A stretch of DNA of 64,000 nucleotides, from IMG/VR virus record IMGVR_UViG_3300033553_000116, positions 1 through 64,000 of that record; one strand, 5' to 3'. The position numbers and the translations under genes are program-made. Origin of the DNA: a virus. This document shows positions 1 to 64,000 of the stretch, piece after piece. Position 1 is the first letter of the stretch, and each line of letters starts with the position of its first letter. The notes beneath the pieces are model-generated. The model was not told where the DNA came from. It worked only from the letters and a program-made list of their open reading frames with translations, and ran no database searches.

Positions 1-1
1 A

Positions 2-115
2 CCACACCTTTATGCATTGGATCTAAATACTGCAAGAAGGCTATCGGGGTATATGGCATTGCCAGCACCTGTTGTAGCTAACATTGCTAATTGGGTACAT
101 ACTGAAGGTTATTGA
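2..115 (+). CDS. C-terminal end of an unidentified protein (partial, cut by window start)
   Basis: The frame is open from base 2 to a TGA at 113-115 and encodes 37 residues ending VANIANWVHTEGY. A hairpin terminator follows at once, as expected for the last gene of an operon. No family is recognisable from so short a piece; only its existence as a gene end is supported. Confidence 0.6.
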   Translation, partial: PHLYALDLNTARRLSGYMALPAPVVANIANWVHTEGY

Positions 116-122
116 TAAAAAG

Positions 123-149
123 GAGAGTGGGTCGCCCCACTCTCTATTT
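123..149 (+). terminator. Rho-independent terminator
   Basis: Inverted repeat GAGAGTGGG / CCCACTCTC around a TCGC loop, followed by a short T/A-rich stretch. It closes the partial gene ending at 115. The tail is less T-rich than in other terminators here. Confidence 0.7.
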
Positions 150-169
150 ATGTTTTAAAAGGAGGGCCG

Positions 170-517
170 GTGGATATATCTATTGCAGAATCACCTTTAC
201 CCACAGTACATCTCAATGAAAGAGATTTACTTAATATGCCGATTAACTTATTATTCGTCCGATACGTGATGGCTAGCTATTTGTACTATCAAATGGATTC
301 CCAGACACCGTGGTCAGATAGTGACTATGATTATGCATGTAGCAAACTTAAAGATGAGTGGGATACAATTACCCACCAGCATAAAGTTTATACATCACTT
401 GACTCGCTACGAGCAGGCACTGGTTATGATTTTAGGTTATACCCTACTATCGCTAAGGTTTGTGCATTTACGTGGCTTGATGAGTGGTTAAAGTCTACTG
501 GAGGTTGGGTTAAATAA
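170..517 (+). CDS. Unknown small protein, 115 aa, GTG start
   Basis: I do not recognise this protein. The GTG start at 170 sits close behind a strong Shine-Dalgarno sequence (AAAAGGAGGG), which decides the start. The product is acidic, rich in Asp, Tyr and Trp, and mostly helical in appearance, with no membrane segment or known motif. It opens a co-directional run of small genes that leads to the SbcD-like nuclease. Confidence 0.7.
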   Translation: MDISIAESPLPTVHLNERDLLNMPINLLFVRYVMASYLYYQMDSQTPWSDSDYDYACSKLKDEWDTITHQHKVYTSLDSLRAGTGYDFRLYPTIAKVCAFTWLDEWLKSTGGWVK

Positions 518-557
518 AAAATACAACCTCCCTTTTAAAATAATAAAAGGATACATC

Positions 558-1109
558 ATGTTACATTCAAATACTCCAACAATGATAAAAGCTTTAAACA
601 ATACTGAAATGTCTGGTATGTTAAAGACTAGAACAGCAGCCCAATTAAGAATTTGGATAAAGTCATATCTTTCTACATCTGTAGGTAAGCATGTGATACT
701 CTTTCTATATGGTGCTGGTCCTAGACATTTAGCATATGCCAAGTTTACTAAGGATTTAGAATCTGTACTTAAACGCGGCGGTGATGTAACACTTGTGACA
801 GTTGAGGGATTGGAGATTACCATGCGACCTTATCTAACTCAGGATAAAATAGCTGAGTTACGTACACTGTATAACAAATATCCTAACTTTAAGATTAAGT
901 ATCGTCATCGGATGAAAACCCCCCACCCACTGCATAAATTTAATAAAGAATTGGTTCTAACTGCAGTTGGTAGTAATGTTAAAATTCTCTCTTCAAATAG
1001 GTTCGGCAAAGGTGATTCACTGGATAAAGTTATGGCACGTGCAGCCATTAGAGATGAAGCTCATGTAAATGCTCGAGAAAAGGCTAAGCTAAGTAAAGAA
1101 TTGGCTTAA
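558..1109 (+). CDS. Unknown protein, 183 aa, basic
   Basis: Family not recognised. ATG follows AAAAGGATACATC, a good ribosome site. A hydrophobic stretch near residues 45-55 (VILFLYGAGP) is followed by a mixed alpha/beta region and a strongly basic C-terminal third, rich in Lys, Arg and Ala and probably helical. The basic tail could bind nucleic acid, but that is only inference. The next gene starts after promoter-like sequence at 1131. Confidence 0.72.
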   Translation: MLHSNTPTMIKALNNTEMSGMLKTRTAAQLRIWIKSYLSTSVGKHVILFLYGAGPRHLAYAKFTKDLESVLKRGGDVTLVTVEGLEITMRPYLTQDKIAELRTLYNKYPNFKIKYRHRMKTPHPLHKFNKELVLTAVGSNVKILSSNRFGKGDSLDKVMARAAIRDEAHVNAREKAKLSKELA

Positions 1110-1130
1110 CCTACTCAAAATAATAATAAA

Positions 1131-1153
1131 CCTATATTACTATAGTGAATAAC
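1131..1153 (+). promoter_or_regulatory. Phage-specific promoter copy
   Basis: CCTATATTACTATAGTGAAT matches the window-wide consensus CTATATTACTATAATGAATA, with a TATAGT -10-like element. It lies about 20 bases before the ribosome site of the 1170 gene. Confidence 0.75.
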
Positions 1154-1169
1154 AAAAGGATATTTAAAA

Positions 1170-1532
1170 ATGACTAGTGCTATCTCACAACAGGACAGAG
1201 CAAAGCGTGTAAGTTTAATTAGTGATCTATTTGAAAAGCATTTCCCTAATCTCGAAGATGCGGTAATGGTTAGTTTAAACCAACTACCTAATCGCACAGA
1301 TTCCGTTAAGGATTCTAGGGGACATAGTTTTAAAATCTTCATACAACCTCAACTTGACATTACAGTCACCTTTGATAACTATGAGTTGCATATTGCAGGC
1401 ATATACAAACTTGATGATGTAGTTGAAAAGTATGAAACCCAATCTAACATTAATTGGGATGGGTTAGAAATACCTGTTACATTTGAGTGGATGGTTGGTG
1501 AGATGCAGAAGTGGGCAACAGCTAAACCTTAA
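1170..1532 (+). CDS. Unknown protein, 120 aa; paralogue-like to the gene at 2690
   Basis: No known family. ATG follows AAAAGGATATTTAAAA. The layout is an N-terminal helix (ISDLFEKHFP), a central beta region with HSFKIFI and ELHIAGIYKLDD, and a C-terminal helix (EMQKWA). The same order and several residues recur in the 112-aa product at 2690 (ITDIF, LKIVV, IIVRGIYDSG, ELHEWT), suggesting an old duplication. It is led by its own promoter copy at 1131. Confidence 0.75.
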   Translation: MTSAISQQDRAKRVSLISDLFEKHFPNLEDAVMVSLNQLPNRTDSVKDSRGHSFKIFIQPQLDITVTFDNYELHIAGIYKLDDVVEKYETQSNINWDGLEIPVTFEWMVGEMQKWATAKP

Positions 1533-1602
1533 TATCCTCAAACAGTAAAAGCTTAGTTACGTGCCTAATCTTTTGCAATAACTTAACAATAAGGAACCAA
1601 GA

Positions 1603-2217
1603 ATGGCCCAAATAATCCAAGGAGACAATAGTACATTTAATGCACTAGCGTACGGTGAAACTCACCCTAGTACCCTAAACTTTATTGAAAGTCAGTTATA
1701 CAACACTACCAATATGTTAACTGACGCTGGGCAGAATTTCTTCCAAGGTGCATCGGATATCTATGAGAGGCTTAATGGTAGCGATGCTATTCTAGCGGCT
1801 AAGGCTGCAAGACGTGCAATCGGTAGCATTTGGCAAAACCAGGAAATCAAACATCTAACTTCCATCGACCAAATGCAGTGGGCATCATTGCCAATGCAGA
1901 GATGGATAATGGCTAACCCTACAGTTAGAGAAAAGTATCATAACCAAACAATTGAAGGTTATGAAGGAAGCTATAACGATTCTCAGCCAGATGCGGTTGG
2001 TGAAGATCATTATGACTATCGTAGAGTGATGAATGGTATACTAGTAGAGAAAGGTGACGATTGGTCATCTACTACTTATATCGAAGACTTGGAAACTGAA
2101 GAAGTTGAACTAACTTTAGTAGAGCAAGTTGATATCATGGACACATGGGAAAATGTATTAACAGCAATTCGTAAAGGTGGGGATGATCCAACAAGTCGTT
2201 GGAATATGTCACTATAA
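1603..2217 (+). CDS. Unknown acidic protein, 204 aa
   Basis: ATG follows AATAAGGAACCAAGA. The product is acidic, with a helical N-terminal half (residues about 20-110) and a very acidic C-terminal third (ETEEVELTLVEQVD). No catalytic motif, signal peptide or membrane segment is visible. A terminator follows directly, so it ends a transcription unit. A virion or scaffold-like role is possible but not shown. Confidence 0.75.
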   Translation: MAQIIQGDNSTFNALAYGETHPSTLNFIESQLYNTTNMLTDAGQNFFQGASDIYERLNGSDAILAAKAARRAIGSIWQNQEIKHLTSIDQMQWASLPMQRWIMANPTVREKYHNQTIEGYEGSYNDSQPDAVGEDHYDYRRVMNGILVEKGDDWSSTTYIEDLETEEVELTLVEQVDIMDTWENVLTAIRKGGDDPTSRWNMSL

Positions 2218-2224
2218 TACAAAG

Positions 2225-2250
2225 GAAGACTTCAGGGTCTTCTTTTTTTT
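2225..2250 (+). terminator. Rho-independent terminator
   Basis: GAAGAC / GTCTTC stem with a TTCAGG loop followed by eight T residues; closes the gene ending at 2217. Confidence 0.8.
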
Positions 2251-2274
2251 ATCTTCGCTAATATAGGAATACAC

Positions 2275-2673
2275 ATGAGTAAACCAGTACCCAGTTTAAG
2301 TGCTGCAGGTTGGCTAGAATCAATAGCTGAAAAAGCAGACGCTATAATGGCTTATTATATTCTCAGTGAATATTCACAAAGCCATTTATATAAAAGCCAC
2401 GTTACATCGTTAACATGGCATATACAACAATACGGTAATGATCCAGGTAGATTAGAAACTAGAGTTGGTGAAGATCTAAATACATATTTCACCCGTTACT
2501 TTGAAAAGGTAGATGTTAATGTCAATACCGATACGCCAAATCCATTAGATCCAGATCGCATAAATCTAACAATTGATATTACTGTTTATGAAGGTAGTCA
2601 GCGATATAGTTTAGGTAAGGCAATCGAAAGCATAAATGGTAAAGTAGAAAAGATACAGACCATTATTAAATAA
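2275..2673 (+). CDS. Unknown small protein, 132 aa
   Basis: Not recognised. The start ATG follows AATATAGGAATACAC. The N-terminal half looks helical (WLESIAEKADAIMAYYILSEY) and the C-terminal half has alternating beta-type strands (DVNVNTDTP, INLTIDITVYEG). No membrane segment. It is the first of several tightly spaced genes running to the SbcD-like nuclease, 17 bases before the next start. Confidence 0.72.
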   Translation: MSKPVPSLSAAGWLESIAEKADAIMAYYILSEYSQSHLYKSHVTSLTWHIQQYGNDPGRLETRVGEDLNTYFTRYFEKVDVNVNTDTPNPLDPDRINLTIDITVYEGSQRYSLGKAIESINGKVEKIQTIIK

Positions 2674-2689
2674 ATTGGAGTAAGAAGAT

Positions 2690-3028
2690 ATGTTACAACC
2701 TAATTACCGTGACGTTACGATTCAAGCAATAACAGACATCTTTGGTATAATGCCAGTAATACCCCCACAAGAGTCTAATGTACCCCACCCAATGGAAACA
2801 GGTAAGCCATTGAAGATTGTTGTCACTAGAACATCGACAGTAGTTACCGAAGTCCACCAACTTGATAACCGCATTATAGTCCGTGGTATTTATGACTCTG
2901 GTGAGGACACAGATTCAATGCAGCGTATTCGTCATTATAACGATGAATGGATTGGAACAGATAAATGTATTGTAGCCGAGATACTTAATGAACTACATGA
3001 GTGGACTAAGGTAATGCAGGAGAAGTAA
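2690..3028 (+). CDS. Unknown protein, 112 aa; paralogue-like to the gene at 1170
   Basis: ATG follows TTGGAGTAAGAAGAT. It shows the same helix / beta / helix plan as the 120-aa product at 1170: an early TDIF helix, a central VVTRTSTVV strand, an IIVRGIYDSG segment matching IAGIYKLDD, then a Trp-containing C-terminal helix (ELHEWTK). Function unknown. The stop is two bases before the next start, so the two are probably co-translated. Confidence 0.75.
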   Translation: MLQPNYRDVTIQAITDIFGIMPVIPPQESNVPHPMETGKPLKIVVTRTSTVVTEVHQLDNRIIVRGIYDSGEDTDSMQRIRHYNDEWIGTDKCIVAEILNELHEWTKVMQEK

Positions 3029-3030
3029 TC

Positions 3031-3603
3031 ATGAAAGCAGAAAACACGCTTAAGGATTTTGATCCTTCATTAAGACATGCTCTAAAGAACACAATTGAAC
3101 AAATGGATTTCCTAGACATACTTACTAAGGACGATAATGCTAGAGTACCTGAACCAGCATTTATAAAGTTTCTTCTTCCTATACTTACTAATAGGAAAGG
3201 TAATCAAAGTCTAGTACCATGGCAAGAGATAGCTGGCAACGTAATGCGAGCAATTGATGTCATTGACCCATCTGGTAATGTATTGTTTACCGTCCCTCCA
3301 GTATTGAGAACGTATCAAGAAGATTCATTGGATTTAAAAGGGATGTCTCTCCAAGATATTCTTATTACCGCTGAAAGAAAGTCTAAGTTCATACCAGCTC
3401 AAGGTAAGAAACATTTTGATCTGTTTGTCCTTAATAACGTTAAACGTAATCATGCATTACTTGCCGATGTCAAAACATGGAATAGTATATTAGCACGATA
3501 TGGCTACGCTCCACTTATTGCCTTAGAAGGTGAAACATCTGAAAAAGAAACATCGGGAGATGGTCCTGATCAATTAGCGATTGATGGGTATGATGATCTA
3601 TGA
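3031..3603 (+). CDS. Unknown protein, 190 aa, coupled to the SbcD-like gene
   Basis: Not recognised. ATG follows AGGAGAAGTAATC. Its TGA stop overlaps the ATG of the SbcD-like gene (ATGA), which implies translational coupling and perhaps a shared task. Residues about 45-75 contain a conserved-looking segment (FLLPILTNRKGNQSLVPWQE), and the last 25 residues are acidic and low in complexity. A DNA-processing partner role is inference from context only. Confidence 0.75.
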   Translation: MKAENTLKDFDPSLRHALKNTIEQMDFLDILTKDDNARVPEPAFIKFLLPILTNRKGNQSLVPWQEIAGNVMRAIDVIDPSGNVLFTVPPVLRTYQEDSLDLKGMSLQDILITAERKSKFIPAQGKKHFDLFVLNNVKRNHALLADVKTWNSILARYGYAPLIALEGETSEKETSGDGPDQLAIDGYDDL

Positions 3604-4727
3604 AGGGTAAACAAATAAAGATATTAGAAATGGGGGATATTCATTTAGGCCACCCCAATACTAATACAATGCATATTTTAGATGGGTTACGTACTGCGCT
3701 ACCAGCTAACTCTAAGATGGCTGAATTTGATATTTGTTTTATAGCAGGAGATTTCTTCGATAGATTATTACACATGCCTGATCCAAACGTATATGAAATT
3801 AAACTTTGGGTTACAGGTTTCTTAAAGATGTGTAAGAAGTACGATATTGTATTACGTGTTTTAGAAGGTACTCCATCGCATGATTGGGCACAGTCTAAAT
3901 TGTTTATAGATCAGAATGAATTAGTAAGTATCAATGCAGATGTGAAATGGGTTAAAGCTCTCTCTATTGAGCATATAGAGCGTTTTGGTATTGATGTGCT
4001 CTATGTTCCAGATGAATGGAATCCGGAGTGTGACGATACATGGAAGGAAGTACAAGGCCTACTCAGTGACCGAGATTTGACACAAGTTGATTTCTCAGTT
4101 ATGCATGGTGCCTTTGACTATCAGTTACCATCCCATGTACCTGCACCTACACATGACCCAGCTAGATATAGGTCTATAACTAGATACCTTATATTCATAG
4201 GACATATTCACAAACATACCGTGGATGATAGAATTGTAGCTGCTGGCTCATTCGATAGACTAACTCATGGTGAGGAAGAAACTAAAGGACATATTGAAGT
4301 TATTGCTCGAAAGAACGGTAATCATGATATCACCTTTATACCAAATCCAAATGCCATGCTTTATAAAACACTTAATGTTAGTTCAATGGATTTACCTAAG
4401 GCTTTAACGGCCCTTGAGAAAAAGATCAGTAAGTTACCAGAACGGTGTTATGTAAGGATACAGGCTGCAAAGACTGACCCAATATTACAAAACCTTGATA
4501 CCTTACGAGCTAAGTTTCCTAGGGTCACATTCTCTAGTAAAGTTAATAAAGATCCAGATCTACATTTGGAAACTATTATTAATATCAAATGCGACTATGT
4601 ACCAATTCATATAACTAATAGCAATATTCAAAAGTTATTAATGGAAAGGTTAGAAGCACAGGAGAAGTTGAAGCTATCTAAAGCCGATAAAGATACTTTA
4701 GAGCAGGTGCTTGAACCACACCTTTAA
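3600..4727 (+). CDS. SbcD/Mre11-like metallophosphatase (recombination nuclease subunit)
   Basis: Calcineurin-type phosphoesterase of the SbcD/Mre11 class, which uses two metal ions to cut DNA ends and hairpins. Visible motifs in order: GDIH (Asp13, His15), GDFFD (Asp51, Asp54), TPSHD (His94, Asp95) in the place of the usual GNHD, MHG (His169) and GHIH (His202, His204). The last 130 residues after the core are probably the capping and partner-binding part. Length (375 aa) fits SbcD and T4 gp47. Family members work with an SbcC/Rad50-like ATPase, which is not in this window. The 281-aa product downstream is a possible accessory. Confidence 0.92.
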   Translation: MKGKQIKILEMGDIHLGHPNTNTMHILDGLRTALPANSKMAEFDICFIAGDFFDRLLHMPDPNVYEIKLWVTGFLKMCKKYDIVLRVLEGTPSHDWAQSKLFIDQNELVSINADVKWVKALSIEHIERFGIDVLYVPDEWNPECDDTWKEVQGLLSDRDLTQVDFSVMHGAFDYQLPSHVPAPTHDPARYRSITRYLIFIGHIHKHTVDDRIVAAGSFDRLTHGEEETKGHIEVIARKNGNHDITFIPNPNAMLYKTLNVSSMDLPKALTALEKKISKLPERCYVRIQAAKTDPILQNLDTLRAKFPRVTFSSKVNKDPDLHLETIINIKCDYVPIHITNSNIQKLLMERLEAQEKLKLSKADKDTLEQVLEPHL

Positions 4728-4739
4728 AAGGATATATAA

Positions 4740-5585
4740 ATGGCTATCAAAAAAGAAATAGCAGAACGGGTAAAAGGCGCTGCTCCACTATCTATACCTA
4801 CATCTCTAGCTTTAGAATCATTGTGTGGTTTTGGGGAACATCCCAATGATAAACCATACATACATGAAATTGAAGAGCTGTGGGTTAATTTAAGAACAGT
4901 ATTCCGTAACTTGTATAATTCAGTAGATACCTACGTTAGAGAAACTTCTAATGCAGAACACTTCATAGATGCCATTGTGGAAGACATGCAAGTTTTAACT
5001 ACTGTAATTGAAAACAAAAGTCAGGGTAGAGTTAAGGTGATATTTTATCACTGTAGCTATAAGTCATTTAAGAAAACTTTCCCATATGCTAAATGGAAAG
5101 AGCTTAAAACCGATAAGCAGAAAATTGAACAAAAACTTGAAGATACCGTACTGGATTACTTTCTTAAACATAAAGAGCTTCAGGACAATTTTGATATTAA
5201 AAAGTTTGATGTTAAAATACTAGGACATAAAGTCGCAGCATGCATGCTAACACATTATCCTACTGATTTATTAAGCGGTGATAGCTTTCATAAGTTGAGA
5301 TTACTTGAATCACATACTGGAGCAATTAAACCTAAGGCACACTGGTATACAAAGCTTACTGGCGGACCAGAAAGAACTCGTTTACCATTCAATAGATTAA
5401 CAGTCCAAGTAATGGGGGATAAGAACGTATTATTTTCTATTTTATCAAGACAGTCTAAAGAAGCGTTAATTGAAATGTCTGAGAAAAATAAATGGACCTC
5501 AGTTACTACTGATGCAAAGATTAGGATGAATATCACTAAGCTAGAAGATTCTGATATGAAGCATACATTCATGAATCTACTGTAA
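4740..5585 (+). CDS. Unknown protein, 281 aa, downstream of the SbcD-like gene
   Basis: Family not recognised. ATG follows AAAAGGATATATAA, 12 bases after the nuclease stop, so it is in the same operon. It is Lys/Glu-rich: a helical first third, a basic middle (SYKSFKKTFPYAKWKEL) and later short strands. The segment SLALESL near residues 20-26 resembles Ser-x-Glu cleavage sites of virion proteins, so a virion role is an alternative. No Walker or nuclease motif was seen, so it is not the missing SbcC partner. Confidence 0.72.
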   Translation: MAIKKEIAERVKGAAPLSIPTSLALESLCGFGEHPNDKPYIHEIEELWVNLRTVFRNLYNSVDTYVRETSNAEHFIDAIVEDMQVLTTVIENKSQGRVKVIFYHCSYKSFKKTFPYAKWKELKTDKQKIEQKLEDTVLDYFLKHKELQDNFDIKKFDVKILGHKVAACMLTHYPTDLLSGDSFHKLRLLESHTGAIKPKAHWYTKLTGGPERTRLPFNRLTVQVMGDKNVLFSILSRQSKEALIEMSEKNKWTSVTTDAKIRMNITKLEDSDMKHTFMNLL

Positions 5586-5647
5586 AAACAAACGTATGAT
5601 ACCTATATACTGAATAGAAAAATCCAACAAATTCCGGAGAAAATACC

Positions 5648-6364
5648 ATGTCACAAGACCAAAGACCACCGTTACCAAAAACGGCTTTCAATGAATGGAA
5701 GCTATCGCTGGCTGGACCAGCAGATACACCTAATGCAACTAGACCACCAAATCTTAAAGTTGCAGTAATTGTAAATAGCCCACGTATCGATGTTTATACA
5801 AATGTACATGGTGATAAAGACAATGGTCGCATTAGTGCGCCTATGGATGCAGTTACTTTTATGGCTGTGATTGTAGAACTTGAAAAAATCATTGATGGCG
5901 TTCCTGACGTTCAAGTTAAGATTGGAAATAAAACTGGTGGTCCCGGGCAACAGCGTATGTTGTCTACAACCTTAGTTGGTAAAGATAAAGAAGGTCGAGT
6001 ATATATTTCTCTTATAGCCGAAGGTCGTCCACAGATCAAATTTCTATTCTTACCGTCAGATTGGCATTATCTAGCACACAAAGATGGAGCTAAGTTTACT
6101 GAAGCAGAAACCACATTAGTTTACGCTAAAGCTTGGTGTCGTTTAATGTCCGCATTAGTTCCAAATGTAATGGATACGTACTACACTGAACCATTCCGAC
6201 CTAATCAAGGTGGTGGTGGTGATAAGTCACAAGGTAAACAAAAGACCTTTAATACTTCTGGATATGATAAAGGCGGATATAGCGCCGATGGTTATAAGAA
6301 AGAGAATTTTAATAAACCTACCCCTGCGCCTGCGCCAGTTGGTAATGACGACTTTCCAATGTAA
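5648..6364 (+). CDS. Candidate single-stranded DNA-binding protein (SSB-like architecture)
   Basis: 238 aa. Residues about 30-165 form a beta-rich, soluble core. They are followed by a Gly/Gln/Lys-rich disordered linker (about 175-225, GGGGDKSQGKQ and repeated GYDKGGYSADGYKK) and an acidic hydrophobic tip, NDDFPM. Core, flexible linker and acidic C-terminal tip is the plan of bacterial SSB (tip DDDIPF), whose tip recruits replication and repair proteins. I see no clear OB-fold signature by eye, so the assignment rests on architecture and on position beside a repair nuclease. Confidence 0.55.
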   Translation: MSQDQRPPLPKTAFNEWKLSLAGPADTPNATRPPNLKVAVIVNSPRIDVYTNVHGDKDNGRISAPMDAVTFMAVIVELEKIIDGVPDVQVKIGNKTGGPGQQRMLSTTLVGKDKEGRVYISLIAEGRPQIKFLFLPSDWHYLAHKDGAKFTEAETTLVYAKAWCRLMSALVPNVMDTYYTEPFRPNQGGGGDKSQGKQKTFNTSGYDKGGYSADGYKKENFNKPTPAPAPVGNDDFPM

Positions 6365-6379
6365 TTAAATTGTATATTA

Positions 6380-6399
6380 GTAGGGTGGAAACACCCTAC
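6380..6399 (+). terminator. Hairpin terminator after the SSB-like gene
   Basis: GTAGGGTG / CACCCTAC stem with a GAAA tetraloop. The following tract is only moderately T-rich. Confidence 0.65.
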
Positions 6400-6428
6400 C
6401 ACTATATTTGCTTCGAAATAATAATAAC

Positions 6429-6451
6429 ACTATATTACTATAATGATAGTA
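6429..6451 (+). promoter_or_regulatory. Phage-specific promoter copy
   Basis: CACTATATTACTATAATGAT: full match to the conserved core, including TATAAT. It lies about 20 bases before the ribosome site of the 6469 gene. Confidence 0.8.
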
Positions 6452-6468
6452 AATAACAGGAGCTTGAA

Positions 6469-8025
6469 ATGCAGTTTAATGTGGATAACCTACAACCTAC
6501 GAGAATTAACCAAATCGATGTTGTTAGGGACGGTGTAGTATTAGAATTCTCAATGAAGACATATAACAGAACAACGTTCTTTAATGTAGCTTCCTTTTTC
6601 GATAATCTAAATCTTTTCTTAAAGTCACTACCTGAGGAAAAGCAGGAACTACTATTTAGTAAGTATGTTGAAGTAAAAAGAATATTAGAAGAAGTACATG
6701 AGAGTAGTAGACTACATTCAATGATTCAGGGTTCCATCACTGAAATTTATAACATCATTACTTTTGATGAATTGAAGAACTGGTTCTTAAAGTACGGTCA
6801 GATTAATATTCCAGCAGATCTTAAAGAAAGATTTGATGGTGAAGATAATGATCTTACTGAAAAGCTTACGTATCTTAGATCTGATTACTACGACCTAACT
6901 ATTCTCTCTTCATTATTAAAGTTAGTATCCCCAATCTTTGGTGAGTATATTGACTGTATGTCTAAAGATATTGGTACTAAGTTTAAAGAACATATGGCCT
7001 TCTCACTATTAGTGAAGAGTCCTTTATTTGAGCTAGTGCCGTTTAAACGATTGGAAGTATATATTGATGCATCTCTAGAAAAAGAGAAGCGTAAGAACTC
7101 TTCTAATGGTAAATCTTCCTCTGCAGTATTTGGTGGGTTAGGTACATCTGAATTACCAACATGGCTTTTATCTAAAGCGGTTGTTAGAAAGTTAGCAATC
7201 TATGAAGAGAAGTCAGGGAACAGTATCATTGCTAATGTATATCACTCAATAGATCAGCAAATTAGATCATTGGACAAAACATTCGGTGGAACTGTTAAAG
7301 ATAAGCAATTATTTAATAACCAGAAAGGCGAAGAAGATAAAGCTAGTATTGTTGAGAACTATAAAGTCAAGCAGGAAATTAGTGATGGTGATCTAAGCGT
7401 ATTAAGTATTTACGTTGATCAGTTGCACAGCATGATTAATATAGTAGATCCAACAATAGACATGAACTTAGTTGATATATGTGATAAGAACTTAAAGGAT
7501 AAGACCAACTTTAAGATTTCAAAGCATCAGATCACTTTAGCTCAATGGGTATTGTCCAAGGCTATTAGTCCTAGAGGAGTTCCATCACTTAAGAAGTCTT
7601 CTATCTTAAAAGCAATTGCTGGCGCTCAAGCAGTTCTTTGGTCTTGGGGATTTCATGAGTTAGCATTGCTAATGACATGTGAACCATATTACGGCGGTGA
7701 TACTAGTGCAGGTAATACACCTACTAGATTGGGTAAACGCTATGTAGCTATATTCACTGAGCTATATCCGCACAGACAGATCCTTTCTAAGAATGCTCAT
7801 GTCAGGGGAACTAATCCTGCGACTAAAGCAATTGATTCATTAGCCGGTGAGTTAGTTAAATCTGATTGGACATCAATGGCACCACGTCTTTTAGAGGTAA
7901 AGAATAACATTTCTATTAAAGGTAGCTTGTACTATATCTCCGCAGACATTAAAACGGAGCTAGCTGAACTACTTATTAAGCTAGCAAGTACTCGTCCTAG
8001 CGCATTAACCAAGACGTCGATTTAA
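6469..8025 (+). CDS. Unknown large protein, 518 aa
   Basis: Not recognised. ATG follows AACAGGAGCTTGAA. It is mostly helical with many Lys, Leu, Ser and Glu residues and no membrane segment. A low-complexity linker near residues 205-225 (KEKRKNSSNGKSSS) separates two domains. The C-terminal domain has a conserved-looking stretch with SKHQITLAQWVLSKA and GAQAVLWSWGFHELA. It has its own promoter and lies between the SSB-like gene and the RNA polymerase cluster, so a role in DNA or RNA metabolism is possible but unproven. Confidence 0.78.
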   Translation: MQFNVDNLQPTRINQIDVVRDGVVLEFSMKTYNRTTFFNVASFFDNLNLFLKSLPEEKQELLFSKYVEVKRILEEVHESSRLHSMIQGSITEIYNIITFDELKNWFLKYGQINIPADLKERFDGEDNDLTEKLTYLRSDYYDLTILSSLLKLVSPIFGEYIDCMSKDIGTKFKEHMAFSLLVKSPLFELVPFKRLEVYIDASLEKEKRKNSSNGKSSSAVFGGLGTSELPTWLLSKAVVRKLAIYEEKSGNSIIANVYHSIDQQIRSLDKTFGGTVKDKQLFNNQKGEEDKASIVENYKVKQEISDGDLSVLSIYVDQLHSMINIVDPTIDMNLVDICDKNLKDKTNFKISKHQITLAQWVLSKAISPRGVPSLKKSSILKAIAGAQAVLWSWGFHELALLMTCEPYYGGDTSAGNTPTRLGKRYVAIFTELYPHRQILSKNAHVRGTNPATKAIDSLAGELVKSDWTSMAPRLLEVKNNISIKGSLYYISADIKTELAELLIKLASTRPSALTKTSI

Positions 8026-8058
8026 AAAAGTAATAGAACTATATTACTATAATGCATA
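8018..8058 (+). promoter_or_regulatory. Phage-specific promoter copy (GATTTAAAAAAGT subclass)
   Basis: GTCGATTTAAAAAAGTAATA lies directly upstream of ACTATATTACTATAATGCAT. The upstream half is almost identical to the promoter at 43219. It overlaps the end of the preceding gene and drives the 8077 gene. Confidence 0.8.
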
Positions 8059-8076
8059 AGTTATAAGGAGCTATCA

Positions 8077-9597
8077 ATGCAAAGTCAATGGGAACACCCA
8101 CAATCCAACAATCACCAAGCAACTCCCAAAATTACAATAAACAAAGCATTGTTCATAGAAACTGGGACATATAACGATATGAGTTTACGACCATATCAAA
8201 CAAACTTAACTGATAGAACATTGGGGATGTTCCAGGAAGCTACTCATAATGGTGAATCAATATCTGCTGCTGCTATTAGTGGTATTTCAAATTCTATCAT
8301 TACACCGTCAGCTAATGCAGGTGAAAGGATACAAGTTCCAGGTGGGTGGAGTGAACCACGTCTTAGATTTATTCTAGATATTACTGAACGTAGTAGTATT
8401 GGTGGACATGGTACAAGAAAGATTCTTCAGGGGTATACAGACTATGTTGGGGTTAATTTCAATACAGCTTCTGTAGATCCTAACATGTCAATGTTTTTCA
8501 ATAGTGTTGTAACGCTACGTGAAACTTATCAAGATACTCCATTTGGTAATAATGTTAGAAGTGCCATTTCTGAATCTAATCATCTTTTACGTGGTGATTA
8601 TAATCCGGCAGCTAATTGGGGTAATGAGGGTGCAGGACGTAATACAAACTCAATGAGACCTGAAGACGTATTTGCCACAATGGGACGTATGGATTTAGGA
8701 TTAGATGATGTCACTGATACACGTTCAACATTCGCAGAGTTCCCTGTTAAGAAATCTAAACGATCTAACGCATCTACAGCTAATTACGTCGCAGACATCC
8801 TAAAGGGATATCGTGGCGCATATGACTCATTCTCACCTAATGAATCAGATGGCATGGGATCTTTAATGCAAGCTGCTAGAGGCACTGTTGCTGAAAATCT
8901 AATGGCAACTGATCCGTTCTTCGAGTTACTTCAGCGTATGACTAGTAATTTCGTTAATGGTGGGTTTGTTTCATATGGTGAATTGGCATCTGTTATCCCT
9001 GAGTTCGATAGTCAGGTAAACATCATGCCATCATCACAAGTAGCTAAGCAATCTGCACACGGGTTTGAGAATCATCGAGCAGGTGATACTGAGCACTGGA
9101 ATGGTTCTACACTAGAAACAACATGGGCTACAGGTTTATCAGCATCTGTACCTTCATTAATGATGGACTTAATGCTTACGGGTATATATTTCCAAGCTAC
9201 TAATGCTACATTAAACGGTAGAGTTGAAACTAAGATCCTAAATGTAATGTCTTTCGCGGAAGGGATAGATTTAACACCATATCTGAACAATTTCCAAATG
9301 CGTTTAGAAACTGAAGTATTGCAAGGTCTTTCTTTAGGTAACACTATTGATTATCAAATTACAATGCGTGTAGATATTGCCGGTGAGACTAGAGTTACTG
9401 TGGCACTTCATGGTGACCCACATGGTGTTGAGTACTCGACTCCGAGTTTCGCTGATGGTTTATTTGTACCGGTAATAACTAACGAATCACAAAACTTAGA
9501 TACTGTTGCACATGACCTACATACTCTAAGCGATAATCTTGGCACCCAACGTACTGAGAACTACTCACATACTTCGTCTTGGGGCGATGGTATCTAA
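8077..9597 (+). CDS. Unknown protein, 506 aa, ending in a SSWGDGI tail
   Basis: ATG follows TATAAGGAGCTATCA. The product is soluble and Asn/Ser/Thr/Gly-rich, with a mixed alpha/beta appearance and no catalytic signature that I recognise. Its last residues, SSWGDGI, closely match the end of the next gene product (SSWGNSGI), so the two probably share a C-terminal recognition tag or an origin. The neighbours suggest a structural or replication-centre role rather than a metabolic enzyme. A virion component is an alternative. Confidence 0.78.
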   Translation: MQSQWEHPQSNNHQATPKITINKALFIETGTYNDMSLRPYQTNLTDRTLGMFQEATHNGESISAAAISGISNSIITPSANAGERIQVPGGWSEPRLRFILDITERSSIGGHGTRKILQGYTDYVGVNFNTASVDPNMSMFFNSVVTLRETYQDTPFGNNVRSAISESNHLLRGDYNPAANWGNEGAGRNTNSMRPEDVFATMGRMDLGLDDVTDTRSTFAEFPVKKSKRSNASTANYVADILKGYRGAYDSFSPNESDGMGSLMQAARGTVAENLMATDPFFELLQRMTSNFVNGGFVSYGELASVIPEFDSQVNIMPSSQVAKQSAHGFENHRAGDTEHWNGSTLETTWATGLSASVPSLMMDLMLTGIYFQATNATLNGRVETKILNVMSFAEGIDLTPYLNNFQMRLETEVLQGLSLGNTIDYQITMRVDIAGETRVTVALHGDPHGVEYSTPSFADGLFVPVITNESQNLDTVAHDLHTLSDNLGTQRTENYSHTSSWGDGI

Positions 9598-9621
9598 ATT
9601 AAAAAGAATTAGGAGCAAAGA

Positions 9622-11007
9622 ATGGCTAAAGTAAAATTAGATGATGTATTGGACTTTTATAGTAGTTTGATCGGATCAATCGGATTAAAAGCAGATGACG
9701 ATGGATTAATTTCAGCTAACATCGAAGGGGTATCAATCCCAAGTACAATTAATGATAAGCGTCTAGTATTACCTACACGCACAATCTTACGTGCAGGTAA
9801 TTGGGAAGATTACGTTGCATTTCATCCATTGAGTGAGAAAGTCCACCGTGGTGAATCTGATGTACTAAAGAAGTTACGTACAGTAATTAACTTTCGTCTA
9901 ATGTCAATTCTCTCATTGCAGATTATTGAATTAACGGAACTAGCAGTTGATAAAGATAAGCATGCTACTCTTACTCCTCGTCAGCAAGAACTATTAGCTA
10001 AGATTCCAAATGCTGATGCAAAGACATTAAAAGACTTCAATCGCATTATCAATGCTACTGAACTTGTTGGTGAACATCGTCTTGCATCTATCTATCTTAA
10101 GAAAGGTGGACAGTTGCGTGGTGAAGGTTATAGTTGCGTGGGTGTTGTTACATTCCCAATCACTGAGTTCTTTGATGAGCCAGATGAGAAAACAATCTTT
10201 GGTATTAAGTTACGTGTGAAGGATTACGCGGCATTCCAAGAACTGTTTGATTATCTAGTCCCTAACGCATGGTCAATGGAACAGTATAGTCGTGGATCTC
10301 GTTCACCCGATGCTCCATATTTAGATGCATTGTTGTCGTCGTTTTATAGTGTTGGTAATCAGCTAAATAAAACAACTAAGTTATTTAAGACACATTTTGA
10401 TAATCCTAAAGCTATGATGATGGATATGGCTTGGGAAGATTACATGGGTGAGTTAAGTGAACTTAAAGCATTGATTCCACCGCTAGAAGGTAATGATGGT
10501 CCAATCTCAATGGAAGAGCGTGAAACCGTAGATTCTATTCAGGAACAGTCTGATAAGTTTGCTAAGCCGGTATCTAATAGACTAGCAGCAATGGCAGCGG
10601 ATACTAATATTACAACCAGAGCTCCAACAGCACCTCATCAAGCTACTACAGATGAAGACGATGATGATGGACATGATGGGATTAGTTGGAACCAGCTACA
10701 AGCTAAGAAGCAAGCTGCCCAAACTAACATGGGTTATCAACAACCGATGCCTGGGTTTCAACCACCGCAGCAACAAGGGTTTCAACAGCAACCTCCACAG
10801 CAACAATGGGGACAGCAACCTCAACCGCAGAATGCTCCTCCAGGTTTTGGGGGTGCGCAATATAACCCCAACCAACAACAACCGGGACACTTTCAACAGC
10901 CACAGAGGACACGTGGTGGGTTTGCAGTACAGCAACAACCACAAAATCAAAACCAAGGATTTAATCAGCAACCCAATAATTCATCTTGGGGTAATTCTGG
11001 TATCTAG
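9622..11007 (+). CDS. Protein with a Q/N/P-rich low-complexity tail, 461 aa
   Basis: ATG follows AATTAGGAGCAAAGA, 24 bases after the previous stop, in the same operon. Residues 1 to about 310 form a soluble alpha/beta domain of unknown family. A short acidic run (DEDDDDGHDG) then leads into about 100 residues dominated by Gln, Pro, Gly and Asn (repeats of QQQ, QQPQ, GFQ), ending SSWGNSGI. Such prion-like tails often promote condensation or flexible multivalent binding. That is family-independent knowledge, and the role here is inference. A terminator follows. Confidence 0.8.
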   Translation: MAKVKLDDVLDFYSSLIGSIGLKADDDGLISANIEGVSIPSTINDKRLVLPTRTILRAGNWEDYVAFHPLSEKVHRGESDVLKKLRTVINFRLMSILSLQIIELTELAVDKDKHATLTPRQQELLAKIPNADAKTLKDFNRIINATELVGEHRLASIYLKKGGQLRGEGYSCVGVVTFPITEFFDEPDEKTIFGIKLRVKDYAAFQELFDYLVPNAWSMEQYSRGSRSPDAPYLDALLSSFYSVGNQLNKTTKLFKTHFDNPKAMMMDMAWEDYMGELSELKALIPPLEGNDGPISMEERETVDSIQEQSDKFAKPVSNRLAAMAADTNITTRAPTAPHQATTDEDDDDGHDGISWNQLQAKKQAAQTNMGYQQPMPGFQPPQQQGFQQQPPQQQWGQQPQPQNAPPGFGGAQYNPNQQQPGHFQQPQRTRGGFAVQQQPQNQNQGFNQQPNNSSWGNSGI

Positions 11008-11029
11008 AAACTAGAATATCGGCATATTA

Positions 11030-11060
11030 GAATCCCCTTATCGGGGATTCTATTTCTTTT
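11030..11060 (+). terminator. Rho-independent terminator
   Basis: AATCCCC / GGGGATT stem around TTATC with a long T-rich tail; separates the plus operon from the convergent minus gene at 11070. Confidence 0.85.
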
Positions 11061-11069
11061 ATTTTTTAT

Positions 11070-11405
11070 TTATTTTAATGTGGTAAATTTTTGTAAAATA
11101 TTACTTATTAACTGTGTACTAGGAACAATAATAACCTGTAGTGAATCACCAAACTCTGTAGGATTAGTTAAGTTATTAACTCTTAGAGTAATCCAGTGAA
11201 GTTTGCGAGAGACGTCCATGGCATCTAGTAGTCCATAGAAGTCACCTTCGTATTTATATAGGTCATGTGGGTCTATAGGTAATATTTTATTGTCAGCGTT
11301 ATTTCTGATGTATGGTAAGTACCCTTCTATAATTCTACAAAATTTAGGATTATAGTAAGCTGCACTATCTTCATTCGTACTTAGGTTATTTATACTTAAA
11401 GTCAT
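11070..11405 (-). CDS. Unknown small protein, 111 aa, minus strand
   Basis: A lone minus-strand gene between two plus operons. Its ATG at 11405 follows AAAAAAGTTTTTTAAATGAGGTAAAG-like sequence with a GAGGTAAAG ribosome site. The product has short helices and strands and no recognisable motif. Its start lies beside the promoter of the RNA polymerase cluster, so the two are divergently transcribed. A regulator is conceivable, but no DNA-binding motif is evident. Confidence 0.6.
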   Translation of the reverse strand: MTLSINNLSTNEDSAAYYNPKFCRIIEGYLPYIRNNADNKILPIDPHDLYKYEGDFYGLLDAMDVSRKLHWITLRVNNLTNPTEFGDSLQVIIVPSTQLISNILQKFTTLK

Positions 11406-11412
11406 CTTTACC

Positions 11413-11454
11413 TCATTTAAAAAAGTTTTAAATCTATATTATTATTGTGAATGT
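11413..11454 (+). promoter_or_regulatory. Phage-specific promoter for the RNA polymerase cluster
   Basis: TCATTTAAAAAAGTTTTAAA is followed by TCTATATTATTATTGTGAAT. The upstream A-tract matches the GATTTAAAAAAGT subclass, while the -10 part (TATTGT) departs most from consensus among clear copies, so this may be a weaker or earlier promoter. Confidence 0.65.
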
Positions 11455-11487
11455 AATTACAAATAAACTCACCGGAGCTTGAAACAA

Positions 11488-13626
11488 ATGAATAATAATA
11501 GCCAATTAGCCCCCGAGTTATTATCGGCAGGGTCAATGAATCCACTAATGGCACATGATAGTTCCTCACGACAAGTAATGTTTACATCCTCTCACTTAGG
11601 ACAGACATTAGTTGTGGAGGGTTGTGATATTAGGCGTTGTCAAAGTGGTACTGAGCGTGAATTTGGTAAATTCACGTTTAATATAAAAGTACCATGCGAT
11701 GCAGCTGTCATTAAAGTGGTTCCTAAGTTTAGACAGTCTATCGGGAAAGGATCAATTAGTGAGAACCCCTCTACACTAATTATCTATGAGAATGTTGATA
11801 CAAAAGAAGTTGGGATGATTGAAATTATCAATTACTCAACAGCTGTTGATAATAAACATCAGCACTTCGGTTTTAAATATAAACATAAGGAAATCATAAA
11901 TCAACTTCATACAGGTATGCATTTACCTAAGGATACTGTTTTATCAGATAGTCCTACTATAGATGATAATGGAAATTACAGATATGGTTGTGAAGCTAAC
12001 GTAGCTCTAATGTCTATCCCAGGCATCATTGAGGACGGTATCGTAATCTCTGAATCATACGCTTTAAGGAATAAAACTAAAGGGTTTGAAAAGAGATCAG
12101 TTACATGGGGTAGTAAATACTATCCATTGAATCTTTATGGTGATAGCGAAAACTATAAACCATTTCCTGAGATTGGTGATAGGGTTCGTGAAGATGGATT
12201 ATTATTTTGTCTTCGTTCGTATGATGACTTGTTAGCTCCAGTTGAGATGACAGGTAATGCATTAGAAGAACCTGACTATATCTTTGACAAGCGTACATAC
12301 GGTATCCCTGGTGCTAAGATTGTTGATATTAATGTTCAGCATAATTCATCAATCCAAAATCCGCCAACACCAACAGGTATGGAAGCACAGGTATCTAAAT
12401 ATCACGAGTCTATTATCAATTATCATAAATCAGTTATCCAGGTTTATGACGATCTATATTCACAACGTGGTAAGGCACTAAATATTACTCCTGAATTCCA
12501 ACGTCAACTTGTAGAAGCTATGGCTTATATAGGTATGGAGAATATCGTAGCACTTAAGAATTTCCCAGGCCGTGCTAATTTACTTAAACTAAAGATTGAT
12601 AAGAAGTATCGCCGTAGTGATGTTGATGATTGGTCTGTAGATGTAGCTATGGAATATGATGTTGTTCCTGACATCGGTTTTAAGTTTACTGATTGTCATG
12701 GAGGTAAGGGGGTTGTTTGCGGTCTATGGCCAGATCATTTGATGCCTGTAGATACTGAAGGTAATCGTGCTGAGATTATAATGGATGGTGACTCTACTAT
12801 TAAGCGAATGAATATTGGTCGTGTATACGAGCAATATCTAAATGCTTGTTCAAGAGATGTCTCTAAACATATTCGTATTATGGTTGCCAATGATCCTAAG
12901 GACGGATATGCTAAAGCTTGGGATTATGCAATTAAATATTATTCTATTGTATCTCCAAGAATGGTAGATCTTCTAACATCAAAGAAATATACACCTGGAC
13001 CTAAGTCACACATTGATGCAATCATTAAAGATGGTATTTATTTATGGATGCCTACAGATAATCCAGTAGATTCTGTGGAAATGATTAATCAACTTGTAGC
13101 TGAGTTTGATATCTGTTTTGGTCCGGTTACTTATGCTGATGGATTTGTAACTGACCGCAATGTTTTAATAGGGAGTATGTATGTACTGCTTTTGGAAAAG
13201 ACCGGGTCTGATTGGGCTGGTGTTGGTTCTGCTAAGCTACAGCACTTTGGCGTTCCCGCTAAAGTAACCAATGCTGATAAGTATTCATCTCCAGGTAGAA
13301 ATCAGCCTGTACGTATCCTAGGTGAAGCTGAGATACGTTTACTAAATGCCATTGTTGGCAGTGATGTTTGTATGGAGTTATTAGACCAATCAAACTCACC
13401 AGCTACTCATAAGGAAATTGTTAAAAATATCCTAGAAGCTGAATCACCGACTACAATGGAATTAATGGTAGATAGAAAACAAATACCTTTAGGTAATAGT
13501 CGTAGTCTGTTATTTGTTAAACATGTCTTAGAGTGTGGTGGCATTAAGTTCGCAAGAACTATTGATGATCCACTACGAGCTAAGGATATGGAAGAAGTAG
13601 CAAGATTGCAAAAAGCCAAACGATAA
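11488..13626 (+). CDS. RNA polymerase beta subunit, C-terminal half (phage multisubunit RNAP)
   Basis: 712 aa. It aligns by eye with the second half of bacterial RpoB. The N-terminus PLMAHDSSSRQVMFTSSHLG matches the RpoB EHDDANRALMGSNMQRQ segment. GIIEDGIVISES matches YNFEDAIVISER. DCHGGKGVVCG matches the RpoB GRHGNKGV motif, and MDGDSTIKRMNIGRVYE matches the LGVPSRMNIGQ segment. The beta N-terminal half is absent here, as in phiKZ-like phages, where beta and beta-prime are split into separate genes. ATG at 11488 is preferred over an upstream TTG because of GGAG spacing. The beta-prime half follows 14 bases later. Confidence 0.9.
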   Translation: MNNNSQLAPELLSAGSMNPLMAHDSSSRQVMFTSSHLGQTLVVEGCDIRRCQSGTEREFGKFTFNIKVPCDAAVIKVVPKFRQSIGKGSISENPSTLIIYENVDTKEVGMIEIINYSTAVDNKHQHFGFKYKHKEIINQLHTGMHLPKDTVLSDSPTIDDNGNYRYGCEANVALMSIPGIIEDGIVISESYALRNKTKGFEKRSVTWGSKYYPLNLYGDSENYKPFPEIGDRVREDGLLFCLRSYDDLLAPVEMTGNALEEPDYIFDKRTYGIPGAKIVDINVQHNSSIQNPPTPTGMEAQVSKYHESIINYHKSVIQVYDDLYSQRGKALNITPEFQRQLVEAMAYIGMENIVALKNFPGRANLLKLKIDKKYRRSDVDDWSVDVAMEYDVVPDIGFKFTDCHGGKGVVCGLWPDHLMPVDTEGNRAEIIMDGDSTIKRMNIGRVYEQYLNACSRDVSKHIRIMVANDPKDGYAKAWDYAIKYYSIVSPRMVDLLTSKKYTPGPKSHIDAIIKDGIYLWMPTDNPVDSVEMINQLVAEFDICFGPVTYADGFVTDRNVLIGSMYVLLLEKTGSDWAGVGSAKLQHFGVPAKVTNADKYSSPGRNQPVRILGEAEIRLLNAIVGSDVCMELLDQSNSPATHKEIVKNILEAESPTTMELMVDRKQIPLGNSRSLLFVKHVLECGGIKFARTIDDPLRAKDMEEVARLQKAKR

Positions 13627-13639
13627 AAAAGGAACTCAA

Positions 13640-15625
13640 ATGGAACCACCAATCCATAATGCTAGGGATATTTATAATCTATCCAAGGAAGATGTCTGGA
13701 ACTTACCAGATGGTAAAATGATCCTAGACTTTGAGGATGGTGTATTAGAAACTACTATGAGAGCTACAGTATTCTCATGGTACATGGGTGTCTTTCACAG
13801 ACTACATCCTAATACACCGTTATTGAAACGCCATCACTTAGGGGATAACATTATAGGTAAGAATACCCACCTAGATATTTTAGGTTATGGGTTATTTGAT
13901 ACCATTGATGTTTATGGAGATAATGTCGATGTAGAAGAGTTATCGAAGATTGCTTTTCAGACAGGTAATTTAATGTATAATGATTTTACAACAAGGCTCA
14001 AGGCTTTTGTAAGTACAATCAGTATTTTAGATTTCGTAGATGTAATGAATCATCCAGACATCCATGCAGTCAATAGTAATGTTAAATCTACACAGCTTTC
14101 TATTGACCAGACATATAGTGTTATCTCAAGTACATTAAATGACAGAAAGGATCCACATCTAGTTGGTAATACATTGGGTAGAATGGCTAAGTCCAGATTA
14201 GTGCCTATGGGTCAGATACAACAATGTATTGGTCCAAGGGGTTATCTTACTGACATTGACTCTAACATATTCCGTGAACCAATTCTTACAGGGTTTGTTT
14301 CTGGTATTAAAATCCTAGCAGATTCCATGAAAGAATCTAGATCCGCTGCTAAGGCTTTGACATTCGCTGCTGATAAGGTATCTGATACAGAGTACTTTAA
14401 CCGAGAAATGCAGTTACTAGCATCTATCGTTACTAGGGTACATGTTGGGGATTGTGGCAGTACTGAGTATTTAGCATTCCGAGTTGATGCAAGTGACCTA
14501 TCACGTATAGCAGGTAAACTGTATATTGATGAGAAAACTAATAAACTAACTGAGGTTCGCGAAACTGATAGACAACTAATAGGGTCAATCATTAAATTAC
14601 GAAGTTCATTAAAGTGTAGGCATCCTGATTCTTACGGTATATGTTCTACATGTTTCGGTACTTTAGCAAACTCAATTCCTAAGTTTACAAACATGGGCCA
14701 TATCTCAGCAACAGTAATGTGTGAAAAGATCTCACAGAACGTATTGTCAACAAAGCATTTGGATGGTTCATCTAAGGTTGATGACTTTATAATCAGTGAT
14801 TTTGACTCTAAATACATCCGTGTATCTAGTGAGGTAACTTCTAATAAGGACGGCGAACCAGAAAGCAATACTATAATTAAGTTTGCAGCAGGGTTACGCG
14901 GTAAAAAGTTTAAGTTAATTCTTCCTGAAGAAGAAGCTAAGAACTTATCTGATATTGATTACCATGCATTAGACAAGATTGTACCTTCGGTTATCACTAA
15001 GTTAAAAGAAGTTATGATCCAGGTTGAAGATAAAGAAGGTTACTCTGAAACCGTTACTGTACCTGTATCAATGCGTTCAAGACTATCATGGTTAACAATA
15101 GATGCACTAGAATTCATTAAGCATACTGGATGGATTGTATCTGATAAAGGTAACTATGTAATCGATATGACTGACTGGGACATTGACCAATCCCTTTTCC
15201 AATTGCCGTTAAAGCATACGGACATGGCACAATATATGAGTGTTATTAAATCTTTCGTATTCAAGACAGGTAAGAAAGATAGAGGACTCGGTAAAGTGCC
15301 GTCAGTTGATAAAACTATGATTGACTTCTATAATCTTATAAATAGTAAGTTATCAGTTAACTTAGCTCATCTTGAGATTATTATGTTAGCTTCAATGGTT
15401 AATGACATTCCTGCAAAGGATCATCGTCTACCAGAATCGAAGGAACATGCTAGGATGGCACCATTTAAAGAAAACATGAAGCTTAGAAGTATGGGTCCTA
15501 GTATGGCCTATCAGGGACAAGCTAAATTGTTGACTAGTGTGTCATCATTTATACATGTGGATAGACCAGATAGTTTATTTGATAATCTGCTTTGTCCATA
15601 TCCTGTGATTAATCCACGGGAGTAA
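13640..15625 (+). CDS. RNA polymerase beta-prime subunit, C-terminal half
   Basis: 661 aa. It carries the bridge-helix region (SMKESRSAAKALTFAADKV, near residue 230), then the four zinc-ribbon cysteines of bacterial beta-prime in the same order: DCG (Cys272), Cys326, and Cys335/Cys338 in GICSTCFG. After these comes the segment equivalent to the trigger loop, without the bacterial QSIGEPGTQLTM wording. The catalytic NADFDGD motif belongs to the N-terminal half, which must lie outside the window. Start ATG follows AAAAAGGAACTCAA. It sits directly behind the beta half, keeping the bacterial rpoB-rpoC order. Confidence 0.88.
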   Translation: MEPPIHNARDIYNLSKEDVWNLPDGKMILDFEDGVLETTMRATVFSWYMGVFHRLHPNTPLLKRHHLGDNIIGKNTHLDILGYGLFDTIDVYGDNVDVEELSKIAFQTGNLMYNDFTTRLKAFVSTISILDFVDVMNHPDIHAVNSNVKSTQLSIDQTYSVISSTLNDRKDPHLVGNTLGRMAKSRLVPMGQIQQCIGPRGYLTDIDSNIFREPILTGFVSGIKILADSMKESRSAAKALTFAADKVSDTEYFNREMQLLASIVTRVHVGDCGSTEYLAFRVDASDLSRIAGKLYIDEKTNKLTEVRETDRQLIGSIIKLRSSLKCRHPDSYGICSTCFGTLANSIPKFTNMGHISATVMCEKISQNVLSTKHLDGSSKVDDFIISDFDSKYIRVSSEVTSNKDGEPESNTIIKFAAGLRGKKFKLILPEEEAKNLSDIDYHALDKIVPSVITKLKEVMIQVEDKEGYSETVTVPVSMRSRLSWLTIDALEFIKHTGWIVSDKGNYVIDMTDWDIDQSLFQLPLKHTDMAQYMSVIKSFVFKTGKKDRGLGKVPSVDKTMIDFYNLINSKLSVNLAHLEIIMLASMVNDIPAKDHRLPESKEHARMAPFKENMKLRSMGPSMAYQGQAKLLTSVSSFIHVDRPDSLFDNLLCPYPVINPRE

Positions 15626-15648
15626 CTTAAATAAAAAAGGAGAGAATA

Positions 15649-17220
15649 GTGTCTGAGTCAGAAATTGTACTTAGAGGTCGGTCACTTATGACTGTAGACA
15701 TTTATTCTCACCATTTCTCTGTAAGGGGTTTTGGTAGGATAGAGAAAACCGTTCTCCTAGAGTACTGTAGGACCTTAGCACAATATGGTTTGAAGCGTGT
15801 AGGACGTGGTAGAAATGCCAAGTTTGTAAAAGCAATGCTAAAAGTATTTGTTGGAGTTACTGCAGATCGAGAAGAGTTTAGATTCCATGTTAATTTATTA
15901 GATGATCTGTTTAGACATTTGGCCTCATCAGGCGTCAATAGGTCACAAATATTTGTTAACAAAATTCCAATGTATACGGCCTCCCCTGTAGAGTTCACGT
16001 ACATTGACCACAGAACGCCAAGAAAGTACCAGTACCCTATCATTGATTATATCCTATCTAATGGTAAGATAAAGGTAGTAACACTTGATCCTGGTAGAGG
16101 TAAGACGTTTATCGCCTTAGCTGCTATTAGGGATTTGGAGGTCAGGACATTTTTTTGTATTAAAGCTTCTTACATTGAGAAGTGGATTAAAGATGCAGAA
16201 GAGTCCTTCTCCTTTCAACCAGGTGAGCTAATGGTTGTTCGTGGTTCTAAACATCTAAAGAGACTTCTGGAAATTGGTGTAGCAGGTGAGTTGGAAGCAA
16301 AGATTATACTTTGTTCTAATACAACCTACTACCAATATCTTAAAGATTATGAAATGTATCAAAAGGATATGTTAAGGTACGGTTATGCTTGTCTACCATA
16401 TCAAATGTGGGAGAAGTTAGATATCGGATTAAGAGTAGTAGATGAAACTCATGAGCAGATTCATTTTAACTTTAGACTTGATCTCTATACGCATGTACCG
16501 AAGACATTAGCATTATCTGGAACATTGTTCTCTGATGATAAACTCGTCACTAGAATGATGGAAGTTATGTTTCCACCTACACTTCGTTATCATGACGATG
16601 AAAAGAATATCTATATAGCTGCAGAGGCTCTTCTATACACTATGGAAAAGCCCGACACTAAAGTTAGGTATATGAATCAACAGATGCAAATGTACGCACA
16701 TGTCAAATTTGAACAATCGATTATTAAGAATAAAAAGCTTCTTAACGAGTATACAAATATGCTGTGCGACTTTGTATTTGATAGGTATGTAGCCAAACGA
16801 TTAAAAGGGCAGAAGATTGCCATATATTGCTCCACAAAAGAAATGTGTACTATCCTATCGGACAAGCTTAAGCGTATACACACAACTCTAAATGTAGAAA
16901 GATATATCGGTGAGGATGATTATGAAACAATGCTTGAAGCAGATATAATCGTCACCACGCTTAAATCGTTAGGTACTGCTATAGATATCCCAGGATTGCG
17001 AGTTGTATTACTGACAGACTCTCTAGGATCACTACAGCTAAACATACAGGTTATGGGTAGGCTTCGTCCACTTAAGGACTGGCCTGGAACAACCCCAGAG
17101 TTCTTATTCTTAGTATGTCAGGACATCGGTAAACAGATGGACTATTATGTTAAGAAAAAAGAAATTCTAAAAGGTCGAGTAATTAGTTTCCACACTAATT
17201 ATACCGGCTATAAGTTATAA
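15649..17220 (+). CDS. SF2 DNA/RNA helicase
   Basis: 523 aa, GTG start after AGGAGAGAATA. Motif I is GRGKT (Gly149-Thr153), motif II DETH (265-268), motif III LSGT (289-292) and motif VI QVMGRLRP (467-474). These identify an ATP-driven superfamily 2 helicase like T4 UvsW or other phage helicases that remodel branched DNA or R-loops. The N-terminal 120 residues are basic and probably bind nucleic acid. It ends the RNA polymerase operon, 24 bases after beta-prime, so it may be co-expressed with transcription functions. Confidence 0.92.
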   Translation: MSESEIVLRGRSLMTVDIYSHHFSVRGFGRIEKTVLLEYCRTLAQYGLKRVGRGRNAKFVKAMLKVFVGVTADREEFRFHVNLLDDLFRHLASSGVNRSQIFVNKIPMYTASPVEFTYIDHRTPRKYQYPIIDYILSNGKIKVVTLDPGRGKTFIALAAIRDLEVRTFFCIKASYIEKWIKDAEESFSFQPGELMVVRGSKHLKRLLEIGVAGELEAKIILCSNTTYYQYLKDYEMYQKDMLRYGYACLPYQMWEKLDIGLRVVDETHEQIHFNFRLDLYTHVPKTLALSGTLFSDDKLVTRMMEVMFPPTLRYHDDEKNIYIAAEALLYTMEKPDTKVRYMNQQMQMYAHVKFEQSIIKNKKLLNEYTNMLCDFVFDRYVAKRLKGQKIAIYCSTKEMCTILSDKLKRIHTTLNVERYIGEDDYETMLEADIIVTTLKSLGTAIDIPGLRVVLLTDSLGSLQLNIQVMGRLRPLKDWPGTTPEFLFLVCQDIGKQMDYYVKKKEILKGRVISFHTNYTGYKL

Positions 17221-17226
17221 ACCATA

Positions 17227-17262
17227 AGAGCCCACTAACTATAAAGTTAGTGGGCTCTTATT
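17227..17262 (+). terminator. Rho-independent terminator of the RNAP-helicase operon
   Basis: Perfect 14-bp inverted repeat AGAGCCCACTAACT / AGTTAGTGGGCTCT with an ATAA loop, followed by TATTAT. Confidence 0.88.
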
Positions 17263-17268
17263 ATGTAG

Positions 17269-17311
17269 ATTGATTTAACTGTAGGTTAGGTCTATATTAC
17301 TACAATGAAGT
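17269..17311 (+). promoter_or_regulatory. Phage-specific promoter copy (AGGTTA subclass)
   Basis: GATTTAAC lies upstream of AGGTTAGGTCTATATTACTA and a CAATGAAG -10-like end. It shares the AGGTTA spacer element with the copies at 42734 and 50960. Confidence 0.72.
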
Positions 17312-17351
17312 ACAGATGTAAACAAAAAACATTTCTTAAGAGGAGAAATTA

Positions 17352-17708
17352 ATGCAAGAAGTAGCTCAAATAAATTACGGTAAGGATGAGGTTGTTGTTC
17401 AGTCAGGTCTAATCGTAGATGTAGGAAACACAGGCGAATATATTTCCCTTGTCCGAGGGGATTTAAGTTTGACAGTGAATGCTGGAAACGTAGTAGAAAC
17501 AAATGAGCTAAAGCGATCATATAACATGATGGCAGATATTGCAGCTGCAGAAGCAGATGGACAGCCACATTCGTGGTACCTGTATATGGCGTTTGATGGA
17601 AGATGTTGGGTTGTGGATGGTACGGAGTCTAAGAGAGAGTTGAATCTTTCTTTTCTAGCCTTCCCTACCAGATCTGACTGGGGAGTTACAGGGATCATAC
17701 CATCGTAA
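17352..17708 (+). CDS. Unknown protein, 118 aa
   Basis: ATG follows AAGAGGAGAAATTA, with a promoter copy upstream. The product looks beta-rich (VVVQSGLIVDVGNTG, YISLVRGDLSLTVN) with one helix in the middle and ends WGVTGIIPS. No family recognised. It heads a run of four small genes. Confidence 0.75.
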   Translation: MQEVAQINYGKDEVVVQSGLIVDVGNTGEYISLVRGDLSLTVNAGNVVETNELKRSYNMMADIAAAEADGQPHSWYLYMAFDGRCWVVDGTESKRELNLSFLAFPTRSDWGVTGIIPS

Positions 17709-17745
17709 ATTGAATAGATTTTATTATACTAATTAGGAGAAAGAA

Positions 17746-18051
17746 ATGATGCTTAAAAGAAAATTGAATCTTTATCTACTTGATTCTAATGACGATAATA
17801 AATTATCCAAAGCAAGAGATTTGTTTAGGACGTGCAAGATAAGAAATTGGGAAGAGGATACAATAACCTTATGTGGAGTACCTCACCTTAAGTCTGTCGG
17901 CATTATGTCTGCTAGAAAAACAATCATGGATTATCTAAACGATGGGGAGTCAGTAGCAGTGCTAACTGACTTTAATGATAACACGGTCATGGATGCATAT
18001 ACCAAACTAGGTAATGCCCTCAAGGCTAATGTACAGAGGATATATGGATGA
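17746..18051 (+). CDS. Unknown small protein, 101 aa, coupled to the kinase-like gene
   Basis: ATG follows TTAGGAGAAAGAA. A small alpha/beta protein with no recognisable motif. Its TGA stop overlaps the ATG of the P-loop gene (ATGA), so translation of the two is coupled. Function unknown. Confidence 0.72.
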   Translation: MMLKRKLNLYLLDSNDDNKLSKARDLFRTCKIRNWEEDTITLCGVPHLKSVGIMSARKTIMDYLNDGESVAVLTDFNDNTVMDAYTKLGNALKANVQRIYG

Positions 18052-18518
18052 GTGACTTAAAGTTAATCATTATCCGTGGTCTACCAGGATCAGGAAGAGG
18101 TGTCTTAGCCAATGAACTCATTGCCGAGGATGAGTCATTAACTTTGATTGAACCGGAACATTGGTTTGAACTTGCTGAAACTAAAAAGATGATCGCTAAT
18201 AAATCAATTACTAAAGACGTCGGAGATAACTCCTTTTACACAATCTGTAAAGCGGCTAGCGATAGATGGTGCAGATGACAAGCAACTAATACACTATTAA
18301 GTGGCAAGAGTGTTGTTATAACAGGCATCTATCATCTACTGGTTGATATGAAAGCATTAATAATTGTGGCTGAGCAACAAGGAGCTACGATTGAAGTAAT
18401 GACTGCACTAAGTGACGGAGATAACAAAGGCCGTTATCCTAGTGAATTAGTAGATCAGTACGATACCAACTGGGAACATCTTAGATCATTAAACGATATC
18501 CTAGAATCAAAAAAATAA
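18048..18518 (+). pseudogene. P-loop kinase-like gene interrupted by an in-frame TGA (readthrough or pseudogene)
   Basis: The N-terminus has a P-loop-like IIRGLPGSGRGVLANEL, normally GxPGSGKS in polynucleotide/adenylate kinase-like phage proteins, with Arg-Gly in place of Lys-Ser. The frame meets TGA at 18276-18278, but the same frame continues without another stop to TAA at 18516 and reads sensibly (QATNTLLSGKSVVITGIYH). That matches the usual 'A..L..GxxVVVxxx' strand after the WC helix of this family. Full readthrough gives 156 residues. The TGA is followed by C, a context known to be leaky. Either a recent nonsense mutation or stop readthrough fits. The lost Walker Lys also hints at a degraded enzyme. 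Confidence 0.7.
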
Positions 18519-18537
18519 TTAGAGAGAGTGATGATAC

Positions 18538-18762
18538 ATGGTTTTACTTAAAGGTACTAGAAAGCAATACGTAGTTGGATTTACACAAACACCCAATAGG
18601 GCACTAGGTGTATCTGCAGCGGCGGCAGCAATTGCTAGAATCGCCAAAGATTCAAGAGATGCATTTATTAAATTAAAAGATTCTCATACGCATGTTGATT
18701 TCTTTGAAGATGTTAAAAAAGAAGTACCTGAAGGTGTTAAGTTCGTATACTTAGCTCTATAA
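18538..18762 (+). CDS. Unknown small protein, 74 aa
   Basis: ATG follows an AGAGAGAGTGATGATAC stretch, a modest ribosome site. It contains an Ala-rich segment (GVSAAAAAIARIAKD) that looks like an amphipathic helix, then a charged C-terminus. No family recognised. It is the last gene before the terminator facing the minus-strand adhesin genes. Confidence 0.65.
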   Translation: MVLLKGTRKQYVVGFTQTPNRALGVSAAAAAIARIAKDSRDAFIKLKDSHTHVDFFEDVKKEVPEGVKFVYLAL

Positions 18763-18772
18763 CTGCATAAGC

Positions 18773-18815
18773 GGACAGTAGCCATTTAGGCTACTGTCCT
18801 ATGCTTGTTTTTTTT
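18773..18815 (+). terminator. Terminator, hairpin plus long T-tract
   Basis: GGACAGTAGCC / GGCTACTGTCC stem, then a run of T's interrupted by one G. Its 3' arm and tail are part of a 34-base direct repeat found again at 19461. Confidence 0.82.
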
Positions 18816-18824
18816 TTGTTTTAA
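18791..18824. repeat. 34-base direct repeat, copy 1
   Basis: From CTACTGTCCTATGC through the T-tract to GTTTTAA, essentially identical to 19461-19494. The copies lie at the 3' ends of the two minus-strand adhesin genes, so each gene has the same flank. Confidence 0.85.
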
Positions 18825-18825
18825 G

Positions 18826-19377
18826 TTAGCTAAAATCTATAGGTTTAACATTTAGATTACCTACCTCAGTCCAAGTTGATGGATCAAAATATAGTTTAAA
18901 AAGATCGCCGACATTATTCCAATTATCAAATTTAAACCAATTGTCAACTTTTGCATTATGGCTAGTGGTATGCCACCGCCCATCAATTGGGGTAGTTTTA
19001 ACACCATTTCTATAATGTGTTATTATGACATTAACATTATCACTATAATCTATTAACATACCGGTTCTAGTCCAAGGTGTAGTAGCTGGAACCTCATTAT
19101 AACTAATCCATGATCCGTTCAATTGAATTGAATAGGACGTATTGCCTGGACACTCCATCTCAAAGTAATATTTTTCACCAGGCATTAAGTTAAAGTATTC
19201 ACTATATGGACCATAGCCCCTCGATGCTGTGATGGAGTAAACCTTAAAATAATTACCCATTTCATTAAAAGTAACTATCCACTCAGCAGTAGAGGTAATT
19301 AATAAAGCTCCAATTGATTTTATTATACGTTTACCCAATGCGGCTAGCTTAAATAAACCTAATCCACCATTTAACAT
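18826..19377 (-). CDS. Adhesin- or fibre-like protein, about 183 aa
   Basis: The N-terminus has a hydrophobic/basic helix (GLFKLAALGKRIIKSIGALLI, about residues 6-26), followed by a beta-sandwich-like domain rich in Tyr, Trp, Asn and Gly (YYFEMECPGNTSYSIQLNG, WTRTGMLIDYSDNVNVIIT). No enzyme motif. This make-up, and its position next to a repeat adhesin, suggests a host- or surface-binding virion accessory. The exact start is uncertain: ATG at 19377 or GTG at 19383, both near GGAGAGGTAAGG. Confidence 0.65.
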   Translation of the reverse strand: MLNGGLGLFKLAALGKRIIKSIGALLITSTAEWIVTFNEMGNYFKVYSITASRGYGPYSEYFNLMPGEKYYFEMECPGNTSYSIQLNGSWISYNEVPATTPWTRTGMLIDYSDNVNVIITHYRNGVKTTPIDGRWHTTSHNAKVDNWFKFDNWNNVGDLFKLYFDPSTWTEVGNLNVKPIDFS

Positions 19378-19460
19378 TGCCACCTTACCTCTCCTTTTTT
19401 TTTTGTTTATGTTGATACATATAATAATTCATAGGCATAAAGGACCAGCAGCCTAACTGA

Positions 19461-19494
19461 CTACTGTCCTATGCTTGTTTTTTTTTTGTTTTAA
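19461..19494. repeat. 34-base direct repeat, copy 2
   Basis: Second copy of the CTACTGTCCTATGC...GTTTTAA sequence at 18791-18824, downstream of the minus-strand repeat adhesin. The sequences just outside differ, so the repeat is bounded. Confidence 0.85.
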
Positions 19495-19528
19495 ATTGTT
19501 AGGTATTTAGAGGTAGTAGTACCTCTAG

Positions 19529-20299
19529 TTATAAACCTGCTCCAGCTGACCCATAACGTGCGGTACCTACTGACGTTTCAGTACCTACTAACGTACCATC
19601 ACCAGAGATCCTAGTTACTGTATTAGAGTATCCACCATTAACCCCACCATAGAAAACACCATTATCACCTACTGCCGCTCCAGCATGATAGATACGTACG
19701 ATACCTACTGTAGTCTGTGCCCCTACTAGCGTACCGTCACCAGAGATCCTAGTTACTGTATTAGAGTATCCACCGGTGTCTACCCCACCATAGAAAACAC
19801 CATTATCACCTACGGACGCACCAGCTAGTGCATAACGTGCGGTACCCAATGTAGTCTCTGAGCCTACTAGCGTACCGGCACCAGAGATCCTAGTTACTGT
19901 ATTGAGGTAAGTACCACTACGCCCACCATAGAAAACACCATTATCACCCACTGCCGCACCAGCTAGTGCATAACGTGCGGTACCTACTGACGTTTCAGTA
20001 CCTACTAACGTACCGGCACCAGAGATCCTAGTTAGTTTATTGAGGTAAGTACCATCATACCCACCATAGAAAACACCATTATCACCCACTGCCGCACCGG
20101 CCAAGTAAGATCTACCACTACCTACTGACGTTTCAGAGCCTACTAGTGTACCATCACCAGAGATCCTAGTTAGTTTATTAGAGTATCCACCAACATACCC
20201 ACCATAGAAAACCCCTACTATATTAGTGCCTCCGTTAACCACCTTACGTCTAGACATCATAGCACTAAACGTTATACTGTTAATTAAATTACTTCTCAT
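19529..20299 (-). CDS. Repeat adhesin with five 46-residue propeller-like repeats
   Basis: The leader MRSNLINSITFSAMMSRRK is followed by five near-identical repeats of about 46 residues, each running GVFYGG..., N(K/T)(L/V)TRISG(D/A)GTLVG, ET(S/T)(V/L)G, AGA(A/S)VGDN. The periodicity and FYGG/GTLVG strands suggest Kelch-like beta-propeller blades. Such proteins commonly mediate binding at phage tails or cell surfaces. ATG at 20299 has AAAGGA seven bases upstream. The leader aligns residue for residue with that of the frameshifted adhesin gene at 59955. Confidence 0.82.
   Translation of the reverse strand: MRSNLINSITFSAMMSRRKVVNGGTNIVGVFYGGYVGGYSNKLTRISGDGTLVGSETSVGSGRSYLAGAAVGDNGVFYGGYDGTYLNKLTRISGAGTLVGTETSVGTARYALAGAAVGDNGVFYGGRSGTYLNTVTRISGAGTLVGSETTLGTARYALAGASVGDNGVFYGGVDTGGYSNTVTRISGDGTLVGAQTTVGIVRIYHAGAAVGDNGVFYGGVNGGYSNTVTRISGDGTLVGTETSVGTARYGSAGAGL
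19540..20225. repeat. Tandem DNA repeats of about 138-141 bases encoding the propeller blades
   Basis: Segments such as CACCATAGAAAACACC and CCAGAGATCCTAGTTA recur five times at regular spacing within the minus-strand adhesin gene. Near-identity between units implies recent duplication or recombination between units. Confidence 0.88.
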
Positions 20300-20355
20300 C
20301 ACTATATCCTTTAGTATTAGTTCATAAAATAGATCTGTAATTTACATATAAACAT

Positions 20356-20577
20356 CTAATACTTTCCTGTATATACCCACCAATCAAGTGGACGGTACCA
20401 ATTCTGGGCACCTTTGATAAAGGTATACCCGCCAAGTATAATTGCAAGAACTATATTCTCCATATCAACTATACAAACGTATACAACCCATAAGGCTATC
20501 CACATTATAATTAACGGTGGAACTACACCCAGTATCATAATAATAAAATATTCTTTAACATCTAAGATACTAGGCAT
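20356..20577 (-). CDS. Small membrane protein, 73 aa, two predicted transmembrane segments
   Basis: Residues about 11-35 and 38-55 are strongly hydrophobic (IIMILGVVPPLIIMWIALWV; VLAIILGGYTF), separated by a short loop, with an aromatic C-terminus. ATG follows GAGGAAGAAGA. It overlaps the end of the DNA polymerase gene by 16 bases. The size and topology fit small phage membrane proteins, including some holins, but nothing specific supports a lysis role. Confidence 0.7.
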   Translation of the reverse strand: MPSILDVKEYFIIMILGVVPPLIIMWIALWVVYVCIVDMENIVLAIILGGYTFIKGAQNWYRPLDWWVYTGKY

Positions 20578-22256
20578 TCTTCTTCCTCAAAGGCATGTAG
20601 CAGTTCATCGAATGATGGTGCTTTAAATATATTTCTACAAATCTCTGTTGCGTTTACATGAGACGCAGAAAGATTAATAGTAGCCATCCTTACTGTGAGT
20701 TCATCTACATTTTTAATTCTAGAAAGTTCCCTATAGGTTGTCTCTTTAGAAATGTTTAAGAAGTACTCAGTAGATGGATATGCTGCACTTAAATCCAAAT
20801 CGGCTACATGGAGACGCATCATTGATCTAACGTTTGGTAATTCCTTTATTAAAGGTATGCCATTTTCTACTGTTAAATGTGTTGGTAAGGTGATGACCCA
20901 ACCTACCATATTAGTTACGTGCTTGTCAATATCTGCAGTCATCTGATCTGATGCACAAGCTATGACCTTACCTTTTTCCTGACAGAAGAAGTATAAGTTG
21001 TCTATAAGACGTTTAGGCTGTGAATCAAAGATCTTGTATTCGGAGATACCGGATAGTACAGTAATGGAAGTAGATAAGTCTTTTACCTCTTCATCAAATA
21101 ACTCAACACCAATACAATCGAAGATGTTGTATACACCATACTCAATCTTCTTTTCGCTCTGCATAAACTGATGCCACTCTAAACCACTTAGATGGTCAGC
21201 TTCTGTAAACTTAAGCTTACGCATGCCTAAATGTTTATTTAGAAGGGCGTCAAGACTATAACTAGGCTCATTCATAGCTGCAACACGGATACGCTTGTAC
21301 ATACACATTGAATCAATTAAATAGAACGATGCAGGACATTCTGCAATGTGCCATCTATCAGCAAAGTGAATAGAAGATATTGCACCACTAGCAGTTACCT
21401 TCTGTGTTCTACCTTGCTTATATTTAAAGAACTTAAATCTATTAGGTACAGAAGGATCACTAAATACCTGAGCAGGGTCATAACCAAAGAACTCTAAACA
21501 AGTTATAATGCGGGGTATATCGAAGTCAATGTTCCAGACAGTTAAGAAGTCAGGCTGCCAGATATGTGCTTGAGCAATGGCATATGCACAAGCTTCACCA
21601 GCGTTGTCACAAATCTTAATGTCTAGAGTAATATTTCTAGCTTTAATAATGTCACCCAATAACTCATGTGCTTTATCTCTAAGCTTCTGGATTGGATTTT
21701 GGATAGTGCCGATATATTCTTTAGTTGCTGTTAGAACTACCTTATCCTTAAAACTAATACAAACTAGAATAGGTCGTTCATGTCCATTAACAACATCTGT
21801 TTCAATATCTAGTACCGCCACTCCGTTTGGACTTGCTGCATCGGGATATCTATCTCTATAACGCTTCTTAATAAGGGTAGGGGTAGAGATATCTGCACCG
21901 TAGATATATGGTGAACGTGCAAGCTTTCTAAGTCCACCTTTCATACCTGGTTTACCTAATGCCTTTGCAACGCTTTCAGTTAACTTGGCTTCAGTAGTTG
22001 TAAACTTCTGTAGTTTAGAAAGGTCTTCCCATTCTTTCTTTTCATTGTCTTTACTACGGTAACCCTCTTTGGTTATATAGAAGTCTTTCTTAAAGTTCTT
22101 GATGAAATACATATTGGGAATTACTTCACCGGAAGTGGTAGTTATAACTTCTTTAACGGTGATTAAATCATCACCACTATAGTCATTTGCTCTACCATAT
22201 ACCGCATGCTTACACTCGATTGATGCTATTTGATCTAGGGGTACTGGACGTTGCAT
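20562..22256 (-). CDS. Family B DNA polymerase, N-terminal part (exonuclease plus motif A only)
   Basis: 564 aa. Proofreading exonuclease motifs: ExoI DIE (Asp150, Glu152), ExoII N242xxxD246, ExoIII Y376xxxD380. Polymerase motif A is DLSAAYPS, with Asp488 as the likely metal ligand. About 70 residues later the protein stops. Motif B (KxxxNSxYG) and motif C (YxDTDS), needed for synthesis, are missing. Full family B phage polymerases are about 850-900 aa, so the gene is split, with the C-terminal half elsewhere, or truncated. Split family B polymerases are known in some T4-like phages. ATG follows AAGGAGCGGTAA. Confidence 0.9.
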   Translation of the reverse strand: MQRPVPLDQIASIECKHAVYGRANDYSGDDLITVKEVITTTSGEVIPNMYFIKNFKKDFYITKEGYRSKDNEKKEWEDLSKLQKFTTTEAKLTESVAKALGKPGMKGGLRKLARSPYIYGADISTPTLIKKRYRDRYPDAASPNGVAVLDIETDVVNGHERPILVCISFKDKVVLTATKEYIGTIQNPIQKLRDKAHELLGDIIKARNITLDIKICDNAGEACAYAIAQAHIWQPDFLTVWNIDFDIPRIITCLEFFGYDPAQVFSDPSVPNRFKFFKYKQGRTQKVTASGAISSIHFADRWHIAECPASFYLIDSMCMYKRIRVAAMNEPSYSLDALLNKHLGMRKLKFTEADHLSGLEWHQFMQSEKKIEYGVYNIFDCIGVELFDEEVKDLSTSITVLSGISEYKIFDSQPKRLIDNLYFFCQEKGKVIACASDQMTADIDKHVTNMVGWVITLPTHLTVENGIPLIKELPNVRSMMRLHVADLDLSAAYPSTEYFLNISKETTYRELSRIKNVDELTVRMATINLSASHVNATEICRNIFKAPSFDELLHAFEEEECLVS

Positions 22257-22306
22257 TTACCGCTCCTTAAAAAGTTTAGGCTATTCTTATGAATAAAAGT
22301 TATTGA

Positions 22307-22322
22307 GACTAAAAGATTAGTC
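22307..22322. promoter_or_regulatory. Palindrome between divergent polymerase and protease genes
   Basis: GACTAA-AAGA-TTAGTC, a perfect 6-bp inverted repeat in the 100-base gap between two divergent genes. It could be an operator or an RNA hairpin upstream of the protease ribosome site. Confidence 0.4.
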
Positions 22323-22356
22323 TAATAAATACGAAATTACGTTTAGGAGGAAACCC

Positions 22357-23628
22357 GTGCTTAAGAAATACATTTCACCGTCTTTAGAGGCCATTGATTC
22401 ACAGGGGAAATCAATGCTATTTAAAGAACTTACATTAGAATTTGATACTATTCTTCAAAACAAAGACTTCTCCAAGAAGGGCGTCCAAAAGAATTTGAAA
22501 AGAATGGAAGAGATCATCAAAAAGAGTGTAGGGATAGAAGTTTACCTAGTAATGGATGAGGACACTCTTCCTAATGCATATGTGATTCCACCAGACATTG
22601 ATTCTAGTAATCCTATCCTTACTGACTTCCATAAAGCAATTACTAAGAGCGACGCTGGATTAAAGTTAATTAAAAGTACTGGTGGTGTATTGCACGCTAG
22701 CGTTAATCGTCAAACCAGTAAAGTTTCTGGAGCATTCACTAAGTTCCCAGTTAACATTCATTTTAGTAAAGGTTTGTTAACATACCCTAGTCTAGATATG
22801 TCAGCAGGAGAGCTTGCAGCTATCATCATCCATGAGATTGGACATGTGTTTACATACATGGAATACTTGGGTACTGGCATTACTACTAACTATGTGTTAC
22901 AACACACTAGCCGTACTCTCTTGGAAACTAGAGAAATCAAACGCCGTTATGAAATTGTTAAAGAAACTGAAAAGCTTTTGGATATCGAAGTCCAAGATAT
23001 TGATGCCCTAACAAAGACAGACAACGAAACTGTAATACAGACCGTACTATTGCGTGAAGTTGCAGTTAAAAGAATGTCTGAGTTAGATTCTAATACATAC
23101 GACTTAACTGCATGGGAAATGTTATCTGACCAATTCGCTGCAAGACATGGCGCTGGTAAAGATATCACTATGGCATTAGCTAAGATGCATAAGCTTTTCG
23201 GAGATAGTGCATTTCAGAATCAGGGTGAATTTATGTTTACTCAGGTTATAACAGGTGTTCTAGCATTGCTTACTACCATAATGACTGCCGGTGTATTTGC
23301 TATCTTATTATTCTTTGTCCTTGATCCAACTATAGGACTTTATGATAAGTTAGAAGCTAGACTGACTCGTGTTAAACGTGACTTGATTTCTCAGTTGAAG
23401 GAAGGTACTGCTAACAAAGAATATAAAGATGTTCTAGTTAAAGACATCGCAGATATTGATGACCTTCTTTCTACTATGAAAGATAGACAGAATTTTATAG
23501 AGCTTTGGTGGGTTACGGTAATGCCTAAGTCACGAAGAAATTATAAACAGTTGGTTTTCCAACAAGAGCTAGAAGCAATGGTAAATAATGATTTATTTAC
23601 AGCTAGCCACAAATTAAAAAACGTTTAA
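22357..23628 (+). CDS. M48-like zinc metalloprotease with a membrane anchor
   Basis: 423 aa, GTG start after TTTAGGAGGAAACCC. The zinc site HEIGH (159-163) is followed by AWEMLSDQFAARHG (Glu254, Asp258), which matches the third-ligand motif ExxxD of M48-type peptidases. A hydrophobic helix at about 297-322 (VITGVLALLTTIMTAGVFAILL) follows the catalytic part, so the enzyme may be membrane-bound or penetrate a membrane. M48 enzymes such as HtpX cleave membrane proteins. Substrates here are unknown. The opening segment (YISPSLEAIDSQG) contains a Ser-x-Glu site typical of virion proteins processed in the head, so it may be a packaged protease. Confidence 0.83.
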   Translation: MLKKYISPSLEAIDSQGKSMLFKELTLEFDTILQNKDFSKKGVQKNLKRMEEIIKKSVGIEVYLVMDEDTLPNAYVIPPDIDSSNPILTDFHKAITKSDAGLKLIKSTGGVLHASVNRQTSKVSGAFTKFPVNIHFSKGLLTYPSLDMSAGELAAIIIHEIGHVFTYMEYLGTGITTNYVLQHTSRTLLETREIKRRYEIVKETEKLLDIEVQDIDALTKTDNETVIQTVLLREVAVKRMSELDSNTYDLTAWEMLSDQFAARHGAGKDITMALAKMHKLFGDSAFQNQGEFMFTQVITGVLALLTTIMTAGVFAILLFFVLDPTIGLYDKLEARLTRVKRDLISQLKEGTANKEYKDVLVKDIADIDDLLSTMKDRQNFIELWWVTVMPKSRRNYKQLVFQQELEAMVNNDLFTASHKLKNV

Positions 23629-23644
23629 AGGTAAGGATATAAAA

Positions 23645-24079
23645 ATGAAAACAATATTAGAGGCAGTAAGATTAGTTGTTAACAGTAACTCAGTTGATTT
23701 TAAAGATAAAGCTAAGTTAGCAGCTACCTTAGCCGCAGAAGCACTTGCAGCACAGGTACCGATTCCGACAGAAGCAATTGGTGAAACTGCAGGGTTCTTT
23801 AGAACGAATCATAAAGTAGCAGTAATGGTAGCACTATCAAAAGTCAATGAGTTCATTGTACTTGACCTAGATCAAACGTGTGACCTTGTATATCACATGT
23901 GGAATATCCGTTACAGCATTGTACATACACCTAATGACCCAGCAATCGCTAGACTGACATCACTAATGTTTGCTGGCAATGGTTCACATATCCCAAATAT
24001 CTATAGAGAAGTTGCTGCTAAGTATCCGAAACTATATTTTTCTAGATGGGACTTAGAAGAAATCAATAAGGAACTATAA
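23645..24079 (+). CDS. Unknown protein, 144 aa, in the protease operon
   Basis: ATG follows AAAGGTAAGGATATAAAA, 16 bases after the protease stop. Mostly helical; begins with an Ala-rich amphipathic region (AKLAATLAAEALAAQ). No family recognised. Its stop overlaps the start of the next gene (TAATG), so the two are translationally coupled. Confidence 0.75.
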   Translation: MKTILEAVRLVVNSNSVDFKDKAKLAATLAAEALAAQVPIPTEAIGETAGFFRTNHKVAVMVALSKVNEFIVLDLDQTCDLVYHMWNIRYSIVHTPNDPAIARLTSLMFAGNGSHIPNIYREVAAKYPKLYFSRWDLEEINKEL

Positions 24080-25221
24080 TGACTGAACAACTAAAACTAA
24101 CAGAAGCTGAGTCAATTGCACTTGAACACTGTGATAATAAGTTGGAGTTCATTGCATTAACAGACACCCTTACTGATTTAAGATTTGCATTAGAACAAAT
24201 GAGTTCTATGGGTGGCGTTACTCAAGCCATGGCAAAGCCGTATGAAAACGCTTTACCTGAGAATGTGTTATTAGCTAGCTTTACTAAGTTACCTTCACAG
24301 ACTAACATAGCTGAGTTCACTGCAACTATGGAAGAGTTGACTACATCTACTTTGGATAGTCTTATCGTTAACATTAATAAGTCATTAAAATTCTTTATTG
24401 ATTTTAATACCATGCGAGACATTACCTTTGACTTTAGTTTCCTTAAGGAAGCATACGTCGTAGGTAGTGATGCAGTACCGGCATTGGTTGAGAAGTATAA
24501 TAAAGATTACAAATATGACTACAGTCGTTTTAGTGAGATGACACTACTATCCCCAGGCTCTGAATTAAAAGAGATTATGGATAATGGTGAGTTTATCTAC
24601 GGTGAAGTTTTAAATAGGATCATCGGATTCTTAGAGGCCTTCAATGCTATTGCTAACGATACCACTGCAGACTTCGATGTAGCAAAATTGAACTTGTTGT
24701 TAAATGAGATTAATGCCCTTTATGGTTCTGTAATTGATAAGTTTTCTATTGTACCTAACCGTGGTGAATTTTTAACTAGTACTCCTAACGATATTCTAAC
24801 TTTGGGTGATTTAATTAATTCATTTATAGATGAAGCTAAATCAGCTGACCCTATAGAAGAGTTTGAGATTACTCGAGTAGATCATGCAATAGAAGATGCT
24901 AGTTTTGAAACAGGTATTTATAAGAGCACCACTACACCCTTAATTCATTTAGATATGTCTATACAACGTAGAACCAGATCTATTGAAAAGGAATTAAGTA
25001 AGTTAGGTGTTGCTAGCACTACCTTATTCAATATAGGCGAACTGCATAAAGTAGAAGCCCTAGGCGGTGTAGAGAAATTCCTTATAGCTATTACTAATGG
25101 CATTGAGTTCATCTACGGATATACAAAAAGCAGAGATGTGATTCTTAAAGAAGAGCTATTGTTTGGTAATGTCCTTCAGGCTTACAAAGATGAAACAAAG
25201 AAAGCAAATCAAGTAGTATAA
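24079..25221 (+). CDS. Unknown helical protein, 380 aa (possible internal virion protein)
   Basis: Overlaps the preceding stop and is the last gene of the three-gene protease operon. It is long, helical and acidic, without membrane segment or catalytic motif. The pattern of a Ser/Glu-rich N-terminus (LKLTEAESIALEH) and long helices resembles processed inner-head proteins of giant phages, but I cannot place it in a family. Confidence 0.72.
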   Translation: MTEQLKLTEAESIALEHCDNKLEFIALTDTLTDLRFALEQMSSMGGVTQAMAKPYENALPENVLLASFTKLPSQTNIAEFTATMEELTTSTLDSLIVNINKSLKFFIDFNTMRDITFDFSFLKEAYVVGSDAVPALVEKYNKDYKYDYSRFSEMTLLSPGSELKEIMDNGEFIYGEVLNRIIGFLEAFNAIANDTTADFDVAKLNLLLNEINALYGSVIDKFSIVPNRGEFLTSTPNDILTLGDLINSFIDEAKSADPIEEFEITRVDHAIEDASFETGIYKSTTTPLIHLDMSIQRRTRSIEKELSKLGVASTTLFNIGELHKVEALGGVEKFLIAITNGIEFIYGYTKSRDVILKEELLFGNVLQAYKDETKKANQVV

Positions 25222-25229
25222 CGGCATAA

Positions 25230-25262
25230 ATAGATAGAGGGTCCGAAGACCCTCTATCTATG
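25230..25262. terminator. Bidirectional hairpin terminator
   Basis: GATAGAGGGTC / GACCCTCTATC stem with a CGAA loop lying between two convergent genes; overlaps the last codons of the minus-strand macrodomain gene. Confidence 0.8.
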
Positions 25263-25716
25263 CTATTTCTCTATGAAGAATTTGTACAGGAATATCCATA
25301 GGCTCTAAGTATTTAAACATTAGTTCCTTAACATCCTTAGTATAATCCAACCTACCTAAACCACACCCTACTGGTGTAATAGCTAATTCGGTTATACCTA
25401 ATTCTTTATAATTTTTAGAAATGAATTCTAAACCTAAAACAATGTCCCCTATATCACTATCATCTTTCCAATGTAACTTAGATGGAAATAATAGAACATT
25501 TTGATTAGACTTAGGGATTGGGTATATCTTACATAAACCTGGTGACAATAGACCTTCAGCACAAAGGTTTTTATAAAAGTGATGAAGTCCTTGAATACGA
25601 TTTCTCATCGCTAAGGCAAGTCCTGCACCCATGACACCTACGGTATTAACTGGACAAACAATGGTCTGTGCTTTATTAGTTAAGATATTACCAAATCCTT
25701 CATAAACGATCGGCAT
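25258..25716 (-). CDS. Macrodomain protein (ADP-ribose-binding / de-ADP-ribosylating type)
   Basis: 152 aa from the ATG at 25716, which has AAAAGGAAAAATAACT upstream; a longer form starting at 25749 is less likely. It carries the macrodomain signatures GNILTNKAQTIVCPVNTVG, MGAGLALAMRNR and the later PVGCGLGRLDY loop. Macrodomains bind ADP-ribose, and the closest-looking class (DarG/TARG-like) removes ADP-ribose from DNA or protein. In a phage this could reverse host DarT-type toxin modification or clear ADP-ribose products. It is last on a minus-strand operon with a beta-prime paralogue. Confidence 0.85.
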   Translation of the reverse strand: MPIVYEGFGNILTNKAQTIVCPVNTVGVMGAGLALAMRNRIQGLHHFYKNLCAEGLLSPGLCKIYPIPKSNQNVLLFPSKLHWKDDSDIGDIVLGLEFISKNYKELGITELAITPVGCGLGRLDYTKDVKELMFKYLEPMDIPVQILHREIA

Positions 25717-25750
25717 AGTTATTTTTCCTTTTCTTTTTTCATTGCACAAA

Positions 25751-25774
25751 AGCCCTCCCTGAAGGGAGGGCTAA
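25751..25774 (-). terminator. Hairpin terminator between minus-strand genes
   Basis: AGCCCTCCC / GGGAGGGCT stem with a TGAA loop, between the acidic-protein gene and the macrodomain gene. It may attenuate transcription into the latter. Confidence 0.7.
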
Positions 25775-25787
25775 TGTTATTTAAATA

Positions 25788-26747
25788 TTATACGCCTTGA
25801 TAGAAGCCTTCTACACGCTGTTCCATTTCATGGTCCTTGAACCCTTCCATAGTACCTTGTAGATCAACTTGTTTAAGAGCATGTGCTCTAGTTGAAGGTT
25901 CGCAAGTAGTGATAAGTAGATTAAGCATGCGCTCAAAGTTCTTACGGTCATTGATAGGCAAAGTAATCTGCTCAAAGTAACGGAATAAATAACGCTCACT
26001 AAATGCACCTTTACGGTTTTCTTTTACTGCAGTAAGTAACTCACCGAATAACTTGTAGAAAAGACTACCTTCTTGACGTAAGACCAATTGAATCAAACGG
26101 AAGAATTTAGTTTGTGCAACAACACCTTCATTACCAGAGTGTGAACGACCAGGCTTCATCATTGCAAGATATTCATCAATACCATCTGAGACCATTGATT
26201 CAACAGGTGACTTCTTATTAACCTCAGTCACTGGAGCATCTAGAGGAACAGCTACGGCAGGACGTGTAACATCTGCGCCCGTACCATCGGGACCTTCCAA
26301 TCCTTCAGATCCTTCCGCACCAACATCGTAACCAATACTAGGTGAATCATCACCAGCTATAACAACATCTAGCTCATTTTCACCAATGGTAACATCATCA
26401 AGATTAACATCGTCAAGAGGAGCTGACTCTTCTTCAGTTATTGGTGTATCTTCAATAGGCGCGTCTTCAGGTGGTGCATCAGCTTCTGATGTATCCTGGG
26501 CATCCATCCAAGGTTGAACGTATTCTAGCATCTCAGCAGATTCTGGAGTAGTCGCTAACATAACAGCCTCTCTGACTGTAGATCTAACAGCTTCCATACC
26601 ATCTTCAACTAATTCAAAACGAAGAATAGTCTCTGAAGTCACTTCTTCATCTGTAGCGTTATCGCCTGCAGCAAGACCGCCAAAAGCCCATAGTGCCAAT
26701 TCGTTGTTAGTCCAATTCTTCGCTTTCTTATTATTTACTTCTGACAT
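25788..26747 (-). CDS. Unknown acidic protein, 319 aa
   Basis: ATG at 26747 has AAAGGAAGTTTATT upstream and is preferred to the upstream ATG. Residues about 85-200 are strikingly acidic and low in complexity (DAPPEDAPIEDTPITEEES, then GAEGSEGLEGPDG), flanked by helical ends. The acidic middle resembles scaffold or disordered spacer regions. The C-terminal 120 residues look like a compact helical domain (FFRLIQLVLRQEGSLFYKLF). It sits just downstream of the second beta-prime half, so it may be a partner of that polymerase or a virion protein. Neither is shown. Confidence 0.75.
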   Translation of the reverse strand: MSEVNNKKAKNWTNNELALWAFGGLAAGDNATDEEVTSETILRFELVEDGMEAVRSTVREAVMLATTPESAEMLEYVQPWMDAQDTSEADAPPEDAPIEDTPITEEESAPLDDVNLDDVTIGENELDVVIAGDDSPSIGYDVGAEGSEGLEGPDGTGADVTRPAVAVPLDAPVTEVNKKSPVESMVSDGIDEYLAMMKPGRSHSGNEGVVAQTKFFRLIQLVLRQEGSLFYKLFGELLTAVKENRKGAFSERYLFRYFEQITLPINDRKNFERMLNLLITTCEPSTRAHALKQVDLQGTMEGFKDHEMEQRVEGFYQGV

Positions 26748-26843
26748 AATAAACTTCCTTTGTTTCATTTACATTTTATTAATATTGATTATAGAGAACA
26801 TACAATTACCTGTTCCCTAAAGAAAAACTTAAATACCCATTCG

Positions 26844-28139
26844 TTACGAGATACTAGAGGTAATGTCATAAAGAGTAGTGCTCAGAGTATTACTGTGCAT
26901 CTTCTTCATCTCCAAATTCATCAAGGTACTTGTGATAGCCGATGTATAAGCCGCTAATGCATGTGGGCTCTCAGTATTAGGTGTACCCATACATACTCTA
27001 CAGAACTTACCATCAGGACCTTTACAGAATTGAGGACTTCTTTTAATAATAGACTTACCTATAAAGGAGGGTCCATTTTTCTCATCAATCAATTCAGGGT
27101 CGCCATTAGACTTAATACGATAGAAGCCAATGTACTTAACCAGATTAGCTTGAGTGATATCAACATCCCAACCTAGCTTACTACCACAATCATCTCCATC
27201 AATATCTACGTTCTGGAACATACGGTTTACTATCTTAGTAGCGTAGCCACCAAGACCCGTACCTTTACCACGAGCATATGAGGCCTCACGTAAAGAGTTA
27301 ACCATTGCAGGTAACTTCTCAGTATCCCAACCCTCTGACAGACTACCATCAACCAGTTCAGGCTCTTGTCCAAATCCACGTTCCAGACCATGCATCACAT
27401 GCATTTTCTTTCTTGCAGTTTTATAATGTTTTTCTAGATGATAGAACCCCTCACTGATATCGCCCTTAATCCAGGCTCTATCCATGGCTACTAATTCTTC
27501 TTCTATCTTAGCAATGACTGTAGGATCATCTAGCTGATCCTTATACTGCGTTAGAAGCTCCTTACGACGTTTTGGTATGTTTGGGTCAGTAGTTAACGCC
27601 TTAGGTGATGCGGATGGCACACAGAGCTGCGAGAAGCCCTCTAAGGCTAATGTAGAGTCAATGAATAGTAAATACTCATCTACAAAGATAGGATTATCAA
27701 CTACTCTACTATTTTTATCCTGATATTTAACATTAGTAGTTAATCTACTGGCAACTATTCGTTCAATCACCTTAATGTCAAACTCACCTGTAACAAAGTC
27801 AATCTTATCACCTAGAGGAAATACTAATGAAATCATATTTACTAATAACTGACCTACCGTTACAGTAGCTGCTACTTTTAAATTCTGAACATCTCCAGGT
27901 TTTAAATTAATAACATCCTTAAATCCAAACAATGGTGCTTTGGTGTCACTGTCTTCAATGATTTCCATAACCTCAGTTTCAGGATTATAGAACGTATATT
28001 GTCCAAGGCCATTATCTATTTCGAATGGTTTATTTTCAAGTGTGGAATTCCTGACTACACTGAATGCAGTGAATACCCAGGCACGGTCTTTATAGCACCC
28101 TGCGTTCAGGGCGCGTAATAGATACTCTCTACTATTCAT
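26844..28139 (-). CDS. Second RNA polymerase beta-prime-like C-terminal half (paralogue)
   Basis: 431 aa. Residues about 275-310 (LPAMVNSLREASYARGKGTG) correspond to the bridge helix. They are followed by DDCGS (Cys318) and FCKGPDGKFCRVCMG (Cys372, Cys380, Cys383), the same four-cysteine zinc ribbon and spacing as the 13640 gene and bacterial beta-prime. After this come about 45 residues where the trigger loop would lie. PhiKZ-like phages carry two polymerases, one virion-packaged and one made after infection. Two different beta-prime halves here fit that, though which is which cannot be told. Start ATG follows CAGGAAGTATA and overlaps the upstream gene's stop by one base. Confidence 0.85.
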   Translation of the reverse strand: MNSREYLLRALNAGCYKDRAWVFTAFSVVRNSTLENKPFEIDNGLGQYTFYNPETEVMEIIEDSDTKAPLFGFKDVINLKPGDVQNLKVAATVTVGQLLVNMISLVFPLGDKIDFVTGEFDIKVIERIVASRLTTNVKYQDKNSRVVDNPIFVDEYLLFIDSTLALEGFSQLCVPSASPKALTTDPNIPKRRKELLTQYKDQLDDPTVIAKIEEELVAMDRAWIKGDISEGFYHLEKHYKTARKKMHVMHGLERGFGQEPELVDGSLSEGWDTEKLPAMVNSLREASYARGKGTGLGGYATKIVNRMFQNVDIDGDDCGSKLGWDVDITQANLVKYIGFYRIKSNGDPELIDEKNGPSFIGKSIIKRSPQFCKGPDGKFCRVCMGTPNTESPHALAAYTSAITSTLMNLEMKKMHSNTLSTTLYDITSSIS

Positions 28140-28948
28140 TATACTTCCTGACTTAATTTGGTGACGTATGCGGTAGCTTTAGATACTACGTTAATGTCCA
28201 CAGCAAAGTCTTCACATAGTGAGACAGCCATAGGTACTAGTTCTTTATCTTCAAGGTCACTCATTAAAACTAAGCCCCATAATTCTAAGCCTAAACCTTC
28301 TGGTAAACTCTCGAAGTCAAACATAGCTTCTTCGAACTGTTCTAAGACTGCTTTAAAAGGTGTACCTAATCTAACACCATCTCGCAAGGCTTCATTGAAT
28401 AGTCGTGGATCATGTCTATCCCTAAACTTCCTTACACGTTTAAGTATAAAGTCAATATCTCGAGGTTCATCAACTTCTTCAAGACTCTGAATAGTTACAC
28501 GGATGGTATCGAGGAGAGAATCACTGACATCAGTGATATACACTGCAGCATCTTCCCACTGTATGTCTTCAATTAAAGATATGAGATCACATAGTGAATT
28601 ATGAGATGACTGCTCTTCCTGTAGGATGGAGGATATTGCATCTATATCACCATAGTTTGGCAATATGTTTAGTGCACTTATAATCTTAGTTACGATTTCT
28701 AAAGGCGCAGTACCATCAATAATAATTGAGAAGCGCTTTGATAGATCTAATAATTCGTCACGTAAAATATTGTAAATTTTTAATAGGTTATCACCGACAT
28801 CAACTTCGTCTAGATCACTTAGGATCAAAGCAACTTTCGTTTCGTGTTCGTTAATACCTAATTCTGTTAATAGTTCAAAACTCTCTAATATATTCTTACC
28901 GTTTTCTTCGGTTGTAGATAGTTCTAAAAAAGCATCTAACTGACTCAT
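28139..28948 (-). CDS. Unknown acidic helical protein, 269 aa
   Basis: ATG at 28948 follows TTAGAGGTATTAAC and is preferred to the upstream ATG at 28978, which lacks a ribosome site. The product is rich in Asp, Glu and Leu, all helical in appearance and without membrane segments. It overlaps the second beta-prime gene by one base, so they are coupled. It could be an accessory subunit of that polymerase, but no sigma-like motif is visible. Confidence 0.72.
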   Translation of the reverse strand: MSQLDAFLELSTTEENGKNILESFELLTELGINEHETKVALILSDLDEVDVGDNLLKIYNILRDELLDLSKRFSIIIDGTAPLEIVTKIISALNILPNYGDIDAISSILQEEQSSHNSLCDLISLIEDIQWEDAAVYITDVSDSLLDTIRVTIQSLEEVDEPRDIDFILKRVRKFRDRHDPRLFNEALRDGVRLGTPFKAVLEQFEEAMFDFESLPEGLGLELWGLVLMSDLEDKELVPMAVSLCEDFAVDINVVSKATAYVTKLSQEV

Positions 28949-29024
28949 GTTAATACCTCTAAGGGAATAGTTATACATTAGATAGGTTAGAAGTAGTTAG
29001 TATTTTTTAACACCATTAGCGTAT

Positions 29025-29061
29025 ACTTTAGATTAAGTATATTAACTTAACTTATTAAAGT
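29025..29061. promoter_or_regulatory. Nested palindrome in a divergent intergenic region
   Basis: Outer arms ACTTTA / TAAAGT and inner arms TTAAGT / ACTTAA (29033-29050) lie between the minus polymerase operon and the plus tail-type genes. Nested symmetry in an AT-rich divergent gap suggests an operator. No copy of the common phage promoter core is seen here. Confidence 0.4.
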
Positions 29062-29085
29062 TTATAAAATTAAAAGGATACTACC

Positions 29086-29607
29086 ATGAGTAATGATAAA
29101 ACATCTGAGCTAGCAGAACAAGCAGTCATTGAAGGATTCGATGTAGACCGCGACGTTACAATCACAGATGTACCTGAAGAAGTAGTTGTTGAAGTTACCG
29201 CCGCTTCCGTCTTTAGTGAAATTGAAGCTGGTGGTAACACTGGTTGGGATGACCTAATGCGCATCTATTATGAAACTCAGGCCATCTCAACTGTACCGGG
29301 TGCAGTCTTGCCATTACTAAAAGACCCTAAGGCGTTGGCGCAGGTTGAAGACGTTGCATTATTAGAAAGACTATCTACAGCGTTAGTGCGATCCGTAAAT
29401 TATTATAGAGACACACAACAAGCTATCTTTGCCAAACACTCAACACGCACTGGCCCAAACACTGACCCAGATGACTTGATGCGATGTCTTGCTATTGCTG
29501 AAGAGTATAACATTTGGATGGCAGGTTACCAGGGTGAAATGAATGTACTAGTCGCAAATGTCCTAGAGATGTTTAATCCGACTTCTACTACAGTTACCCC
29601 TAAGTAA
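29086..29607 (+). CDS. Unknown protein, 173 aa
   Basis: ATG follows AAAAGGATACTACC. An acidic N-terminal 45 residues is followed by a helical region ending in a Thr-rich tail. No family recognised. It is the first gene of the long plus-strand block and sits 26 bases before the frameshifting tail-type gene. Confidence 0.75.
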   Translation: MSNDKTSELAEQAVIEGFDVDRDVTITDVPEEVVVEVTAASVFSEIEAGGNTGWDDLMRIYYETQAISTVPGAVLPLLKDPKALAQVEDVALLERLSTALVRSVNYYRDTQQAIFAKHSTRTGPNTDPDDLMRCLAIAEEYNIWMAGYQGEMNVLVANVLEMFNPTSTTVTPK

Positions 29608-29633
29608 AACGAAATAACAAAAGGATCAGTATT

Positions 29634-31127
29634 ATGTCAGAAGAACAGACAATACCAGAAACTGAGAACAACCCAGATCTGAAGGATACATCAGATCAGC
29701 CCGAGCAAGGGTATGGTAAGGTTACAATGGATCAAGATCCAGTAACTGTAACTAAAGATGTTAAGCTTACTGCAGACGATATTAAAGAGCACATTTTATC
29801 TTTCCTTAACTTAGACGTTGCCGGACTTGATAAGATTGCAGAAGACTGGCCTGCTGTTGATGCCAATGCTACTGACAATGATGCTAGAGTTTGGATGGCT
29901 TCATACATTGAAGGTATTGGTAATCTACTCAAATCAAATTCATTAAGTTCATCAGTTGAGCGTGAGGGTGCTAACTGGCGACAAAAGGTTGAGCATGAAG
30001 GCGAGAAGCTTGGTGCATCACGCCCTAGATTCGGTGAAAGCACTAGCGGTAAGATTAGTGGTGAACGTGCCCTAATGAAAGCATCTGATGTTTTAGGTCT
30101 AGGTTCAACTGTTGTAATTCCATTATGGCATAGTGGTATCTGGGTAACTATTAAAGCACCTAGTGAATCAGCACTACTTGAACTTGAGCGTAGAATTGCT
30201 AGTGAGAAGATTGACTTAGGTAGACATACAAGCGGGATGATCTTTTCTAACAGCACAATCTATACAACTAGTTATGCGGTGAACTTTGTACTGAATCACA
30301 TTTATGATGCCAGTGTTAAGAACCTTAGTCAGAGCTATTTAAAGTCTGTTATTAAAGTTGACGACATTCCACTGCTTCTATGGGGTATGGCTAGTGCAAT
30401 CTATCCTTCAGGGTATGATTATGCTAGACCGTGTACTACTAACCCTGGTGAATGTACTCACACTGTTACCGGTAAGCTATCTCTTCCAAAACTATTCTGG
30501 ACAGATAACGAAGCATTGAGTCATTGGCAACGTAAGCATATGTCTGACCGTAGTGCTAAGTGGGATGATGCAGCTCTTGAAAAATATCAGAACGAACATA
30601 TCCGTGGTGGTGACTTTACTTTAGAGTTACATTCTGAACTGAGTGTTACACTTGCGGTCCCTACTATTCAGCAATATGAAACAGCTGGGTTTGGTTGGGT
30701 TGATAATATTGTTAAACTACTTGAAGGTTCTTTAGGTGTATCTCTAACTGGTAGAGAGCGCGATGAATACATTATTGATCAAGGTAAACTAACTACCTTA
30801 CGTCAGTATGCTCATTGGGTTAAAAGCTTTACCTTAGGTGATTCAATCGTTGAAGACTTTGATACAATCGAAGGTCTTTTAGACAACCTATCAGCTAGCG
30901 AAGAAATTAGTGATAAATTCTTTAATGGTGTCGGTGCATACATTGATAAGAGTGTAATCTCTGTAATCGCAATTCCTAAGTATGACTGCCCAGCATGTGG
31001 TACACCTCAGGAAGGAGATGTTAATCAGGAGTTCCATCCTCATCTATTACCTTTGGATGTGGTGAGAATTTTTTTTACCCTTCTCGACCATCGGATATTC
31101 AAGGCGTTAACAGCGCGCAAGATGTAG
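29634..31127 (+). CDS. Tail or baseplate-type protein, zero-frame product (497 aa) of a -1 frameshift pair
   Basis: ATG follows AAAAGGATCAGTATT. An acidic disordered N-terminus of about 55 residues is followed by a mixed alpha/beta region. Near the C-terminus is a CPACG zinc-knuckle half and HPHLLPLDVVRIFF. Codons 480-481 form T_TTT_TTT at 31070-31076. In zero frame only 16 residues follow before a stop, whereas the -1 frame stays open for 161 codons. The zero-frame tail (TLLDHRIFKALTARKM) looks like an out-of-frame artefact. A gene with a paired-cysteine motif just before frameshift recalls baseplate-hub type proteins, but that identity is a guess. Confidence 0.75.
   Translation: MSEEQTIPETENNPDLKDTSDQPEQGYGKVTMDQDPVTVTKDVKLTADDIKEHILSFLNLDVAGLDKIAEDWPAVDANATDNDARVWMASYIEGIGNLLKSNSLSSSVEREGANWRQKVEHEGEKLGASRPRFGESTSGKISGERALMKASDVLGLGSTVVIPLWHSGIWVTIKAPSESALLELERRIASEKIDLGRHTSGMIFSNSTIYTTSYAVNFVLNHIYDASVKNLSQSYLKSVIKVDDIPLLLWGMASAIYPSGYDYARPCTTNPGECTHTVTGKLSLPKLFWTDNEALSHWQRKHMSDRSAKWDDAALEKYQNEHIRGGDFTLELHSELSVTLAVPTIQQYETAGFGWVDNIVKLLEGSLGVSLTGRERDEYIIDQGKLTTLRQYAHWVKSFTLGDSIVEDFDTIEGLLDNLSASEEISDKFFNGVGAYIDKSVISVIAIPKYDCPACGTPQEGDVNQEFHPHLLPLDVVRIFFTLLDHRIFKALTARKM
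31070..31076 (+). other. -1 frameshift slippery heptamer T_TTT_TTT
   Basis: In the zero frame the codons read ATT TTT TTT ACC. Both Phe codons can re-pair one base upstream, giving TAC CCT in the -1 frame. The tract is eight T's long (31069-31076). It sits at the only point where both frames overlap before the zero-frame stop. A sequencing or assembly indel in the homopolymer is the alternative. Confidence 0.6.
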
Positions 31128-31561
31128 AGCTAGATCAGGAAGATCCAAACGGACATGTCTTATATCGGCAGTTTGGTTTGGTTAAATCTGAAGGCCCTAC
31201 AGAAGTGGACAAGATCCTCACTGAAGTAAAGAACGTAGATAGCATCTCAGCTCAACTCCTTTTAAGAGAAGCATATGAGATGACCTACGGGCTTATAGAT
31301 GAAGCTGAGGAAAATCCACACCCATGGGAATTAGTCTCCACCACCCCCAAGGAGGAGATTAATAAATATGGTCCGCTGTATAGAACATTGAGAGCGTATA
31401 GACTCAACAATGTTAATGATAAGTTTGGATACTCCTTTACTGAATTCCTTGCATTGCCAAGGAATCTAGTGGATGAGATCTTTACTATCTGTGAAGAAGA
31501 AGCTGTGGTTGAGGCAAAGGCTGTGGCTAGTGTCAGTAAAGATCTGTCGTCTAGTAAATAG
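31076..31561 (+). CDS. -1 frame extension of the tail-type gene (161 aa after the slip)
   Basis: The -1 frame runs without stop from TAC at 31076 (YPSRPSDIQGVNSAQDVELD) to TAA at 31559. A separate start is unlikely: the first candidate, TTG at 31178, has no ribosome site, and the first ATG lies deep inside the coherent protein. The sequence is acidic and helical. The fusion product would be about 642 residues, with the zero-frame product as a shorter form. This arrangement resembles tail-assembly proteins that use a fixed ratio of short and long forms. Confidence 0.7.
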   Translation, partial: YPSRPSDIQGVNSAQDVELDQEDPNGHVLYRQFGLVKSEGPTEVDKILTEVKNVDSISAQLLLREAYEMTYGLIDEAEENPHPWELVSTTPKEEINKYGPLYRTLRAYRLNNVNDKFGYSFTEFLALPRNLVDEIFTICEEEAVVEAKAVASVSKDLSSSK

Positions 31562-31569
31562 CATAATCC

Positions 31570-31597
31570 GAGTACTCCGTAATGGGGTACTCTTTTA
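31570..31597 (+). terminator. Hairpin terminator after the frameshift gene
   Basis: GAGTACTCC / GGGGTACTC stem with short TTTTAT tail. Confidence 0.72.
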
Positions 31598-31600
31598 TGC

Positions 31601-31650
31601 CGCAGTACGATCCCATAAATTTGAAGAACTATATTACTATAATGAATAGA
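31601..31650 (+). promoter_or_regulatory. Phage-specific promoter copy
   Basis: AACTATATTACTATAATGAA, the closest match to the consensus, about 35 bases before the 31683 start. The upstream ACGATCCCATAAATTTG only partly matches the GATTYAA element. Confidence 0.8.
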
Positions 31651-31682
31651 TAGCAATATACTAAATAATGAGAGAGATCAGA

Positions 31683-32135
31683 ATGGAAAAGAATATAGCT
31701 ACCTCACGAATTAAAGAACTCAATGAGCTTAAAGCCATTGGTATGTCTGAAAGCATTACTTTAGAAGAAAGACAAAGCGAACTAGTCGAATTGTTTGCTC
31801 AATACCTTGCTGATGGTGTATCGGGTATATTAGTAGCCAACATGAACACTCAGGCAAGACTTGGCCTTGAACTACGGTTAGAGTATCCTGGTGAACTTTT
31901 TGCACGATACGTAGAGCGCATTGGCAAAACTGAACGAGGCATTGCTACGGTAGATGAACTAACAATACTTAGTATGGCTAGTCCAGATAGGGATGAGTTT
32001 AATAAACGTATGTCCGATGACATAGTGACTATCAGAATGATGGAGTTACTATTCACCAATAGCCCATATTTGGTGGCTGACTGGGTAAGTGATGAAGAGG
32101 CTGTCGTAGTAACTGTAAAGTCAGAGGAGGAATAA
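31683..32135 (+). CDS. Unknown protein, 150 aa
   Basis: ATG at 31683 follows GAGAGAGATCAGA; an in-frame ATG at 31668 is less well placed. Helical and acidic. It is the first of seven small consecutive genes (to 34607), each about 80-170 residues. None is recognised, and they probably form one functional group in virion assembly given their position between tail-type genes. Confidence 0.73.
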   Translation: MEKNIATSRIKELNELKAIGMSESITLEERQSELVELFAQYLADGVSGILVANMNTQARLGLELRLEYPGELFARYVERIGKTERGIATVDELTILSMASPDRDEFNKRMSDDIVTIRMMELLFTNSPYLVADWVSDEEAVVVTVKSEEE

Positions 32136-32137
32136 AA

Positions 32138-32656
32138 GTGCCAAAGAACACACTGCCGGTAATGAGACTATCTGATGCATGGACAGTTTTAGCGATTACT
32201 GATGAATGGGGCGACATGGATATTACTAAGGTAACTGATCCAGCTAGTACAATAGCTGAGGTCGATAAGGAAAAGAATGATATCCACCAAAGTGAAGAAG
32301 TTGTAGAAGGTAGTGAGGGTAGACGTATATTTGTATTTCTTAGTTTACAACTCGCTGAAATTATTACAAACCACATCATTGAAAGTTTATGGATGCAGGC
32401 ACGTACGGCCAATGAGCCAAAACGTAGTTATAGTAATTCAGAAGTCCTTAACATGATTGACGAAGCAGTAACAACTATACCTTCGTGGTCAGACTTCTGT
32501 GTATTGATAGGTCAGCCAACTAGCACAAGGCTACGTGCATCTCAGCGGAAATTTCTACATGCTGGCATAAAAGAAGACCTCTTCTCTGATAGAAAAGGCT
32601 TCTCAGTTAAATGGTCAGATTTTAGCTCTAAGGCACTGACTGTTAGTTTAGAATAA
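32138..32656 (+). CDS. Unknown protein, 172 aa, GTG start
   Basis: GTG at 32138 follows AGAGGAGGAATAAAA, two bases after the previous stop. A central helical region (FLSLQLAEIITNHIIESLW) and a C-terminal strand segment (GFSVKWSDFSSKALTVSLE). No family recognised. The ending resembles those of its neighbours, which also finish in a VxW-x-R/S strand. Confidence 0.72.
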   Translation: MPKNTLPVMRLSDAWTVLAITDEWGDMDITKVTDPASTIAEVDKEKNDIHQSEEVVEGSEGRRIFVFLSLQLAEIITNHIIESLWMQARTANEPKRSYSNSEVLNMIDEAVTTIPSWSDFCVLIGQPTSTRLRASQRKFLHAGIKEDLFSDRKGFSVKWSDFSSKALTVSLE

Positions 32657-32680
32657 TTAATTAAAAAATGGAATAATAAA

Positions 32681-33172
32681 ATGAACAGATCATTACTTGA
32701 AAAATATACAGAGCAGGTAGATCCCAAAAATCTACTGAATGCCCTCTCAGCTAAGTATCCTAAGTATACTGCTGGAGAGAACTTTAAAAAGGAAGAGTTA
32801 GATGTCATGGACATTGAGGAACTAGAGGAACTAATAATAGAAGGAATTATTAAAACTCTAGAACACACTGCAATACTTACACTAATATTAAAAAATGAAG
32901 AACATCGTGATCCAGTAACACTTATGGATATTCCTAACCTAATGAGGGTATTGGTAATACTCCACCCTAGTGAGTTCGGATTGTTAGAAAGTACATATGC
33001 AAAGGCTACTGAGAATTGTGTCCCACCGCATATCGACGATATAGTACCAACCATAGGCCGTAATATAGATTCACTAATCTTTGTTAATGAGCCACACATC
33101 AAGGTAAGTTGGGTTAGATCAAACCCACCTACTAAACTAAGTCCCGATTTACAAATTGAATTAATCCAATAG
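32681..33172 (+). CDS. Unknown protein, 163 aa
   Basis: ATG follows AAAAAATGGAATAATAAA. Helical N-terminal half (EELDVMDIEELEELIIEGIIKTLEH) and a C-terminal strand segment HIKVSWVRSNPP, similar in position to VTVIWILESG in the next gene. Function unknown. The stop is immediately followed by the AGGTGA ribosome site of the next gene. Confidence 0.72.
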   Translation: MNRSLLEKYTEQVDPKNLLNALSAKYPKYTAGENFKKEELDVMDIEELEELIIEGIIKTLEHTAILTLILKNEEHRDPVTLMDIPNLMRVLVILHPSEFGLLESTYAKATENCVPPHIDDIVPTIGRNIDSLIFVNEPHIKVSWVRSNPPTKLSPDLQIELIQ

Positions 33173-33181
33173 GTGACCGCC

Positions 33182-33643
33182 ATGACTCTAGATGTACATA
33201 GAAACCCAGCAATCGATATTAATACCTTGAACAATAAAGCAGAGGCCATCAGACGAATTCCACCAACTGAACTATATGTCCACTCTATGGGTTTTAGTAC
33301 ATTGGAGACACATTTAAAGCAGCTTATCTCTAGACAATTCGAGATAGCTGCACTAATGGATTTGCAGGATGTAATTCAAGATGGCGAATCTGCTTCATTG
33401 AGATTACCTATTACAAGTCTACTTACCATAGTGCACCGCATTATAGATAACATACATAGTGGGCTATTAAACCATTATGAGAAAGTATCTCCTTTCTCAA
33501 ACGCTAAAATGTCATTAGCACTTAAAACAATCTCTGACTTCGAGAAATCTATTTTTAGATCCGATGTATCACTTACTGTTATCTGGATCTTAGAGTCAGG
33601 TCTACCAATGGAACTTGGCATTATTTATAATAGTAGGAAATAG
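33182..33643 (+). CDS. Unknown protein, 153 aa
   Basis: ATG at 33182 has AGGTGACCGCC upstream; a GTG at 33173 inside that site is the alternative start. Mostly helical, ending with a strand SLTVIWILESGLPMELGIIY. Comparable in size and layout to the neighbour ending at 33172, suggesting a diverged pair. Confidence 0.7.
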   Translation: MTLDVHRNPAIDINTLNNKAEAIRRIPPTELYVHSMGFSTLETHLKQLISRQFEIAALMDLQDVIQDGESASLRLPITSLLTIVHRIIDNIHSGLLNHYEKVSPFSNAKMSLALKTISDFEKSIFRSDVSLTVIWILESGLPMELGIIYNSRK

Positions 33644-33646
33644 AAA

Positions 33647-33889
33647 ATGAAACCAGCCTACAATTCAAATGCAGCTATTGTTGAGTATGAAGAAATTATA
33701 GCTAGTAAAAATATTACACATACTAACTTCGATACTAAATCTAAAACAGTAGAAGAGTTTGAAGAAGGTATGGTTAGACATATTAACCAAGTACTTGAAG
33801 TTTCTCTTTTAAAAATAGCTATTAAAACTATAGCTAACCGCAAAAAGGATACTCAAAAACAATTGCAGTATACACACGTTCAGGTTTGA
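33647..33889 (+). CDS. Unknown small protein, 80 aa
   Basis: ATG follows AGGAAATAGAAA, three bases after the previous stop. It is a charged helical protein with a basic C-terminus. Its TGA overlaps a TTG (TTGA) that begins the next open frame, so the two may be coupled or may be pieces of one gene. Confidence 0.65.
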   Translation: MKPAYNSNAAIVEYEEIIASKNITHTNFDTKSKTVEEFEEGMVRHINQVLEVSLLKIAIKTIANRKKDTQKQLQYTHVQV

Positions 33890-34134
33890 CAAAGATAGTA
33901 TCTAGTATACTTCCTAGTCTTTTACCTGAACGTCAGGCTAAGTATATGGAACTTAAAACAGGTACCTTTTCACCTGATAAAATAATGGATCTATACTTCG
34001 AAAGATCTCCGGAACTATTGTTTAAAGATAATCCTACACTTTCAACTGTATGTTCAACAGCATATCAACCTTTACCTGACTCTATGTTAGATGTAAAAGT
34101 AAAGGCCATTTATCTGATGCATCACCCTATATAA
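33886..34134 (+). CDS. Unknown small protein, 82 aa, TTG start (or continuation of the previous gene)
   Basis: The open frame begins with TTG at 33886 inside the previous stop and has no good ribosome site. It reads coherently (KIVSSILPSLLPERQAKYM to LDVKVKAIYLMHHPI). Either termination-reinitiation at TTGA or a frameshift joining it to the 80-aa protein is possible. The combined length (about 160 aa) would match the other proteins of this row. Confidence 0.6.
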   Translation: MTKIVSSILPSLLPERQAKYMELKTGTFSPDKIMDLYFERSPELLFKDNPTLSTVCSTAYQPLPDSMLDVKVKAIYLMHHPI

Positions 34135-34160
34135 GGGTCATCAAACGAGGACTCAGTAAA

Positions 34161-34607
34161 ATGACAGTTTTAAACGATACAGCAGAGAAGCTTTTCGATA
34201 AATTCACAAATTACCGTAATTCAGTAATGACCAACCCTGTCACACATCAGCCTCCCACAACCCAGTTAGAGATGGTTGAGGAGTTACTAGAGCATGTTCA
34301 TAACAACCTATCCTGTTTAATACTCCATCGATTGGGCGGTATCATAGAGGAAGTACCACGTAAGTACTACATATTAACTACCGAACGTGCTGAGCGTGAA
34401 TTAAATGGTAGTTTGTGGCAGATAGCAGATGGTTGGATTGATGAGTTTAATTCACTTGGTTCAGTAGTCTATTCACACTCTGCTTTAACAAAGATGATTG
34501 AAGCCATGTCATCAAAGGGTTTCCATGAGGATGACCCAAGCATTGTTTTTGAATTACTAACTAACGGTGATATGTATTTCACTTACGATCTTGAAAAGGA
34601 CGTATAA
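34161..34607 (+). CDS. Unknown protein, 148 aa
   Basis: ATG follows ACGAGGACTCAGTAAA. Helical, last of the seven-gene row before a strong terminator. No family recognised. Confidence 0.72.
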   Translation: MTVLNDTAEKLFDKFTNYRNSVMTNPVTHQPPTTQLEMVEELLEHVHNNLSCLILHRLGGIIEEVPRKYYILTTERAERELNGSLWQIADGWIDEFNSLGSVVYSHSALTKMIEAMSSKGFHEDDPSIVFELLTNGDMYFTYDLEKDV

Positions 34608-34620
34608 CCAAAAGCACATA

Positions 34621-34670
34621 AAGAGCACCCCCTTTCGGGAGTGCTCTTATGCTTATCTTTTTTTTTTTTT
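34621..34670. terminator. Strong terminator between convergent genes
   Basis: AGAGCACCCCC / GGGAGTGCTCT stem with TTTC loop and, after a short spacer, a run of twelve or more T's. It ends the plus row and lies against the 3' end of the 968-aa minus gene. Confidence 0.85.
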
Positions 34671-37575
34671 AGTTTTCGTGTCTAATAAACAACACTTCAA
34701 CATCATCAACTACTTTATAAGTACCGTCCAAATCAATACTCAACTTCTTACGAATTGAACATCTATCTGTTTTATCAATGATACTGATAGTAGCGAAGTC
34801 ATGTACACCACCAAGACCTTTTAAATCTATTGCTATTACATCGTCTCCAGCGGATGCTGTTAACTTAGATATAATCTCATTAGTTTTAATCCTAGTCTTA
34901 GAAAGTTCACTTGACAATACATCAATAGCCAAATGCTTTAAGCTATCACGTAAGAACACATCATCAAACTTCTCTCTATTCAAATAAAACGAAACAGTAA
35001 ATGCTTGCTCTAAGTTAAGAGTTGTTTCTTCACCGTCCAATACCAAGAACTTAGAGTTACCGAATGTTCTCTGAGGATACAGTAACATTTCAGTTTGCTC
35101 GATTAGCCATTCTCTAAATTCAGCAACATCGTTCTCTAACCAACTTACAATAGACTTAGGTAACTCTTTCAAGTAATCCAAATCCTTAGGGAACGTACTG
35201 AATAGATATCTACCATCAATTAAGAACATGTCCAACTCACGCAAGACACTTCTCACATTATCAATAATTGGCTTACCGTTAATATCTAATACCGGATCTC
35301 CAATTTTGTGTTTGATTGCATGATATCCATTCTCATCCAAAATAGGATCACCCTTTGTAAATAAGAGTGTAGTAGTTAAATCGCCTGTTACCGGATCTCT
35401 AGTTAATACCACAGCCCCAGTATTAGCATCACGTACATAGATGTTCTTATCGTAATAACTATAGACAGTCGTCTCATACACTTGATATATATTAGATTCA
35501 AGAACTGACCTAGATCTATTCCAGAATCCATCTAGGTGTGTACCAAATTTAATACCTATACGTTCATGCACTACACCTCTATCATAATCAGAAACCAAAT
35601 ATGACAAAGGTCTATAATTAAGTGATGGTAGTTCATTACCAATTTCTCTAATATAGTAGACTAAGTCAAAGACCATATTTAAAGGAACATTATAGTTAAG
35701 TATATCGTTAGAGTACATTTTGAAACCATTAAGTATCAAATTATGATCCTTGTCAATATCAAAGTTTGTACTTAAGTCAAACTCATAGATTCTCTCACCG
35801 TCACCCTTAGTGGCTAAAAGAGTACCTTCTAAAAATGCCTCAGACCTTTGGTCAGTTGGAGTAAAGCTTAATAAAGGCATTACACGATAATCAGGTAACT
35901 CTTTAATAACAGTATCTGACTTAGTAGTTATCTGTAACACATACCCAGTTTCCTTTTTACGGATACTGAATGTATCTGTACTAATATAAATACCTAAATC
36001 AATATTCTCTTCAACAAACTCTTTATGACGTTCACTAGGATCATCCAAGTAATATGCGCGAGTCTCAAAGAACTTATCACCGGCATCCAATACATAGTGA
36101 AATGGAGTAAACAGATAATTGGAGTCATTGATAATATCAACATACTCTATACCTGTTAAGCTTTCGAGGGCAAGACGTTCACCATTAGGAACTAGCTTTA
36201 AAATACCATTCTCTAATTTAAATAACGTATTAGGGGAAATCGTTATTCCTGCACCGTTATCGTAAACCCCTAGCCTATCTACTAATTCACCGTAACTTGT
36301 CTGTAGTGTCCCTATGACGGAGCTTGCAGCGCTAGATGTATTAGTGTTTGCTGGCACTGGTAACTTTCTACTAGCTAAGTAGACACGATTGGTTACATTA
36401 TCAATATCTTTAATAGATTCATATCCACGATTAGCTAATCTAGTTGAGAGTTGTACATCTGTAATAGGTATCTGAGAATCACCTAATGCATTATTTAAAA
36501 CACGTTCTCTAAGCTCACCAAAAGGAATAGCAACAACACCGCCATTAACAGCAGCATCTGAAAATACAGCCATATTACTAAACGAGTTAAGGGGTGTAGC
36601 AAATGCATCAGTCTCATCGCCCAAGTCTCTATCAATCCATCTAGCAGTGAACGCATTGATTTGATAACTGTCAAGAAGTAGGTCTAACTTACCTTTGGTG
36701 GTATAGATATCCATACGGACAGTCCCTGTAATAAGACCTGCATCTAAGTATACTTGAGGGATACTTATCTTAATACGATTATCATAAACCTTTAATACTG
36801 CAGTCACTACAGTTGGATCAAATACCTGATCAGTATGAGTAGTCTTAATCTCAGACCATTGATCAAGTCCCAAAGATCTATAAACACGGCAGTAATAAAA
36901 ATCATCTTCGAAGGGATATGTTTCTTCAAACGCTACCGCTTTAGATATCTGATTGTATTTAGACTTTATAATAAACTGACTAACTGGAACCTTGATTCGA
37001 ATATAGTCTTCACCTTCAATGTTTACAGTATCCCATTCAGCAATATTATCTTTTAGGACTTCCAATGGAGATGGGTCACTTCCATCATAAACAACTTGTA
37101 TTCCACCATAGTCCATAACACGCATCTCAACAGGATACTGCATTGTGAATACATAATCAGCAATCTTAAATTCTGTATGTTTTGGGATAACTAATTTATT
37201 TATACCTAGGGTACCTGATGGAATTGCCTTAGCGGTAACTTCAGCTTTATTAAATAGCATTGTGAAAGTAGTTCTACTAGGAGATGCAAATCTACCTATG
37301 TAATCTTTATCAGACATATGCATGTAAAGCTCATCTTCTGTGACGGCCATAGATGGATACTGCATTCTAGTCTGTGCTTCAAAGTGAACCATAGCAGCAG
37401 ATGTATTAACTGCACTTGATTCCATTAGGAAAACAAAAGGGTTAGATGGATCTACTACATCTATTGTTCCAGCTGATACAGACTCTAAAGTCTCTAATGC
37501 CAAACGCTGTATAGCAGCCGAGTTGTATCTAACGGTTTGGATTGATTCTTTTAATCTAGAAATTGGTGTATTCAT
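34669..37575 (-). CDS. Large baseplate-wedge-like virion protein, 968 aa
   Basis: The N-terminal 200 residues contain a stretch typical of phage baseplate wedge/J-type proteins: MQYPSMAVTEDELYMHMSD, then IGRFASPSRTTFTMLF, and IPKHTEFKIADYVFTM. Alternating beta-rich domains follow along the whole length. No enzyme motif or membrane segment. These features fit a baseplate component linking tail tube and fibres, but the exact T4 counterpart (gp6/gp7-like) cannot be fixed by eye. It overlaps the downstream end of the 379-aa gene by four bases (ATGA-type), so they are coupled. Confidence 0.7.
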   Translation of the reverse strand: MNTPISRLKESIQTVRYNSAAIQRLALETLESVSAGTIDVVDPSNPFVFLMESSAVNTSAAMVHFEAQTRMQYPSMAVTEDELYMHMSDKDYIGRFASPSRTTFTMLFNKAEVTAKAIPSGTLGINKLVIPKHTEFKIADYVFTMQYPVEMRVMDYGGIQVVYDGSDPSPLEVLKDNIAEWDTVNIEGEDYIRIKVPVSQFIIKSKYNQISKAVAFEETYPFEDDFYYCRVYRSLGLDQWSEIKTTHTDQVFDPTVVTAVLKVYDNRIKISIPQVYLDAGLITGTVRMDIYTTKGKLDLLLDSYQINAFTARWIDRDLGDETDAFATPLNSFSNMAVFSDAAVNGGVVAIPFGELRERVLNNALGDSQIPITDVQLSTRLANRGYESIKDIDNVTNRVYLASRKLPVPANTNTSSAASSVIGTLQTSYGELVDRLGVYDNGAGITISPNTLFKLENGILKLVPNGERLALESLTGIEYVDIINDSNYLFTPFHYVLDAGDKFFETRAYYLDDPSERHKEFVEENIDLGIYISTDTFSIRKKETGYVLQITTKSDTVIKELPDYRVMPLLSFTPTDQRSEAFLEGTLLATKGDGERIYEFDLSTNFDIDKDHNLILNGFKMYSNDILNYNVPLNMVFDLVYYIREIGNELPSLNYRPLSYLVSDYDRGVVHERIGIKFGTHLDGFWNRSRSVLESNIYQVYETTVYSYYDKNIYVRDANTGAVVLTRDPVTGDLTTTLLFTKGDPILDENGYHAIKHKIGDPVLDINGKPIIDNVRSVLRELDMFLIDGRYLFSTFPKDLDYLKELPKSIVSWLENDVAEFREWLIEQTEMLLYPQRTFGNSKFLVLDGEETTLNLEQAFTVSFYLNREKFDDVFLRDSLKHLAIDVLSSELSKTRIKTNEIISKLTASAGDDVIAIDLKGLGGVHDFATISIIDKTDRCSIRKKLSIDLDGTYKVVDDVEVLFIRHEN

Positions 37576-38711
37576 TTAGAAATAATCCCTTTTAATAATA
37601 ATTCGTTTATTGCATTAGTGTAGTCATCATAACTAGCATACCACTCCAACTCCATTGTCTTAGGCTCTATCCTTGGATGAAGTTTATGTCCTAAGTACTT
37701 ACTTAGTGTGCTACCTATCATTCCATAAATAGGATATTCCTTTCTAGCACTAATCTTAAACATGAAGTCGCGGATTCCATCGCTCATTTCTGGGTTCTTA
37801 CCTTCAACAGTTAAGTTAAACTCTTTAACTAAAATTGGATCTAGGTAATTGACACCGATACATCTAAAAGGAATACTAATCTGATCATTATCTGAATTGA
37901 ATTCCGATTCAGCAGAATAGTTAAAGGACGCCCCTAATGGAGATGCCATAGGAAACGATGCACCACACGCTGCAATCTTCTGTACGTAAGTATTTGTTTC
38001 ATCCATTACTAGTCTATAAATACGAGACATGTAATCAATCTCATTATTTAAAATTAGATCTGGATAAGGTACCATTGTGCCGTCATAGACCATCGAAGAG
38101 TAGACTACCCATATAGTAAAAAGTAATGTTATAGGATCACCTTGTATGTTTTGGAAGTTGGCGGTGATATCAAACGTGTTATATAGGTGGCTTGTGCCGT
38201 CTACCATACTGTAAGATTCCTTATAAACACCCTCTTTTGAGGTGTAGGTATCTACTGCGATATCAGGCCAACCCGACATACTAATTAAGTTATTAGTTAA
38301 GACAGGTATGAAAGCCTGACTTTGTTCAAAGATAGCAGATTTGACAGGAGCTGGACCGTAGCGTTCACTTCTCGGATCTAGCATACATCTTAGAGCTCTA
38401 GCCATACTACTATCATCATCAGATAATAAAGGAGATAACATTCTAACAGCTGCTATATTTTCATCTGTTAAGTTCAGGTCAGGTCTAGTAAAAAAGGTAT
38501 AACCGTGTGCATCTTTATTCTTAGGTGCTGCAGTACCAGTTTTGTGTGTATTAATACCACGTAAGTTATCTGTCTGGGCAGTAGTTAATCCGCCATAGCC
38601 GCCAATCTTAGAAATGAAGTCCACTTCGAGTTTTGCATCGCCTCTACCTAGGGGTTTATCATCTCTACCTAGTAGGTTATCTTCTATACTTAGTAAGTCG
38701 TCGTTACTCAT
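37572..38711 (-). CDS. Virion structural protein, 379 aa
   Basis: ATG at 38711 follows AATTCCTTGGGGATAAA. It contains the segment GYTFFTRPDLNLTDEN (about residues 70-85), which I associate with large-phage tail/baseplate proteins, followed by mixed alpha/beta sequence ending in short helices. Acidic N-terminus (SIEDNLLGRDD). It is upstream of, and coupled to, the 968-aa baseplate-like gene, so both probably build the same structure. Exact role unknown. Confidence 0.7.
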   Translation of the reverse strand: MSNDDLLSIEDNLLGRDDKPLGRGDAKLEVDFISKIGGYGGLTTAQTDNLRGINTHKTGTAAPKNKDAHGYTFFTRPDLNLTDENIAAVRMLSPLLSDDDSSMARALRCMLDPRSERYGPAPVKSAIFEQSQAFIPVLTNNLISMSGWPDIAVDTYTSKEGVYKESYSMVDGTSHLYNTFDITANFQNIQGDPITLLFTIWVVYSSMVYDGTMVPYPDLILNNEIDYMSRIYRLVMDETNTYVQKIAACGASFPMASPLGASFNYSAESEFNSDNDQISIPFRCIGVNYLDPILVKEFNLTVEGKNPEMSDGIRDFMFKISARKEYPIYGMIGSTLSKYLGHKLHPRIEPKTMELEWYASYDDYTNAINELLLKGIISK

Positions 38712-38733
38712 TTTATCCCCAAGGAATTTTTAA

Positions 38734-39837
38734 ATGTCAAAAAATAATATTGAAACAGCACTAGAGTTAGTGGGTAAACTACCAGAGCTAGCCCGTGCGG
38801 CTAAGGGTGGTTCTTTAATCGAGTACACTCAAGCCACTAGAGTAGAACCAATTGTCCTAATGGACGAAAAGGTTTCTAACCTATCAATGATGCCTGACGT
38901 CATGCAAACACTAACCTCTATCTTTGCGGGTTATTATTTACAAGCCGTGGCGTTGTCTGTTAATGTAGGGTCAGTTAATGTACTATCTTTATTAGATAGT
39001 TTAAACCCAGATAGAGACCCTTGGTTTAGTGGTGCTGAAGCAGCTAAAGGCTGGGCTATGGAACAGCTATCCTCATATGAATACGGATTACCTTTACCTG
39101 GTGAAGCAGTTGGCTTAGAACACTTCGGTATAGAATCTAAATCAGAGTCTAAGTATAGTAAGGATGCCGTTACAAACAAAGATAGCTTACAAGTAGTTAG
39201 AACACCTAGCAATCTAGCAGTAGGTAAACTCATTGAAGTTAACATTGAGAGCAATGGTCAGAAGGCTACATTCCCTATCTCTATCCGTATGATTCCAGTA
39301 ATGGCTAAGTCTGTTGACATGGTTCGTACAATGTCAATTGGTTCTACTGACATTAGTTTCATGGGCCGCATTCATGCATGGCGTTCAGGTCAGATTGAGT
39401 TTGTTAAAGATTTAATTCTTTGTCAAGATCTAATCACTGATCATAAGAAAGGTCTCATTAAAGATGATGGTGGTATTTATACACAGACTATGAAGCGTAA
39501 GAACAAAAATAGACTGTCTGCCTTATTTAGTAAAACTATTTCTGTTTCTACTGCATCTAACATTTTGATTATCTCCGAGTCCACTAAGAAAGAACTTGAA
39601 AGACAAATCAACGGTAAGCTTAAGCACTTTAAGACTCGTGAGAAAATGTTTAGCGATACGTACACAATGCTATTAGTAGTAATTGATCCAGATTGGGAAG
39701 GCATTACTATTTATCATAGAAGCATCGAGACAGAAACTGAAGTCACTGCGTCAGATATGAAGCAGATGGGTAAGAAAGATGTTGATGTTGGCGAAATCCT
39801 AAAAGCATATACTTTAGGTAATGCACCAAGCTTCTAA
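38734..39837 (+). CDS. Probable virion protein, 367 aa
   Basis: ATG follows CCAAGGAATTTTTA. Mixed alpha/beta. A central segment (FPISIRMIPVMAKSVDMVRTM) precedes a region with FMGRIHAWRSGQIEF, and the protein is basic near NRLSALFSK. No known catalytic motif. It starts a six-gene plus row of structural-type proteins, divergent from the minus baseplate-like pair. Confidence 0.73.
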   Translation: MSKNNIETALELVGKLPELARAAKGGSLIEYTQATRVEPIVLMDEKVSNLSMMPDVMQTLTSIFAGYYLQAVALSVNVGSVNVLSLLDSLNPDRDPWFSGAEAAKGWAMEQLSSYEYGLPLPGEAVGLEHFGIESKSESKYSKDAVTNKDSLQVVRTPSNLAVGKLIEVNIESNGQKATFPISIRMIPVMAKSVDMVRTMSIGSTDISFMGRIHAWRSGQIEFVKDLILCQDLITDHKKGLIKDDGGIYTQTMKRKNKNRLSALFSKTISVSTASNILIISESTKKELERQINGKLKHFKTREKMFSDTYTMLLVVIDPDWEGITIYHRSIETETEVTASDMKQMGKKDVDVGEILKAYTLGNAPSF

Positions 39838-39859
39838 AACTCTATTAAAGGAAAAGTAC

Positions 39860-40753
39860 ATGAGTAAAATTACAGAATACATTGCATCGCTGGTACCAGG
39901 ATTCCAACGTAGCCAAGTAGAAGAAGATGTCCGCATCTTGATTGAAGCTATCACTGAATCAACATTGCCACCATATGCTAGTGCATTAGTAGTGATGCCT
40001 AATGATGATTTTAGATCTAGAGATGTTAAATCAGTCAATGATCTATTTACAAAGACATTAAGAAGAACCACAAAACTTAGAGGGAACTTCATCCAGGCTA
40101 CCTATGACCAATTGGAAAATACTTTAGAAGTATTGAATGATCTTTCCAACGGTTTAGATAAGTACTTCGAAAAGGATATTGTAAAGGGCTCTATGACCTA
40201 CGCACGAGCCAATGTCCTTCGTTATATAGAGTTAGCTAACTTTAATGCTAAGTACGCTAGAAAGCTCTTATTATGGACATTGCATGAAGAGCAGACTAAT
40301 GAAGGTCAGGATTTAGATAGTCCTTTCGCCAAGGCCGATATCGACTGGGTATTTGCTAACCGTGATTTGTTCTTTACATCAGTGCGCATTCTTAGCATTG
40401 AACCAAGAAAAGTAAAAGGGTTATTTAAAAACATCCCTGATATGATTATTGTTCCTGAAGAGAATGATGCAGTTGAAGTAACTGTTGGTGCTGATAAGTT
40501 AGATCCATTGGGAATGAACATCATTCCTGTACAACTTAATCCGATCTACCATATCGGTATGCTGGTCTCTGAATGGCAAGCTGCTCGATATCAGGTAACT
40601 AAAGAAGAGTTGCGTACTCTAGAGTACCGTCTACTGTCCCTTAAAGAAGGTCGTGAAGGTAAGCGAGATGCTAAGCTTGAAGAAAACATTGAATATACAG
40701 AAAACCGTATTAAAAAGCTTAACTATAAAATCGCTAAGCTTGAGGAGGACTAA
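39860..40753 (+). CDS. Probable virion or assembly protein, 297 aa, with C-terminal coiled coil
   Basis: ATG at 39860 follows TAAAGGAAAAGTAC and is preferred over an earlier in-frame ATG. The body is helical (residues 10-200). The C-terminal 60 residues (EELRTLEYRLLSLKEGREG to KLNYKIAKLEED) have heptad-like charged repeats of a coiled coil. The stop overlaps the next start (TAATG). Function unknown. Confidence 0.73.
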   Translation: MSKITEYIASLVPGFQRSQVEEDVRILIEAITESTLPPYASALVVMPNDDFRSRDVKSVNDLFTKTLRRTTKLRGNFIQATYDQLENTLEVLNDLSNGLDKYFEKDIVKGSMTYARANVLRYIELANFNAKYARKLLLWTLHEEQTNEGQDLDSPFAKADIDWVFANRDLFFTSVRILSIEPRKVKGLFKNIPDMIIVPEENDAVEVTVGADKLDPLGMNIIPVQLNPIYHIGMLVSEWQAARYQVTKEELRTLEYRLLSLKEGREGKRDAKLEENIEYTENRIKKLNYKIAKLEED

Positions 40754-41316
40754 TGTCAGATACTGCCGTTGCAATGCCTAGAGAAAATCTACCAACATCT
40801 GAGGGGGTCTACGGTTTCCTTTTTAGAAGTGACTATCAGCCACTTGATTCCTTCTATAATCTCTATGAAGAAACTCAGGGTAAAGTTAAACAACTTCAGT
40901 CTTTAGATTTCCGTTTAGAGGTTATGAGTTTTATTAAAGTTATTATCCCATCTTTTGACCAGTGGATAAAACTACAATTAGAACAGGGTTATTTATATGA
41001 CAGACGTTTAGAGTTTTTATTAGATACTTTAAACTTCATTGAATTCGGAGATCGCAAGATGTCCGTAAGAAATTGGGAAGGACTCATGGATGAGTTCCCA
41101 AGACCAAATTTAGAAAAGTCACGTCAGCAATGTAAAGAAACATTAAAGTTGAACGTGTCGTTTCTATCTACTGTAGACATTATCATAAAGTGGTGTTCAC
41201 AAAAAAGAGGATTTGATGACATGTTATGTACTTTTGCTATTCTTGCTCGCATGAATGGCAGAACAGAACGTGAGCCAATGAATGACTCGAGTATGAAACA
41301 TAGGGTAACATACTAG
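40753..41316 (+). CDS. Unknown protein, 187 aa
   Basis: Starts at the ATG overlapping the previous stop, with GAGGAGG just upstream. Mostly helical with Lys/Glu/Arg-rich surface and no recognised domain. Same row as the structural proteins around it. Confidence 0.72.
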   Translation: MSDTAVAMPRENLPTSEGVYGFLFRSDYQPLDSFYNLYEETQGKVKQLQSLDFRLEVMSFIKVIIPSFDQWIKLQLEQGYLYDRRLEFLLDTLNFIEFGDRKMSVRNWEGLMDEFPRPNLEKSRQQCKETLKLNVSFLSTVDIIIKWCSQKRGFDDMLCTFAILARMNGRTEREPMNDSSMKHRVTY

Positions 41317-41365
41317 TAGCCTTATTTAAATAGTTAAACTAACGTTAGAAAATGGAGATATACCC

Positions 41366-42646
41366 ATGGCCAAGAAAAGCCTACTTGCAAACTACAACGC
41401 GTCACTTGAAGCTGAAGAAGAATTAGTGCCGGTTGAAGAAGAAGAATTACAATCAGCACTTGCTGCAGTTGAAGAAGCTGGAGAAGAAGTTGAAGAAGTC
41501 GAAGACGACGTCGAAGAAATGGAAGAAGTTGAAGAAGGCTTAGAAGCTATCGCTGCATCTTTAGAAGCTGCTTTACAAAATGGTGGACTTGATCCACAGG
41601 CTGCACAGTTCTGTTCACACGCTATCGACGGTTACGCTGGTCGTTTAGGTCTTGAAGGTCTAGAAATCGTTCCTGCACTTGAAGCATTTGGTTCTGACAC
41701 TGGTCGTGAAGCTGCTACTCAAGTTTCTCTAGAAGGTATTGGTGATACTCTTAAAAAGATCTGGGCTGCTATTAAAGCTGCTATCGAAAAGTCAATCAAA
41801 GCAGTTGCTGACTTCTTTGCTAAGCTTTGGAAAGGTGCTGAAAAGATTAAGGCGCGTATTGCTGAGCTTGAGAAAGCTGTAGCTAAAGCTGATAAAGACG
41901 GTGACGAAGCTGAGAAGGACGCTACTGTAGCTGTTCCTAATCCTAACTCATTGATGTTAGGTGGCAAAGTTGAAATGTCTGCTATCTTATCTGGTATTGC
42001 TAATCTTAAAACAGCTTCAGATTCAATGCATGGCTCATATTTGAAAGAAGAGATTTCTTCTATCGAAAGCATGGGTAAAGAAATTGAAGGACTAATGTCT
42101 CCTGACCAAGATGCAATTGATGCATCTTACGCTAAGATGGCTAAGATGGCAGAAGCTAAAGTTAGCAGCATTAAGAGCATCCAAGAGAAAGCATTCTCTG
42201 GTGATAAAGCTGTACATGTTGTAACTAGTGAAAAGCCTGGCGATAAGTCTTCTAAGACTACAATCGAATCTGTTAAGGGTGCTTCAGCATTCTCTAGCAA
42301 AGGTGACATCGATGTACCTAAGTTAGCTGACCTTAAGAAGTTACTTGCTGACCTTAAAGCACTTGCTAGTACTATCGCTGGATCTGATAAAGATATCGAG
42401 AAGTTAAGCAAGGCTCGTGATAAAGCAAAAGTAGCAGCTGAGAAAGTTATTGCTAAGGCTTCTAAAGATGAGAAGATTGCTGGAATGCTTAAAGGCGTTA
42501 AAGCTAAGTCAATTCTTTACATTGCACAAAAGAACTCTGCTGGGCCAATTACATCTCTTGACTCACATACGTTCGGTACTATTCGTGCTGCGCTTGGTTT
42601 GGTTGAGAAGTCTCTCAAGCATTACAAAGCTAAGGATAAAAAGTAA
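41366..42646 (+). CDS. Inner-head-type protein with acidic propeptide, 426 aa
   Basis: ATG follows AATGGAGATATACCC. Residues 15-70 are extremely Glu/Val-rich (LVPVEEEELQ, EEVEEVEDDVEE), ending in a Ser-Leu-Glu site. A second SLEG at about residue 124 opens an amphipathic region GDTLKKIWAAIKAAIEKS, then long Lys/Ala-rich helices. This plan, with an acidic removable N-terminus and S-x-E sites, matches inner-body/head proteins of giant phages cut by the prohead protease. Very Ala/Lys-rich codon use suggests high expression. The protein at 49683 shares the SLE plus amphipathic-helix element. Not an enzyme. Confidence 0.75.
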   Translation: MAKKSLLANYNASLEAEEELVPVEEEELQSALAAVEEAGEEVEEVEDDVEEMEEVEEGLEAIAASLEAALQNGGLDPQAAQFCSHAIDGYAGRLGLEGLEIVPALEAFGSDTGREAATQVSLEGIGDTLKKIWAAIKAAIEKSIKAVADFFAKLWKGAEKIKARIAELEKAVAKADKDGDEAEKDATVAVPNPNSLMLGGKVEMSAILSGIANLKTASDSMHGSYLKEEISSIESMGKEIEGLMSPDQDAIDASYAKMAKMAEAKVSSIKSIQEKAFSGDKAVHVVTSEKPGDKSSKTTIESVKGASAFSSKGDIDVPKLADLKKLLADLKALASTIAGSDKDIEKLSKARDKAKVAAEKVIAKASKDEKIAGMLKGVKAKSILYIAQKNSAGPITSLDSHTFGTIRAALGLVEKSLKHYKAKDKK

Positions 42647-42677
42647 TCTAGAAATAGACTATTAGTTATCTTAAAAA

Positions 42678-42712
42678 CAAAAAGGCCCCGGGGAAACCTG
42701 GGGCCTTTTTAT
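42678..42712 (+). terminator. Strong Rho-independent terminator
   Basis: AAAAAGGCCCC / GGGGCCTTTTT stem around GGGGAAACCT, typical of a highly expressed gene's end; follows the inner-head-type protein. Confidence 0.9.
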
Positions 42713-42730
42713 ACGCATTTTCATTATAAT

Positions 42731-42773
42731 GGATTGAACCATAGGTTACACCTATATTACTAAGATGAATACA
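42731..42773 (+). promoter_or_regulatory. Phage-specific promoter copy (AGGTTACA subclass)
   Basis: GGATTGAACCATAGGTTACA followed by CCTATATTACTAAGATGAAT. It shares GATT-AA and AGGTTACA with the copy at 50960, which suggests a defined subclass. Confidence 0.75.
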
Positions 42774-42830
42774 TAGCACTACTTACAATTATGTAAGTGT
42801 TCTATTAACTAAATATAAGGGGTAATCATC

Positions 42831-43172
42831 TTGTCTAAATCTAACTTGAAGAACTTAAAAGGTATAGGCTGTGGTCTCTTTGGATCGGAAACACATCCAC
42901 CTGCTAAGCATACAAAACTTAATGTAGATGACCTACAAGTAAAGTTTATAGAAATTAAACACGGGCTGAAATTATTTTACATTGACTATACTAGCATTGG
43001 TAAGACATTGCAACTAGAGCTCCTGTCAGCTAAAACGGCTATTGCCTTCAATGCAGTAATAATGAATAATGGAATTAAAAGTCACTGCCAAACACCTAAC
43101 TTAAAATCACCTAAGTATGTACTCTCCATTATAGTAGGACATAGCGGTGGTAGAGACTATACACATATTTAA
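42831..43172 (+). CDS. Unknown small protein, 113 aa, TTG start
   Basis: TTG at 42831 has AAGGGGTAATCATC upstream; no ATG fits. Basic alpha/beta protein with two CxxC-free cysteines only and no known motif. A promoter copy precedes it. The end is followed by a second promoter copy at 43219, so it is a single-gene unit. Confidence 0.68.
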   Translation: MSKSNLKNLKGIGCGLFGSETHPPAKHTKLNVDDLQVKFIEIKHGLKLFYIDYTSIGKTLQLELLSAKTAIAFNAVIMNNGIKSHCQTPNLKSPKYVLSIIVGHSGGRDYTHI

Positions 43173-43218
43173 TAATAACAAACTTTAAGAGACACTACTT
43201 AGGTAGGGTCCTTATATG

Positions 43219-43261
43219 TCGATTTAAAAAAGTAATACCACTATATTACTATAATGATACT
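43219..43261 (+). promoter_or_regulatory. Phage-specific promoter copy (GATTTAAAAAAGT subclass)
   Basis: GTCGATTTAAAAAAGTAATA followed by CCACTATATTACTATAATGA. The upstream half is identical to that at 8018 except for two bases. Confidence 0.85.
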
Positions 43262-43300
43262 AACACAACCAACTCTTCTTAAAGAAGAAAGGAATACAAA

Positions 43301-44344
43301 ATGAATACTACGCCTACAGTACATCACGAAGATCCAACTCCATCTGCAAGTATTAGTTCTTTTATTGCTGATTCATGTGCAGCTGTTTTAGGTACTACAA
43401 CAAACCTTATGGATAGCATTAAGTTACCAATGCTACCTATGAGCCTTTCAACCGGGTATAATCATAGTGGGCCAGGCTTTGGTGCTAGTGCACCCAAAGA
43501 GACCAGTGCTCAAACTAGAGCTCGTTTAAACTCACCTGACTATGAATATGATCCAACTGTACATGCTGATGAAATGACTCCATTTAGCCCTGGTTTTATT
43601 TCGGCCATTGTTGATGCTGACTATTATAGTGAAGAGGAGTTTAAGAATGCATCTCAGGACACAATCGATCTACGTGACGTTATGGCTGAGGATGATGTCC
43701 CAGAGATGCCTGGTGCTGATTTAACTGTTGAAGCACGTGAATATATACCTGAGGAAGTTCCACAAGAACCTGGGACTTTGGCTTTCGAGGGATTAACTCC
43801 TGAGGGTGTTCAGATTGTTTCTGTTGAACCAGTTGAAACTACGCCTGAATTAGAAGCCTTATTTGATACTGAAGGTGTTACAATTAAACATGATGCTAGT
43901 AAGAGAACAATCCCCGAATGGGGTAGTAGAATTTATGTTGATAAACCTGAACCAGTTGAAGAACCGGAGCAGACTCAAGAAGAGGAGTTCATTGAATTAG
44001 TTGGTGGCTGGTGTGATAAGGGAATGTTCCCAAAAACACTAAGTGACGAAAACATGGAGGAGATTAATAGATTAGTTCCTAGTATATTAAGTGAGCCTGT
44101 TTATGAGAAGGTCTTTGCAGATATGAATCAGTTCATTAATCAGTATCCTCAGTTAGAAAACTTAAAAGCTGTGATTGAGAAAAATGCAAAAACACAACCA
44201 CAAAGAGTGGATACAACTGACAGACGCACGATGTTAGAGATGGCTAAAGATGGAAGCGCCCCTGTCAACGCAGCGTTTGCCAATGCTTATATTGCGGCAA
44301 TGGAAAATAAAGATAAACAACATCAACCTACTAAAGAAAAGTAA
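43301..44344 (+). CDS. Unknown acidic, mostly disordered protein, 347 aa
   Basis: ATG follows AAAGAAGAAAGGAATACAAA. It is rich in Pro, Glu, Thr and Gly with long low-complexity stretches (EEPEQTQEEEFIELVGG; VPQEPGTLAFEGL), and a compact helical segment at about residues 235-300. No catalytic motif. The composition suggests a scaffold or flexible spacer. It is preceded by a strong promoter copy and followed by a terminator. Confidence 0.75.
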   Translation: MNTTPTVHHEDPTPSASISSFIADSCAAVLGTTTNLMDSIKLPMLPMSLSTGYNHSGPGFGASAPKETSAQTRARLNSPDYEYDPTVHADEMTPFSPGFISAIVDADYYSEEEFKNASQDTIDLRDVMAEDDVPEMPGADLTVEAREYIPEEVPQEPGTLAFEGLTPEGVQIVSVEPVETTPELEALFDTEGVTIKHDASKRTIPEWGSRIYVDKPEPVEEPEQTQEEEFIELVGGWCDKGMFPKTLSDENMEEINRLVPSILSEPVYEKVFADMNQFINQYPQLENLKAVIEKNAKTQPQRVDTTDRRTMLEMAKDGSAPVNAAFANAYIAAMENKDKQHQPTKEK

Positions 44345-44353
44345 CAGGGCATA

Positions 44354-44396
44354 AAAGAGCACTCCATTACGGAGTGCTCTGAATTGCTTTTTTTTT
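44354..44396. terminator. Terminator, likely bidirectional
   Basis: AGAGCACTCC / GGAGTGCTCT stem around ATTAC with a GAATTGC spacer and nine to ten T's. It also borders the minus-strand remnant at 44397. Confidence 0.85.
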
Positions 44397-44606
44397 TTAC
44401 TTACGGACGCATTCGAAGAAGTTATCCCAAGTACCTTTACCAACACCAGAGTATGTTTCAGTATCAACGTATGCCATAACGACATCGCTAACTTCAACAA
44501 ACCCGTGTCTAGTTAATGCATCGTAGCTATAATCAGATAAACCTATATCTTTAAGCTTAGCACCCCCAGATGTAACAAGGTTTAGACGGTTTGATAATAA
44601 CCAATA
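44397..44606 (-). pseudogene. Remnant of a minus-strand gene (C-terminal 69 codons)
   Basis: The minus frame from 44606 to TAA at 44397-44399 reads coherently, ending DVVMAYVDTETYSGVGKG and TWDNFFECVRK. There is no ATG or ribosome site near its start, only a TGA at 44607-44609. The single in-frame ATG would leave 27 residues. It looks like the 3' end of a truncated or frameshifted gene. The rest of the 44400-44720 gap shows no other gene, only an A-tract near 44643 resembling the upstream part of the phage promoter. Confidence 0.5.
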
Positions 44607-44725
44607 TCAAATTAATTCCAACATAACTGCTCCAATACATTTTTTAAAAAAGTTAAAATACTACATAGAATCTAACTGAACAATCCTATCATTTGAGTAA
44701 ATAAATTTATAAGGGAGGATATAAG

Positions 44726-46348
44726 ATGCCAAGCATTGCACTTGAGGTTCCTGAAACCTATAATAATATCACAAGACCCATTACTGTTGGGATGGTCCGT
44801 GACTTAATAAAACGATTCAAACTACCCAATGATACTAAGGTTGCCTTTGCAGGTGGAGCCGAGACAATTGCCCATGAAGGATCAACGTTAGCTAGTGTAA
44901 ACAATGATGCAATATTCCCCTTTCACGGTAAAGTAAATGTTGAAATGGAGGAGATGTATATAGAAGACAATATTCTAACTACCGCTATCAAACGTTTCGA
45001 CAACCCAGCTATTTTTGAAGACGCTGCATTGGGTGTGAAGATGCATCCAGTCTACACCAGCGCAGAGACAGCTATTACATTTACTTACAGCGGTAACTCA
45101 CAAGGTGAGGTTGAACGTTGGAGAGATAATGTACGTAGAAAAAGCACTGAAGGTATGGAGACATTATTGCATGAACTTATATACCACTTTAGTCCACCTA
45201 CAGTATTCCACCCTATCCTACGTGAGATTTATAATAAGCGCGAATCATTAGCTGGATACAATGAGACTTGGGAGAAGTGGCTAGAAGATTGCTACGATCC
45301 AAGAATGAGTGTTCTATCAAACCTTGACGGTGAACGTGGACTTCCTATTATATCTGAGAAACAAATTCAAGTACAAGGTTGGTTTGACTTCCGTACTGAA
45401 CCAGATAAAGGAACTAAGGAAGAAGATGGGGCTAAGTGGACATTTAGTTTCACATATACTTTCCAGTGGGATAAGGTTACTGGTATGGTATTAAGATATC
45501 CAATAACTGTACATAATCAATTATTGAATATGAAATATATTCCAGTAGAAAAGATTTATAATCCATATGACCAGCCAAGACGGACTAGTCATAGTGGTGC
45601 ATTGCGTGATGACTTTTCAAAGATTAACTATGAAAGAGATACAGCGTATACTGGTGTAGTGATACCTGAGTTTGATGATTGGCGTGGCAGTGAAGTAAGT
45701 AGTAAAACATTTCCTATCTTTACTGCACTGACTGGCATTGATGCCGTTAACCCACTTAATCTTTTAAACTTAAGAGAACTTGGTGAGGTATCTATAGCAG
45801 AACCAATCATGATGTACATTAGGGATAATCGAAAGTGGATTATGGATTACTTAAGTAGCGTATTCCTAATAACAGTTTATAAGGGTGATATACCTCAAAG
45901 CAGCGCTAACTTTTATTTAGATGAAAACCTAGACATTAATTCCAATAGTCCATTGGATCTACGTAAGGTGTATCATGTTAGACTTTCTTTTGTAACCGAC
46001 CTTCGTCTACTAAGGCCATTCGCTAGAGATGTACTATTAAACAATCCTGATATTTGTTATAAGGTAATTGATTTAGTAGAAAGCCTGCAGACTACTAGTT
46101 TAGGTATCAGTGATCGTGTTGGTGCAGCTACGCCTGCCACATACTACGGTAGATCTAGAAAGGGTACAGGTAGATTTGAAGGTAAGCTTACAGATACCTT
46201 ACGAGTAATAGGCGACCGCTTGGTAACTAATACAAGTTTCACGGATACTGTCTCTAAAATAAAGACTGGTATTGATTTAGCGGAAGTAGGTCAAGGACGC
46301 GGTATCAACAGCGTTATGGCTGCCGGTATCATAATACATAAAGGGTAA
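44726..46348 (+). CDS. Virion structural protein, 540 aa
   Basis: ATG follows AAGGGAGGATATAAG. The first 130 residues are beta-rich; the middle has many aromatic residues (WFDFRTEPDKGTKE, FSFTYTFQWDKV), typical of tail or neck structural proteins, and the C-terminus has a long helix (TGRFEGKLTDTLRVIG). No enzyme motif. It begins a five-gene row, ending at 50909, that probably builds one part of the tail or baseplate. Confidence 0.7.
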   Translation: MPSIALEVPETYNNITRPITVGMVRDLIKRFKLPNDTKVAFAGGAETIAHEGSTLASVNNDAIFPFHGKVNVEMEEMYIEDNILTTAIKRFDNPAIFEDAALGVKMHPVYTSAETAITFTYSGNSQGEVERWRDNVRRKSTEGMETLLHELIYHFSPPTVFHPILREIYNKRESLAGYNETWEKWLEDCYDPRMSVLSNLDGERGLPIISEKQIQVQGWFDFRTEPDKGTKEEDGAKWTFSFTYTFQWDKVTGMVLRYPITVHNQLLNMKYIPVEKIYNPYDQPRRTSHSGALRDDFSKINYERDTAYTGVVIPEFDDWRGSEVSSKTFPIFTALTGIDAVNPLNLLNLRELGEVSIAEPIMMYIRDNRKWIMDYLSSVFLITVYKGDIPQSSANFYLDENLDINSNSPLDLRKVYHVRLSFVTDLRLLRPFARDVLLNNPDICYKVIDLVESLQTTSLGISDRVGAATPATYYGRSRKGTGRFEGKLTDTLRVIGDRLVTNTSFTDTVSKIKTGIDLAEVGQGRGINSVMAAGIIIHKG

Positions 46349-46353
46349 GACAA

Positions 46354-47721
46354 ATGGGAATACTAGTACCAAAAGCAACACCTGCTCCAGTAGTAAGTGT
46401 AGAGAAACAAGATCCAGTTATTCCAGTGGATTACGATTATAAGACAGTTATAGAAGATGGCCGTTATACGAGCCACAATCATCTTCTAACGTACATTGCA
46501 GGCTCGTCATGGGTAGTTACTTACTTCCAGCAACAATTAGGTAAAGATGACGAACCAACAGCACAGGACTTAAATAAGGACCCTGTCTATCAGCAGTACA
46601 TTAGGATTAGTGATTTCGAGTTAAAGGTATCTTCTTCTTTATCTGAATCTCAGGATGCAACAACTAAGGAATTTGAAGTTACAGGTGAGGCTACCATCTA
46701 TCCACCAGTCCTACCAAATAAAGGTGATATGTTTATTGCTGATATTGGTGACGGTAGAGATGCTGTATTTGCAATCGTTAGTACTGAACGTTTAACAATT
46801 CTAAAGAAGACATGTTACAACATCAGTTATATATTGGTTGACTTTGCAGTAGATGCTAGAATAGAGGATTTCAATAGGAAGACTGTTGAAGAAACTCATT
46901 TCCTTAAGTCGTTATTAAATCACGGTGTTGATCCAGTAGTAGTTGATGAGGATTATAATCGTCATCTATCGCTTAAGGATTTGCGTGGTAAGTTAATGGG
47001 TGCATACTTTGGAAGATTCTTTCAGAAGAATGTAGCATCACTTGCTGTTCCAGGTCAAGACTGGGTAACGTTTGATCCATTCTTAGTTAAATGCATCAAG
47101 AGCTTCATGGAAACTCGAGAGCACCCAATGTTAAGGAATATGAAGAACTACTCTGTAGAGCTACCTGGCAGAGCTCTCCCGCTAACTATATGGGATGTAC
47201 TGATGCGGTTCTCTATTGACATGCTTCCACTGGTCAATGAGAAGTTAGCTTTAGTGGATAGTCACTACTTTGGAACTGTCCCTCAGTTTGAAGGTGTCTA
47301 TTACTCTAATATTAATTCAGTAGTATATCCTGTAGATATGGGCAACTCTGATATAAACAGTATGTTTATTAAACCTGCTGGAACCCCGACTAGAGACATT
47401 GGTCATCAGTTTGAGACCACACGTTTAGCATCACTTGCTATGTTACCTGCTATATCTAATATAGGGTTTGATAACTTACCTTCTATTTGGCCTGTCACTA
47501 AAGATGAATTTTATATATTTAGTAAAGCCTTTTACCATGGCATTGCTGTAGATCAAAGTCAACTTGAAGCATTGGTATTAAAGGCACTGTCTGGTGAACC
47601 TATTAATCAGAAAGCTTTATATGAGTTATCTACAGAGGTTGATACTTGGGGTTACTTAGAACAGTTCTATTATGTGCCTGTACTAATGATCCTTATTAAG
47701 ATGGTACTACATGGTCTCTAG
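46354..47721 (+). CDS. Virion structural protein, 455 aa
   Basis: Six bases behind the previous stop, ATG follows GGGTAAGACAA. N-terminal disordered Pro/Val segment (ATPAPVVSVEKQDP), then a beta-rich domain with YPPVLPNKGDMFIADIGDG at about residues 125-145, a barrel-like fold seen in tail-hub proteins. Helical C-terminal half. It fits a tail or baseplate component, but family not assigned. Confidence 0.68.
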   Translation: MGILVPKATPAPVVSVEKQDPVIPVDYDYKTVIEDGRYTSHNHLLTYIAGSSWVVTYFQQQLGKDDEPTAQDLNKDPVYQQYIRISDFELKVSSSLSESQDATTKEFEVTGEATIYPPVLPNKGDMFIADIGDGRDAVFAIVSTERLTILKKTCYNISYILVDFAVDARIEDFNRKTVEETHFLKSLLNHGVDPVVVDEDYNRHLSLKDLRGKLMGAYFGRFFQKNVASLAVPGQDWVTFDPFLVKCIKSFMETREHPMLRNMKNYSVELPGRALPLTIWDVLMRFSIDMLPLVNEKLALVDSHYFGTVPQFEGVYYSNINSVVYPVDMGNSDINSMFIKPAGTPTRDIGHQFETTRLASLAMLPAISNIGFDNLPSIWPVTKDEFYIFSKAFYHGIAVDQSQLEALVLKALSGEPINQKALYELSTEVDTWGYLEQFYYVPVLMILIKMVLHGL

Positions 47722-47748
47722 GCCTGAATAAATAAAAAAGGAAATTAA

Positions 47749-48324
47749 ATGGTAGCTCCTAAAAGGAAAACAGCAGCCTACATTATTTTTAACTATATCT
47801 ATCAAGTTTATATACCGCAGCATCATTTATATTCAGCTGAGTATATTAAGCTTGTTGGGATACCTACCACAGGTAACCCATCAATAGATAGAGAATTAGC
47901 AAATTCTAAGACCCTAAGTCAACAGACCATTGTAGGTATGTCTGAGATGTTAGATAATGGAGCATCTATGACCCTTGCTGACCCTGCTAAATCCGCTGAG
48001 ATTTATACAGCCATTAGAGAACATTTAACTGAATTCGATGCACGAGTTAGACAAGGTCAGATCTCTGGAGATGATATACCTCATGATGATTTGCGTAAGT
48101 TGGATAACCTAGCAGCCGAACTATTTACACAGGCTAAATATTACATGAAGGCAGATGCTACAGATAGTAGACTATTTAATAGTATTGCATCATTGTCTAG
48201 TAGACCAGGCTTACGTCGAAATGCAACACCGACTGAGAAGAAGCCTATAAAGCAAACTGACTACCAACCTATTAGTGATAGCATTTCAAAGAATGCATTC
48301 GCTACATCTAAATGGAGAAGATAA
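47749..48324 (+). CDS. Unknown structural-type protein, 191 aa
   Basis: ATG follows AAAAAAGGAAATTAA. Alpha/beta N-terminus (PKRKTAAYIIFNYIYQVYIP) and helical C-terminus. Tightly packed between two larger structural genes, with the stop touching the next start. A small tail-assembly protein is plausible. Confidence 0.7.
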   Translation: MVAPKRKTAAYIIFNYIYQVYIPQHHLYSAEYIKLVGIPTTGNPSIDRELANSKTLSQQTIVGMSEMLDNGASMTLADPAKSAEIYTAIREHLTEFDARVRQGQISGDDIPHDDLRKLDNLAAELFTQAKYYMKADATDSRLFNSIASLSSRPGLRRNATPTEKKPIKQTDYQPISDSISKNAFATSKWRR

Positions 48325-49662
48325 ATGGCTATTGAAAACACTCCTCTAATTGAGGAGCTGGTTGATATTTTTACAAACACTCCTCTACCACCTAGCTTTG
48401 TATGGGAGTGTACTATAGTTTTACCTGATAAGGATGTAAAAGTCCAAAAGGTAATTAGCATTGATATTCTTAGAAACTATACTAGTAACTTTGCGGATGA
48501 GGTTATTATAAAACTTTCTCTTCCTGAAGGTTTCTTTAATAGTCAGGTAATGGCTAATAGTGAGAGTTTGATTTTTGAACTAACAAGAACTCCTTTAGGA
48601 GATAGTATCTCCGATAGTATTGAGCCGTATGTTAAACGATATAAGGCAATTATACAAGATGAATCTAATAGCGTCTTGGCTGCACGACATGCTGTATCAC
48701 AGGATCCAGATGCCAATGACTTGTCAAGTACTGTAGAAAAGAACTTTCAGTTAACTGAAGTAGCCTTAGAACAGATACGAGTTTATGAAACAGGTGGTAT
48801 TTTTAGAGATGTTGTTCCGGGGAAGGTAGCTAGATATGTACTTTCCCATATGAGTTCACAGTTGGATCTATCTGTCAAGGACACCATTAAGGGTGTAGAT
48901 ATGGTAGAGCCTGATAATACTTCTGTACAAACCCATGTAGTTATTCCACATGGTACTAGGGTACAAGACGTTCCTAATGTTATCCAAGAGGAATGGGGTG
49001 GTATTTATAATAGTGGTGTCGGCTGTTACTTGCAGGATAATCAATGGTTTCTATGGCCTCAGTATAGAGTAAATAGATTCTCAGAAGAGAAACGTAGCCT
49101 TAGGATTTATAACTTACCTCCTAAAAGGTATCCTAGCATAGAGAAGACCTATAGATTAAATGGCAGTGAATTAGTTATCTTATCTACCGGACAAGCTAAG
49201 CACAAAGATGTAAGTTACGCTGACAAACTTAACTATGGTAATGGTACTCGTTTTACTAGCGCTACTAGGATCTGGGAAGGGTTTGGTACTACTGAAGCTA
49301 ATAAGTTTACTATGATCCGTGCGGTTAATAATACAGAAATTAAAGGTATTGTTAGTAATGATATAGATTATGCCCCAGTTGCACCTAAGAGAATAACCGA
49401 TAACTCATTCTCAGAAGCCAGTAGACTCTCTAGAAGAATGGGGTCAGTAGTTGAGTTTGTATGGGAGAACTCTAGGATAGACCTTATATATCCAGGCATG
49501 CCTCTTAAATTTTATTATTTACATAAGGATGAAATAAAAGAATTGCAAGGTGTAGTGGTTCAAGCACACCACTTTATATACGACTCATCAACTAGTCCTC
49601 AACAGATGAAACATATAACTAATACAGCCCTCTCTATATTTGTAGAGCAGATGCCTGATTAA
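48325..49662 (+). CDS. Tail hub-like structural protein, 445 aa
   Basis: Starts directly after the previous stop with AGAAGATAA upstream. It contains IPHGTRVQDVPNVIQEEWGG followed by GCYLQDNQWFLWPQYR, and late on LIYPGMPLKFYYLHKDEI then a beta strand pair (LQGVVVQAHHFIYDS). This pattern, beta-rich with a 'PGMP' turn, resembles baseplate/tail-hub proteins that form a trimer under the tail tube. T4 gp27 similarity is only suggestive. Confidence 0.65.
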   Translation: MAIENTPLIEELVDIFTNTPLPPSFVWECTIVLPDKDVKVQKVISIDILRNYTSNFADEVIIKLSLPEGFFNSQVMANSESLIFELTRTPLGDSISDSIEPYVKRYKAIIQDESNSVLAARHAVSQDPDANDLSSTVEKNFQLTEVALEQIRVYETGGIFRDVVPGKVARYVLSHMSSQLDLSVKDTIKGVDMVEPDNTSVQTHVVIPHGTRVQDVPNVIQEEWGGIYNSGVGCYLQDNQWFLWPQYRVNRFSEEKRSLRIYNLPPKRYPSIEKTYRLNGSELVILSTGQAKHKDVSYADKLNYGNGTRFTSATRIWEGFGTTEANKFTMIRAVNNTEIKGIVSNDIDYAPVAPKRITDNSFSEASRLSRRMGSVVEFVWENSRIDLIYPGMPLKFYYLHKDEIKELQGVVVQAHHFIYDSSTSPQQMKHITNTALSIFVEQMPD

Positions 49663-49682
49663 AATATAAAAAAGGTTTGACA

Positions 49683-50909
49683 ATGAAAAAGATAGATTTA
49701 AATAAATACCTAGAGCCAACTTTAGGGCACGAGTCACTAACTGATGAGGAGCTAGAGCATATATCAGTCGAGCACTTACAATCAGTAGTAGATAGTCACT
49801 ATCTTGCAATGGAGTCAATAATGGACACCTTAGAAGATTTGGCAACTATGAATGAAAATGCCACTTACACCATTGAATCACTACCTTTAAATATCCAAGG
49901 ATATATTCTCACTACCGACGGTGTTTACAGTGCTGAAGATGTAGGTGTGTCATTGGAGGAATCTGTTGGCGGTATTAGTAACATCCTACATCGTATCTGG
50001 GATAACATGTTTATTCAGTATAAACAACTCTGGGAAGGATTAAATAATATCTTCCGTAAAAATGAAACAGCAGCGTTGAGGACACTTGAACAGTTCTCTA
50101 AGTTCGAAGATAAACTATCAGGCAGTAGAAAGAAAGATGAGATTGTTACTAGTTATGCAGGTATTGATATGGCATTCTACATGCCAGGTACTAAAAACTA
50201 CCACGCTTCACCTACTGAACTAGTTAGTCGTGAATTAAAAATGAATGAATATGTTTTCAAAACATTTGTTCCACAACTAACTAAGGTTACTTCAACCATT
50301 GAGTCAGCCATTAAGAACTTTGACCCTACCGATGTCAAGGCTTATGATAAGGGGTTCTTAGAACCATTAAGTAAAATTGATCATCCTGTAGAATCATTTG
50401 ATAGGAAGTTTTATGGCGATGCTGAATATATATGGGGTTACTCATTTACAGATTCATTCTTCACAGCGTTATCTGGTAAGCCTAGTGATATGCCAAGATT
50501 AGATAAAATAGGATCTAAGGCTAAGTTAGTACATAATCACTCAGTTGCATCAATGGCCGCTATGAGAATTATTCCAGATGTTAAATTAACAGCAAGTGAA
50601 TCGTTGGGCATTATTAAAGATGTTAAAAGCATCCTTAATAATATTGTAGACTCTTCAAAAAATCATAGTTCAGAAAAGAGAGCTTTGGATACCTTAATAG
50701 ATAAGGTATCAACTTTAACAAATAAATATAGTAAAAATGAATTAGATATTTCTGCTAAATTACTGAAAGAAGATCTAAATAACCTTAAGAGATTTGTTAA
50801 TGCTTTAGTTTATCACTATGTTAAACTACCAGCAACCTTCGCTACCCACCAGGCATTTTCAATGTCACAGGTAGGTATATTAATTGGCCGCATTGCCAAG
50901 CGTTCATAA
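49683..50909 (+). CDS. Inner-head-type protein, 408 aa
   Basis: ATG at 49683 follows AAAAAAGGTTTGACA. N-terminal residues 1-55 are acidic and helical with a GHESLTDEELEH site; an SLEES site near residue 98 is followed by GGISNILHRIWDNMFIQYK, which parallels the SLEG plus amphipathic helix of the 426-aa protein at 41366. The remainder is helical. I infer a head-internal or ejected protein matured by an S-x-E-cutting protease, though the protease itself is not identified in the window. Confidence 0.7.
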   Translation: MKKIDLNKYLEPTLGHESLTDEELEHISVEHLQSVVDSHYLAMESIMDTLEDLATMNENATYTIESLPLNIQGYILTTDGVYSAEDVGVSLEESVGGISNILHRIWDNMFIQYKQLWEGLNNIFRKNETAALRTLEQFSKFEDKLSGSRKKDEIVTSYAGIDMAFYMPGTKNYHASPTELVSRELKMNEYVFKTFVPQLTKVTSTIESAIKNFDPTDVKAYDKGFLEPLSKIDHPVESFDRKFYGDAEYIWGYSFTDSFFTALSGKPSDMPRLDKIGSKAKLVHNHSVASMAAMRIIPDVKLTASESLGIIKDVKSILNNIVDSSKNHSSEKRALDTLIDKVSTLTNKYSKNELDISAKLLKEDLNNLKRFVNALVYHYVKLPATFATHQAFSMSQVGILIGRIAKRS

Positions 50910-50927
50910 CTATTAAACTAACCATAA

Positions 50928-50956
50928 GAGAGTGCCGTAATGGCACTCTCTTTTAT
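50928..50956 (+). terminator. Rho-independent terminator
   Basis: GAGAGTGCC / GGCACTCTC stem around GTAAT with TTTTAT; ends the structural row. Confidence 0.85.
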
Positions 50957-50959
50957 ATG

Positions 50960-51004
50960 TCGATTCAATCTCAGGTTACATCTATATTACTTTAATGAAT
51001 AGAT
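50960..51004 (+). promoter_or_regulatory. Phage-specific promoter copy (AGGTTACA subclass)
   Basis: CGATTCAATCTCAGGTTACA followed by TCTATATTACTTTAATGAAT. Matches the copy at 42731 in both the upstream GATTyAA and the AGGTTACA spacer. Confidence 0.78.
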
Positions 51005-51057
51005 AACAGATAGAACTTTAATTAGTTGTATTTGAATTAAAATAATTGGAGAATAAC

Positions 51058-51498
51058 ATGTTAGAAGAAATCAATTCAGTAAAAACATTTAATACTAAAG
51101 ATAAAGTCATTGTAATGATGGGTAAACGAGAAAACCTAAAAGGTATACAAATTGTTGAGGGTATCATTTTAAGAGCACCTAAGAAGGCTTCTAAAGATAA
51201 TAAGTTTGTTATCCTGTTACCTAACGGGATAGCTGTAGCCACTGCCCCCCAGTTATTTGTTACTAATGAGGGAAAATACTTCCGTAAAGAGGAGCATTTC
51301 ACTGTGTCATATATTTGTCATATGCCTGAGTTAAAGATATTTGCAAATGCTTCATGGAATGCAGTTTGGGATATGTACGAACATTTAGTTGCTCAGTTAT
51401 CTAATATAGCTATGCATATACGTTGTTCTAAGAAAGCGGTTACTATAACCAATGACTATATAAGAAATACGGATACTACAAAAATGAGTACGTATTAA
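51058..51498 (+). CDS. Unknown protein, 146 aa
   Basis: ATG at 51058 follows TTGGAGAATAAC; an in-frame TTG lies 12 bases upstream. Lysine-rich N-terminus and a central beta region (KFVILLPNGIAVATAPQLFV). Helical C-terminus. No family recognised. First gene behind a promoter copy. Confidence 0.7.
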   Translation: MLEEINSVKTFNTKDKVIVMMGKRENLKGIQIVEGIILRAPKKASKDNKFVILLPNGIAVATAPQLFVTNEGKYFRKEEHFTVSYICHMPELKIFANASWNAVWDMYEHLVAQLSNIAMHIRCSKKAVTITNDYIRNTDTTKMSTY

Positions 51499-51514
51499 TG
51501 AGGTTAAATAAAGG

Positions 51515-51552
51515 TAGGAGGCATTTGCTTCCTATACTTTTTTTTTTGTTTA
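51515..51552 (+). terminator. Probable terminator
   Basis: TAGGAGGCA / TGCTTCCTA imperfect stem followed by ten T's. Weaker stem than others but the T-run is long. Confidence 0.65.
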
Positions 51553-51620
51553 ATGTGGTAAATTTTAACATGCGAGTATAATCCTCTGTAAAATAATTTT
51601 TTTAAGTTAAGGACTAACAC

Positions 51621-52190
51621 ATGACTGAAGAACAACCCTATACTCCAACTATAGTAGATAATAGATTACACACTATCCAAGAGATGCTACAAGGTGTAAA
51701 TGAAAGACACGCAAGTATAACCAGACGTATCCAGGCATCTCCTATTAGTATCGGTGAGTCAAAGGTACCCATTGGATTACAGTATGTTTATCAAACTCAG
51801 GCTCTTCCAAGTACCCGCTTAGTTATTATATTTGATGAATCTGATCGTGAGATTATCGCCATTCCTAAAAATGTTTTATATAGCTACGAGCCATTGGACA
51901 TGGATGCAACTAAACGTTCACTAAACCTTTTTATCAACCATCCTGATAAGCGTGTTATAGAACAGTTAATTGGATTAGTAGAAACACTACAACGTGAAGG
52001 GTTTGATTTTAGAGCAATGCCGATGCGAGATGTAATGGCTATTACAAATCCAGACATCGATGTAGATATATCTGGTATGCAACTATTTCCATTACTATAT
52101 TTAAAAAGTAGATATACTGATGAAGTTGTATATGTCAATACAGAAGCTGTTGTAATCCGTTCTGCTGGTGCTGAAGACACTAGTCACTAA
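51621..52190 (+). CDS. Unknown protein, 189 aa
   Basis: ATG follows TAAGGACTAACAC. A helical N-terminal region of 40 residues (LHTIQEMLQGVNERH), then alpha/beta sequence. No known motif. Downstream is a promoter copy, so it may be a separate unit from the 52256 gene. Confidence 0.72.
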   Translation: MTEEQPYTPTIVDNRLHTIQEMLQGVNERHASITRRIQASPISIGESKVPIGLQYVYQTQALPSTRLVIIFDESDREIIAIPKNVLYSYEPLDMDATKRSLNLFINHPDKRVIEQLIGLVETLQREGFDFRAMPMRDVMAITNPDIDVDISGMQLFPLLYLKSRYTDEVVYVNTEAVVIRSAGAEDTSH

Positions 52191-52192
52191 AA

Positions 52193-52236
52193 TTGATCTA
52201 AAAAAGTCACAGCACTATATTACTATAATGAATACC
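52193..52236 (+). promoter_or_regulatory. Phage-specific promoter copy (GATCTAAAAAAGT subclass)
   Basis: TTGATCTAAAAAAGTCACAG followed by CACTATATTACTATAATGAA. Strong match to both parts of the consensus. Confidence 0.85.
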
Positions 52237-52255
52237 AACCTTAAAAGGATTTACT

Positions 52256-52867
52256 ATGAAATTAACAATTGCAGATTGGGCACGTACTGCCGGACTTACC
52301 GTCGATGATTTACCAACACAGCTTTCAGTTCTCTCATCTGAGGTTATTGAAACTATGCAGGGCCTTAATCTTAGACATCGTTACCTAGTAATAGATGGCT
52401 TAGTAGATGTCCACTGGATGGTACAGGTTGCAAAAGCATTAACTGATGGTGCGATGGATCTTACTTCACAGTTACAGGATCTATTTGATGAAGTGGATGA
52501 TATCTTCCCTTTTCTCATTAGTAAACATTTCCAAAATGGACAGCATGTAGTTATGGAAGCCAACTTCTCTAAGTTCTGTAAAACAGTTGAAGAAGCTGAA
52601 GCTACACTCAAAGCTTATCGTGAAATTAAAGTTGATGTACACTATAAAAGAGTCGGCGACCTTTACGTTATACGTTCTTCGTTTAATCAGATTGGTATAG
52701 ACGGTAAAACTTATTCTAAAGATAAGATTCTTAAGTCTATTAATTTTATTGAACCGCGTTTCATTGGTATTCCGGACTCTAGCTTTAGTCAGGCTGTCCA
52801 AGAAGGTTATGGCGGATCAGCTAGTATGTATGACAAAGCTGTAGCCAAGCATGGCTTTTGCGGTTAA
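52256..52867 (+). CDS. Unknown protein, 203 aa
   Basis: ATG follows CTTAAAAGGATTTACT. Mixed alpha/beta with a helix-rich N-terminal half (LTIADWARTAGLTVDDLP) that could be helix-turn-helix-like, though I see no clear fold signature. No membrane segment. First gene of the row leading to thymidylate synthase. Confidence 0.72.
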   Translation: MKLTIADWARTAGLTVDDLPTQLSVLSSEVIETMQGLNLRHRYLVIDGLVDVHWMVQVAKALTDGAMDLTSQLQDLFDEVDDIFPFLISKHFQNGQHVVMEANFSKFCKTVEEAEATLKAYREIKVDVHYKRVGDLYVIRSSFNQIGIDGKTYSKDKILKSINFIEPRFIGIPDSSFSQAVQEGYGGSASMYDKAVAKHGFCG

Positions 52868-52900
52868 TTAAATCTACCATTAATAAGAAAGGAATTTGAA

Positions 52901-53383
52901 ATGACAGATGAAAGCGATTGGGATAAGATTGGAGCCACAGCTAAGGCTTTAGCCGATGCGTCTAGTGAAGATACTATCCAGGTACGACCAGATCTTTTAA
53001 AGATAAGTGATACAGACATCCAATGGGCTGACGATATGGCTAGCCAATTCACGAGCCTAGCATTAGATGCTAATGAAGAGCATGCTGTATCCACTATATT
53101 CCCCGAAGAAATAATTAAGCTTGGTAGTAGATTCTTAAAACTACAACTAGGTGAAGCTATGGGTGAAAATGTAGTTATTGAATTAGAACTAGCTCATGGT
53201 GTTGCTGTGTTGAAAGGTAGCTTTAAGTCAACTGCATTTAATGAAAGCCGCACCTCTGGTTTACTTATCAGTAAAGATAGCGTTGAATCATTGGTACCAA
53301 TAATGGCCAAATGGATCAAGTGGTACGATGACCACGCTATGTCATTGGGTCTACTCTCAACAACTGAAGGGACTGATTACTAA
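52901..53383 (+). CDS. Unknown acidic protein, 160 aa
   Basis: ATG follows AGAAAGGAATTTGAA. Acidic, alternating helices and strands. Its stop overlaps the next start (TAATG). No recognised family. Confidence 0.73.
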   Translation: MTDESDWDKIGATAKALADASSEDTIQVRPDLLKISDTDIQWADDMASQFTSLALDANEEHAVSTIFPEEIIKLGSRFLKLQLGEAMGENVVIELELAHGVAVLKGSFKSTAFNESRTSGLLISKDSVESLVPIMAKWIKWYDDHAMSLGLLSTTEGTDY

Positions 53384-53643
53384 TGGGTCGGTCTTTGATT
53401 GGCAAATACAGTAGTGAGTCTAAGGACACAAAGCAAGTTGCAATGAAGGTAGGGGATAGATTAGAAATTATGTCTGATGCCATTACTGACAAAGCACCTT
53501 GTAATGCAAGTATTGTGGCTGTAACTGAAAAAACTATCACTGTCTCTTATGGCGATGAGGAAGAGACTTTTGATATCACTAAACTTAAAGTAACAGACTC
53601 TTGGGAATCAGAAGACTCAGGGTCTGTGGTTTGGAAGGTTTAG
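53383..53643 (+). CDS. Unknown small beta-rich protein, 86 aa
   Basis: Starts at the ATG overlapping the previous stop. Strand-rich sequence with KVGDRLEIMS and SIVAVTEKTITVSYGDEE, which resembles small beta-barrel (KOW/SH3-like) domains, but that is an impression only. It lies 20 bases before thymidylate synthase. Confidence 0.68.
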   Translation: MGRSLIGKYSSESKDTKQVAMKVGDRLEIMSDAITDKAPCNASIVAVTEKTITVSYGDEEETFDITKLKVTDSWESEDSGSVVWKV

Positions 53644-53663
53644 TTTTATAAACAAGGATTAAT

Positions 53664-54497
53664 ATGCGACAGTATTTAGAAGGACTACAACGTATCTTAG
53701 ATGAAGGTACGTTTCATGGAGATAGAACAGGCACAGGTACTATCTCTCGTTTCGGGGAGCAGTTACGTTTTGATTTGACAGATGGTCTCCCATTGGTCAC
53801 TACTAAGTTCACAAACTTCCGTGCCATTCAGCGTGAACTACTTTGGTTCCTTGAAGGCTCTACTAATAGCATCCGGTTAAATGAAATCGGTTCTAAGATC
53901 TGGGATGGCTGGGCTTTAGATGATGGTGACTTAGGGCCTATCTATGGTAAGCAATGGACTGACTGGGATGTCATCGACAAAGGTGAGGTAGTAACTGATC
54001 TGGAGGCTCTTTTAGAACTTTCTCAAGATGGTACTAGATTAGATGAACTTAGTCTTAATATCAGTTCTATTTTAGATAAGATTGCACTTAAGCCAAATAT
54101 CAATCAGATCCAACAGGTCATTGAAGACTTGCGTGTGAATCCACATTCAAGACGTCATTTAGTTACTGCATGGAACCCATCTGCATTGCCATCTGAATAT
54201 AAACTAACCATGACTAACGGTAAAGTTATTAAAGCTCCACTTACACCACAGGGTAACGTTGCAGAAGGTAAAGCTGCATTGCCTGCATGTCATACCTTCT
54301 TCCAGTTCTACTCTCGACTAATGTGTCTTGAAGAGCGTATGAATTATATCCCGGCTTCTAAAGTAGGGTTATATGCAAAGATCGTGGAATTCGATGAAGT
54401 ATCAGCTCAGCCATTCTTAGATGACACTGAGGCCATGGCTTTATTAGATGAGCATGATGTTCCTAAACATGCACTAAGTTGTCAGATGTATCAGCGT
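53664..54497 (+). CDS. td: Thymidylate synthase, exon 1 (residues 1-278)
   Basis: ATG follows AACAAGGATTAAT. It converts dUMP to dTMP using methylene-tetrahydrofolate. Signatures include DRTGTGTISRFGEQLRFDL near the N-terminus, the catalytic ALPACHTFFQF with the active-site Cys, and LSCQMYQRS at the end. The spliced protein is about 376 residues, longer than the usual 264-316, with inserted stretches between the conserved blocks (around residues 115-150, 185-205 and 220-265). The frame reads on into the intron to a stop at 54569, a readthrough artefact. Exon 1 ends in T at the likely 5' splice site. Confidence 0.93.
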
Positions 54498-54829
54498 TCA
54501 CATAACGAGCGCCTTTTAGCAGTAATGCTAATCGAAGAACATTCTCAAATTGCTGGGAAATCTTGCTAAGCATTTACACCACAACGTAATTTGAAAAAAA
54601 TAAGCGTGACGGTTTTAAAAAGTTAAATGATAGAGATAATCAGCAGCCAAGGGTCCATATAGGATCAAGGTTCAACGACTAGCCTTTGATAAGGTGTAGG
54701 ACCAAGTGGTCCGAAACGGGAAAGCTTCCTACTCATAGAGAGGAAGGTGATATAGTCTACTCTGCATGGTGACATGCAGCTGCACGTAATGGTGCGGGTA
54801 GTGTCTAACGAACACTATTGAATATAACG
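54498..54829 (+). ncRNA. Group I self-splicing intron in the thymidylate synthase gene
   Basis: The coding frame breaks exactly in the QRS-x-D-x-x-LG-x-PFNIA block. The intervening 332 bases hold group I core elements: GGTTCAACGACTAG (P3/P7 'R' region) and GATATAGTCTACTC ('S' region), in correct order and spacing. The predicted 5' exon ends in T and the intron in G, as group I rules require. No homing endonuclease frame is present. Splicing restores QRS-S-DSLLGQPFNIA. T4 td contains a group I intron at a different location in the gene. Confidence 0.9.
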
Positions 54830-55126
54830 TCGAGTGATTCATTATTGGGCCAGCCCTTTAATATCGCTTCATATGCGCTACTAACTGAAATGGTTGCACA
54901 GTGTGTTAACATGGTTCCAGATGAACTTATCTGGGTAGGTGGCGATTGTCACATTTACAATAACCATCTTGATGCTGCTAAAGAGGTAATAGCCAGACAG
55001 CCTATGGCATTACCTACACTTAAGTTAACTCCAGGCATTACTGATATCTTTGCTTTTGGTGAAGATGACATTGTGTTGGAGTCATATGAACACCACGATG
55101 CTATTAAATTAAAAGTATCGATTTAA
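54830..55126 (+). CDS. td: Thymidylate synthase, exon 2 (C-terminal 98 residues)
   Basis: From TCG AGT GAT TCA at 54830: the segment GQPFNIASYALLTEMVAQ and the substrate-binding GGDCHIYNNH, both standard for thymidylate synthase, through to a TAA at 55124. The TTG at 54818 just before it belongs to the intron and does not need to be a start. Exons 1 and 2 are each multiples of three bases, so the join keeps frame. Confidence 0.92.
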   Translation, partial: SSDSLLGQPFNIASYALLTEMVAQCVNMVPDELIWVGGDCHIYNNHLDAAKEVIARQPMALPTLKLTPGITDIFAFGEDDIVLESYEHHDAIKLKVSI

Positions 55127-55149
55127 AGGTTCTGTCTAACATGTAATAA

Positions 55150-55178
55150 TGAGTAGAGGCTAATGCCTCTACTCATTT
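55150..55178 (+). terminator. Terminator after thymidylate synthase
   Basis: GAGTAGAGGC / GCCTCTACTC stem around TAAT followed by ATTTATAT. Confidence 0.82.
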
Positions 55179-55200
55179 ATATATAATATTTGGAGGATTT

Positions 55201-55623
55201 ATGACTAAGGTTATAAACATTAATAAAGCTAAGATTGATATGGCCAATGAATACTGGCAAGCCGAACGGGAGGAACGTATATCTGATAAGACCACAGCTT
55301 TTAGTAATGAAGATAACGGTACAATTAGATATTTTGTAGAAAATGCAGTAACGGCTATACAGTCTGGTAAAAAGTATGTTCGATTAGAAAAAGAAGTTTA
55401 TCCGATTCGAGATAGAGTTTGTGATAAAATAGAACACATGCTTGAAAAATATGAATATGAAGTTACCATATCTATGGCGATGGGTGATGTAGCTAACGAT
55501 ACTGCATTAGTAATCGTTGTTAGTATTGCGGACTACGATTGTTCTTGGAACCCCGAGGATGTCTTAGAGCTAAAAGTAAATCAGACATATAAAGAATATA
55601 TCAAAGAAATGTCAAGGGGGTGA
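55201..55623 (+). CDS. Unknown protein, 140 aa
   Basis: ATG follows TTTGGAGGATTT. Acidic, alpha/beta, with no family recognised. It overlaps the next open frame, so a small operon of unknown genes begins here. Confidence 0.7.
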   Translation: MTKVININKAKIDMANEYWQAEREERISDKTTAFSNEDNGTIRYFVENAVTAIQSGKKYVRLEKEVYPIRDRVCDKIEHMLEKYEYEVTISMAMGDVANDTALVIVVSIADYDCSWNPEDVLELKVNQTYKEYIKEMSRG

Positions 55624-55628
55624 ATACC

Positions 55629-56021
55629 ATGGTAATGAAAACAAGTAATACAAAGCGACTCAAGGCAATCAATTTATCATCGGGGCCATTTAGATCATTA
55701 ACTATTAATGTAGTTGATTTAGTAACCTTTTATGATATCCATCAACGCAATGATGCATTGGCCAACATAAAGATGAAAATATGGGAGATGATAAATCATT
55801 TATATAGTCATGATAAGAAACTGCAATTACCAGAGAATTCAAGTCTCATCTTACTAGATGTTAGTATGGAACTTTTTACTGGTGATGCTACAGGGCCAGT
55901 GTTAGATTTAAAGTTTGTCTTAACTAATAGACTATTTAAGACAGTAAAGTATGCTCAGAACTATACCTACGTTATTAAGGTATGTAACGATAATAGACCA
56001 GGTGCTCCAGCATTCATATAG
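55629..56021 (+). CDS. Unknown protein, 130 aa
   Basis: ATG at 55629 has AAGGGGGTGAATACC upstream. A GTG at 55620 overlapping the previous stop is the alternative start. Beta-type segments (SLTINVVDLVTFYD, ILLDVSMELF) and a basic C-terminus. No known family. Confidence 0.68.
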   Translation: MVMKTSNTKRLKAINLSSGPFRSLTINVVDLVTFYDIHQRNDALANIKMKIWEMINHLYSHDKKLQLPENSSLILLDVSMELFTGDATGPVLDLKFVLTNRLFKTVKYAQNYTYVIKVCNDNRPGAPAFI

Positions 56022-56185
56022 AGTAGGTTCTTAGGAATCTATCTATGTAGCTTAATCTCCAGTGACTTATTTTATAGATTAATAATTAAATATAGGGGAG
56101 TGGGTAATCGTCCCTTTATGCCGCATTAATGAGTAAGTTTATACATAGGAGTAATATTCTCTAGGTCACTAATGAGGAATTTAAA

Positions 56186-56506
56186 ATGCGATTATGGAAT
56201 AGAGGTATTGAATATGGGTATATAGAAACCTTGAATCAAGTACTTAAGGATTATGGCCCTAAGGTTAACCCACTGCGAATAGCAACCCATGGTCCTGAAA
56301 TACCAGACTGTACCTGGATAATGTTTATCGGCGACATCACTCCAATACTTAAAGACATCGATAATTATTACATTATCGAATATGTACCTGGAGGATTCGA
56401 TCTCTCTAAGACCGTGACCATTGATTGCTTAGGCATTCTATTTAGAAACGTAAAGAGCATTGAGCTTATGGACTCAATTAAAGACTCTCTTATTAATAAG
56501 GAATAA
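56186..56506 (+). CDS. Unknown small protein, 106 aa
   Basis: ATG follows TGAGGAATTTAAA. Two halves: helix/loop N-terminus and a strand-rich second half. A gap of 165 bases before it contains a GGGGAGTGGGTAATCG-like segment but no evident gene or promoter core. Confidence 0.68.
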   Translation: MRLWNRGIEYGYIETLNQVLKDYGPKVNPLRIATHGPEIPDCTWIMFIGDITPILKDIDNYYIIEYVPGGFDLSKTVTIDCLGILFRNVKSIELMDSIKDSLINKE

Positions 56507-56508
56507 AA

Positions 56509-56775
56509 ATGATACTTAAAAAGATTACACCGCAAGAAATAAACGATCTTATTTACTCAGTAAAGTATGAGGTGGTAGACGCTACCACTACTACTATCTG
56601 CATAATTATGACTAAGTGTGGATTTACAGCGATTGGAACTAATTCTTGTTTGAATATGTCTGACTGGATTGAGCAGAAGGGTAAAGAAGATTCATATGCT
56701 AAAGCTATAGATAAGATTTGGGAAATGGAAGGGTACCATAGAAAACGTATGGCTGAACATAACCGCAACTCGTAG
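56509..56775 (+). CDS. Unknown small protein, 88 aa
   Basis: ATG follows AATAAGGAATAAAA, three bases after the previous stop. Contains a strand TTICIIMTKCGFTAIG and a helical charged C-terminus (WIEQKGKEDSYAKAIDKI). No family recognised. Confidence 0.68.
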   Translation: MILKKITPQEINDLIYSVKYEVVDATTTTICIIMTKCGFTAIGTNSCLNMSDWIEQKGKEDSYAKAIDKIWEMEGYHRKRMAEHNRNS

Positions 56776-56846
56776 TAAGTCATTGCTATCGGGTGAGGTA
56801 GTATATGTCATTGTGACGTTATTAAAGAATGGTTAGAGGGACAATA

Positions 56847-57455
56847 ATGAATTTAGTTAGTCAGTATTTGGTAATAGCCAGTGAAGAAAGTAGTGAAGTT
56901 ATCCAAGCGTCAAGTGATCTATTAATTAATATTAATCCGTTAGAGAATACAAGTGGTACATTAAGAGCCTACCATCTCGCAAAAGAATTCCAGGAACTTA
57001 CAGGGATGATGGAATTGTTGGAGAAACACCAAATCATCCCAAAACTCCCATCCGGCTGTAAAGATACCATTAAGACAAGGAAAAAAGAACGCGTTGATCA
57101 TTGGCTTGAACACTCTAAAGAACAAGGCACCCTTGAAGAAACTAGTATACTAGGAGCTAGTGACAATATACTGGAACAGATTAAACAGAGTTCAGCGGTA
57201 TTGATCCAAGCCTGTTCAAAGTCCCAACGCTTTGGCTTACATGACGGCATAGCTGAAAAGCCTACAACAAATGCACAAGACATTATTTCAGTCGTTAAAA
57301 GACTAGAAGGGTTATCAGACCTATTAAAAAATAGTGGACTTCTATCTAACTCCGATGAAACACCCAGCTACACTTTAAACGATGTCATAAGTGGTCATAC
57401 CAATCACCAAGAGTTAGCTAAGATAACCAAAGACTCCATTAAAGGAAATGAATAA
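56847..57455 (+). CDS. MazG-like NTP pyrophosphohydrolase, tandem-duplicated, 202 aa
   Basis: ATG at 56847 follows AGAGGGACAATA; an ATG at 56829 is in frame but less likely. Each half contains a MazG-like helical core: residues 1-60 have ASEESSEVIQASSDLL (EExxE-like) then KEFQELTGMMELLEK, and residues about 110-165 have LEQIKQSSAVLIQACSKS, RFGLHD and KRLEGLSDLLKN. The second half keeps the 'SKxxRFG' motif but has lost the acidic EExxE, so each half keeps complementary pieces. MazG enzymes hydrolyse NTPs or dNTPs, including those made in signalling or damage. Neighbouring thymidylate synthase and DHFR fit a nucleotide-pool role. Confidence 0.72.
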   Translation: MNLVSQYLVIASEESSEVIQASSDLLININPLENTSGTLRAYHLAKEFQELTGMMELLEKHQIIPKLPSGCKDTIKTRKKERVDHWLEHSKEQGTLEETSILGASDNILEQIKQSSAVLIQACSKSQRFGLHDGIAEKPTTNAQDIISVVKRLEGLSDLLKNSGLLSNSDETPSYTLNDVISGHTNHQELAKITKDSIKGNE

Positions 57456-57988
57456 TGACGATGACATATTTAAGAGCTATAGGTAATAACTTTCTATCTG
57501 CGCTATCTGCAATACCATATATGTTTCAAATGGAACTACCATCCAATCCTAAACAGCCACTCAAACCAAGACATGATAATGGGAAGTATAGTTATCATGG
57601 AATTGCCCCAAAGCAAATCAAATATACAGACTTATATAAATACGCAGTTAGAATGCGTGAGCTAATTGGTCTTAAACGTAATTTTAATATCCTATCTAAG
57701 GTTACTGGTAGATCTGCTGAGTTAGTTTTTAATTTAAGGGCTTCAGGCATCACACCACTTAGATGGACTGGTGAGCAAGTTTTCTTAGCGTACGATACCG
57801 AAGGTATTAAATATATGTGTCAGTTAGTACACTGGCTTGAAAACAATTCTGAAGTTGACTGGGGTTACGGTAGTGCTGAAGATATAACCGATACAAACCA
57901 TTTCGTGTATGTTGTCTTTAAAACACCTAAAAGCCAGAAGAAGTTTCGTAAGGAATTATATAAAATTTTAACTGCATTGGCATACTAA
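57455..57988 (+). CDS. Unknown protein, 177 aa
   Basis: Starts at the ATG overlapping the previous stop (TAATG). Basic, with a helix-rich middle (YKYAVRMRELIGLKRNFN) and a beta-type C-terminus. No family recognised. Confidence 0.7.
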   Translation: MTMTYLRAIGNNFLSALSAIPYMFQMELPSNPKQPLKPRHDNGKYSYHGIAPKQIKYTDLYKYAVRMRELIGLKRNFNILSKVTGRSAELVFNLRASGITPLRWTGEQVFLAYDTEGIKYMCQLVHWLENNSEVDWGYGSAEDITDTNHFVYVVFKTPKSQKKFRKELYKILTALAY

Positions 57989-58005
57989 ACAAAAGGTAAG
58001 TAATA

Positions 58006-58245
58006 ATGGATGAAGAACCAGTACTGTCTACCCCATTAAGAATTAGACCCAAGCGAGTAGTATTTCTATCAGTGGGGTCAATGTATGACCCTGAGACAAT
58101 TAAAAAAATGATAGCAGCGATGCCTAAAATTGGTACCAAAGAAGATCGGGCTAGGGGCGATAAACCCAATAACTATCTTTCTTTAGATAATAATCCTCCG
58201 TATAGAGAGTTCACTACGAAAAACAAACGCCGTAAACAATGGTAG
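58006..58245 (+). CDS. Unknown small protein, 79 aa
   Basis: ATG follows AAAGGTAAGTAATA. Basic N-terminus (PLRIRPKRVVFLSVGS) and a Lys/Arg-rich C-terminus. No family recognised. Its stop lies eight bases before the DHFR start. Confidence 0.65.
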   Translation: MDEEPVLSTPLRIRPKRVVFLSVGSMYDPETIKKMIAAMPKIGTKEDRARGDKPNNYLSLDNNPPYREFTTKNKRRKQW

Positions 58246-58253
58246 GTATATCG

Positions 58254-58754
58254 ATGGAAGTAGAAATAATCTCAGCTATAGCGGCTAACGGTGTTATAGG
58301 TAAAGAAGATGAGTTAGCCATGAAGTCTAAGGAAGACATGGCATTCTTTAAAGCGGAGACTACAGGACATGCTGTCCTAATGGGTAGGAAGACCTTTGAT
58401 AGTTTACCTGGACCTTTAATAGAAAGACTTAATATAGTAATAACCCGTAATCCAATTCACCAACCCAATCCTGTTGATGGTGTGGTTTACTCAGATGATC
58501 TTTTTGGTGTCATTAAGGGATTAGCTGACAATGGTACATATGAGCGCCTATACATAGTCGGGGGTGCTGAAATATATAAACAAGCACTTGATGCAGACAT
58601 CGTTGATAGAATGATATTAACTAGGTTCTCTGAGGGTGCTGAAGGCGATACTCATTTCCCATACTTCAATCAAGATATGTGGGACGTTGAAGATATTGCT
58701 GAGTTTAAAGGAACACCTGCGTATAGGGTGTTAGGTTACACAAGAATTAGATGA
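58254..58754 (+). CDS. Dihydrofolate reductase
   Basis: Start at ATG 58254, preceded by GGTAGGTATATCG; a GTG at 58239 would add five residues. About 166 aa, the usual bacterial length. Key features: IISAIAANGVIGKEDELA at the N-terminus, MGRKTFDSL (NADPH-binding), VITRNP and YIVGGAEIYKQAL near the end. It regenerates tetrahydrofolate for thymidylate synthase, located 4 kb upstream. A phage DHFR beside a phage td fits joint synthesis of dTMP during infection. The catalytic acidic residue appears as the Glu of KEDELAM. Confidence 0.93.
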   Translation: MEVEIISAIAANGVIGKEDELAMKSKEDMAFFKAETTGHAVLMGRKTFDSLPGPLIERLNIVITRNPIHQPNPVDGVVYSDDLFGVIKGLADNGTYERLYIVGGAEIYKQALDADIVDRMILTRFSEGAEGDTHFPYFNQDMWDVEDIAEFKGTPAYRVLGYTRIR

Positions 58755-58808
58755 TAATAAACATAGTAGGGTTAAGTCCCTATTATGTCCCAAAAAGGAT
58801 TAATACTT

Positions 58809-59150
58809 ATGAAAAGACAAATAGCAAGACTAACTCAGGCATCTAGGTTAAAACAACATCGTGCTGAAACTAGTAGACCAAAGACTGGTGTTAGTAGAAT
58901 GAAAAAATACAATGGAGGTAGTTTAAAAAACCTTTATGGTAAGCGTAGTCGTTATAGAGACATACAAAAAAGTCTAAAGGGATTTATGCACTTCTACTAT
59001 TACAGTTGGTCATACATTGGAATGGCGACCACACACTTCGCTAGGAGATCAAAGACTACGTCAGTCATCAATAGAACTAGATGTATGCCAACTTGGTATG
59101 CACCGAATACTATTAATGGTCTGTTGGGTAATAGGATTAGTGGTATTTAA
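58809..59150 (+). CDS. Unknown basic protein, 113 aa
   Basis: ATG at 58809 follows AAAAAGGATTAATACTT. Strongly basic N-terminus (MKRQIARLTQASRLKQ) and Arg/Lys throughout. Possible nucleic-acid binding but no recognisable fold. It ends before a terminator. A weak AGGG / CCCT hairpin precedes it. Confidence 0.65.
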   Translation: MKRQIARLTQASRLKQHRAETSRPKTGVSRMKKYNGGSLKNLYGKRSRYRDIQKSLKGFMHFYYYSWSYIGMATTHFARRSKTTSVINRTRCMPTWYAPNTINGLLGNRISGI

Positions 59151-59162
59151 AAACCGGCATAA

Positions 59163-59200
59163 GGCAGAGTGGGACAACCCACTCTGCTATTCTTTTTTTT
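59163..59200. terminator. Strong terminator between convergent genes
   Basis: GCAGAGTGGG / CCCACTCTGC stem around ACAA, then twelve T's. It separates the basic gene from the minus-strand adhesin. Confidence 0.88.
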
Positions 59201-59212
59201 TTTTATTTATCT

Positions 59213-59955
59213 TTAGTCGTACGTTATATTAATTAAAGTACGGTGACCTGAATAGTTAGCTAGGAGAGTTCTACTTCCTGTGAAGTGAATATCTTTATAA
59301 ATCACCGCATCTCCTGCAGTCCCACCGTTATGATAGTTAAGACTAAAGTAACCTGTTACATTAATCTCCCCATTCGTTACCATGACGTTTGGAGATACTC
59401 TAACTAATGATACTTGGTAGTTAGTATTCTTAGGTGACACATCGTATTCAAAATCAATATCCTGAAATAAGAAATTATATCCAGCGAATAAAGGACAGTC
59501 ACGTGCAGACCCTGTGTTCTTATATTTAATTAAAACTGTACCGGGTCCATCCGTGGCTGCAAATGTGGACCCTACTTGAATGCCATGTGCATTAATATAG
59601 TCGGGCTCATCTATAGTCCTGAGTAAATTACCATTGTTACTTTCTCTAACTGAATTATTTATACCACTGCCAACGGTGCTACCTGGAGTTGCAAATAAAC
59701 CATGATAGTTAACCCAGGTACTATTAAAAACCATCCCATAGTCTGCAGTATCATAAATGCCTGGTAACAAACCAACAAGAGCATTATTGGGTATATGCTT
59801 AAATGTATACCATGGTTTCTCGTATGTACCATCGCCCGTTTCATCTGAGCCCATTGGTGATATATACACATCAAAGTTTGAGTTACCTGAACTACGACGT
59901 TTGCCACCGGCCATAACGGCACTAAATGAAAACTATTTATTATACTAGTTTTCAT
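59213..59955 (-). CDS. Beta-helix adhesin-like protein, 247 aa with a -1 frameshift
   Basis: The body (from the ATG at 59914) has the pattern DVYISPMGSDETGDGTYEKP, the start of a right-handed beta-helix/pectate-lyase-type surface domain, with Gly/Asn/Thr-rich strands after it. That ATG has no ribosome site. The ATG at 59955 has GGGGTAAGGATAA and encodes MKTSIINSF, then needs a -1 shift at TTTT (59929-59932 on the plus strand as AAAA) to reach SFSAVMAGGKRRSSG. After the shift it aligns with the N-terminus of the 20299 adhesin (MRSNLINSITFSAMM) over 15 positions without gaps. Either programmed shifting or a one-base loss in the homopolymer explains this. Confidence 0.75.
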
Positions 59956-60030
59956 TTATCCTTACCCCCTTTAATAATTTATATAACTATACATAAAATA
60001 CCACATGGCTATCTCCAATATAGACATGAT

Positions 60031-60073
60031 ACATTGAAGAAAATTTCACACCTATATTACTATAGTGTATAAC
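60031..60073 (+). promoter_or_regulatory. Phage-specific promoter copy
   Basis: TACATTGAAGAAAATTTCAC followed by ACCTATATTACTATAGTGTA. The upstream element keeps the ATTGAA part only. Confidence 0.7.
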
Positions 60074-60136
60074 AACCTAGTTATCTTCACCACGAAGAAT
60101 AGCTAATATAACAGAATTAATTAATGGAGAAATAAC

Positions 60137-61357
60137 ATGTCAGATTTTAATCTACTAGCTTCAGCAATAGCGGATCTGTGCAATGATGGTAATGTACCAC
60201 TTGGTGAAATAGTATCAACATCAGATATCTTAACGGCATTACCCACGGATGTGGCGCGTATGTTTGAGACACCAACGGCCCTACGTTTAGCAATGACTAA
60301 GTTTGATACGTTATTAAATGTACATGGCTTTACATTTAGTCGTCCATCTGCACACGTCTGGAAATTTAAAAAGATTGAACCATCCGAATCATCTACAGTA
60401 CCTAATCCAGTTATAGGTATCCAGCAGCAATTAGATCGCATAGAAGAAACATTAGATGCCACCAACCAAACGGCTCAGCATAATCGAGAGACTGCTGATA
60501 CAAACTATTCAGTTCTAGCAACTGGCATTGCCGATATACTTAAAATGGTAAAACATATTAATATTTCCACTGCAAAAAGAGATGACATGGGTAGTCTCGC
60601 AGACCTTGCTCTCGACTTGGATGCTAAAGCCGTAAAGACTAGTGAGTTAGTAATGGACCAACTTAGTAAGGCAGATGCTTGGAAAGCAGAATTGCGCGCT
60701 ATGACAAAACATGCTAATAATGCTGTGGCTGGTATGCAAATAGGGTTAGATAGCCATATAGCAGCAACTGCTAAACATCAAGACTGGTTATATAGCGCCA
60801 CTATACAACATCATGAGAACTATATGGGTGGACTTGGAGTGGTGGAAGGTAATATCAAGCAACACTTTTCTAACTTAGTGGAAGGCATTGGTCGACCACT
60901 ATCTAACCCACTAGCCAGTATGTCTCAGGCTAAATATAAAAGATCCTCACCACATTCAAAAGTAGATATAGTGAAAACTGGTAATATTACTACCTTTCGT
61001 GGTCTGGCACATAGTGGTCGTACAACAGAGATGCTACATTATTTGGTAAACCGACGTATTGGAATTGCCAATCAGATACTTTATATCTCTAATGGTGTAT
61101 CTCCCGATAAAATGTGGAAGGATGTTAATGACACATCTAGGCAGATGGGCTTAGATAACCTACCACATGGTAATGTGAAATGTATTTCTATAAACTATAA
61201 TGTACCCTACGGCAGTGAAGACCTAGCAGATATAATCCGTAGACACTCTAACTACATAGTGTTTTTCGATATCCCTATGTCACCCTACAGTAATCTTTTA
61301 TGGTGGGATGCCAATTTCCATGACCGTGAAGTATATATCACAGAGCCATTTATATAA
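60137..61357 (+). CDS. Coiled-coil protein with a variant P-loop domain, 406 aa
   Basis: ATG follows AATGGAGAAATAAC. Residues about 95-270 are helical with coiled-coil-like charge patterns. The C-terminal 110 residues resemble a RecA-like ATPase core: FRGLAHSGRTTEMLHYLVNR (Walker A-like with Arg in place of Lys) and IVFFDIP (Walker B-like). The Lys to Arg change would probably abolish or alter nucleotide hydrolysis. Partner and role unknown; a motor-like or clamp-like function is possible. Confidence 0.68.
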   Translation: MSDFNLLASAIADLCNDGNVPLGEIVSTSDILTALPTDVARMFETPTALRLAMTKFDTLLNVHGFTFSRPSAHVWKFKKIEPSESSTVPNPVIGIQQQLDRIEETLDATNQTAQHNRETADTNYSVLATGIADILKMVKHINISTAKRDDMGSLADLALDLDAKAVKTSELVMDQLSKADAWKAELRAMTKHANNAVAGMQIGLDSHIAATAKHQDWLYSATIQHHENYMGGLGVVEGNIKQHFSNLVEGIGRPLSNPLASMSQAKYKRSSPHSKVDIVKTGNITTFRGLAHSGRTTEMLHYLVNRRIGIANQILYISNGVSPDKMWKDVNDTSRQMGLDNLPHGNVKCISINYNVPYGSEDLADIIRRHSNYIVFFDIPMSPYSNLLWWDANFHDREVYITEPFI

Positions 61358-61439
61358 ACCATTATTAAGTATTTTTATACTTCTAAACCTATATTGTGTA
61401 GAAAGTTTATTTCTTCTCCTTAAAGTTAAAGTTAAAGCC

Positions 61440-61464
61440 GTTGGGTTGTCCAAGTCAACCCAAC
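61440..61464 (+). other. Perfect 9-bp hairpin
   Basis: GTTGGGTTG / CAACCCAAC around TCCAAGT, near the start of the non-coding region. Not followed by T's, so it is not a terminator. Confidence 0.7.
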
Positions 61465-61573
61465 ACCTAATTCCCTCCACCCCCTTGTGGAATGATGCAA
61501 TGACCTAAGCATTTAAATGTTGACTTATGTTAACTAAGAGGTAACTCTACATCTACGGATATAGTTTTAAACG

Positions 61574-61618
61574 CAAGATACCCCAGAACTTCCTTATGAG
61601 TTGTGGGTCACTATCTTG
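61574..61618 (+). other. Nested RNA stem
   Basis: Outer CAAGATA / TATCTTG and inner CCCAGAACT / AGTTGTGGG enclose a short loop; two concentric pairings suggest a folded RNA element. Confidence 0.6.
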
Positions 61619-61644
61619 AGGGCTGACGCGGAGCGACCGTGTCC

Positions 61645-61678
61645 GGAAGATATGCCTTGACCAACTTCCACCCATTCA
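61645..61678 (+). repeat. Hairpin module, copy 1
   Basis: GGAAGATATGCCTTGACC then AACTTCCACCCATTCA. GGAAG and CTTCC can pair. A near copy, four bases shorter, lies at 62347. Confidence 0.75.
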
Positions 61679-61907
61679 ATGTATTAGTATCTAGCAATGA
61701 TTTACCTCGACGTCTAGGTGCTAGTACATTAATCGGGGGATTGCCCTCCTCGTTATTTCGTTTGCGGACGATTAAGTTGGGCAGTATGAGTTACATGTAC
61801 CCAAATAGGGATAATCACTATGTGTAAACAAATCGTTGGGCGCTTTATTAATGCGTCGGTCCGGGGACTAGATCGCCGGTGAAAGGCTGCACCCATAATG
61901 TTGGTGC

Positions 61908-61940
61908 TGGGGGAGTTAGCCTACCCCCACCTTATTTTAT
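61908..61940 (+). terminator. Hairpin with T-rich tail before the tRNAs
   Basis: TGGGGG / CCCCCA arms around AGTTAGCCTA, then CCTTATTTTAT. It might instead be the end of a structured RNA upstream of tRNA-Asn. Confidence 0.55.
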
Positions 61941-62015
61941 TCCGAAGTAGCTCAGTGGTAGAGCAGAAGCCTGTTAAGCTTTTGGCCGTTGGTTCGACCC
62001 CAACCTTCGGAGCCA
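61941..62015 (+). tRNA. tRNA-Asn (GTT)
   Basis: Complete cloverleaf: acceptor TCCGAAG / CTTCGGA, D-arm GCTC / GAGC, anticodon loop CTGTTAA with anticodon GTT, T-loop TTCGACC with an intact T-stem, and encoded CCA at 62013-62015. A functional phage tRNA that would supply Asn decoding. Confidence 0.93.
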
Positions 62016-62022
62016 CACAACG

Positions 62023-62096
62023 TCGGACATAGCTCAGTTGGGAGAGCGGCACCTTTGCGGGTGTGATTGTCGCAGGTTCAATCCCTGCTGTCTGAC
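62023..62096 (+). tRNA. tRNA-like element, abnormal anticodon arm
   Basis: Acceptor TCGGACA / TGTCTGA, D-arm GCTC / GAGC and T-arm GCAGG / CCTGC are regular, but the anticodon stem (GCACC with GGTGT) encloses only six bases (TTTGCG). TGC (Ala) is the likeliest anticodon, but the arm is irregular. The discriminator C and the missing CCA also depart from the norm. It may be a decayed tRNA, or one needing post-transcriptional repair. Confidence 0.6.
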
Positions 62097-62101
62097 ACTT
62101 C

Positions 62102-62162
62102 ATTTTCACTTATGGTAACAAGGGTTTACTGTCATTTACCTGCATCCGCCCTAAGTGAAAAT
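62102..62162 (+). other. Stem-loop with perfect 11-bp stem
   Basis: ATTTTCACTTA / TAAGTGAAAAT, arms separated by 39 bases. Immediately after the tRNA-like element, it may be a processing signal or part of a small RNA. Confidence 0.7.
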
Positions 62163-62346
62163 TATTCTGTATGGACTTCTACGGAAGTTTGACTTACAGC
62201 TAGCTCCTGGAATGAGAATTAACTCATTGTACGTTTACCCCCGGTAGTTAGATAAATCCAAGTGGTTCTAGTTTGGTCTTGCAATCCATTAACACCCCCT
62301 AAGTAAGTGCTGTTCATAAGAGGCTGGTGTACCTTACGTACTCCGT

Positions 62347-62376
62347 GGAAGATGTGCCTTAACTTCCACCCATTCA
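62347..62376 (+). repeat. Hairpin module, copy 2
   Basis: GGAAGATGTGCCTT then AACTTCCACCCATTCA. It matches copy 1 at 61645 except for GACC missing in the loop and one transition. A terminator follows three bases later. Confidence 0.75.
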
Positions 62377-62378
62377 TT

Positions 62379-62412
62379 AGCCAGTCACATTGCGTGACTG
62401 GCTTATTTATAT
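62379..62412 (+). terminator. Perfect terminator of the RNA region
   Basis: AGCCAGTCAC / GTGACTGGCT stem with ATTGC loop and TATTTATATATTTTTTT tail. Confidence 0.9.
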
Positions 62413-62442
62413 ATTTTTTTATCTTATTGCTTGGAGTTGACA

Positions 62443-62631
62443 ATGAATAATGTGGTAAATATTACCAGAGCAGCAGATAGACTAGCTGTAAAAAATAGAG
62501 AAGCTTGGGAAAGATTGCAGCCCTTTATTAATATGATTCAAGATGTACGTAAGGGTAACCGAACGGCTAAAGAACAAGAAACAGTCCAGGCTCAAAGAAA
62601 GGGAAAGTTCCTATGGCTAAACAACACATAA
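62443..62631 (+). CDS. Unknown small protein, 62 aa
   Basis: ATG at 62443 has TTGGAGTTGACA upstream. Basic N-terminal half (NNVVNITRAADRLAV) and a basic C-terminus. It overlaps the start of the next gene by 19 bases. Confidence 0.65.
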   Translation: MNNVVNITRAADRLAVKNREAWERLQPFINMIQDVRKGNRTAKEQETVQAQRKGKFLWLNNT

Positions 62632-62867
62632 CAGGTAAAGAAAAGAAACTCATTAATCTGTTCATTTCTACTGCTAGAGACTATGAGGTAAATAATAAAA
62701 AGAGATATCTAGATATTCCTCTAAGTCCTACCGATGGTAATCTTAGTGATAATGCTAGACATAGACTATTTAAATTAGTTAAAGCTCATGGACTCAATTA
62801 TAGGTATATGGCAACCACGGCACGTAACGTTAGATATAGACGTATTATAGTAGGGCCGTACGTTTAA
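62613..62867 (+). CDS. Unknown basic protein, 84 aa
   Basis: ATG at 62613 lies inside the end of the previous gene behind AAAGGGAAAGTTCCT. Basic throughout (KEKKLINLF, YRYMATTARNVRYRR) with Arg/Lys/Tyr content of a nucleic-acid-binding protein. Function not established. Confidence 0.65.
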   Translation: MAKQHITGKEKKLINLFISTARDYEVNNKKRYLDIPLSPTDGNLSDNARHRLFKLVKAHGLNYRYMATTARNVRYRRIIVGPYV

Positions 62868-62932
62868 CTATAGGGTATACGGCAAACATCTTATAGTCTA
62901 TGCAATTAACCAATTAAATTAATGGAAGTGAT

Positions 62933-63664
62933 ATGAGTTCTAAATTGACATTAAAGAAATATACTATCGACCCTATAGCCCAAGAAGAAGTTGCTTCTTT
63001 AGAGGATATGGAGAATGCTAGATGTACTACCCAGCATTCCTTGTTTGTTACAGAAGTGGAAGGTGTTCAACACTTCAAACTACATCTAGAGGACATCATG
63101 CCTGAGAAAGCGGCATTCCATGTGATACTTAATAGATTATCTCAAGCACAACAGGGTGATACGTTGGAATTACGTATACATAGCAATGGCGGCAGTACTG
63201 ATATTGGTCAGATTATTATTAACATGATTAATAATGTATTTCCTGGTCGAGCTACTGCAGTCTTGGATAACATGGGTAAATCAATGGGTGCTATTATTTT
63301 CTGTAATTGTCCTAAACGTATTGTGAATGTAAATTCAGACATCATGTTCCATTGGTATAGTGTAGGAGTTAGTGGTAAAGGAAATGAAGTCACTAGTAGC
63401 ATTGATCGAGCAAACGAAGCACTTAGGGATTTATACCAACGTTCAATGGTTGATACGGGTTTTCTAACACAGGAAGAAGTCGATAGATTGTACGATGGTA
63501 AGGATTACCCATTCGGCACAGTAGAGATGTGTCAACGTGGCATTGCTACACATGTACTAGTCAGAGGTATTGAAATCCCTGCAGTACAATACTTAGGATA
63601 CAAGTCTGAATCATTAACAGATGATGACATGGTTATATCCTATCACAGTGAAAGAAATATTTAA
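62933..63664 (+). CDS. ClpP-like serine protease (possibly prohead maturation protease)
   Basis: 243 aa; ATG follows TTAATGGAAGTGAT. Characteristic S14/ClpP residues: HSNGGSTDIG around residue 84, MGKSMGA with nucleophile Ser117, MFHWY with His140, and a DYPFG segment with Asp191 as the likely third catalytic residue. The spacing Ser-His (23 residues) is close to ClpP (25). The N-terminal 60 residues differ from ClpP. Phages use ClpP-fold enzymes as head maturation proteases, but giant phages usually use another fold (gp175-like), so a regulatory role is possible too. Confidence 0.82.
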   Translation: MSSKLTLKKYTIDPIAQEEVASLEDMENARCTTQHSLFVTEVEGVQHFKLHLEDIMPEKAAFHVILNRLSQAQQGDTLELRIHSNGGSTDIGQIIINMINNVFPGRATAVLDNMGKSMGAIIFCNCPKRIVNVNSDIMFHWYSVGVSGKGNEVTSSIDRANEALRDLYQRSMVDTGFLTQEEVDRLYDGKDYPFGTVEMCQRGIATHVLVRGIEIPAVQYLGYKSESLTDDDMVISYHSERNI

Positions 63665-63751
63665 AACTCTTCTTTATTAGGCGTCCTAACGGTCGTCTAA
63701 TTATTGACATAAACTAAAAAAAAAGGAAGAGTGTATAGAAAAGGAAAATTT

Positions 63752-64000
63752 ATGACAAATTCAAGTCAAGCAGTAACACCTGTTACGTATAAAGGACTTG
63801 TCAGTGAGGGATACTTTATTACCTTAGCTGAGCTACGTGAGAAGTTAAACTTCTCCAATGGTACAGACTTTCAAGAAGCAGTAACATGGATTCATGTCGA
63901 ACAAGATATGAGACAGTTATTTATACCTGAACAAGTCCTCTGTACGAATGTTAGTTGGAAATCGCTTTCCCAGTTTGATAATACAATAATTGAAATAGGC
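63752..64000 (+). CDS. Unknown protein, N-terminal 83 residues (runs off window)
   Basis: ATG follows AAAAGGAAAATTT. The frame is open from 63752 to the window end: MTNSSQAVTPVTYKGLVSEG through to NTIIEIG. It reads like a soluble protein with a helical first half. No family recognised from this piece. Confidence 0.65.
   Translation, partial: MTNSSQAVTPVTYKGLVSEGYFITLAELREKLNFSNGTDFQEAVTWIHVEQDMRQLFIPEQVLCTNVSWKSLSQFDNTIIEIG

Follow-up and report, generated by a model that had tools for sequence, protein, structure and literature searches.

Tail chaperones produced by frameshifting are well known and have been described in lambda, P2, the Bacillus jumbo phage G (PMC8570332) and Pseudomonas phage Adele (PMC12846349). 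In the lambda G/GT system, a low-level shift sets the ratio of the two chaperones, as outlined in a review (PMC5009743, citing Xu, Hendrix and Duda 2004). The phage G products gp181 and gp182 are frameshift chaperones of the G-T type which were undetected in virions (PMC8570332), and the tail assembly chaperone (TAC) locus of Adele, found in the Vandenendeviridae/Andersonviridae, carries a GTTTTT motif (PMC12846349). Here we describe a probable tail assembly chaperone for the phiKZ-like jumbo phages, in which most virion assembly genes lack an assignment. Two overlapping frames very probably form a single gene, in which a -1 ribosomal slip would yield short and long tail chaperones of the T4 gp26 type. 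Whereas frameshifted tail chaperones as such are already known, this one is unusual in its size, fold and genome position. The first-pass annotation was not aware of a description of the gene, and in the literature covered, outside which most subscription journals fall, we found no report of it for phiKZ-like phages.

Overlapping frames and their neighbourhood

The window, i.e. the whole stretch of 64,000 nucleotides that was analysed, is part of a 114,246-base IMG/VR virus record. Judging from its genes, it is a fragment of a phiKZ-like jumbo phage, with which it matches in the RNA polymerase beta genes, the DNA polymerase, the internal head proteins and the gene order. No relatives of the window at the DNA level were detected in the phage collection. 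The features of the locus are listed in Table 1. The 497-aa ORF is surrounded by RNA polymerase genes, PHIKZ078/079-type genes and genes of no known function, and its locus is not situated between the tail tube and tape measure genes. The adjacency of the gene pair and its upstream neighbour is conserved among the relatives.

Several other features of the window were recorded. Two large proteins that are conserved in the phiKZ group, with functions not known, are encoded at 34669-37575 (-) (phrog_3248, 1023 bits) and 37572-38711 (-) (phrog_3196), and both are structural candidates. A thymidylate synthase gene (53664-55126) is interrupted by a group I intron (RF00028, 54488-54779, 75 bits); the exon parts match PF00303 positions 2-154 and 168-265, and the first part is ∼60 residues longer than the matched profile stretch, which represents an internal protein insertion. 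Two tRNA genes are located at 61941-62098, one being tRNA-Asn(gtt), while the second, tRNA-like gene has no normal anticodon by ARAGORN ('tg') and scores 44 bits with Rfam. A Clp-protease-like protein (PF00574, E 1.1e-9) is encoded at 62933-63664; in Vibrio phage pir03, a Clp proteolytic subunit is annotated just past the homologous frameshift locus.

Table 1. Coordinates of the two-frame gene and its associated features in the window.
Feature	Position	Strand	Evidence
Upstream neighbour, PHIKZ078 counterpart by position and order	29086..29607	+	phrog_28433, E 3.5e-6
Shine-Dalgarno-like AGGA of the zero-frame gene, 8 bases ahead of the ATG	29622..29625	+	sequence
Zero-frame ORF, 497 aa, short form, proposed TAC-N	29634..31127	+	phrog_4585, E 8.5e-116
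Two nearly invariant Cys pairs, C267/C274 (30432-30455) and C452/C455 (30987-30998)	30432..30998	+	
Slip site T_TTT_TTT in T8 (31069-31076)	31070..31076	+	conserved as N_TTT_TTN, 38/38 loci
-1 extension, 161 aa and stop TAA (31559-31561), proposed TAC-NC C-terminal domain	31076..31561	+	phrog_12109, E 8.6e-30
Short-form zero-frame tail, 16 codons and stop TAG (31125-31127), overlapping the -1 frame	31077..31127	+	
First possible start in the -1 extension, TTG at residue 35, no Shine-Dalgarno match	31178..31180	+	

At the slip site, the zero frame reads GTG GTG AGA ATT TTT TTT ACC CTT. The first-pass annotation had placed T_TTT_TTT here with a zero-frame stop 16 codons further on, and these coordinates were right. 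The -1 frame is open over 31025-31561 and, as claimed, adds 161 residues up to its TAA. The fusion comprises 481+161 = 642 aa, with a junction at which LPLDVVRIFF is followed by YPSRPSDIQ. The frames thereby give the two lengths that had been proposed, 497 and about 642 aa, and if expressed, the short and long forms would share their N-terminal part, the C-terminal domain of the -1 frame being present only in the long form. The relatives of the zero-frame ORF include PHIKZ077, 201phi2-1 gp136 and PhiPA3 gp074, and those of the extension PHIKZ076.4 and 201phi2-1 gp135.

Slip codons, frame conservation and the probable joining of the frames

The junction was read in 38 loci, consisting of the window, 26 named phages and 11 IMG/VR contigs. 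The hosts of the named phages were Pseudomonas, Xanthomonas, Burkholderia, Erwinia, Klebsiella, Salmonella, Serratia, Vibrio, Aeromonas, Kosakonia and Cronobacter. Single-protein scans of viral contigs yielded loci with the window, phiKZ, Moabite and SNUABM_37 proteins as queries and none with those of LucasX and SNUABM_54. Most of the 38 loci were 20-40% identical to the window protein. A TTT-TTN codon pair was observed at the aligned end of the conserved part of the upstream protein in all 38, with CPxC and ...P(I/L)D....FF stretches leading up to it in most of them. The slip sites were T_TTT_TTT (17 loci), T_TTT_TTC (11), G_TTT_TTT (5) and A_TTT_TTC (2), with A_TTT_TTT, T_TTT_TTG and T_TTT_TTA seen once each. 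The zero-frame stop lay 8-44 codons past the site, and the -1 ORF measured 151-181 aa in every locus with its domain conserved, matching phrog_12109 in 15/15 members. A +1 shift was also considered and rejected, as the +1 frame mostly closes at once, within about 20 codons past the site.

Elsewhere in the same genes, a TTT-TTN pair turned up just once in 19,931 codons. The per-gene TTT fractions for the first of the two Phe codons gave a product of 10^-18.8 (first 34 loci; shared ancestry uncorrected). In FLC8 and DT01 the slip codon is TTT, although the TTC:TTT counts are otherwise 17:0 and 16:1, respectively. Given that many of these genes prefer TTC, TTT at the first slip position appears to be selected. 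Chance as the origin of the slip-codon conservation is excluded, and the results confirm that the two-frame arrangement with its slip codons is real. The site would be a defined recoding signal under strong constraint. The programmed -1 frameshift put forward by the first-pass annotation, which had called for a comparison of the homopolymer and both frames in related phages, is supported by the recurrence of TTT-TTN and the -1 domain in these diverged loci, the shift itself being what we infer from them.

Homopolymers are prone to errors, and the two frames could in principle stem from a mistake in sequencing or assembly, or from gene decay. The same two frames were, however, present in the 38 loci with differing T-run lengths, and both are conserved as protein. 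As the arrangement recurs in loci from separate genomes, an indel or pseudogene was rejected, and its probability is negligible.

In the annotated records examined, the second part appears as a separate hypothetical gene or as no gene, and several tblastn matches had no feature annotated there. The annotated second gene usually begins well inside the conserved domain and leaves a gap, for example in phiKZ, SNUABM_54 and Eowyn. The reading adopted by these annotators, who called separate CDSs, is that the second part is a gene in its own right, initiated independently or through translational coupling, and coupling after the upstream stop is possible. Early starts in the -1 ORF do exist in some relatives (residue 9 in 201phi2-1, 19 in Psa21 and 3 in locus L045), but the median position of the first start is residue ∼38, and in roughly one locus in three this start comes only after residue 50. 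The first ATG/GTG/TTG was found at residue 86 in phiKZ, 69 in Simmy50, 59 in SNUABM_54, 57 in Phabio and 53 in Moabite, and conservation in the second domain often sets in ahead of any start codon. Shine-Dalgarno matches were weak and at no common place, and a separate gene leaves the invariant slip codons and the -1 register in all loci unexplained.

The same was seen in the window. The TTG had been described as the only start and as lacking a Shine-Dalgarno sequence; it is indeed the first and has no such match, but it is not the only one, as a GTG at 31205 with a weak AAGG and an ATG at 31280 follow. The TTG sits past the conserved GHV...FG segment, and initiation at any of the three starts would lose the conserved N-terminal portion of this domain. 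Since conserved residues precede the possible starts and no common ribosome site is present, an independent second gene was rejected as very improbable. The outcomes that would have spoken against the frameshift, namely one continuous frame or a second gene with a convincing ribosome site, were sought, and no relative examined had either. The families phrog_4585 and phrog_12109, both listed without function, would thus be one gene read in two frames, and correcting the annotation would touch many genomes, as 218 phage records match the first part and 90 the second.

In the proposed mechanism, most ribosomes would produce the 497-aa protein, while a minority would move back by one base at TTT-TTT, the two adjacent Phe codons, and produce the 642-aa fusion. 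The base before the codon pair is T in 30 loci (T_TTT_TT[TCGA], including the window), as in the canonical heptamer X_XXY_YYZ, and G or A in 8. The latter sites, G_TTT_TTT (5) and A_TTT_TT[TC] (3), permit only a single-tRNA slip on the second codon, whereas the TTG and TTA cases retain the full T_TTT_TTN heptamer. Because G or A precedes the pair in 8 loci, the slip probably takes place as one Phe-tRNA re-pairs from T_TTT or T_TTC to TTT, not as strict tandem slippage.

The frames could also be joined at transcription, if the RNA polymerase slipped in the T run and left some of the mRNAs with one U too many (or two too few). The T8 of the window, also present in three other relatives, is in keeping with such slippage; the enzyme concerned would be the phages' own multisubunit RNA polymerase. 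The T run, however, varies between 5 and 8 and is only 5-6 in 15/38 loci, which is short for slippage, and the conserved feature is the in-frame codon pair TTT-TTN. As codon phase and identity are conserved and not run length, ribosomal shifting is much likelier, and polymerase slippage is regarded as quite improbable. Ribosomal frameshifting, to which the sequence comparison points, would seem to proceed here without a conserved stimulator. No conserved downstream structure was detected (mean fold z +0.19 over 40 nt and -0.23 over 70 nt), and an upstream Shine-Dalgarno element was neither enriched nor better in energy than the background. Some frameshifts of tailed phages seem not to involve stimulators (PMC5009743).

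Predicted fold and proposed function

Residues 1-481 were modelled with AlphaFold2 from the window sequence aligned with IMG/VR relatives (pLDDT 71, pTM 0.73). Beyond its own family, the Foldseek search of viral models returned proteins named 'Baseplate hub assembly protein, bacteriophage T4-like' and 'Baseplate hub assembly chaperone'. These T4-like matches had E values of 4e-5 to 8e-4, a probability of 1.00 and, for the named matches, a target TM of about 0.5-0.64, with predicted models on both sides of the comparison. In these models the first part matches the fold of the T4 gp26/gp51 family, and this likeness to T4-type baseplate hub assembly proteins supports the earlier description of a tail-type gene. 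A search of the PDB with the first part gave no matching solved structure, and neither part had a significant match in Pfam.

Profile comparison of the first part with T4 gp26 using hhalign gave probabilities of 14-72% by segment, which is weak alone, and 3-47% with a broader gp26 set; the full-length fusion against T4 gp51/gp26 was near zero. In the gp26 profile alignment, the cysteine pairs fell on those of gp26 and the FF end on the gp26 C-terminal EFFELL. The two pairs probably form a zinc site as in T4 gp26, their alignment with gp26 being a weak profile match. The PHROG search returned neither a gp26 family nor phrog_150, and a phrog_150 search of the window's own record gave no match, as was also the case for the controls. 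For the C-terminal domain (model pLDDT 67), the fold search found mainly its own family. Against T4 gp51, a co-linear motif scored 13.9 versus a shuffled-column maximum of 13.3, in a shuffle run with a format error; the resemblance of this domain to the gp51 tail is suggestive only.

Since the predicted fold of the first part matches the gp26/gp51 family, the most likely reading is that the pair supplies a short and a long tail assembly chaperone, in the manner of lambda G/GT. The first part would be an enlarged T4 gp26-type tail assembly chaperone (TAC-N), to which the fusion would add the C-terminal domain (TAC-NC). On the model of lambda gpG/gpGT, coating of the tape measure protein would fall to the short form and recruitment of tail tube subunits to the rare long form. 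The slip rate would thereby set the short:long ratio needed in tail assembly.

The frameshift may alternatively be real and the protein a structural part or a general baseplate hub assembly factor. The traditional annotation of T4 gp26 is that of a baseplate hub subunit, and the fold matches bear 'baseplate hub' names. Production of two forms by a -1 shift near the 3' end is, however, a hallmark of tail assembly chaperones, and the 2022 Virology paper discussed below, by its title, identifies T4-like chaperone genes. The 201phi2-1 record also marks gp138 and gp139 as identified by mass spectrometry and carries no such note for gp136/gp135, which is consistent with a chaperone absent from the virion, an absent note being weak evidence. 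Taken together, a structural role or general hub function is considered unlikely.

Comparison with known frameshift and chaperone systems

With respect to predicted fold, paired cysteines and a '..FF' end soon past CPxC, the phiKZ-type protein resembles T4 gp26/gp51 but is more than twice as long. Both T4 proteins belong to phrog_150, gp51 having the additional C-terminal family phrog_634, so that the T4 pair resembles a short and a long form. The T4 proteins are encoded by separate genes on opposite strands, whereas the two phiKZ-type products would come from a single gene through a -1 shift. Like the phiKZ-type gene, T4 gene 26 does not lie between the tube and tape measure genes. Vladimirov, Gautam and Davidson (2022, Virology) reportedly, by their title, describe T4-like chaperone genes together with a mechanism that differs from frameshifting. 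The present locus suggests that frameshifted chaperones exist for the T4-type fold too.

A tentative extension of this comparison, to which we give slightly less than even weight, is that the T4 gp26-type chaperone was ancestrally a frameshift gene in contractile-tailed phages, nucleus-forming jumbo phages included. The phiKZ group would have retained the shift, in a chaperone that has grown greatly in size and is encoded well away from the tail operon, while in T4 a second gene (51), which carries both parts, would have taken its place. In the Straboviridae, the gp26-type gene of Vibrio phage PVA8 (L054, 1929-2141) ends GAT TTT TTC GTA TAA with a candidate slip site T_TTT_TTC, and in the Ackermannviridae that of Serratia phage 3M (L055, 1863-2066) ends on GTT_TTC. 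In each case the -1 frame continues with a short stretch that resembles the gp51 tail and that carries no annotated gene in 3M, and these gene ends are a hint of ancestral frameshifting.

The lambda slip site is G_GGA_AAG, whereas the slip codons here are TTT-TTN. The first protein of the phiKZ-type pair (480-650 aa) has a T4-type fold and Cys pairs, in contrast to the small gpG-like protein, and its gene, unlike lambda G/GT, is not placed between the tube and tape measure genes. The Adele locus shares a poly-T slip site, a -1 shift and a second part misannotated as a hypothetical gene, but belongs to different families and lies just upstream of the tape measure gene (PMC12846349). Phage G is likewise a jumbo phage with a G-T type arrangement, its gp181/gp182 genes, unlike the phiKZ-type gene, being part of the tail operon and close to the tape measure gene (PMC8570332).
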